Shown piece by piece: positions 1-32,517 of a DNA stretch of 32,517 nucleotides. The notes under the pieces are model-generated. The model was not told where the DNA came from. It ran no database searches and saw only the letters and a list, made by a program, of their open reading frames with translations. Source of the DNA: Blastopirellula sp. (GTDB lineage Bacteria; Planctomycetota; Planctomycetia; Pirellulales; Pirellulaceae); the NCBI GenBank assembly GCA_002701545.1, contig NZVR01000158.1, positions 1 to 32,517 on the forward strand, written 5' to 3'. Position 1 is the stretch's first letter, and each line of letters opens with the position of its first letter. Position numbers and translations under genes: made by a program.

Positions 1-98
1 AGACGAGAAAGCTCGGTGGGCAGCGCACCGCAGACATCTGCCAAGCCGCCGGTTTTGGCAAACGGGGCAATCTCGGTGCTCGCGACGAGAATGTTCAA
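1..98 (-). CDS. glgA: Glycogen/starch synthase, N-terminal fragment (truncated by window edge)
   Basis: Read leftwards from a TTG at 98-96, the translation begins [18 protein letters not shown] and continues [14 protein letters not shown] to the window edge. This is the signature N-terminus of GT5 glycogen synthases, which transfer glucose from ADP-glucose to growing alpha-1,4-glucan in the cytoplasm; the KTGGLADV segment belongs to the ADP-glucose site. Only about 32 codons are visible. TTG is chosen because the family starts exactly at M-N/K-I-L and no in-frame ATG lies close upstream; a GGA lies about 8 nt before it. The gene diverges from the ECF sigma factor at 445. Confidence 0.85.
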
Positions 99-265
99 GT
101 TGCTGTTCCAGGCTTGACGGTGTATCGCCCGATGCCGGCTGATTCGGAGGCCGACTGCGATCAAGCAGTTACCTCAAAACGAGCCCGCTCGAGCGATGGC
201 AAGTCAACAACGGCGGAGGATTTCGCCTCGGCGGTCAGGGCCTACGTGGTCTGCGTCTGCCGCTC

Positions 266-290
266 TAACCTACTGTCAAACCATAGGTTA
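266..290. promoter_or_regulatory. Inverted repeat, candidate operator
   Basis: TAACCTA at 266-272 is repeated inverted as TAGGTTA at 284-290 with an 11-nt spacer, so half-site centres lie 18 bp apart. The right half runs directly into TATACT at 289-294, a possible -10 box for rightward transcription. Geometry of this type fits a dimeric DNA-binding repressor, but no regulator is identified. Inference only. Confidence 0.3.
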
Positions 291-392
291 TACTGCACGC
301 TTGAAATTCACAAAGGGCAACTATGAACTTTTGCGTGCTTTTCTGGCACTCATACATTGAGCCCAAGTTCCTGGTTCCCGGTCGCAGGTTGC

Positions 393-401
393 TGTTAGAA
401 T
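393..401 (+). promoter_or_regulatory. Candidate extended -10 promoter for the ECF sigma gene
   Basis: TGtTAGAAT matches an extended -10 element (TGn plus TAGAAT). It lies 44 nt before the GTG start at 445. No good -35 hexamer is seen, which extended -10 promoters can lack. Confidence 0.3.
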
Positions 402-444
402 AACCCTATTGGGGCGTTTCTGATCTACGCGGAAGTATTGTGGC

Positions 445-999
445 GTGAAACTCAATATTGACGAGATCTCCCGAGAGTACTTTCCACGCATCCATCGTGC
501 TGCGCTGGTGCTGAGTGGCAATCCATGGGACGCGGATGATCTGGCCCAAGAGACGTTTCTGGTGGTCGCCAACCAACCAGAGAAATTTCGCGGGCACAGT
601 CAGGTCTACACCTGGCTTTACGGGATCCTGCTGAACTTGGAGCGACGGGAGCGTCGTCGTCGAGGGATTGGTTTTCGCAAGCTGCGGGTGCTGTGGGACA
701 ACGAAAAGCACGAGGAACTAGTTTGCCCTCCTGCGGAAACAGCGATTGAAGTGGCTGAGTGGAAAGGCAGTTTGTGGGCTTATGTGAAGCAACTTCCAGA
801 TGCGCAGCGGGAAACACTGGTCTTGCGGTTCAGTGAAGGTTTGCAGTACGACGAGATTGCCGATGTTCTTAGTTGTCCATTGGGCACGGTGAAATCACGG
901 ATCCATCATGGGCTGAGTAATTTGAAGCGGATGATTCACGACCAAGAGATGACAGATTCTCTTCCCGACCAGAAGGCGGAGGGTTCGACGCATGTTTGA
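445..999 (+). CDS. RNA polymerase sigma factor, ECF (sigma-70) family
   Basis: An alternative sigma factor of 184 residues that would direct RNA polymerase to a small regulon. Region 2 is visible at about residues 12-75, with the ETFLVVANQPEKFRG segment and the TWLYGILLN helix of region 2.4. Region 4 lies at about 118-170, with LPDAQRETLVLRF followed by the helix-turn-helix YDEIADVLSCPLGTVKSRI. Length is usual for the family. The start is GTG at 445 with GGAAG about 10 nt upstream. The last 8 nt overlap the start of the next gene, so the two are translationally coupled. The partner is not a zinc-finger anti-sigma factor, although its membrane segment makes an anti-sigma role possible (inference). 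Confidence 0.9.
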   Translation: MKLNIDEISREYFPRIHRAALVLSGNPWDADDLAQETFLVVANQPEKFRGHSQVYTWLYGILLNLERRERRRRGIGFRKLRVLWDNEKHEELVCPPAETAIEVAEWKGSLWAYVKQLPDAQRETLVLRFSEGLQYDEIADVLSCPLGTVKSRIHHGLSNLKRMIHDQEMTDSLPDQKAEGSTHV

Positions 1000-1648
1000 T
1001 GACGATCATGAGTTACCAGAAGATCTCGGTGCTTTGGGTTATCAATTGATGGCCCAGGCAAGTGACTTGGAGCAGACGTACCCGTCCCAAGTGAATGCGC
1101 GGACGCAGGTGTTTGTCGGTCAGCACTCCGGGGCGCGACGGCCTACGTCGCTCACGCAATTGGCGGTTGCTTTGTCAATTGGTTCCGTCATTGCTGTCGT
1201 GTTGGTAGCCGTGTTCGGATCTGTTTTTGTCGCTTGGGACATACTTACGCCGCGCCGTCAGAGGAATTGGGTGGTGCAGGCTCGGCCAGCACAGGATGTT
1301 TCCAAGCCTTCGGCTGTGCCTACACAGCGAGATACGGCCGAGTTCGTGGCGGTAGCCGATGCCTCGGCCAAAGAAGCGAGTGGAGATCGGTTTAGTGTGC
1401 GCGAGCTCGTTGCGTCGGCGGATATGCTCGAGGAGCAAACCGAAGCTGATGCGGAACTCAGCGATGCGCAGAAAATTGAACTTTTGGAAAAAGCATTAGA
1501 CCGATATCGCAGCGTCATCATTTACTTGCAGGATGAAATTCAGACGCGCGACGAAGAACGTGCCGCGCAGGCACAGCAGTTGCAAAATCTGGAGCAGCGT
1601 TTGCGCTTGCTGGAAGCCCTCCCGGCGGAGGCTGAGTCGACACGCTGA
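992..1648 (+). CDS. Single-pass membrane protein with C-terminal coiled coil, ECF partner
   Basis: I do not recognise a family for this 218-residue protein. About 55 N-terminal, mostly acidic residues precede one hydrophobic segment at about 57-82 (LAVALSIGSVIAVVLVAVFG and on). A variable linker follows, then a strongly heptad-like region from about 160 to the end, rich in E, Q, L and R, which predicts a coiled coil. The ATG overlaps the sigma-factor stop region by 8 nt, so the two products are probably made together. By position it may hold or sense for the sigma factor at the membrane, but no HxxxCxxC zinc anti-sigma motif is present. Function is inferred from context only. Confidence 0.75.
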   Translation: MFDDDHELPEDLGALGYQLMAQASDLEQTYPSQVNARTQVFVGQHSGARRPTSLTQLAVALSIGSVIAVVLVAVFGSVFVAWDILTPRRQRNWVVQARPAQDVSKPSAVPTQRDTAEFVAVADASAKEASGDRFSVRELVASADMLEEQTEADAELSDAQKIELLEKALDRYRSVIIYLQDEIQTRDEERAAQAQQLQNLEQRLRLLEALPAEAESTR

Positions 1649-1885
1649 GACGTGTCGCCAGCAGGATTGCCGCCGAGGAGACCAGCGGCAGCCGAGTCCG
1701 ATTTCTGTTTGCGGGTTCGGTCCCTCACGGCGGCCCCCATGGAGGCTTGTCTGACGTTCTGCCGGGGCTCGCAGGTGAAGTAGATTGGGTCGTTCGCTTT
1801 GCCGGGCGATGGTCAGAGTCAGGACTGCTGGAGTGTCTCTCCGCGCGGTTTGTACGGTAGTGGAGACGTCGGATTCGCCGTTTGT

Positions 1886-1894
1886 TGGTATACT
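1886..1894 (+). promoter_or_regulatory. Candidate extended -10 promoter for the PP2C gene
   Basis: TGgTATACT at 1886-1894 is a close match to an extended -10 element. It lies 54 nt upstream of the ATG at 1948. If used, transcription starts near 1901, which excludes the in-frame TTG at 1882 as a start and supports 1948. Confidence 0.4.
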
Positions 1895-1947
1895 GCCTGC
1901 GCATTCTTGCCAACGTCAACGACCCGCGGAGAAGATTGAATCAGACC

Positions 1948-2880
1948 ATGCTCAATCCGGATGACGATACCCTGTGGCCGCTTGCCGACGGTCGTTTGCC
2001 GTTGGTTCCAGACGCGCAACCCAAGTTGCAAGTGAAGGTGGCAAGCAAGACGCATGTGGGGAAAATGCGTAAGCGAAACGAGGATCACCATGCGGTCATA
2101 CGCCGCACGCGCCATGCGGAAATGCTGTCGACCAATTTGCCGCCCGGAACCTGGGCGTTTGGAACGGAGGAAGCGTATCTCTTGCTGGTCGCCGATGGCG
2201 TGGGAGGCGCCGCATCCGGGGATCAGGCCAGTCAGCTGGCTGTAAAGACGGTGCTGGATTTGGCAGAACGAGCCAGCAGTTGGGTCATGAAGTATCACAC
2301 GTCTGAATTTGACGCGTTTCGAAATCGCGTCGAATTGTATCTTGAACTGATCCAGCGCGAGTTTTTGGAGCGAGCGAAACGGGAACCGGAACTGCAGTCG
2401 ATGGGGACGACCCTGACGCTCGCCGTGGTGTTACCACCGCACGCGTTAGTGGTGCAAATCGGTGATTCGCGCGCCTATTGCCTGCGGGATCACAAGCTAC
2501 AACAGATTACCCGTGACCAGACGTTGGCTCAGGAGATGCTCGACGAGGGCGCCGACCCTGCAGATGCTCGCCAATACAGTAATGTGCTGACCAATAGTCT
2601 GCGATGTGACGCGACGCGGCTACAGGCAGAGGTGATTCACGTCGAGCTGCAAGCCGACGATCGGTTGCTGTTGTGCTCGGACGGTCTCACGGATCTGGTC
2701 GATGACGAGGCCATTGCCGAAGTGTTGGCGGACTGTGATCCTGACACGGCATGCGCTCAGTTGGTTGAACGCGCGCTGGATGCTGGTGGGTATGACAATG
2801 TGACGGTGATCGTGTCCGCCTTGGAGGCCTGTCAAACCGTTCATCGGGAACCCGGGGTTGGTGATGCGGCAGGCGAGTGA
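1948..2880 (+). CDS. PP2C-family protein Ser/Thr phosphatase
   Basis: A metal-dependent phosphatase of 310 residues that removes phosphate from Ser/Thr residues, probably opposing Hanks-type kinases such as the one at 10295-11980. The PP2C motifs appear in order: RKRNEDHH near residue 33, VADGVGG (metal-binding Asp), GTTLTLAVV, IGDSRAY, RDQTLAQEM, LLLCSDGLTDLVDD and GGYDNVTVI at the C-terminus. No membrane segment is present, so it is predicted cytoplasmic. The frame is open back to TTG 1882, but ATG 1948 is preferred because the extra 22 residues look non-conserved and a promoter-like element overlaps them. A GGAGAAG lies about 14 nt upstream of 1948, a rather long spacing. Confidence 0.92.
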   Translation: MLNPDDDTLWPLADGRLPLVPDAQPKLQVKVASKTHVGKMRKRNEDHHAVIRRTRHAEMLSTNLPPGTWAFGTEEAYLLLVADGVGGAASGDQASQLAVKTVLDLAERASSWVMKYHTSEFDAFRNRVELYLELIQREFLERAKREPELQSMGTTLTLAVVLPPHALVVQIGDSRAYCLRDHKLQQITRDQTLAQEMLDEGADPADARQYSNVLTNSLRCDATRLQAEVIHVELQADDRLLLCSDGLTDLVDDEAIAEVLADCDPDTACAQLVERALDAGGYDNVTVIVSALEACQTVHREPGVGDAAGE

Positions 2881-3006
2881 TTTGAGCTGGCACAGAAAAC
2901 TGGGAATGATGGCAAGGTCAATATCCAACGCAGCGCGTGATACTGCTCGGCCGCGATATGAGGGGCCCGCACGCGAGCGTGTCGGTGTAAAGATTGGGGT
3001 GTAAGT

Positions 3007-3684
3007 ATGTTGGAGCTTGGTTCACATGTATTCCGTGTAGGCGTTGCTGCGGTTGTGTTGACCGGCGTGTGCCTCGGGGCCCGCGCGGATGATTTGTATC
3101 TGGAGAGTGTCAAGCCGGCGGCCACCAATAAGCCGGTGCTGCGATATGGGTTTCTGCGAGCTGATGTGGATCGGATTGCTAAGACCGTTCCCGGGGTGCT
3201 GCGCGTGATTCCGTTTCGTTCGATGCCCGTGATTTTCCGTCACCAAGGTTCGCAACTCGCCGGTCGACTGGTGGGAACGAACGCCGGGGAGTTGCAGTAC
3301 GACGGTCATGCGTTGACACACGGACGCTATCTGACGGAAAACGATCTGAAGCAACGGCATAGTGTGGCGGTGATCGGGCACGATGTTGCCGCACGGTTGT
3401 TCGCCAAGGTCGATCCGATTGGTAAGACTCTGCGTGCTGGAGACCAGCTCTTTTTGGTCGTCGGAGTGGCCCGTTGGGGAACTCAGCGTGGAGCGAACGT
3501 CGTTCACGTACCCATCAGCACCATGCGCGTACGCTTTGGAGACACCGTCGTCGTCCGCCAAGCGGGAACGTTTTCGATGGAACAATACGAGTTGAATGCG
3601 GTCCGCGTTGTACCACAACCAGGTGTCGATCTTTCGGACCAGAGGGAAGCCATCTTCAAGATGCTGCGGATATCACGAGAATGA
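3007..3684 (+). CDS. MacB-type periplasmic core domain protein lacking transporter membrane domain
   Basis: A 225-residue exported protein. Residues 1-28 form a signal peptide (hydrophobic VGVAAVVLTGVCLG, then cleavage near ARA-DD). The rest resembles the periplasmic core of MacB/FtsX-type ABC permeases (PF12704 style): IPFRSMPVIF, GTNAGELQYDGHALTHGRYL, the typical SVAVIGHDVAARLFAKVDPIGKTL, and VVGVARWG. The four-helix FtsX membrane part and the ATPase found in the full transporter are absent. It is followed 85 nt later by an HlyD-type adaptor, so the pair may serve an efflux or export assembly whose membrane and ATPase parts lie elsewhere. It could also be a remnant of a larger permease. Confidence 0.7.
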   Translation: MLELGSHVFRVGVAAVVLTGVCLGARADDLYLESVKPAATNKPVLRYGFLRADVDRIAKTVPGVLRVIPFRSMPVIFRHQGSQLAGRLVGTNAGELQYDGHALTHGRYLTENDLKQRHSVAVIGHDVAARLFAKVDPIGKTLRAGDQLFLVVGVARWGTQRGANVVHVPISTMRVRFGDTVVVRQAGTFSMEQYELNAVRVVPQPGVDLSDQREAIFKMLRISRE

Positions 3685-3769
3685 AGACATCCTGCGGGTG
3701 AGTCTCTGCAACTGCGCCCGCCTGCGAAATGGGAAACGACAATCGTCGATAGTGAAAGGCAAGCAAGTG

Positions 3770-5023
3770 ATGCGAGACGAGGGCAAACGAAATGAATTGG
3801 ACGCGCGAGGCGCTGGCAACTGGACGGCCATCGCGATCAGGGTAACGCTCGGTAGCTTACTGGTTGCTTGTGCTGAGGTTCCAGCGGTTGCGCAATTACC
3901 GCCCGCATTGGAAGCACGGATCGAAACGACGGTGCGCGAGGTCGGTTCGCTGGAGACGGTGCGCGCCACGGAGATTCGTTGTGAAGTCAAAGGCCAAGCG
4001 ACCCTGGTCTCGATCGTTCCCGAAGGAACACAGGTCAAGCAGGGAGATCTGCTTGTCGAATTCGACGATTCCAAGCTGCAAGATCGGTTGGCCACGAGCA
4101 AGATTGCGTTGGAATCCGCTGCGGCAGCCGTTGTAGCGGCCAAGCAAGACCTGGAGCAAGCCCAACAGCAGGGGAGTTTGAATCTGACCATTGCGCGTCA
4201 GGCGTTAGCACTGGTAGCCGTCGAACAGGAACGCGTGTTGGGTAAGAACGGTACGTTGGCTTTGGAACTGCTGGAGGTTCAAAGTGCCTTGGACGTCGCA
4301 CGCTTGCGGCTGATGTCCGCTGAAAAGCGGCTGGTTGGCATGGACGAATCGGACGTGCATTACGCCGAGTTGCAACTGGTGATGAAAGAAGCGCAGGCGG
4401 CGATTCGCCTGGGCGATGCACGGCAGCAACTGCTGACTGGTGTAGAAACTCGCAGACGCAAGTTGCAAGGTCAGTTAGCCCTGGCGGAAGCAGAGCAAGA
4501 GGTCAAATCGCGCGCAGCCGAGCAGCTGGGGTTGGTCCGTTCTGCTGAGGCGAATCTGCGTGCCACGTCAGCAGCGGAACAGGTCCAAAAGAAGCAAGTG
4601 GCCGACATCGAGGAGCAAATCAAGCGTTGCAAGATTCATGCACCGCAAGCCGGCACGGTGATGCATGTTCGCGCAATGACCGGGCGCACGGGGCGGCAGA
4701 CATTAGCGGCAGGGTCCACCGTACGTGAACGCCAGCCACTGTTGCGGTTACCTGATTTAAGCGAATGGCAAATGCGAGTCTCCGTCAATGAGTCACGTAT
4801 CGCCCGCGTGCGCGTGGGGGCGCCTGCCAGGGTGTCACTGGATGCGATTCCCGGCGAGGTCTTTCAGGGTAAGGTGAAGCGTGTGTCTGCCACACCCGAA
4901 CCTGCCATGTGGTTTGAAGCAGACGTCAAACGATACGCCGTCACCGTTTCGTTGGACCAGCAACCTGAGTTTGCTCGCTTCGGTCTCACTGGGGAAGTCG
5001 AGATCCGCTTGCCTAAACGCTAG
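3770..5023 (+). CDS. HlyD/MFP-type periplasmic adaptor (efflux or export)
   Basis: A 417-residue membrane-fusion protein linking an inner-membrane pump to outer components. A hydrophobic N-terminal segment (about 18-40) contains LVAC, which fits a lipobox, but cleavage after AVA is also possible. The first half of a barrel-sandwich hybrid follows at about 68-100 (VSIVPEGTQVKQGDLLVEFDD), then a long alpha-helical hairpin rich in A, E, Q and L at about 100-285, then the second half (CKIHAPQAGTVMHVRA) and a beta-barrel domain to the end. ATG 3770 is chosen over the frame-open 3596 because AAAGG lies 10 nt upstream and the signal sequence sits near this N-terminus. No pump subunit is adjacent. 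Confidence 0.85.
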   Translation: MRDEGKRNELDARGAGNWTAIAIRVTLGSLLVACAEVPAVAQLPPALEARIETTVREVGSLETVRATEIRCEVKGQATLVSIVPEGTQVKQGDLLVEFDDSKLQDRLATSKIALESAAAAVVAAKQDLEQAQQQGSLNLTIARQALALVAVEQERVLGKNGTLALELLEVQSALDVARLRLMSAEKRLVGMDESDVHYAELQLVMKEAQAAIRLGDARQQLLTGVETRRRKLQGQLALAEAEQEVKSRAAEQLGLVRSAEANLRATSAAEQVQKKQVADIEEQIKRCKIHAPQAGTVMHVRAMTGRTGRQTLAAGSTVRERQPLLRLPDLSEWQMRVSVNESRIARVRVGAPARVSLDAIPGEVFQGKVKRVSATPEPAMWFEADVKRYAVTVSLDQQPEFARFGLTGEVEIRLPKR

Positions 5024-5055
5024 GGCCCCTTCAACGCGCTAGGGCCCCTTCAACG
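5018..5055. repeat. Tandem 19-bp direct repeat, two perfect copies
   Basis: CGCTAGGGCCCCTTCAACG occurs at 5018-5036 and again at 5037-5055. The first copy contains the TAG stop of the adaptor gene. A shorter motif, TCAACGGCAAC, is also repeated at 5050-5060 and 5066-5076. The repeats lie between convergent genes. Replication slippage is the simplest origin. Confidence 0.9.
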
Positions 5056-5082
5056 GCAACAGAAGTCAACGGCAACTCTCAA

Positions 5083-7377
5083 TCAAGTCCAGCTTAAATC
5101 ATGTTTGGACAACGGTAGATCACGCACACGCTGGCCTGTGGCGGCAAAGATTGCGTTGCACAGCGCCGGTGCGAATGAGGGTACGGGAGTTTCGCCGACT
5201 CCAGCCGGAGGTTCCGTGCTGGGGACGATGTCCACGAAGATTTTCTGTGGGGCGTCCTGCATGGTCGTGACCGAGAAGGTATCGAAATTCGACTCGTTGG
5301 CTTGGCCCTTGGTAAAGGTGATTTCGCCGTAACGTGCCTGCGAGGTGGCCATAATTGCGGCCCCTTCGACCTGGGCTCGCACGCGGTCTGGGCTGACGAT
5401 CGTGCCGGCGTCGAGTGCCACCCATACTTGAGGGATGTGCAGCGTGCCGTCTTGTTGCACCTCGACCTCGACCACGTGCGCCGCATACCCGAGAAAAGCG
5501 CGGCAACAGGCGATTCCCAGCCCACGTCCGCGAGGCAAGTCTGCAGATCTCTCCCACTGGGCGGCGGTAGCAACGCGACGTAGGACTTGTTTCAGCCGGG
5601 CGATGTCATAGGGATAGCTTTCGGGGGAAGCACCTCGATTGGATAGTCGAGCAGCTTTCAGGTCGATGTGACGGTCTTCGCCCAAGAGTTCCAGCAGGTA
5701 TGCGTACGAATCGCGCCCTGCGGCATGTGCTAATTCGTCGGCGAACGAGCCGACGGCGAAATTCTGTTGGATATGGCACACCGAGCGAAGCCAGCCGATG
5801 CGCACGTGCGCCTTGGCGGCGCCTGTTTCGATTTGCAAGTGAGGGATATCGAAAGGCAGGTCGGTCAAACCCATTTCCACTTCGAATCCGGCAGGGGTTT
5901 GGGCAGCCGGGTTGAATGTTGACATGATCGTGGGGTAGGCGACGCGTTGCAGCCACGCTTCGGGTTTCCCTTTTTCGTCCAAGGCGGCTTGCGCATAGCA
6001 GGCCGAGATGGCGTGGAAGTAGTCATGTTGGACATCATCTTCTCGAGTCCACGTAACGTGAACGGGGCGGCCTGTCTGACGTGACAGGATCGCTGCTTCG
6101 ACACAATAGTCGGGCTTGCTTTTGCGGCCGAAGCCGGCTCCCAAGAGCGTGACTTCGACGAGTACATCGTCAGGCTTCATTTGCAGAACGGGAGCGACTG
6201 CCTGTTGGACTGCTTGAGGATTCTGTGTGGCGGTGAGAATACGACACGAGGTCACCTTGCCGGATGCGTCCGTCTTTACATCGGCTACGGCGCAGGGTGT
6301 TTCCATCGGGGCGTGAGCCAGATGCGGCACGGAATATTCGGCCGAGATGAGTCGCTGGGAACGTTCCAGGGTCGCTTTGGCGTCACCGTGGCGACGCACC
6401 ACTTGTCCCGGCTTGCGCGCGGTCTCGCGAAGCGTCTTGGCAAACGTCTCGGTATCGTAACTGGCGTTGGCACCGTGGTCCCATTCGACATTGAGTGCGT
6501 CGCGACCTTGCCAGGCAGCCCAGGTGCTGTCGGCACAGACAGCGACACCACCGAGCGGTTTGAAATGCGGGGCGCCTCGAAATCCCGGTATCTCGACAAT
6601 TTCGACCACTCCGGGGATCTGTTTGGCTGCCGCGGCGTCGAAGCCTTGGACTTTTCCACCGACCACGGGGGGGCGGGCAATGACGGCATACAGTTGATTG
6701 TCGATGCGGGCGTCGATCCCGTAGATGGCTCGCCCGGTCAGGATATCATCGAGATCGGTGACCGGCGCGTCTTTGCCAATGTAACGCCATTTGTCACGTG
6801 GCTTGAGACGCAACGTTTCCGGCTTGGGGACTTCCAGTTGACGTGCCAGTGGTGCCAGAGTTCCGAAGTCCAGTACGCGTTGGCTATCTCGATGTTTGAC
6901 TTGGTGATTTGTGGCATAGCAGGTTTCAGCGTCCACTTGCCATTTTTTTGCCGCGGCTTGTTCGAGCATCGTGCGCGCTGTGGCGCCGGCCACACGCATC
7001 CGCTGAAAGAAGAAGCGAATGCTGTTCGAGCCGTCGGTATTCTGGTCGCCCAGGCGTTTGTCCCCCGGAGCCTGTTCGATGGAGACGCGATTCCAGTCTG
7101 CTTCCAACTCGTCCGCCACGACGCGCGGAAGCCCAGTGCGAATGCCTGTTCCCATTTCAGAGCGATGCGCGATGATCGTCACTTGACCCGTGGGGGCAAT
7201 CGAGACAAAGAAATCGGGAGCAAAGTTGTCGACTTGATCCTCTTGGGCGGCGGCCACTGTGGCATCCTGCCCGGCGCCGACACGTACCATCAATACGAAC
7301 GAACCGGCGGTCAAGCTGGTGAGAAACGTGCGGCGTGAAGGACCGGCACCCGGGTGAGTGGAAGATGGGTTGCTCAT
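5083..7377 (-). CDS. Molybdopterin-binding large subunit of xanthine dehydrogenase-family hydroxylase (IorB-like)
   Basis: The 764-residue catalytic subunit of a molybdenum hydroxylase, which inserts water-derived oxygen into an aldehyde or N-heterocycle; the substrate cannot be told from sequence. A twin-arginine signal ([17 protein letters not shown], residues 14-30) predicts folded export, as in isoquinoline 1-oxidoreductase-type enzymes. [13 protein letters not shown] and [12 protein letters not shown] belong to the cofactor-binding domains, and [21 protein letters not shown] near the C-terminus carries the conserved catalytic Glu. The frame is open to 7455, but ATG 7377 is chosen because it overlaps the stop of the upstream [2Fe-2S] subunit gene as ATGA and places the Tat motif near the N-terminus. 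Confidence 0.9.
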
Positions 7378-7835
7378 TGGGCTTGAATCTCCTTCGCGGC
7401 CGTTTTGATTGCGGCTCGAATGCGCGGATACGTACCACAGCGGCAGATGTTCCACATTTCGGTTTCGATCTCCTCATCCGACGGATCGTTATTGGCTTTG
7501 AGCATGGCGGCGGCCATCATCATTTGCCCTACCTGGCAATAACCGCATTGGGGCACATGGTGTTCCTTCCACGCTTTCTGGACCGGATGGGTGCCGTCTT
7601 CGGAAAGGCCCTCGATCGTCGTGACGGGCGACTCGCCCACATCGCTTAGAGGTGTGACGCAAGCTTGCATCGCTTGCCCCTGAACATGGACGGTACAGGC
7701 GCCGCATTCAGAGACGCCACAGCCGTATTTGGTGCCGGTCAGGCCCAGGTGGTCACGGAGTACCCAGAGTAACGGCGTATCTTCCGGTACGCCCTCGACG
7801 GAATGTGTCTGGCCATTCACTCGGATCGTTTTCAT
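7374..7835 (-). CDS. [2Fe-2S] subunit of molybdenum hydroxylase (IorA-like)
   Basis: The 153-residue electron-transfer subunit paired with the large subunit downstream. The N-terminal plant-ferredoxin-type cluster uses C39, C44, C47 ([15 protein letters not shown]) and C59. The C-terminal helical domain binds the second cluster with C97, C100 ([10 protein letters not shown]), C131 and C133 ([14 protein letters not shown]). The lack of a Tat signal is usual, since this subunit travels with its partner. ATG 7835 is preferred over the longer open frame to 7937, because GGAAAG precedes it and the longer version would translate a 12-bp tandem repeat. It overlaps the large-subunit gene by 4 nt. Confidence 0.93.
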
Positions 7836-7870
7836 GTCGCTTTCCGGTGACAGAGGAATCTGACGAGAGT

Positions 7871-7906
7871 CAAACTGGTATGCAAACTGGTATGCAAACT
7901 GGTATG
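7871..7906. repeat. Three perfect tandem copies of a 12-bp unit
   Basis: CAAACTGGTATG is repeated at 7871-7882, 7883-7894 and 7895-7906, between the MobA-like gene and the [2Fe-2S] subunit gene. It lies about 36 nt upstream of the latter's start, where it could affect transcription or leader length. There are no spacers between units, so this is not a CRISPR array. Confidence 0.95.
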
Positions 7907-7951
7907 GGCGGAGGGCCCCAGTCAGTGCTCCGCACATTCTAGCGGAATCCG

Positions 7952-8563
7952 CTAGCCGTGGTGGTTTTTGTATACCATTTGATACTCAGCGGGAGTATCG
8001 ACATCGGTGACGCGGTCCGCTGCCGGGAAGGGGACGATGGTCTGCGGGTGGCGAGCGACCAGTGCGTCGACGCCCTGGTCTGCTGTCAGGGTGTGAATCT
8101 CGCCAGTTAGTGGCCAGGGGAGGAGTACGGGATGCCCCTGTTTGCCGCCAAATTGGGGGACAATCAGGTGGGTTGGGTCTTTCGGAGCGGCCAGCAAGGG
8201 AGGGATGATTCCTTGTTGCAGGGTGGGGAGATCGGCCGGAGCGATAAAACAATGGTCTGTCGCGGATGGCTCATAGTGTTGCTCCAAAAAGCGTAGCCCG
8301 GCCTGCACCGAGGCTTTCATATCGGCCGGCGCTTCGGAAGGTTGTACGATCGCCACGGGCCACTGGGAACAAACGCGCTGCAACTCGACGTCGTCCCGTC
8401 TTATGACTACAACTGTCTCTGTGACGTCGCTTGTTGTCCACACTTGCAGGACATGGTCCATGACCGTTTTGCCCTGCCATGGTAGCAGCAATTTGGGCTT
8501 GCCCATGCGGCGGCTGTGTCCCGCTGCAGGCACGATCGTGTAGCATCGATTTGATTCACTCAT
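7952..8563 (-). CDS. MobA-like nucleotidyltransferase (molybdenum cofactor cytidylyl/guanylyl transferase type)
   Basis: A 203-residue GT-A-fold NTP transferase. The N-terminal [19 protein letters not shown] is the nucleotide-binding loop of the MobA/MocA group, and [10 protein letters not shown] plus DVDTPAEYQ supply the metal-binding Asp residues. Enzymes of this group attach CMP or GMP to molybdopterin for xanthine dehydrogenase-family enzymes; CMP transfer (MocA) is the likelier role next to this hydroxylase, by inference. ATG 8563 is used; an in-frame GTG at 8575 is possible. The stop is about 115 nt ahead of the [2Fe-2S] subunit start, in the same direction. The divergent xdhC start is only 29 bp away. 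Confidence 0.85.
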
Positions 8564-8592
8564 CCCAGGTATCACGTAATCAGGTAGACCGG

Positions 8593-9414
8593 ATGACTTA
8601 TGATGTGATACAGCATGCTCGGTCGCTTGGAAAGCTGCTGGAAGCGGAAGTACCTTTTGCCATCGTCACGTTGCTGGATATTCGGGGCAGCGCGCCGCAG
8701 GTTACCGGTGCCAAAGCCATTGTGACGGCCGAGGGGATTGCGTGCGGTACGGTCGGTGGTGGCAAGATCGAAGCGGCTGCCATTCAACGGGCTCAACAGC
8801 TGCTGGAAAAACGTAGTGGTACGACGTGTGAATTGCTGACCTGGAATCTGCAAACCGACGTGGGGATGACGTGTGGCGGCGAAGTGAAGTTGTTTTTCGA
8901 AGTCCATGCGAATGCGGATTGGCAGGTGACGGTGTTCGGAGCGGGGCACGTTGCGCAGGCATTGATTCCGCTACTGCTGCAACTGAATTGTCATGTTACT
9001 TGTATCGATACACGCGCCGATTGGCTGGCCAAATTGCCAGACCATCTCAAGTTGCGAAAATGGTGTTTGGATCCGATGGTCAGTGGAGTGGCCAGGCAGC
9101 CTGAGCACGCGTTTTTCGTCTTGATGAGCCAGGGCCACATGACCGATCTCCCCGTACTCGAAGAGATCTTGACGACGCGTTCCGCTCCGTACGTCGGTGT
9201 CATCGGCAGCGATCAGAAAGCCAGTGTCCTGCGTCGTGATCTGTTGGACCGGGGAGTGGCGACAGAGAAAATCGACTCATATCATTGCCCCATTGGTCTA
9301 CCGTTAGGTAATAATACCCCTGCAGAAATCTCGATCAGCATCGTCAGTCAATTGATTCAGCGACGCGATGAACTTGGGATCCTAAAGCATAAGGCGAAAC
9401 AGTTTTTGAAGTGA
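8593..9414 (+). CDS. xdhC: XdhC/CoxI-family molybdenum hydroxylase maturation protein
   Basis: A 273-residue accessory protein that binds molybdenum cofactor and helps sulfurate and insert it into xanthine dehydrogenase-family enzymes. The N-terminal XdhC/CoxI domain shows DIRGSAPQVTGAKAIV and GTVGGGKIEAAAI. The C-terminal Rossmann domain starts VTVFGAGHVAQALIPLLL with an acidic residue ending the second strand (CIDTRADW). It also shows YVGVIGSDQK and CPIGLPLGNNTPAEISISI. ATG 8593 is chosen over the open frame to 8479, which would run through the divergent MobA-like gene. It sits back to back with that gene, completing a molybdenum hydroxylase set. Confidence 0.9.
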   Translation: MTYDVIQHARSLGKLLEAEVPFAIVTLLDIRGSAPQVTGAKAIVTAEGIACGTVGGGKIEAAAIQRAQQLLEKRSGTTCELLTWNLQTDVGMTCGGEVKLFFEVHANADWQVTVFGAGHVAQALIPLLLQLNCHVTCIDTRADWLAKLPDHLKLRKWCLDPMVSGVARQPEHAFFVLMSQGHMTDLPVLEEILTTRSAPYVGVIGSDQKASVLRRDLLDRGVATEKIDSYHCPIGLPLGNNTPAEISISIVSQLIQRRDELGILKHKAKQFLK

Positions 9415-9555
9415 TGGTCACTGCGGTGCCAGGCGGCAGTGCAACGTACCAACGACCTCGTGTTGGCGATCGCTGGCGTTGTTTATACCAACCTGATTGA
9501 CGGTCCGTCGCAATTCGATGGCTGGGACATCGAGCAAAGTTGTTGGAGGATTCGC

Positions 9556-10263
9556 GTGCCGCATACGAAAACCCAAGTCATCCAACTTCTGCGCAAGCAC
9601 CGAGATGCCCGCGGGACAGCCCACTGGGAGGCGCGTCAGCCAGAAGACTCACCCGTGAAGAGCTTTGGAATCGGGCTGACCCGACTGCGTAAGTTGGCGA
9701 AGGAGATTGGTCGAGATCATCGGTTGGCACTTCAATTGTGGGCCAGCGACGTCTACGACGCCAAGATCATTGGGCTGCTGATCGACGAACCGAAAAAGAT
9801 GACTCGGGAGCAGGTTGAACAACAGGTGGAAGACGTGGGCTTGGGCATGTTGTCTCACGTTTTCGCCTCCTGTGATGCGACTTTGGCCAAGTCCCCCCTG
9901 GCATTCGAGGTTGCGCGTGATTGGATGGACAGTCCCGATGCGCTCCGACGTCAGTGTGGTTTCGCGTTGCTGTACGAACTGTCCAAGAAAAAAGTTGCCG
10001 GGTTGGATGATGATTATCTGTTGGAACGTATCGCTCATATCCGTGAGCAGATTCACGCGGAGTCGATGTGGGTGCGAGAAGCGATGAATACGGCTCTGAT
10101 GGGAATCGGCAAACGGAATAAAAAACTCAATCAGGCTGCAATCCGAGCGGCCAAGGCGATCGGTCCGGTTGCAATCGATTACGGTGAAGAGAATCGTTGT
10201 GAGCCGCTTGATGTGCTCAAGCATTTGACGAGCGATCACCTGCAACGGAAGTGGAATGCCTGA
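9556..10263 (+). CDS. DNA alkylation repair protein, AlkD-like HEAT-repeat glycosylase family
   Basis: A 235-residue all-helical protein of the PF08713 type. Members such as AlkD excise positively charged alkylated bases (3-methyladenine, 7-methylguanine) from DNA. The recognisable core is VKSFGIGLTRLRKLAKEIGRDHRLALQLWASDVYDAKIIG, followed by further HEAT-like helices with WVREAMNTALMGIGKRN near the end. GTG 9556 is chosen over the frame-open 9439: TGGAGGA sits 5 nt before it, and the resulting length equals the family's. Catalytic activity cannot be confirmed by eye, because some homologues lack the key aromatic and Asp residues. The gene is convergent with the kinase gene downstream. Confidence 0.8.
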   Translation: MPHTKTQVIQLLRKHRDARGTAHWEARQPEDSPVKSFGIGLTRLRKLAKEIGRDHRLALQLWASDVYDAKIIGLLIDEPKKMTREQVEQQVEDVGLGMLSHVFASCDATLAKSPLAFEVARDWMDSPDALRRQCGFALLYELSKKKVAGLDDDYLLERIAHIREQIHAESMWVREAMNTALMGIGKRNKKLNQAAIRAAKAIGPVAIDYGEENRCEPLDVLKHLTSDHLQRKWNA

Positions 10264-10270
10264 TGCGGGA

Positions 10271-10287
10271 CCTGTTCTCAGGACAGG
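10271..10287. terminator. Hairpin between convergent genes, possible bidirectional terminator
   Basis: CCTGTTC at 10271-10277 pairs with GGACAGG at 10281-10287 across a TCA loop (one G-U pair). It lies between the alkD-like stop and the kinase stop. There is no long T-run, so an intrinsic terminator is uncertain. Confidence 0.35.
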
Positions 10288-10294
10288 CTAGACG

Positions 10295-11980
10295 TCATTT
10301 CAGACGATCCGCAGATTGTGATTCAAGGCTGATCATCGAACGTCGCAGTGAGAAATACTGGATGACTCCGATCAGCAGCATGGAGATCAGGATGGGAATG
10401 GCGGTGTTCAAGGGAGGCGTGGAAACAGGGTAATACGTGGCCAAGTTGATCCAGAGGGCGGTGTAGCCGACCATGACCAGGAAGGTGGTGTAAATGACCA
10501 GGTTGGTGCGGCAGCGCAATACTGAACTGGCGACCATGACGTGATACAGAGGAATCAGCGAATTTGCCGTACTGCCGCCAGCTGAGAACAGGAACGCCGT
10601 GAGAATGATCACGTCGCTGGTGAGCCACAAATAAAGGACCCAAGCGGCGCCCCGACTGCGGGTCAGGCATTGCTGCCAGACCCAGGCTCCGCAACACAAA
10701 GCGGTGACAGTGATGGCCACGGCAACGTGAAACTCGGCACTTGTTTCCTGGAAAAAAGTACGGTAGATGACGTGATAGAGGTAGAGTGTGATGGCGGCTG
10801 CCCAGGTGATGGACAGGCCGGGGCGATGGCGAGCCCAGCGATAAATGCGGCGCCCGATGCTCAGCGGTTTGGCTTGTATCGCTTCCCCCGCCTGAAACAG
10901 TCGCAAATCATCTACTAACTCGCCCGCGTGGGCATAGCGGCGGGCAGGGTCGGTTTCCAGGCATTTCATGCAGATGGTGTTGAGCGCCACGGGAATCCGT
11001 CGGTTGATCGCTCGAGGGGCAATGACTTCGTGTTCCTGGATCAACTGCAAGTGCTTGGCGACTCCCGCTTCCTCGGATTGGATGGGAGGTCTGCCGGTGA
11101 GCATGCGGTATAGAATCGCCCCCAACCCATACACATCGGTTGCGGTTGACGTCATGTCCACGTCTCCCAAGGCTTGCTCGGGAGCCATGTAGCCGGGGGT
11201 TCCCATAATGTCGCCGGCCGAAGTGGCGCTAGATTCCTGGTTGAGGTATTTGGCCAAACCGAAGTCGGTGACCCAAGGGCGTTGGGTGGTGTTGTCGATC
11301 AGGATATTGGATGGCTTGAGGTCTCGGTGAATGATGTCTCGTTGATGGGCGCAGGCGACGGCTTGGCCGACGGCGGTCATGATCGTTAAGGTTTCTTGTA
11401 ATGAAATCGCCCCGGAAGTGAGTACCGACTCCAGGTCTTCCCCATCGATAAACTTCATGGCAATGAACGGTTCACCATGGACCGTGCCAAGTTCATATAC
11501 AGGGACGACCGCTTCGTCATCGAGTTGGGCGGCCGCATTAGCTTCTGTCATGAAGCGTTCGATTTCGATACTCGAAGCGAACATACCGGAGCGAATCATC
11601 TTGATCGCTGCCAACCGCTGAGGGCGCAGTTGTTGCGCTTTGTAGACAATGCCCATCCCCCCGCGTGCCAGTTCTTCGATGATCTCGTAGTTTTCGATCT
11701 CGGGAAAAGGCTGATTGAGATCAAGTTCAGGAAGTGGGCGACCAATCGTTTCCGGAATCTGGTGGCTCGTCGTGCCGCCCGGGTCGGCTTGCAGTGGTTC
11801 GCATTCCGCATCCGCTTGCAGCATGGACAAGACTTGCTGCTGCAACGCTTTGGGGTACTGGGATTGAGCGAGCACCCACGGCACACGGTCCTCTGGCGTG
11901 ATTTCCAGGGATTGGAGAAACAGCGCTTGCGCCTGTTCGTAGGCTTCCCGCTGGTTTCGTGTCGAATCCGATCCGCTCAC
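10295..11980 (-). CDS. Membrane Hanks-type Ser/Thr protein kinase
   Basis: A 561-residue kinase. After about 97 N-terminal residues the catalytic domain shows the glycine loop ARGGMGIVYKA (105-115), ATP-binding K127, HRDLKPSNIL (218-227), DFG (239-241) and MAPEQ (265-269), so it appears active. After the domain comes RWARHRPG and then about six hydrophobic segments (roughly 390-545), so the C-terminal third is integral membrane without a recognised sensor domain. Start is GTG 11980, overlapping the stop of the upstream ECF gene as GTGA. The coupled ECF-kinase arrangement is known in planctomycetes and suggests the kinase controls that sigma factor or its promoter choice. Confidence 0.93.
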   Translation of the reverse strand: MSGSDSTRNQREAYEQAQALFLQSLEITPEDRVPWVLAQSQYPKALQQQVLSMLQADAECEPLQADPGGTTSHQIPETIGRPLPELDLNQPFPEIENYEIIEELARGGMGIVYKAQQLRPQRLAAIKMIRSGMFASSIEIERFMTEANAAAQLDDEAVVPVYELGTVHGEPFIAMKFIDGEDLESVLTSGAISLQETLTIMTAVGQAVACAHQRDIIHRDLKPSNILIDNTTQRPWVTDFGLAKYLNQESSATSAGDIMGTPGYMAPEQALGDVDMTSTATDVYGLGAILYRMLTGRPPIQSEEAGVAKHLQLIQEHEVIAPRAINRRIPVALNTICMKCLETDPARRYAHAGELVDDLRLFQAGEAIQAKPLSIGRRIYRWARHRPGLSITWAAAITLYLYHVIYRTFFQETSAEFHVAVAITVTALCCGAWVWQQCLTRSRGAAWVLYLWLTSDVIILTAFLFSAGGSTANSLIPLYHVMVASSVLRCRTNLVIYTTFLVMVGYTALWINLATYYPVSTPPLNTAIPILISMLLIGVIQYFSLRRSMISLESQSADRLK

Positions 11981-12543
11981 TCAGTTTCCTCAGTGCCAAG
12001 TTCTGCTGCCAGCCATGCTCTGGCCACGCGAAAGTCATTCTTGACAGTGGCGGGGGAAACTTCAAGCACGGTCGCGGTCTCCACGACGGAAAGCCCGCCG
12101 AAAATACGCAACTCGATGACCCGGGCATGGCGTTGATTGAGCTCTTGGAGTCGCTCGAGCATCTCATTGAGGGCCAAAATTTCCAACGGATCTGTGGTGT
12201 GTTGAATAAATTGATCCGTCAGTTGGACACGACGTGCGCCTCCGCCACGTTTACCGGCCGCACGTTTCCGCGCGTGATCGATCAAGATCCGCCGCATTTG
12301 AGTCGCTGCCACGGCAAAGAAATGACGGCGGTCGCGCCAGTCGACATCGGCGTGGTCGATCAACTGCATATACACCTCGTTAACCATCGCGGTGGGCTGT
12401 AAGGTGTGCTCTTGGCGTTCGTTGCGCAGTTTCGCTGCCGCTAATGACCGCAGCTCGTGATAGATATGCGGAATCAACGCTTCGGCGGCGCCTTGATCCC
12501 CGCGAGCCGCGTTTGCAAGCAGACGTGTGGTTTCATTCGGCAT
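11977..12543 (-). CDS. ECF-type sigma factor (PF07638 group), kinase-linked
   Basis: A 188-residue sigma factor of the group often found beside Ser/Thr kinases in Planctomycetes and Acidobacteria. Visible parts are the region 2 segment TAMVNEVYMQLIDHADVDW, RDRRHFFAVAATQMRRILIDHARKR, and region 4 LQELNQRHARVIELRIFGG with the helix-turn-helix SVVETATVLEVSPATVKNDF. No anti-sigma gene follows. Instead the kinase start overlaps its stop by 4 nt, so regulation by phosphorylation is the natural hypothesis. ATG 12543 is used with no strong Shine-Dalgarno. It diverges from the MFS gene across 155 bp. Confidence 0.92.
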   Translation of the reverse strand: MPNETTRLLANAARGDQGAAEALIPHIYHELRSLAAAKLRNERQEHTLQPTAMVNEVYMQLIDHADVDWRDRRHFFAVAATQMRRILIDHARKRAAGKRGGGARRVQLTDQFIQHTTDPLEILALNEMLERLQELNQRHARVIELRIFGGLSVVETATVLEVSPATVKNDFRVARAWLAAELGTEETE

Positions 12544-12698
12544 GCAGTAGTTTCTCGAAAGAATGGTTGACCTGTTGCCAGGGATTCGGATTCGAGTGGG
12601 CTTAATCCGTTTCGATTTGGAGTCGAACTAGCCGTGTTTGGGTAGTTTTACGCTTAGAAACCGGGTACGCTTGTGAGACGATTGTAAGAGGGATTGCC

Positions 12699-14003
12699 AT
12701 GGAAAAGGCGCATCAACGCGGGTTTATCTTCCTTAATGTTACTCAATTCTGCGGCGCTGCCAATGACAACATTCTGAAGCAGCTGCTGATGTTTGGGCTC
12801 GCGGCAGAAGGCATTTGGGCGGAAAAGCTCGGAGTTGGTGGGCAGGCCTATGCCTCACTCTGCCTGGCAGTACCCTTTGTCCTGCTCTCCGGATTTACCG
12901 GTCAGTTTTCTGACCGCTACAGCAAACGTGACCTGAGTATCATCGTTAAGCTGTCGGAGATTTTCATTGCCGCCCTGGCGATGCTTGGTCTGATCTTCAG
13001 CAGTCTATGGATGGTCCTGGGGGCATTAATCTTGATCGCTGCGCAAAGTGCCTTCTTTGGGCCGGCCAAGTTCGGCATGTTGCCGGAGCTTGTCCCGAAG
13101 AACCGATTGAGCCGTGCGAACGGTACGTTGAATATGTTTACGTACTTGGCTGTGATTCTCGGATCGGCGCTGGGGGGACCACTGTATGACGTCTACGCTC
13201 CCAGCGTGGGATCCGTACCAAGGATTCTCTGGTTGCCCGGTGTGATACTGTTGTGCGTGGCGGTGATTGGTACGGCGTCCGCATTTGGGTTACCGCGACT
13301 GCGTGCCAAGGACCCTGCTCTGAAGATCAAGCCGATGTTGTTTCGGACATATGTGGACACTTGGCGGGAGATTGCCGGGACGCCGGTCGCCTCCGCAGTG
13401 ATCGCCTGGTCGATTTTCTTTTTCATTGTGGGCGGCGTGGCAATCTTGGTGCTGCCGGATTACAAGGGGTTGCTGGAGATCACGGCGAGTGAAGTTGCGG
13501 GGCTGATGGCTTTATTGGCGATCTCGACTGGGGTGGGAGATTTTGTTGCAGGTCGTGTCTCGGGCGAGAAGATTCGGCCTGAATTAATTACGCTAGGGGC
13601 GGTAGGAACGACTGTCGGTTTCTTTCTCCTGGGAGTGGCGCCGTTGAACTACTATGTGATTGCGCTCTGTTTGGCAGGGGTTGGGTTCATGGCCGGTTTC
13701 TTTATGGTGCCGCTACAAACGATGATCCAACATTTGACAACCCCGCAGTTACGCGGACGCGTGCTGGGGCTCTGGAATTGTGGGTCATTCGTGGGGATTA
13801 TTTTCGGGAACCTCGTGTTCTTGCTGGCCAAAAACCTGGGCTTTACCTCATCGCATGTGTTTTTTCTGTGTGGCGCGCTGACCTTGGCAGTGGTGGTCTA
13901 CTATTTACTGCGGTGGCGGACCATGTTTGTGACTGCGCTGGCGGAGGCGGATGCGCGGGAGACCGTTTCTGCGAGTCACGCCGTCGAGACGCCCTCGGGG
14001 TAG
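12699..14003 (+). CDS. MFS transporter, LplT-like
   Basis: A 434-residue inner-membrane protein with about 11-12 hydrophobic helices. The N-terminal FLNVTQFCGAANDNILKQ and the loop GQFSDRYSKRDLSI, followed by AQSAFFGPAKFGMLPELVP, match the LplT branch of the major facilitator superfamily. LplT flips lysophospholipids inward and is often fused or adjacent to an acyltransferase/acyl-ACP synthetase; no such partner is present here. The substrate is therefore uncertain. Start ATG 12699 has AGAGGG about 6 nt upstream. A short hairpin begins at the stop codon. Confidence 0.85.
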   Translation: MEKAHQRGFIFLNVTQFCGAANDNILKQLLMFGLAAEGIWAEKLGVGGQAYASLCLAVPFVLLSGFTGQFSDRYSKRDLSIIVKLSEIFIAALAMLGLIFSSLWMVLGALILIAAQSAFFGPAKFGMLPELVPKNRLSRANGTLNMFTYLAVILGSALGGPLYDVYAPSVGSVPRILWLPGVILLCVAVIGTASAFGLPRLRAKDPALKIKPMLFRTYVDTWREIAGTPVASAVIAWSIFFFIVGGVAILVLPDYKGLLEITASEVAGLMALLAISTGVGDFVAGRVSGEKIRPELITLGAVGTTVGFFLLGVAPLNYYVIALCLAGVGFMAGFFMVPLQTMIQHLTTPQLRGRVLGLWNCGSFVGIIFGNLVFLLAKNLGFTSSHVFFLCGALTLAVVVYYLLRWRTMFVTALAEADARETVSASHAVETPSG

Positions 14004-14020
14004 CACCTGATGGGGTGCCC
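13999..14020 (+). terminator. Hairpin at the end of the MFS gene
   Basis: GCACC (14003-14007) pairs with GGTGC (14014-14018), extended by an outer GG/CC. It begins at the stop codon. No clear T-run follows, so the terminator call is weak. Confidence 0.3.
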
Positions 14021-14381
14021 GCTTGTCTCTGCCCCGCCTCTGCGCATGGGCGTCTGCAAGAAACGTCGTGGTGGCAAGCCTACTGAAGCATCGATTGCCG
14101 GTTCCCACGCCGGTAACGTCTCCTTGAATCCGTCGTCATGCTTAAACGCATCGGTCATGCAGGGCGCTGAAAAGTCGCCTCATGCGTCACGCCTGGGATG
14201 GATCTAGCGATTGTGCAGAAAAAGCAATCGCGCTTACACGGCAGCGGTGCACTTTTCGCATCCAGGTGATTTTTTGCAATGCAGAGCGGTCGCATAACGT
14301 AGGGTTTCGGTGCTCCCTCGTAGCTCATCCCATCGATTTCTTAGCTTATGCGCGTTCGCGCTACCGACCATCGAGACAGGT
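14021..14381. other. Intergenic region upstream of the HD-GYP regulator
   Basis: No gene is supported in these roughly 360 bases. One 7-bp perfect inverted repeat, GCGATTG at 14207-14213 and CAATCGC at 14225-14231, could form a hairpin in a leader. No clear sigma-70 promoter was found. Confidence 0.4.
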
Positions 14382-15743
14382 ATGACTACCGACCAATCGA
14401 TTTGCTGCAGTACTGCTTTTCTGGAGCAGTCTGCCGACTCCGCAACCGTTCCCGTGCATCATCGTCGAATTCTGGTGATCGATGATAATCCATCGATCCA
14501 TAGCGATTTCGTGAAAATCCTCGGCAGTCCATCCATGAGTTCTGGGTTGACAGCCAAGGAAGAGCGTCTGTTTGGTGAGAGTTGTTCATCAGGTGTGACG
14601 CTGGAATATGAGGTGGATACCGCCCGGCAAGGAGAAGAAGGTTTGGACATGATCGCGGCAGCGGTTGCCAGCGGTCAATCCTACAGCGTGGCCTTCGTGG
14701 ACGTCCGCATGCCGCCCGGCTTGGACGGTGTGGCGACCGTGGAACGCGCGGCGCGTTTGGATCCCAATCTGCAACTTGTCCTGTGCACCGCCTATGCGGA
14801 CCATACCGCTCAGCAAGTGATTGATCGGATGGGGACGACAGATCGTTTGCTGTTTTTACGCAAACCGTTTGACGCGGTGGCGGTGGATTTGTTGGCCAGC
14901 GCCTTGACTGAAAAATGGCGTCTGACGCAGCAGATTGATCGCTTGGTCGAATCGCAACAAAACTGTATTTCGCGACTGGACCGGGTTGTCAAACTGGTGG
15001 AAACAGAACGCCAAGAGTTGGCCGAGTCGCACTCTTCCTTAGCGAATCGCGCGGATACGCTTAGCCGTCGATTGCTCGATCGGACAGTGGAAATTCTGGG
15101 AACACGAGATGCGGTGGTGTTTGCGCTGGCACATTTGGCCGAAGCACGCGATCCCGCCAAGGGTGACCATCTGTTTCGTATTCGAGAGTACGCCCAGACC
15201 TTAGCGGAATACCTGGCGACAGACAGTCCTTACGCGAATCAAATCGACCGGCAGTTTCTTCGAGATTTATATCGTGCGACGCCGTTGCATGACATTGGCC
15301 AGGTTAGCATCCCGGATGATGTTTTACTGAAACCGGGACCGCTGACGGCGGAAGAGGTGCGTGTCATGCAGCAACACGCACAGATGGGGGCGGATGTTTT
15401 AGAGCGGACTACGATCGCTTCGCCGTTCGGGAGTTTCTTAGGGATGGCCGTTGATATCGCACGGCACCATCATGAACGCTTTGATGGCCAGGGGTACCCG
15501 GACGGACTTCAAGGAACGCAGATTCCGCTGGCCGCCCGTTTCGTTGCGGTGGCAGATGTCTTCGATGCCCTGACGTCCCAGCGCAGGTATCGTGATGCGA
15601 TCGATGTGGAAGAAGCCTGTGAGATGATTTTGCGGGAGTCAGGAAGCCGGTTTGATCCAGAAATCGTCAGCGCATTTGAAGCGTGCCTGGAGCGATTTGT
15701 GCAAATCCAGTTAGCCGCGACAGACGAATGGGGGGCTGAGTAA
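14382..15743 (+). CDS. Response regulator with HD-GYP cyclic-di-GMP phosphodiesterase domain
   Basis: A 453-residue regulator. The receiver domain (about 28-175) has acidic residues D34 and D35, phosphoacceptor D107 (VDVRMPPGLDG), T136 and K161. It carries an insert of about 25 residues after its first helix (about 50-75). A helical linker precedes the HD-GYP domain (about 240-440), which keeps HD (LHDIG, 302-306), HHH (362-364) and GYP (371-373), so hydrolysis of cyclic di-GMP is predicted. ATG 14382 is chosen over the open frame to 14310 because the receiver then starts at its normal distance. Its TAA overlaps the next ATG by one base, so it is cotranslated with the histidine kinase. Confidence 0.9.
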   Translation: MTTDQSICCSTAFLEQSADSATVPVHHRRILVIDDNPSIHSDFVKILGSPSMSSGLTAKEERLFGESCSSGVTLEYEVDTARQGEEGLDMIAAAVASGQSYSVAFVDVRMPPGLDGVATVERAARLDPNLQLVLCTAYADHTAQQVIDRMGTTDRLLFLRKPFDAVAVDLLASALTEKWRLTQQIDRLVESQQNCISRLDRVVKLVETERQELAESHSSLANRADTLSRRLLDRTVEILGTRDAVVFALAHLAEARDPAKGDHLFRIREYAQTLAEYLATDSPYANQIDRQFLRDLYRATPLHDIGQVSIPDDVLLKPGPLTAEEVRVMQQHAQMGADVLERTTIASPFGSFLGMAVDIARHHHERFDGQGYPDGLQGTQIPLAARFVAVADVFDALTSQRRYRDAIDVEEACEMILRESGSRFDPEIVSAFEACLERFVQIQLAATDEWGAE

Positions 15744-17170
15744 TGGTGATTTCAAACACCGCGATGACAGGCGATTCCCCCCTGGAACTGACCAGCAGTT
15801 ATGCGGAGATGACCTATCAGCGTGTCGGCTCCGGCGTCCAAGAGCCTCGTGCAGGACAATTGCGAGCCGCGCCCCAACGCAAAGACTCGAAAATCATGAT
15901 CGTGGACGATGATGATTTGATTGTGCGTTGCATGTGTAAACAGTTAGAACAGTTTGGCCATCAGCAGTTTGTGACGACGACGTCGGGCCAAGAGGCGGTC
16001 GAACTGGCCGTGAAAGAGCAACCGGATGTCGTGTTACTCGACATCATGATGCCGGATGTGGATGGCTTGCAGATTTTGCGCACCTTGCGCGTGACGCCAG
16101 CAACACGTTTTACCCCCGTCTTGATTCTGACCGCGGCGACGGACTCGGAAACCAAACAAGAGGCTCTGAAGCTCGGCGCGACGGATTTTTTGGGTAAGCC
16201 CGTGGATGCCAGCGAATTGGGATTGCGGGTACGCAATCTGGTGGTTGTCAAAGCGCATTACGATCAGCTGCAGGATTATAAAGTGGGTTTGGAATCCGAG
16301 GTGGCGCGCAAAGATGAACAGTTAGTGGCGTCGCGTCTGGAAGCGGATCAACGGTATCGTGCCGGCAAAGCAGAAATTGCCGTGGAAGTTTTGCATAACG
16401 TCGGGAATGCACTGAACAGCGTCAACGTGTCTGCCACCATGTTGCAACGGATCTTGCAACAATCTCATGTCGGCTCACTGGAAAAGGCAGTACGGTTGCT
16501 GTACTCCAATCTGAACGATCCGGTGACTTTCTTTACGCAGGACGAACGGGGCAAACTGTTGCCCGAATACTTGATTGAATTGTCGGCCGCCTTTGTCGCT
16601 GAACGGCACGCTTTCACCCACGAGATCGAGACATTACAAAAGCACGTCGAACACATCCGAACTGTGGTGACGACGCAGCAACGGTATGCGGGCGTGGCTG
16701 GCTTGGTGGAACGAGTCAAGCTCGATGAACTGATGGATGACAGCCTCCGGCTCAGCTCGTTCTCGGGAACGGAATCGGATACGGAAATTGTGAAGGAATA
16801 CGCAGAGTTGCCTGATTTATTGCTCGATCGCCAGCGTCTGTTGCAGGTGTTCGTCAATCTGATTAAGAATGCCGAAGATTCAATGCAGAGCGCGAAACGC
16901 ACCAACCGGCGGCTCGTGCTGAAAACCTGGGAAGAGGACGAGCAGCAGCTTTACATCGAAGTCGCCGATAATGGTATGGGCATCCAAGCCAGTGATCTGC
17001 AAAGCATCTTTGCTCACGGCTATACCACCAAAAGTGACGGCAATGGCTTTGGGCTGCACAGCTGTGCCAATTTGCTGGCGGAACTTGGTGGGACGATCCA
17101 AGCGTTCAGTGACGGTGTGAATCAGGGGGCAGCGTTCCGCGTCGAGTTACCTTACGCTGTCGCTGAGTAA
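15743..17170 (+). CDS. Receiver-histidine kinase hybrid (REC plus HATPase)
   Basis: A 475-residue soluble protein with no membrane segment. An N-terminal receiver (about 48-170) has D55-D58 acidic residues, phosphoacceptor D100 (LLDIMMPDVDG), T130 and K152. A short coiled coil leads to an unusual histidine box, EIAVEVLHNVGNALNSVN (H218), instead of the common HE(F/L)RTPL form. The ATP-binding domain is complete: N-box VNLIKNAEDSM, DNGMGI, and a glycine lid HGYTTKSDGNGFGLHSC. Having receiver input and kinase output in one cytoplasmic protein suggests it relays a signal received from another kinase. The overlapping upstream gene encodes the HD-GYP protein, a plausible phosphotransfer target. 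Confidence 0.9.
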   Translation: MVISNTAMTGDSPLELTSSYAEMTYQRVGSGVQEPRAGQLRAAPQRKDSKIMIVDDDDLIVRCMCKQLEQFGHQQFVTTTSGQEAVELAVKEQPDVVLLDIMMPDVDGLQILRTLRVTPATRFTPVLILTAATDSETKQEALKLGATDFLGKPVDASELGLRVRNLVVVKAHYDQLQDYKVGLESEVARKDEQLVASRLEADQRYRAGKAEIAVEVLHNVGNALNSVNVSATMLQRILQQSHVGSLEKAVRLLYSNLNDPVTFFTQDERGKLLPEYLIELSAAFVAERHAFTHEIETLQKHVEHIRTVVTTQQRYAGVAGLVERVKLDELMDDSLRLSSFSGTESDTEIVKEYAELPDLLLDRQRLLQVFVNLIKNAEDSMQSAKRTNRRLVLKTWEEDEQQLYIEVADNGMGIQASDLQSIFAHGYTTKSDGNGFGLHSCANLLAELGGTIQAFSDGVNQGAAFRVELPYAVAE

Positions 17171-17239
17171 CCAGCGCGCCGGTTGCGACCATCCGTTGTC
17201 GGCTTGCGTCCGGCAGTGAATAGAAGACGCTGCTCGCCG

Positions 17240-18253
17240 TTACCACTGGACGTCACAGCCCGGCAGTTTTTGTTGCAGTCGTCCGACCCCGTCGTCGGTG
17301 ACGCGCGTGAAGCGAAGTGATAACTGTTCGAGATTCGACAGCTGCTGAAGTTGCTCCAGGCCGACATCGGAAATGCTGGTTCCGGAGAGGCTCAGGGTTT
17401 TCAGTTTTTTGAGTTTGCTGACGTACTGCAATCCCTCATCGGTGATGCGCGTCATGCCAATGCTGAGCACTTCCAGGTTTTCCAGTGGTTGGAGGCTTTG
17501 CAACCCTTGGTTGGTCACCACGGTGTTGTCCGCAACGATCACCTTGAGTTTCTCGGCGGCTGCCAGGGCTGCCAGGCCTTTGTCTGTAAGCTCCGTGCCG
17601 ACCAGACTAATGGTGTCGAGTTGAGGTAGCTTGGAGACGTGGGCCAAACTACGGTCTGTGATTTGTGTGCCCAGCAAGTCGAGATGTTCGATGTTTTGGA
17701 GTTGGCAGATTTTCTCCACCCCAACATCCGTGATCCGCGAGTTGCTCAAAGAGAGACGCTTGAGACGCGGAAGATTCAGCAAGTGTTCCAGGGTGGCGTC
17801 GGTGGTTTGCGTACCGCTGATGCCGACGACTTCGAGACGGGAGAGGTTTTCTAGATAGGCCAAGCCACGTCCGGTGACGCGCGTGGTGTTCAGGTTCACC
17901 GCGCGCAGCTTGGACAACGTTGCCAGATGCTGTAACCCTTCGTCACTGATCGAAGTGTATCCAAGATTGACCAAGCCGAGTTCGGTCAGCGGCGTCAGGG
18001 TAGCGAGGTCTTCATTGGTGACTTTTTTCGAGGCGGCAAACGAGACTTGGTTCACGGGGGTTTCCGGGACCGAGCGATCCATCTCGAATGTTCCCCCCAG
18101 CGCTTGGATTCGCGTCAGAGCCTGTTGGACTGCGGGATCCGGTTGTGGGGGCGGATTGGTTGCCGGAGTGTCCTGGCCCGCTACCGTGTGAACCGAGGCG
18201 AGTACACAGGCAATCAGCCAGCAGGTGATCGGCTTGATGTGACGCTGGATCAT
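17240..18253 (-). CDS. Exported leucine-rich-repeat protein
   Basis: A 337-residue protein. Residues 1-26 form a signal peptide (WLIACVLASVHTVAG). From about residue 80 to the end there are about ten 24-residue repeats with the pattern L-x-x-L-x-x-L-x-L-x-x-T-x-I-(S/T)-D-x-G-L, for example LKTLSLSGTSISDVGLEQLQ. It ends with a cap LQQKLPGCDVQW. This bacterial LRR type is abundant in planctomycetes and is probably a protein-binding surface at or outside the cytoplasmic membrane; the ligand is unknown. The ATG overlaps the stop of the upstream gene as ATGA, so the two are translationally coupled. Confidence 0.88.
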   Translation of the reverse strand: MIQRHIKPITCWLIACVLASVHTVAGQDTPATNPPPQPDPAVQQALTRIQALGGTFEMDRSVPETPVNQVSFAASKKVTNEDLATLTPLTELGLVNLGYTSISDEGLQHLATLSKLRAVNLNTTRVTGRGLAYLENLSRLEVVGISGTQTTDATLEHLLNLPRLKRLSLSNSRITDVGVEKICQLQNIEHLDLLGTQITDRSLAHVSKLPQLDTISLVGTELTDKGLAALAAAEKLKVIVADNTVVTNQGLQSLQPLENLEVLSIGMTRITDEGLQYVSKLKKLKTLSLSGTSISDVGLEQLQQLSNLEQLSLRFTRVTDDGVGRLQQKLPGCDVQW

Positions 18254-20034
18254 GGAATCTTGCCGCTTAAAACATTGTTAATATGTTCTCGGGCTTCCAT
18301 ATTCCCGAGAGTTGCCGATTTGCGAAACTGCTCGACGGCAGAGTCGGTACTTCCCGCGCGAGCGAGTGCAATGCCTAACAGGTTCAAGCACGTCGTATTT
18401 TGCTCGTCAATCTTCGTCGCTGCATGGAACGAGTGGACCGCTTCACTGGGCCGCTTTAAGTCGAGTAACAAAAGCCCCATTTGCACATGTGCCGGGAGCA
18501 GTTCGGGATTCATCTGAATCGCAATTGCCAGTTGTTTGCGCGCGTCTTCGGTGTTTCCTTGTTGGCGATAGACAGCCCCCAGGTTGGCATGCGGTTCGGG
18601 CCATTCAGGAGTCAGCTGAATGCACGCCTCGTAACGCCGCTTGGCCAGCGTGAGATCACCGGCTTGAATTTGCTTGTTCCCATCGTTGTAGAACAGGGTC
18701 GCCAACTCCGATGCGATTGCCGGAGCGATGGCATCTCGTGTCGAGAGGTCTGCAGCCAATCCGGCCAAGCGGAGCGCGTCTTCGCTGTTTCCCCGTTCTC
18801 GGAATGCGCCCACGAGTTCGGCGAGCACGGTGCCTGTCTGGCGTGGGTGCGCGAACCAGCGACCGGGGAAGGGAAACGCAAGCTTGGTGGTCGGCTCGGA
18901 TGACGACAGCGCCGCCGTATCTTGGAGCACTTGTTCGACCGAGACTTGTCCGGTGTAAATCACAGCCAACCGGCCGAATTCGTCGATCAGATAGCTTTTC
19001 GGTAACGCATTCGGTTGAGTTCTGAGCGAGATCAAGCATTCTTCGAAGGCGTCTAATTTGTCTACGAGCGCGGCATTGGCAGCGCCGGCTGCAAAGGGGA
19101 ACTTGAGTCGCTCGACCGCTTGTTTCGCTGATTCGACCGTGGTTCGATCGTCTCCCAGCCCATCAACGCTCAGGGCGACGACACGGAGCCCTGCCTCACG
19201 AATCTGCTCCTGTTCCAACGCCGTTTGCTTCATTTCGACCAGACAAGGCTCGCACCAAGTGGCGAAGAAGCTGAGCCAGACGGGGCCTGATCCGGAATTC
19301 GGTAGTGTTGCTGGCGAGCCGCTGAAATCGGTGTAGTCGAGTCGGGGCAGAGGAATACGATCGGCTAAGGGAAGACGCGTGGTTGCTGAATCCAACTGGG
19401 TGGGCAAGCGTGAAGCTTCGAGGGTCACTGAGCGAGGGGCGGTTTGCCAAGCTTCGGCCTGGCCCGTTCCCTGCGTCAGGCGGAAACGCCCGTCCATCGT
19501 CACTCCGGTAAACGTTTCCCGCTGACCACCAGGCCACAGTACGGACACCGAATCCACCTGCTCTGCGTCACCCAGTCCAACATGCAGCCACTTGCTGCCT
19601 TGGCCAAGGTAGCCGTCGCCGGCACGGACGGTGCGAAGGAGTGTCTTGTCGCCATTTTGTATTTGCAGTTGAGCTCCGATCGCATCGCGGTTGCAAGCGG
19701 TACCCGTCAGGTGCAGGGCCAGGAAGTGTTGTTTGCCCGCCTGTTGTGCATCATTGCGGATAAATCGCAGTCGCGGTCCGGTGCGCCCGACCAGCCACAA
19801 ATCGAGATCGCCGTCGTGATCCCAGTCAACCGGCGCGATCGCTCGGCTATCGTCCAAGAAGTCAAATCCGGTGACCGCTGAGGCATTCGCAAAACGCGGT
19901 TGGCCCGTGTTCAGAAAACAGCAATTCCGTTCGTGCCCACTCCAGGAACCTCCGCTGTTGATCAAGTCCAGGATCTGACTCCAACCAGCCGAGTAATCGT
20001 CCGTGAGCTCTTCGGAAACAGGAGATTGCGACAC
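18250..20034 (-). CDS. ASPIC/UnbV - thioredoxin-like - TPR protein; possibly the C-terminal half of a UGA-interrupted gene
   Basis: Read from GTG 20034 this is 594 residues. An FG-GAP-like calcium loop (DWDHDGDLDLWL, about 70-81) is followed by an ASPIC/UnbV domain (about 117-178, IGAQLQIQNGDK, WLHVGLGDAEQVDSVSVLWPGG). A TlpA-like thioredoxin domain (about 228-375) has the redox motif CEPC at 261-264, and TPR repeats fill about 420-590. No signal peptide is visible although its domains are normally extracytoplasmic. It lies in the same frame as the upstream FG-GAP lipoprotein gene, separated only by its UGA and seven sense codons. The proposed GTG start has only a weak AGG and lies inside a hairpin. 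It is likely the C-terminal part of one protein. Confidence 0.8.
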   Translation of the reverse strand: MSQSPVSEELTDDYSAGWSQILDLINSGGSWSGHERNCCFLNTGQPRFANASAVTGFDFLDDSRAIAPVDWDHDGDLDLWLVGRTGPRLRFIRNDAQQAGKQHFLALHLTGTACNRDAIGAQLQIQNGDKTLLRTVRAGDGYLGQGSKWLHVGLGDAEQVDSVSVLWPGGQRETFTGVTMDGRFRLTQGTGQAEAWQTAPRSVTLEASRLPTQLDSATTRLPLADRIPLPRLDYTDFSGSPATLPNSGSGPVWLSFFATWCEPCLVEMKQTALEQEQIREAGLRVVALSVDGLGDDRTTVESAKQAVERLKFPFAAGAANAALVDKLDAFEECLISLRTQPNALPKSYLIDEFGRLAVIYTGQVSVEQVLQDTAALSSSEPTTKLAFPFPGRWFAHPRQTGTVLAELVGAFRERGNSEDALRLAGLAADLSTRDAIAPAIASELATLFYNDGNKQIQAGDLTLAKRRYEACIQLTPEWPEPHANLGAVYRQQGNTEDARKQLAIAIQMNPELLPAHVQMGLLLLDLKRPSEAVHSFHAATKIDEQNTTCLNLLGIALARAGSTDSAVEQFRKSATLGNMEAREHINNVLSGKIP

Positions 20035-20058
20035 GACCTGTCGCCAGAAAAAACTTCA
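20028..20058 (-). promoter_or_regulatory. In-frame UGA followed by SECIS-like hairpin (candidate selenocysteine site)
   Basis: On the minus strand UGA (20058-20056) is followed by 11 nt and then GCGACA-GGUCG-UGUCGC (20044-20028), a perfect 6-bp stem with a GGUCG loop starting 17 nt after the UGA. The E. coli fdhF SECIS has a comparable loop, GGUC closed by CA/UG, at nearly the same distance. The bulged U and lower stem of fdhF are not seen here. Reading through UGA gives DTDDL-Sec-SFFWRQVVSQSP with no frame change. Codon 606 counting from ATG 21873. Selenocysteine is a hypothesis; no sel gene is in the window. Confidence 0.5.
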
Positions 20059-21873
20059 CAAATCATCGGTGTCTGAACCAGTGACGAAGCCGTTGGCGAC
20101 CAGCAAGTCCTCACGGCCATCATTATTGATATCGACAAAGTTAGAAGACCATGCCCAGCGCCCCAGTGTGACGGCGGCCGTTTCACTTACGTCGCGGAAT
20201 GTGCCATCACCGACATTTTCAAAGAGCGAATTCCCGCGAGCGTGACGCTGGAATTCTTGACGAACATCGGCACCGGCGAGGGACTGAAAACGATCTTGAA
20301 ATGCGATCCGCAATCCGGCCGACGAGAACATGTTGCCGACATACAAGTCCATTTTTCCATCTTGATTGTAGTCGCCCCAGGAAACGGACATGCCTGCCGC
20401 AATGTCTTCGACCCCCGCTTGGGCAGCGACGTCGGTGAATTTTCCGCCGTCGTTCCGATAGAGATTGTTCCGTCCGAAGTCATTGGCGACGTACAGATCC
20501 GGGTCACCGTCCGAATCGTAATCTTCCCAGCTGGCCGCGAAACTCCAGCGTCGATTGTTTTGATCCAGCCCGACGCGACTGGTGACATCCACGAACTGGC
20601 AGTCGCCGTCGTTGCGTAACAAGACGTTTTCGCCACCATTGTTCGCGTCGTGATAGGGGACTGGGCCACTGCTCTCATTGTCCGACAGAAAACGCTCGCC
20701 ATAATCGACCACGTAGATGTCCAGGTCTCCGTCCAGATCGTAGTCGGCAGCGGCCAGAGACCCGGGATCCCCAGTCGGACGAAAAACGGAACGCTCGACA
20801 TACCGGTCGCCTTCGTGGGACATGATCACGACCATCTCATTCAATGCCAGGACCAAGTCTTGATCTTGGTCGTTGTCGAGGTCCACCAGCAGAGCACCAC
20901 GTGAACGGTCCAGCCAGTCGACTCCCATGCTGGCCGCAGCCTCGGTGACAGAGCCATCCTGGTTCTGCAAGTAAAGTCGGTTAGGTAGCCCCGCTGGTTG
21001 GCAGACATAAATGTCATCCAAGCCATCGCCATTGATGTCTCCGACCGTAATTCCGTGATGGCCATAAGGATACACACCGTACTGGGACTGAATGCCGGTC
21101 CGCCAGTAATCGATTCCACGCATGAACTGGTCGCGGAAATCGGGCTCATTGCGGAAGACGGATTCTGTGCAGTCAGCGAACAACGTCGCTTCGGGGCCCG
21201 TGCCCAGGACCTCCTCGAAGTCCCGGCTGCGAACGCTCAGCAGACGCGGGACGTCGTCTTCCGAGTGTCCGTTCTGCCAGACACAACTCCATATGGCAGA
21301 TTGCTGAACGGTGTCGCTGGTGCCTCTCCCGCTGGCCTGGTACACCACGTCGGTGGCGACCGTGTCGTCGCCAGCCAACACGCTGATGACTTTGAATTTG
21401 ACATGGATGTCGGTGCGGCCGGCGAGAGGTTTGGCGAGTTGCTGTAAAGCGATCTGTAAGCCATTTGGGCCCGTTTGTTGCGCGTCGTCGGCAACCTCGC
21501 CACGCTCGACTTTCAGCAGCGGATCAGCAAAGGCGACCGTCATTTGCTGGGGACGAAGCTGACCGATTGTGGCTGTCGGCAGCGCGACTTCAGCCAACTG
21601 GCTGGCGTCCATCGCATCGGCTTGCTGCAGCGCATCACGGATCCGGTGTAGTTGCTCACCAACGGCACTGGCGAACGCTTCGGTCTCCCAATCCGTTTCC
21701 TCTTCTGCGGGCTGCTCTGTGACTTGGGGAGGCGAGTCATTGGGGCCAGGCCCGATTTGCAAAGGCTTGGCCGGTTGACAGCCAGAGCAACCGGACAGGG
21801 TGACCGCGAAGCCGCAGCAAAGTAGTAAGGAGAGCGTCAGCTGAGTGCGCGTCTGAGGTGCCTGCATGACCAT
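20056..21873 (-). CDS. FG-GAP/VCBS-repeat lipoprotein (CRTAC1-like); possibly the N-terminal half of a UGA-interrupted gene
   Basis: 605 residues up to the UGA. The N-terminus has a lipoprotein signal with lipobox LSGC at about 26-29, so it is predicted to be exported and lipid-anchored. A variable region follows, then from about residue 280 at least six FG-GAP-type calcium loops: DINGDGLDDIYV, DLDNDQDQDLVLA, DYDLDGDLDIYV, DYDSDGDPDLYV, DYNQDGKMDLYV and DINNDGREDLLV. These build an integrin-like beta-propeller. ATG 21873 is preferred over the TTG at 21900, which lacks a Shine-Dalgarno. The propeller stops abruptly before the UGA, and its usual ASPIC/UnbV partner domain lies directly after it in frame. 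Confidence 0.85.
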   Translation of the reverse strand: MVMQAPQTRTQLTLSLLLCCGFAVTLSGCSGCQPAKPLQIGPGPNDSPPQVTEQPAEEETDWETEAFASAVGEQLHRIRDALQQADAMDASQLAEVALPTATIGQLRPQQMTVAFADPLLKVERGEVADDAQQTGPNGLQIALQQLAKPLAGRTDIHVKFKVISVLAGDDTVATDVVYQASGRGTSDTVQQSAIWSCVWQNGHSEDDVPRLLSVRSRDFEEVLGTGPEATLFADCTESVFRNEPDFRDQFMRGIDYWRTGIQSQYGVYPYGHHGITVGDINGDGLDDIYVCQPAGLPNRLYLQNQDGSVTEAAASMGVDWLDRSRGALLVDLDNDQDQDLVLALNEMVVIMSHEGDRYVERSVFRPTGDPGSLAAADYDLDGDLDIYVVDYGERFLSDNESSGPVPYHDANNGGENVLLRNDGDCQFVDVTSRVGLDQNNRRWSFAASWEDYDSDGDPDLYVANDFGRNNLYRNDGGKFTDVAAQAGVEDIAAGMSVSWGDYNQDGKMDLYVGNMFSSAGLRIAFQDRFQSLAGADVRQEFQRHARGNSLFENVGDGTFRDVSETAAVTLGRWAWSSNFVDINNDGREDLLVANGFVTGSDTDDL

Positions 21874-21984
21874 CTGTCTTCGGGACCGCTGGATTGACAA
21901 GGAGTATTCATCCTACCATACGAGGCGGAATGGCGGTTTACAGGACGGCGATGGCCGGTTGTGAAACGGTTGACGCCTACCGCG

Positions 21985-22315
21985 AAAGGGTTACCCGCAA
22001 CTCTCCCTACGAACCGCAGCGGAACGTGGTTCGCTCGGAACGGCGTAGGGTGCCCAAGCGCGTTCTAAAGGGTGTTCTGAGCCGAGATGCTGGCGAGGGG
22101 ACGCAGGGCACCTGGCCGAGGGCTAGACCACTGGCCGGGTCTCCAGCAAAGCAGGTGTTGGGGCCCTGTGCAGACGTGCCGCAATGCTCCCTGGGCGCGG
22201 GCCTAAGCTCCTGCTCGGGAGTTGCACGGCGAGCCCAGATCGGCCGTCGGAAAACTTGCGCCGTACGTCCGGTCCGATGCGGACAGGTCGCCGACAGCCA
22301 TCCGCACCGGGACGG
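21985..22315. ncRNA. GC-rich structured non-coding block, RNA class unknown
   Basis: No ORF here has supporting features, yet paired segments are dense. CCCTACG 22005-22011 pairs with CGTAGGG 22044-22050, enclosing CGAACC/GGTTCG (22010-22015, 22028-22033). TGCTGG 22088-22093 pairs with CCAGCA 22143-22148, and AGACC 22125-22129 with GGTCT 22138-22142. CAGGGC and CACCTG (22104-22114) pair with CAGGTG (22152-22157) and GCCCTG (22163-22168), crossing the previous helix like a pseudoknot. GCAA-TG-CTCCC 22181-22191 pairs with GGGAGTTGC 22217-22225, and ATCGGCCG 22239-22246 with CGG-T-CCGAT 22270-22278. The last part faintly resembles group II intron domain V. No signature of RNase P RNA, tmRNA or a known riboswitch was found. 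Strand is undetermined. Confidence 0.4.
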
Positions 22316-22843
22316 TTAGTCTTCGGTGACGGTGGGTACCACCCAGACCTTGATTTCGGTAGCGATCTCCTGGTGGAGATGCACCTTGACGGTGTACAGC
22401 CCCAGTTCTTTGAGCGGGCCTTCGAGCCGAATCTGATCGGCGGTGAGTTGGAAGTCGCTTTGTTTCAGCGCTGCCACGATCTCGGGAGCCCCGACGCTAC
22501 CATACAAGTGACCTTCGTCGTTGGCGTTGGCTTCGATCGTGATGCTTTGGCTCGACAGCGAGAGTGCAAAGTCGCTCAGGCTCTTGAGTCGCTTCTTTTC
22601 GATCTCTTGCAGTTTCGCACGATGCTTCTCCACCATCCGCTTGTGGTGGTCGGAGGCCAGTGTGGCGAGCCCTTGGGGGATCAGGTAGTTGTTGGCGTAG
22701 CCAGGTTTGACTTCGACCACGTCGCCCTGTTTGCCAAGGTGGTCGACGGATTGAATCAGGAGCAATTCAATGCCACCGTTGGGGCCTTTGGGAAGGCGTT
22801 TGAAACCTGTCGATTTACGGCGTTTTGATTGGGCATTGGGCAT
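22316..22843 (-). CDS. rplI: Large-subunit ribosomal protein bL9
   Basis: A 175-residue protein of the 50S subunit. The N-terminal domain motif IELLLIQSVDHLGKQGDVVEVKPGYANNYLIPQGLA (24-59 approximately) is the bL9 signature. A long helix links it to the C-terminal RNA-binding domain (about 95-170, with GHLYGSVGAPEIVAALK). The family is normally about 148-150 residues; the extra length is a lysine/arginine-rich N-terminal extension of about 23 residues (MPNAQSKRRKSTGFKRLPKG). It is the last gene of the rplY-pth-rpsF-ssb-rplI cluster; the usual rpsR between ssb and rplI is missing. Confidence 0.96.
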   Translation of the reverse strand: MPNAQSKRRKSTGFKRLPKGPNGGIELLLIQSVDHLGKQGDVVEVKPGYANNYLIPQGLATLASDHHKRMVEKHRAKLQEIEKKRLKSLSDFALSLSSQSITIEANANDEGHLYGSVGAPEIVAALKQSDFQLTADQIRLEGPLKELGLYTVKVHLHQEIATEIKVWVVPTVTED

Positions 22844-23030
22844 GTTTCTGTTCGCTCGCGTAGGGCGTGGATCTTCTGGTTGGAGATGGTAATTTCGTTG
22901 TCATGCATGGCTCGCGGCGTCTCATGCGGTCACGCGGTATGACCTTGGGAGCGCCAAGCTCGGTTCGAGCCATGTCAGGGTTGGTATGTGGTTGTGGGTG
23001 TTCGCGTCGTCCATGGTGGGACGGTGGGAA

Positions 23031-23486
23031 CTAGAACGGAATGTCGGGTTCCTCTGAACGGGGTGCACCGCCACTGTCGGTCGCGGCAGGCTGGCTGTAC
23101 TCTGACTCGTCATACGCTGGGCGTCCACTGCCGCCGGAAGGTCGACCACCGCCTCCTCCGCGGCCACCGAGCATCTGCATGCGTTCGCAGACGACGCGCA
23201 ACTTGGAACGCTTTTGTCCGTCTGTTTCCCATTGGTCCAGCTTGAGGCGTCCTTCGATGAGCACGGACGAGCCCTTGCTGAGGTACTCGCCGGCGACTTC
23301 GGCCGTCCGTCCCCAGATGGTGACGTCGACGAAGGTTGTTTCATCCACCCATTCTCCGCTTTGGGATTTGCGGCGATCGTTGACTGCCAAGCCAATTTCG
23401 GTGACAGCCGTGCCTCCTTGGGTGTACTTCAACTCTACGTCTCTTGTCAGATTTCCCACCAGTATGACGCGGTTATAGCTTGCCAT
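23031..23486 (-). CDS. ssb: Single-stranded DNA-binding protein
   Basis: A 151-residue protein coating single-stranded DNA in replication, repair and recombination. The OB fold fills residues 1-107 ([47 protein letters not shown]). A flexible glycine-rich tail (about 107-140) follows, and the conserved acidic tip EEPDIPF recruits partner proteins. Sitting between rpsF and rplI is the standard bacterial position. Confidence 0.96.
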
Positions 23487-23640
23487 GATCTGAACCTCAC
23501 CCCAAAACGTCGGAATTTCGAACGTCTACAATTACCTATTAATCTATCAGAATCTGTCTCTGGCCAACAAGCATCCGCGTTGGCGGTTCGCTGCCGTTTC
23601 CTTGGGGCTCGGGGCGGTGCGATACCATCCGGGATGGGAA

Positions 23641-24012
23641 TTACGTTGCTGCAGGGGCCTCTTCGGTGGTTTCCGCTGCCGTTTCGCCACGTGCGTGGGC
23701 AACCAACGCATCCACCAGCCGTTCGTCGACAGCCAGGGTGAGGTTTCGCAGCACGTTATCATTCAGCTGGCAGGCGCGAGTCAGCTCGTTGAGTTTGGTG
23801 CTTTCCATGCGGAAATAGGTCAGCCAGTACGTGCCCTTGCGGTGTTTCCGGATCTGGTATGCCAGCTTTTGTTCATTCCACAGGCGGCTGGCCAGCAATT
23901 CGCCACCGCATGACTCGATCATCTCGTGGAGTTTGGTTGCGACGCCGTTGGGGTCGCGCGCGTACCGATTCGAGTCGAGAATGAACATGCATTCGTAAGC
24001 TTTAGTTGCCAA
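23641..24012 (-). CDS. rpsF: Small-subunit ribosomal protein bS6
   Basis: A 123-residue 30S protein. The N-terminus KAYECMFILDSNRYARD and the strand RLWNEQKLAYQIRKHRKGTYWLTYFRM match bS6, which normally binds 16S rRNA together with bS18. An Ala/Glu/Thr-rich tail (GETAAETTEEAPAAT) extends the usual core. It is separated from ssb by 154 bp, which is long for this operon, and no bS18 gene follows. Confidence 0.95.
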   Translation of the reverse strand: MATKAYECMFILDSNRYARDPNGVATKLHEMIESCGGELLASRLWNEQKLAYQIRKHRKGTYWLTYFRMESTKLNELTRACQLNDNVLRNLTLAVDERLVDALVAHARGETAAETTEEAPAAT

Positions 24013-24144
24013 ACTGTTATCTCCCGTTGTTGAGTCGCCGTGGTGGGGCGTCGTTGGTTCTAGCCGTTTCCGGTGCTGTGCGTTATTTGCGTTTTTTTGG
24101 GGGGGCCGTGGCGGGCTGGTGTCGCTTTCCTGAGCCCTGACATT

Positions 24145-24771
24145 TTAACCGTTGAATTGATTCATGCACTCTTGTACGCCATCTTGCACCCAAGTGGTGG
24201 CTGCGTCGGCAGCTTGCTTGATGGCCGTGTTTACGCTGTCCTGTTCGTCTGCTTTGAATTTACTGAGCACGTAATCCGCCACGTCCCATTTGGGAGGGGG
24301 CGGTCCAATGCCGACCCGCAGTCGGGGGATTTCCTGAGACCCTAGTCGATTGAGGATGTCTTGCAGACCTTTCTGGCCTCCCGACGATCCTTTGGCTCGG
24401 ACCCGCAGTTTGGCGACTGGCAAACTGAAGTCGTCGCAAACGATTAGGATACTCTCGTGCTTTATCTTATAAAAGTCGCGGGCCGCTAACACGCTGGCGC
24501 CACTTTTGTTCATGTACGTCTGAGGGCAGACCAGCATGACCTTTTGGCCGGCGATGATGGCATCCGCTGTTTCCGCTTGAAAGCGGGTTCGCACGGAGCC
24601 GTCACCATATTGCTTCGCCAGATCACGCAGTACGTCAAAGCCGATGTTATGTCGGGTTTCATCGTATTTGCGACCTGGATTACCTAGGCCAACGATCAAC
24701 TTCATCGGCAATTCGACCTTGTCCTGCGTGGCCGGTTGTCCCCATAGTTTGCGCCACCATCCGGGTCGCAT
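24145..24771 (-). CDS. pth: Peptidyl-tRNA hydrolase
   Basis: Releases tRNA from stalled peptidyl-tRNA in the cytoplasm. The core MKLIVGLGNPGRKYDETRHNIGFDVL carries the active-site Asn and His; VCDDFSLPVAKLRVRAKGSSGGQKGLQDIL carries the catalytic Asp region. From ATG 24771 the protein is 208 residues with a 22-residue extension before the family's usual first Met. ATG 24705 would give the standard N-terminus. 24771 is shown because its ATG overlaps the rplY stop (TAATG), favouring coupled translation; the alternative is nearly as likely. Confidence 0.94.
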   Translation of the reverse strand: MRPGWWRKLWGQPATQDKVELPMKLIVGLGNPGRKYDETRHNIGFDVLRDLAKQYGDGSVRTRFQAETADAIIAGQKVMLVCPQTYMNKSGASVLAARDFYKIKHESILIVCDDFSLPVAKLRVRAKGSSGGQKGLQDILNRLGSQEIPRLRVGIGPPPPKWDVADYVLSKFKADEQDSVNTAIKQAADAATTWVQDGVQECMNQFNG

Positions 24772-25412
24772 TATCCGCCATCTGCTCCTTCTTGCTCATC
24801 CTCCTTGCTTCGTCCAATGACTTCCGGTTCGATGCTGTCCGCTGCACCCGGAATTGCTTCATCTTCATCTTGTGTGGTTGGCTGCGAGCATTGTGCGACC
24901 AGGGTATCGTCTGCGGCTTCCGTGCTGGCCCCTTCTGGCAGTTCGATGTCCGCGACGGTCAGCGTGTTTCCCAGCTCGAGGCTGTTGACACTGACCTCGA
25001 GCTTTTCCGGGATCGCCGTGGCCGGACATGTGATTTCCAGAGAGTGCAGCGCGTGGTTGACGACCCCGCCCATTTTGGTTCCGGGAGCGACACCTCGCAG
25101 TTCGACCGAGACGGTGACCGTGACGGTCTCGCCCGCCTTGACGCGTGTCAGGTCGACGTGCAGCACTTCGCTTCCCAAGGAGTCCCATTGGACGGCCTTG
25201 ATCAATGCACTTTCGTTGACGGCGCCGGAGAGATTGACCAGCTGACTGCCATGGCGAATCGCGGCAGCCAGTTCCAACGCGGGTAGCGCAAGGTGTACGT
25301 TCTCTTCGCCATGCCCGTACAGGACGGCCGGGATCTTTCCTTGTTGTCGCAGGCGTCGCGTCTTGGCCGAGCCAAGTTCTTCGCGGGTGTCTACATTCAA
25401 TACATCAGCCAT
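24771..25412 (-). CDS. rplY: Ribosomal protein bL25, CTC (two-domain) type
   Basis: A 213-residue 5S rRNA-binding protein of the 50S subunit. The N-terminal domain has TREELGSAKTRRLRQQGKIPAVLYGHG; the C-terminal CTC domain has VELRGVAPGTKMGGVVNHALHSLEITC and IPEKLEVSVNSLELGNTLTVADIELPEG. A highly acidic tail of about 45 residues ends the protein. It is the first gene of the cluster visible here. The prs gene that often precedes it is not present; 542 bp of non-coding DNA and the divergent hppA lie upstream. Confidence 0.95.
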   Translation of the reverse strand: MADVLNVDTREELGSAKTRRLRQQGKIPAVLYGHGEENVHLALPALELAAAIRHGSQLVNLSGAVNESALIKAVQWDSLGSEVLHVDLTRVKAGETVTVTVSVELRGVAPGTKMGGVVNHALHSLEITCPATAIPEKLEVSVNSLELGNTLTVADIELPEGASTEAADDTLVAQCSQPTTQDEDEAIPGAADSIEPEVIGRSKEDEQEGADGG

Positions 25413-25954
25413 GATGAACGCTCTCGTCTGATTCGTTACACAAAACGGCCGTCACGCACGACGGTCCGTAATTTCGTTTGCAGGCAAACCAGCCATTGTG
25501 CCAAATCGAAAGCAGGTTACAAGCCCAACTCGGGCGGATTCAGAGAACTGCCTGCCGATCGGTGGCATTCGGACTGGCATCTGGGGCGGTGCAGGGGGAG
25601 CCCAGGCCCCGTTAATGGCCCCGATAGGTTGACAGTCTTGTGCTCCAGGCGTAAACTTCCCCCCTTACGTAGATGTGCCGGAGTTTGACCGCCGATTTAG
25701 GGGGCTCTGAGCAGATCAACGGATTGGACGGATTCACCCACATAATGACGGAGTATCGGAGTCTCTGGCGTTTTTGACTTCGCTCCCATCATCGCCGGTC
25801 TTACCTTCCTGTGGCCCGGTTGATGAGCCAGCGACTCTCATTGCGGCGTATGACAGATTACGCTTGGCTTCTTCTGCCTACCTCAACGCATGACCGCGAT
25901 GGTTTCTCGCGCTGTCATTCTCTCACCTCCCTGTTCTAAAGGACCCTTTCTGCG
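25413..25954. other. Long divergent intergenic region between rplY and hppA
   Basis: No gene is supported. A near-consensus sigma-70 promoter lies at 25629-25657 facing hppA, which leaves a leader of about 290 nt. The leader contains no ORF with a ribosome-binding site and no riboswitch class that I can recognise. Confidence 0.5.
25629..25657 (+). promoter_or_regulatory. Near-consensus sigma-70 promoter facing hppA
   Basis: TTGACA (25629-25634, perfect -35) is separated by exactly 17 nt from TAAACT (25652-25657, a 4 of 6 match to TATAAT). Transcription would start near 25664, about 290 nt before the hppA ATG. Confidence 0.55.
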
Positions 25955-28591
25955 ATGGTTATGCAATTAAGAAACTCGCGCTGGCTCGGCGGAGCCATGT
26001 TCATGATGGTGCTCGCCGTGCTGTTTCTGGTGACGCAGGGTGCCCTGGTGCCGGGAGTCGCACTGTCCCAGGACGCTGCGGCAGGTGAGGGAGCTTCGTC
26101 GGCGGGCGGTGCCGTCGGCCAGGCTCCGTTTGTCATCATTTGGGCCGTCGCGTTTATCGGCTCGTTGATCGCACTCGGATTCGCCTTCATGTTCTTCAAG
26201 TGGATGATGGCGCAGGACGAAGGCAACGAGAAGATGGTGGAGATCGCCGGCCACGTGCGCTCGGGGGCCAACGCCTATCTGACTCAGCAGTACAAAGTCG
26301 TCGGTGCGTTTTTTGTCGTCATTGTCGTCTTGCTGGCGTTGGCAGCCTACTTCAAGGTGCAGAGTGGCTTTGTCCCGTTCGCATTCCTGACCGGAGGTTT
26401 TTTCTCTGGGTTGGCAGGTTGGTTCGGTATGAAAACGGCAACCTGGGCCAGCAGCCGGACGTCCGCTGGAGCTCAGAAGTCCTTGAATCAGGGTTTGCAA
26501 GTCGCTTTTCGAAGTGGTGCTGTGATGGGTTTGACCGTCGTCGGTCTGGGCCTGCTGGATATCACGATCTGGTTTGCCTTCCTGTACTGGCTGTGGCCGA
26601 TGGTGGGCGAGGAATTATCGCTGACTGACATCACGGTGACGATGCTGTGTTTCGGTATGGGAGCGAGTAGTCAGGCACTGTTCGCCCGCGTGGGTGGCGG
26701 TATCTTCACCAAGGCTGCGGATGTCGGAGCCGATCTGGTTGGTAAAGTCGAACAGGGCATTCCGGAAGATGATCCTCGTAACCCGGCAACGATCGCCGAT
26801 AACGTCGGCGACAACGTCGGTGACGTGGCGGGGATGGGAGCGGATCTTTACGAGTCTTATTGCGGTTCCATTCTGGCGACCGCGGCGTTGGGCGTGGCCG
26901 CCTTTGCCACGGCGGAATTGCGTCCCGCAGGGATGGGCGCAGAGGAAGCACAGCTGCGTGCCATCTTCTTGCCGATGGCCATCGCCGGTGTGGGGATTTT
27001 CCTCTCAATTCTGGGGATCTACCTGGTGCGTACGAAGGAAGACGCAACCCAGAAGAACTTGCTGTCCGCGCTGGGGCTGGGAATCAACGTCTCCACGTTG
27101 GCGGTCATTGTGGCTGCTGTGGGACTTTCGTGGTGGTTGATGCCGAGTACTGCTGAGACGAATACGTTTGGAATTCCCGGCGTGGCGTTCAGCATTATCG
27201 TGGGCCTGGCTGCCGGCTGGTTGATCGGTAAATGGACAGAATACGCGACGAGCGACGAATACACTCCGACCAAGAAACTGGCCGAGCAAGCGGTGACAGG
27301 GCCAGCGACGATCATTATCGGTGGCGTCGCGGATGGCATGATGAGCGTTTGGGTACCGGTTATCGTGGTGTGTGTCGGTACGCTCTCGGCATTTGGTTTT
27401 GCTGCCGGTTGGAACTTTACGGACGTCAGCTACTTTGCTTTGGGTCTCTATGGTGTGGGCATTGCCGCTGTCGGTATGCTCAGCACGTTGGGGATCACGT
27501 TGGCGACGGATGCGTATGGCCCGATTGCTGACAATGCGGGTGGTAACGCCGAAATGGCCGGTCTCGAGCCGATCGTACGCGAACGGACGGATGCTCTGGA
27601 TAGCCTTGGTAACACGACGGCTGCGACCGGTAAGGGATTTGCCATCGGGTCCGCAGCATTAACCGCATTGGCGTTACTGGCGGCCTATGTCGAAGAGGTT
27701 CGCGTTGGTTTCGAACGCTGGGGTGAGTCGGTGGCAGAGGTCGTTTCCGAAGAGGGCGCGTACAAAGTCTCCAATGGATTCATTGTCGACAAGCATGGTG
27801 ACCATGTGCATCTGTATCTGGCAATGCCGAACGATGTCCGTGACTCACAGATCAAGGAGGACTGGGATCTGATGACCCGAGATACCTGGCCTGCGAAGAT
27901 CAACGACGATTTGTTGCAGCGGGAAAATGATGAACTGCGGCTCGCAACGGGTGCTCGACTTGTCGATGTCGAGACTGCCACCTTGCCAGATTTCACCACC
28001 TACTACGATGCATCGTTGATGAATCCCAAAGTTCTGGTGGGTGTTTTCCTGGGAGCGATGGCGACCTTTGTCTTCTGTGCGATGACCATGAAGGCGGTCG
28101 GGCGTGCAGCGCAAGGCATGGTCGAGGAGGTCCGCAGGCAGTTCCGAGAAATGCCTGGGATCATGGATGGAAAGGAGACGCCAGACTATGCGGAACCGGT
28201 GCGAATTTCCACGCAGGCAGCTCAAAGAGAAATGATTTTGCCTTCAATCCTCGGACTGGCGACACCGATTGTGACCGGCATTTTGCTGGGCGTCGGCGGC
28301 GTGCTGGGGTTGCTGGTGGGAACGTTGACCTGCGGTTTCTGCGTCGCGATCTTCATGGCCAACGCCGGTGGCTCGTGGGATAACGCCAAGAAGTATATCG
28401 AAGCGGGTAATTTCGGTGGCAAAGGCTCGGAGGCCCACAAGGCAGGCGTTGTGGGCGATACGGTAGGTGATCCGTTCAAGGATACCAGCGGCCCGAGTTT
28501 GAATATCCTGATCAAGCTGATGAGCATGGTCAGCGTGGTGGTTGCCGGCTTGGTTGTCCGCTACAGCTTGCTGGCCATGGGTATCTTCTAG
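25955..28591 (+). CDS. hppA: Membrane-bound ion-pumping pyrophosphatase, K+-dependent type
   Basis: A polytopic enzyme that couples pyrophosphate hydrolysis to H+ and/or Na+ transport. Signature parts are [44 protein letters not shown], then [19 protein letters not shown], and near the end [20 protein letters not shown] with [20 protein letters not shown]. The [10 protein letters not shown] motif has Ala where K+-independent enzymes carry Lys, so K+ dependence is predicted; the pumped ion is not decided. At 878 residues it is longer than the usual 660-770: a signal-like hydrophobic N-terminus and small linker (1-50), plus a hydrophilic insert at about 580-688. AAAGGA precedes the ATG by about 12 nt. 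Confidence 0.95.
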
Positions 28592-28621
28592 TCCGCAGCA
28601 TTTCCGCAGAGAGTCTCAGAG

Positions 28622-28654
28622 AACCGGCGGCCCGTGGTGGTCGCCGGTTTTTTT
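28622..28654 (+). terminator. Rho-independent terminator of hppA
   Basis: AACCGGCG (28622-28629) pairs with CGCCGGTT (28642-28649) and is followed by a run of seven T (28648-28654). It lies 30 nt after the hppA stop. Confidence 0.9.
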
Positions 28655-28665
28655 GTTGCCCTGAC

Positions 28666-28947
28666 TCAGATGGTTTGCCGCTCGCGGTTGACGTACTCTC
28701 GGTAACGTTTGCTGTAGTTATAGATGACAATCCCTGCCATGCCCGCCAGGCAGGCGGCAACGTGTAAAGGCATGGGTTGACTCGTTGGCGTGGTGCCCGT
28801 GTTCAACGGTTGCATGGCCAATGAGGTGTCTTGGGTTGTGGGCAACGGACCGGCGACGGAAGCCGGTTCTTGAGCCATCGTGATCGTGCAGATCGCCAAC
28901 AGGGCAACGGTGAAAACGAGGCATCGCAAAGCATGAATGGCATGCAT
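28666..28947 (-). CDS. Small membrane protein, unknown function
   Basis: A 93-residue protein with no recognised family. A signal peptide (CLVFTVALLAICTITMAQ, about residues 9-26) is followed by a Thr/Pro/Ser-rich spacer. One transmembrane helix (about 62-77, VAACLAGMAGIVIYNY) leads to a short basic cytoplasmic tail SKRYREYVNRERQTI. GGAG lies 8 nt before the ATG at 28947, a convincing ribosome-binding site, which supports a real gene. It converges on the hppA terminator. Confidence 0.7.
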   Translation of the reverse strand: MHAIHALRCLVFTVALLAICTITMAQEPASVAGPLPTTQDTSLAMQPLNTGTTPTSQPMPLHVAACLAGMAGIVIYNYSKRYREYVNRERQTI

Positions 28948-29521
28948 AACAGTATCTCCGCAGGTGTCATCTCAAGTGTGCAAATCGAGGGAGTAGGAAG
29001 CGGTGATTTCTTTTCTTCACCAACCAGCACGCGATCGCTTCCCGAGAAAGCGCGCCGAGACCAACATGGCATCCTGCATTGCGGAATCTGAGGGGATACC
29101 GTGGTGCTTTGCCACCACGCGATCATGCCCCAGCCCGCGAGGGCCAAGACCAAGGTTGCCCGCACAGGCATGATTCTGGATTCGAATCGAAAAGGCCGCG
29201 CGATTCACTCGGTCTGACGGAAATCCGTTTCCCAAATGTAGGTTTGCCTCAAGCCGATGGGATGAACTTGCCGGGGGATGACACAAAAACGCCGGCCGTT
29301 GGGTCTGGTAGTCGCTACCAGCCTTGCAAGTGTTGCAAACGGACTTCGATGGCCGTTGGAGGCGGGCAGTCGCGTGGATTTTCCCTGCTATTGGCCCTGT
29401 TGGCGATGCGTCAGAATGGGGGTCAGGCTCGTGCCCGGCGATCGTCTCTGCTAAATTCGACCTGAAATACGAAAGTCACCATCCGCATCGGCTCGTTCTT
29501 TTGTCAGGAGGAACCTGCGTT
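28948..29521. other. Intergenic/leader region upstream of the FHA phosphatase gene
   Basis: No gene is supported in 574 bases. Two perfect hairpins are present: CGTGGTG (29100-29106) with CACCACG (29113-29119), and CTGGTAG (29305-29311) with CTACCAG (29315-29321) across a TCG loop. The second is followed at once by a TTGCAA direct repeat. The frame open from 29324 into the downstream gene is not used, because a strong Shine-Dalgarno marks 29522. Confidence 0.45.
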
Positions 29522-31216
29522 ATGCCGGCGCTAAAACTGCTCAAAGGGCCCGCGGCAAGTGAATGGTTTCCACTGGAATCATTGCCTTTTGTCATCGGCC
29601 GCGATCAACAGGAAAGTGACCTGTGGTTGAAACCGGACGAGGTCAGTCGGAAGCATGCCAAGATTGTGACTCAAGAGGATGGTCACTACATCTTCGATTT
29701 GAAAAGTCGCAACTACACGTATGTGAATAGTACGCGCTTGCAACCGGGTGAAGGCCATAAGTTGCAGCATGGTGATCTGATCAAAATCTGTTCGATCATT
29801 TTGCGATTCACGACCGAAGAAGACGGTCGGTCGGCGCTTTCAGATTCTCGTGAACATGTGCAGTTCATCGCAAGTGCAACGGCCAGCAACGCCGAGTTCT
29901 CGTCGTTGCTGGATTCTTCGTCCGGTAGTTGGGACAAGCGGGCATCTCGCAATCCGGAAGCCAAGTTGAAAGCGATGATGCAAATTGCGCGGGAGTTGCA
30001 TGCAGCGTTGGCATTGGACGAAGTGTTGGCTCGCGTACTCGATTGCTTGTTGTCGATTTTCCCTCAGGCAAATTATGCGCTCGTGTTGTTAACGGCAACC
30101 GACGAAACGCCGGAGCAACGGGTCGTCAAACATCGGCGTGACGAAACCGATGAGTCCATATTTGTCAGTCAAAGGGTGATTGAGCATGTGACCAAGAACG
30201 CCTCTTCGATCATTTCCGACGACCTCAAGCTGGACCCTCGTTTCAGCAGTAGTCAGAGTGTGATGGAGTCCCCGCAACGTTCGATCATGTGCACTCCGTT
30301 GATTGACGTGAATGGTCAGTCGCTCGGCGCGATTCAACTGGATGCCAAGCATCGTCAGAGTCAGTTTAAGAATGAGGATCTGGATCTGCTGGCGAGTGTG
30401 GCGTTGCAAATTTCGCTGAGTGTCGTGGATTCGCGTTTGCATGAGACGGTAGTCCGTGAACGCGAGTTGCAACGGGATCTGGAATTGGCCAGCGAAATCC
30501 AGTTGGGGTTGTTGCCGAACGATTCGCCGGTCGTCAAAGGCTACTCGTTCTATGATTTTTACTTGCCCGCAAAATACGTGGGTGGTGACTTTTACGACTA
30601 CATCACGCTCCCTGACGGCCGACTGGCCATTGTGATTGGTGACGTGGCTGGTAAAGGAGTTCCGGCAGCCATTCTGATGGCCCGATTGTCGAGCGAATTG
30701 CGGGTCCGTTTGGCGACCGGCGAGACTCCGGTGGAGGCGTTTCAACAGTTGACCCGCAGCTTTTCGGTCCGCTCGCCGCAGTGGCGTTTTGTCACGGCGT
30801 TACTGGCTGTTTTGGATGCGGAGAAAAATGAGCTGCGAGTGACGAACGCCGGGCACATGCATCCCTTGCGGCGAAGTGCCGATGGTGCCGTGGTTGAACT
30901 CGGAGGCGAGGAGTCGGGGTTGCCACTGGGGGTCATGGCTGAGAGCGAATACCACGAGGTCTGTTTTTCCATCGAACCTGGCGACTTGTTGATGCTGTAT
31001 AGCGATGGTGTGTCGGATTCGCAAAATGCTCAAGAGCAGACGCTGAATATCTCTGGAGTGATCGATCATTTGCAGCACGCATCGCAGCAGGACGCGATGC
31101 GATTTGGGACTTCGATGGTGGACCGCATTGGTCAATTCGTCGGACAGCAGCCCCAGATGGACGACATTTGCCTGGTCTGCTTGAGTCGCGATGCAGAGCC
31201 GGTCCAGGATTCCTAA
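29522..31216 (+). CDS. FHA-GAF-SpoIIE (PP2C-type) phosphatase
   Basis: A 564-residue soluble signalling protein. An FHA domain (about 1-105; VIGRDQQ, VSRKHAKI, N64 and N69) reads phosphothreonine. A GAF sensor domain (about 145-310; LDEVLARVLDCLLSIFP to LGAIQLDAKH) follows, then a SpoIIE/RsbU-type PP2C phosphatase (about 320-560). The linker helix LELASEIQLGLLPN and metal-binding Asp residues in GGDFYDY, IGDVAGKG, YSDGVSDSQ and MDDICLVCL are all kept. It probably dephosphorylates an anti-sigma antagonist or a kinase substrate. AGGAGGA at 29506-29512, 9 nt upstream, fixes the ATG. FHA plus phosphatase suggests docking on phosphorylated kinases. Confidence 0.93.
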   Translation: MPALKLLKGPAASEWFPLESLPFVIGRDQQESDLWLKPDEVSRKHAKIVTQEDGHYIFDLKSRNYTYVNSTRLQPGEGHKLQHGDLIKICSIILRFTTEEDGRSALSDSREHVQFIASATASNAEFSSLLDSSSGSWDKRASRNPEAKLKAMMQIARELHAALALDEVLARVLDCLLSIFPQANYALVLLTATDETPEQRVVKHRRDETDESIFVSQRVIEHVTKNASSIISDDLKLDPRFSSSQSVMESPQRSIMCTPLIDVNGQSLGAIQLDAKHRQSQFKNEDLDLLASVALQISLSVVDSRLHETVVRERELQRDLELASEIQLGLLPNDSPVVKGYSFYDFYLPAKYVGGDFYDYITLPDGRLAIVIGDVAGKGVPAAILMARLSSELRVRLATGETPVEAFQQLTRSFSVRSPQWRFVTALLAVLDAEKNELRVTNAGHMHPLRRSADGAVVELGGEESGLPLGVMAESEYHEVCFSIEPGDLLMLYSDGVSDSQNAQEQTLNISGVIDHLQHASQQDAMRFGTSMVDRIGQFVGQQPQMDDICLVCLSRDAEPVQDS

Positions 31217-31237
31217 CGATCGCAATGGGGACAAGGG

Positions 31238-32517
31238 ATGACGAATCACGCCTGGCGAGCTTCGGGGCCGACACAAGCCCATGCGTATGCCCGCGGACCA
31301 CGTATCACAGCGATTGAAACAGTGATTCCTGCGCATATCATGCCGGGGCTCATGCTGTTGCGTCTGCAGACGGATGCAGGGACGGTGGACGGAACCGAGG
31401 TGATCGGGCACGGCGAGACTTACTATATCCCGCAAGCGGCGGCGGCGGTCATTCACGATTGGATGGCGCATCGGTTGCTCGGTGCGGATGCCATCGCGTT
31501 GGAGAGTCATTGGCGGTTTCTCTACGAACGGGCAACCGCGTTTGGCGGTGTGGGCGCGGAGTTGCGCGCGTTGTCTGCCGTCGACCTCGCGTTATGGGAC
31601 ATTCTGGGGCAACTGACCCGCCAGCCTGTGTGGCGTCTGCTGGGAGGACCGGTCCGCGATGCCGTGCCTGTCTATAACAGCTGTGGAGGACCTTTGTACG
31701 GCGTCAAAGAACCGGGCAGCCAGACTCCGGCCAGTTGGCCAGGGCATGGAGATGCGGGGAAGCCCGGCCCGTTGGAAGACAATTGGGCATCCATGCATCG
31801 CCCCGCTGATCTCGCCGAAGAACTGCTGGAGCAAGGGTTCCGAGCGATGAAATTATGGGCCTTCGATCAGGTCTATCGCACGCAGGGAGGGCTGCGAGTC
31901 ACTCCCGAGTCGTTGCGGCAAGGCACAGCGCCGTTTCGAGCGATCCGCGAGCGTGTGGGGGATCGGATCGATGTCATGCTGGATGGCCACGGTTTCTTTG
32001 CTTTGCCCGCCGCCATCGAGATTGCCCGTGCCATGCAGGAATACCGACCGCTCTGGCTGGAAGATATTTTGCGGCCCGACAGTATCGAAGCGATGGCCGA
32101 GTTGCGGCGCGCGACCGATGCACCCATCGCTGTCAGCGAAATGCTGGTCACTCGGGATCAATATCGACGAGCGTTGGAGTTGTCCGCAGCCGATTACATC
32201 ATGATCGATCCGACTTGGGTGGGCGGCATCAGCGAGTCGCGACGGATCGCCGAATTGGCACAGCTCTACAACATTCCCGTCTTGATGCACGATTGCACTG
32301 GCCCGCTAACGTTGTTCTCCGGTTTGAATCTTGCCATGGCGATTCCTTCCGTCATGTATCAAGAGTGTGTGCGAGCCCATGTGATGACGTTGTATTCGCA
32401 TTTGATTGACACGACGGTGGAGATCCGCGAGGGGACGGTGCAACCGCACGATCGGCCAGGCATCGGCGCACGCTGGCTTGATCATCTGTTTGATCCCGAG
32501 ACGCCCGGTTATCGGCG
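31238..32517 (+). CDS. Enolase-superfamily enzyme (mandelate racemase/muconate lactonizing family), 3' end cut by window
   Basis: 426 codons are visible and run to the edge; little seems missing, since the family has about 380-430 residues. The N-terminal capping domain (about 21-145) has SAVDLALWDILGQ and LLGG. The barrel supplies K205 (AMKLWAFD), metal ligands D249 (MLDGHGFF), E275 (LWLEDIL) and E301 (VSEMLV), then the D324/H351 pair (IDPTWVGG, LMHDCTG) used for proton abstraction in the mandelate racemase subgroup. The KxK motif of mandelate racemase reads KLW here, so a dehydratase or other sugar-acid reaction is likelier than racemisation. The substrate is unknown. The ATG at 31238 has GGGG about 7 nt upstream. 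Confidence 0.87.
   Translation, partial: MTNHAWRASGPTQAHAYARGPRITAIETVIPAHIMPGLMLLRLQTDAGTVDGTEVIGHGETYYIPQAAAAVIHDWMAHRLLGADAIALESHWRFLYERATAFGGVGAELRALSAVDLALWDILGQLTRQPVWRLLGGPVRDAVPVYNSCGGPLYGVKEPGSQTPASWPGHGDAGKPGPLEDNWASMHRPADLAEELLEQGFRAMKLWAFDQVYRTQGGLRVTPESLRQGTAPFRAIRERVGDRIDVMLDGHGFFALPAAIEIARAMQEYRPLWLEDILRPDSIEAMAELRRATDAPIAVSEMLVTRDQYRRALELSAADYIMIDPTWVGGISESRRIAELAQLYNIPVLMHDCTGPLTLFSGLNLAMAIPSVMYQECVRAHVMTLYSHLIDTTVEIREGTVQPHDRPGIGARWLDHLFDPETPGYR

Follow-up and report, generated by a model that had tools for sequence, protein, structure and literature searches.

A conserved in-frame UGA very probably encodes selenocysteine in a large CRTAC1-like lipoprotein of Blastopirellula

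We conclude that the window, by which we mean the whole 32,517-nucleotide stretch of DNA analyzed here, almost certainly carries one selenoprotein gene at positions 18250 to 21873 of the minus strand, in which UGA606 is decoded as selenocysteine (Sec) within a single protein. We read the gene in this way because its UGA falls in a column conserved as UGA or Cys among homologues, is followed by a hairpin that appears to be under selection, and occurs in a genome encoding SelA, SelB, SelC, and SelD. The initial annotation had described two minus-strand ORFs in one frame, split by a single UGA and the codons for SFFWRQV, and had inferred one protein of ~1207 residues with Sec606; the sequence and its translation agree with that layout, and the three observations above support the inference. 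From an ATG at 21873, the frame gives 605 residues before the UGA and 601 after it. The UGA (20058-20056) is followed by seven sense codons and then by a GTG at 20034, and the minus-strand junction reads GATTTG TGA AGT TTT TTC TGG CGA CAG GTC GTG TCG CAA.

The predicted product is a lipoprotein comprising an N-terminal domain, a CRTAC1-like FG-GAP propeller, an ASPIC domain, a ResA/TlpA-like thioredoxin domain, and TPRs. Reading the translation by eye, we assigned a putative signal peptide to residues 1 to 29 (21787-21873, minus strand, as are all features of the gene) with a lipobox, LSGC, at residues 26 to 29. Pfam places FG-GAP_3 in seven stretches of the protein, UnbV_ASPIC at residues 731 to 795 (19489-19683; PF07593, E = 5e-17), AhpC-TSA in the thioredoxin domain at residues 845 to 970 (18964-19341), whose CxxC is formed by Cys874 and Cys877 (19243-19254), and TPR families at about residues 1065 to 1187 (18313-18681). 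The FG-GAP repeats and the ASPIC domain exceed Pfam cut-offs and occur together with a CRTAC1 fold, mouse CRTAC1 (9etn) being the best PDB fold match (E = 1.3e-26, TM = 0.73 on target) and the CRTAC1 profile matching the protein at E = 5.9e-30. The propeller and the ASPIC domain are common to both proteins, whereas the bacterial one adds the N-terminal, thioredoxin, and TPR domains. Furthermore, the CRTAC1 profile aligns with the regions flanking the Sec stretch and leaves the stretch itself unaligned, and Sec therefore apparently lies in an insertion. In an AlphaFold2 model of residues 55 to 1010, made with 42 homologues and with Sec entered as Cys (mean pLDDT 90.4, pTM 0.92), residue 606 (model residue 552) is the second in a helix spanning model residues 551 to 562, and Sec606 thus appears to sit at a helix start within the propeller insertion. 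The next PDB fold matches after CRTAC1 are ResA/TlpA thioredoxins, which share the thioredoxin fold and its CxxC; unlike in those oxidoreductases, however, the domain is here the C-terminal module of a larger protein, and Sec lies outside it. A viral fold library returned 10 matches (E <= 0.001) that by name and shape are generic propeller, thioredoxin-like, or repeat proteins, some of them unnamed, and a search of phage records with the downstream half only returned no match.

The search for homologues covered the genome of the window and those of 59 relatives, 60 in all, with 11 candidates scored in each. At least 50 matches, the window counted, had E < 1e-140, each with exactly one internal TGA, and the read-through frames among the matches listed were about 1100 to 1600 residues long. 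We aligned 93 loci to the window, 86 from this search and the rest from other matches in the same genomes. Strong matches with the motif DL-U-SFFWRQVVSQSP (class A) had TGA at the window column in 50 of 50 aligned loci, and shorter proteins of about 830 residues with the motif DG-U-x-C-x-W (class B) had it at the same column in 22 of 22. Cys occupied the column in six of the 93 loci (class C, C-x-x-[FY]-W), while the remaining 15, which are distant FG-GAP/ASPIC proteins, had another residue or a gap. In a scan of named-species genomes, the best 80 of 201 relatives were compared: 62 were class A, 61 of them with TGA, and the sole Cys form, L189 from Bryobacterales, had TGC in the context DL-C-SFFWRRVVSES; the other 18, recorded as Bacteroidota, had other residues or gaps. 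As recorded, the 61 named UGA loci belong to Planctomycetota, Verrucomicrobiota, Acidobacteriota, one "Proteobacteria" MAG (L150), and one unplaced MAG (L162). The initial annotation had proposed aligning homologues across the junction, with Cys or UGA speaking for Sec and a stop or unrelated residues against it; the alignment returned UGA or Cys, and other residues appeared only in the distant FG-GAP/ASPIC proteins of the two sets.

The phylogeny, a quick midpoint-rooted tree only, shows classes A and B and the Cys class as separate groups, and it places the non-Sec L033 inside B and the long-branched L025 inside A. The window's own genome also holds a class B paralogue (L043, contig C81, 667-3162) of 832 residues including Sec, in which FG-GAP and ASPIC are present and neither a thioredoxin nor a TPR match was found. 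The three genomes in which class C genes L115 to L119 and L123 are found (G034, G039, and G044) also have class A genes with Sec, and the Cys and Sec forms thus coexist. One class B locus, L035 (G005, contig C168), contains a second in-frame TGA 149 codons upstream of the Sec codon, where the near homologue L032 reads SW; this may be an error, decay, or something else.

To decode UGA as Sec, bacteria require tRNA-Sec, SelB, and a hairpin closely following the codon. At 20044 to 20028 of the minus strand, the window has a SECIS-like hairpin, GCGACA-GGUCG-UGUCGC, with a perfect 6-bp stem and a GGUCG loop (20034-20038), 11 nt separating the UGA from the stem and 17 nt separating it from the loop, exactly the geometry that had first drawn attention to it. 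E. coli fdhF, encoding formate dehydrogenase H, likewise has a small hairpin after its UGA, and the proposed likeness of the loops holds in that the apical CAGGUC is identical, starting at nt 16 after the UGA in the window gene and at nt 17 in fdhF. The E. coli SECIS hairpin has a bulged U, whereas the window stem of 6 bp has no bulge and, as had also been conceded, no lower stem. The two products differ as well, that of the window being exported and multidomain, with no kinship to formate dehydrogenase seen. Rfam gave three matches for the stretch, all far below gathering scores and none of them a SECIS family.

Constraint on this hairpin is evident across 110 distinct class A sequences (50 from the relatives and 61 from the named set, one shared). 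These form 601 of 660 possible Watson-Crick pairs, compared with a mean of 383.4 (standard deviation 9.4, maximum 409) in 500 redraws from synonymous codons of the same locus, a control that treats the sequences as unrelated. All six pairs are formed in 97 sequences, five in 12, and four in 1, and the standard pairs, 646 in register, number no more than 445 when the partner is shifted by 1 to 3 bases. Changes on both sides are found for pairs 16-30 (3 cells), 18-28 (26), and 20-26 (5) and for none of the other three. Codon usage points the same way. In the 48 of 50 class A genes long enough to be read, the codon for the second Val after the UGA is invariably GTG (42 of 42 Val rows, entropy 0) and the Ser codon that follows is TCG in 40 of 42, while 28 fourfold columns elsewhere have a minimum entropy of 1.02 and a median of 1.74 bits. 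Altogether, these comparisons indicate that the class A hairpin is under selection. Class B has a different 6-bp hairpin, a few bases further from the UGA and complete in 19 of 22 loci, which is a weaker test because this hairpin varies little.

Absence of selA, selB, selC, and selD had been named as an observation that would count against Sec. All four were found in the window genome, a 7.8-Mb draft (93.4% complete, 8.55% contamination), as in bacterial selenoproteins of the SelB/SECIS kind. SelA (489 bits) adjoins SelB (369.5 bits) on contig C6, tRNA-Sec (71.3 bits; gathering score 47) is on C138 with the anticodon UCA as assigned by ARAGORN, and SelD (264 bits) is on C146, all of these contigs being other than that of the window. 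SelD makes up the latter portion of a 756-residue ORF (L067, 268-2538), the first part of which is, by eye, NADH dehydrogenase-like; fusions of NADH dehydrogenase and SelD are already known.

We also asked how the machinery is distributed among the 60 genomes, 20 of which were scored as carriers by DNA patterns for the class A and class B motifs. SelB exceeded its cut-off in 18 of the 20 carriers versus 13 of the 40 others (Fisher p = 2.1e-5), and SelA, at E <= 1e-40, was found in 19 of 20 versus 21 of 40 (p = 6.6e-4). A pattern match in G059 was dropped as a chance hit, its sequence being unlike the others and its genome having no SelA or SelB. In the two carriers G002 and G034, SelB was not over the cut-off, and both have tRNA-Sec above the gathering score; G002, with a class B UGA and neither SelA nor SelB over threshold, was considered as a counter-example and rejected on account of its tRNA-Sec (65.8 bits). 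G005 has SelA and SelB and no tRNA-Sec above the gathering score. For the 61 named Sec loci, SelB was over the cut-off in 14 of the 19 carrying genomes tested, and it was over the cut-off too in the genome of L189, the Cys form.

Within one genome, the layout could also come from two coupled genes, the first stopping at the UGA and the second starting at GTG 20034, and that codon is GTG in 94 of the 110 class A sequences. The codon is, however, something other than ATG, GTG, or TTG in 12 of 110 (CTG in 4, GCG in 4, and GTT, ACG, GTA, and GGG in one each), which shows that it is not a fixed start, whereas G occupies its paired third position in 108 of 110. The seven codons between the UGA and the GTG are conserved as protein, and the second part has no apparent signal peptide, as had been noted at the outset. 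Moreover, the stop at the column is never UAA or UAG; across class A and class B it is UGA in 133 of the 134 places examined, with Cys in the other. Taken together, these observations make two separate genes very improbable.

A nonsense mutation or sequencing error in one gene would also look like this if a single in-frame stop in a single sequence were all there was to explain. The same UGA recurs, however, in 71 other loci of the 93-locus alignment and in the 61 named loci, and it is followed by a hairpin under selection; the recurrence refutes this explanation, whose probability we regard as negligible. There is, finally, the prospect of a UGA read as Trp or Cys, or of leaky suppression, with which the continuing frame and the Cys found at the column in relatives would agree. 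Against it, UGA is also an ordinary stop, terminating 11 of the 24 listed window ORFs; the genome has tRNA-Sec (UCA) and SelB; and the constrained hairpin is lost in the Cys homologues, L189 and the six class C loci forming 1 to 2 of the six class A pairs. Insertion of another residue is thus scarcely credible, and we retain the reading of UGA606 as Sec in one protein.

What Sec606 does can be approached through the residues conserved around it. Trp lies four positions after the Sec column in all 105 class A, 22 class B, and 6 class C rows, and Asp two before Sec is invariant in class A. The cysteines that are candidate partners of this residue vary with the class. Of the 105 class A rows with Sec, 96 have Cys291 (codon 21001-21003) and 9 lack it, and it is found in 0 of 22 class B rows; all 22 class B rows have Cys at the second position after Sec, and 4 of 6 class C rows have Cys five after the column. 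Of 43 class A rows, 41 retain the first and 40 the second cysteine of the thioredoxin-domain CxxC. Judging from the alignments and the model, the chemistry is probably thiol/selenol redox. Sec606 would supply the reactive selenol of an exported enzyme, either a thiol/selenol oxidoreductase or a peroxidase; its selenenylsulfide partner would be class specific (Cys291 in class A, and in class B the UxC cysteine); and the fused thioredoxin domain of class A would re-reduce the oxidized Sec. This cycle is suggested by the helix-start Sec, the class-specific cysteines, and the fused CxxC domain, and we offer it tentatively as a whole, giving it slightly short of an even chance.

Alternatively, the protein may be a selenoprotein in which Sec is structural or metal binding rather than redox active. 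FG-GAP repeats bind metal ions, and the class A surroundings, including the invariant Asp two before Sec and the Trp four after it, could be taken in this sense. However, the modeled position of Sec at a helix start, a candidate partner cysteine specific to each class, and a fused thioredoxin domain with CxxC are all better suited to redox. We therefore consider a structural or metal-binding Sec unlikely, though by no means negligible, and prefer the redox assignment.

Recurrence of these genes across several phyla points to a selenoprotein family that has not been listed. A 2026 inventory covers 119 prokaryotic selenoprotein families (PMC13188914), and the family list in the part of that inventory available to us has no FG-GAP, ASPIC/UnbV, or CRTAC1 entry. 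Likewise, titles and abstract openings in the literature disclosed no matching family; sel genes and selenoprotein candidates in planctomycetes are treated in PMC4807772, parts of which were available to us and whose candidate table, outside this comparison, may hold an earlier mention. No NCBIfam model reached its cut-off for class A, among the best 25 of 28 matches, or for class B, among all matches. Gene finders that end at the UGA halve these genes, and a widespread family of large selenoproteins has seemingly been missed as a result.

The family may also be large. One genome, G004, has 22 class A pattern matches, all within open frames of at least 529 codons before and 188 to 761 after the Sec codon, and the hairpin has 6 of 6 pairs at 20 of these sites and 5 of 6 at 2. 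With L082, a class A member that the pattern missed, G004 has at least 23 class A genes, which may be set against the record of at least 46 selenoprotein genes, all families combined, in one bacterium according to the accessible portion of PMC12013277. In a sample of 246 genomes from the phylum, the class A pattern had matches in 32, some perhaps by chance; the reversed pattern gave 3 matches. Three pattern matches (G174, C110:2416; G204, C204:13998 and 20900) would read DF-U-T-H-[FY]-WRQ and may represent another Sec variant, in which Thr-His follows Sec.

On balance, we lean toward a large unlisted superfamily of exported selenoenzymes that share a CRTAC1-like propeller. It would comprise two or more Sec classes differing in hairpin and partner-Cys positions, have members in Planctomycetota, Verrucomicrobiota, and Acidobacteriota, and number at least 23 large paralogues in a single genome. 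If this is true, selenium chemistry would take place outside the cytoplasm on a scale that, to our knowledge, has no recorded precedent for one family. The majority of characterized selenoproteins have a thioredoxin fold, according to the available part of PMC13188914; here Sec would lie in a propeller insertion, not in the thioredoxin fold, which offers a testable case for the chemistry of ASPIC/UnbV propellers.

Apart from the two halves of class A genes, no neighboring gene cluster was found in more than 3 of the 21 loci compared for a conserved operon partner. A possible partner is the LRR gene (LRR by Pfam) immediately downstream at 17240 to 18253 of the minus strand, which shares 4 nt with the end of the selenoprotein gene; its cluster is found in 3 of the 21 loci, and a homologue adjoins the orthologue in L214 and L215. 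Elsewhere in the window, a group of genes at positions 5083 to 9414 includes one for a molybdopterin-binding hydroxylase subunit (Pfam MoCoBD), accompanied by what appear, by eye, to be a 2Fe-2S subunit, a MobA-like protein, and an XdhC-like protein.
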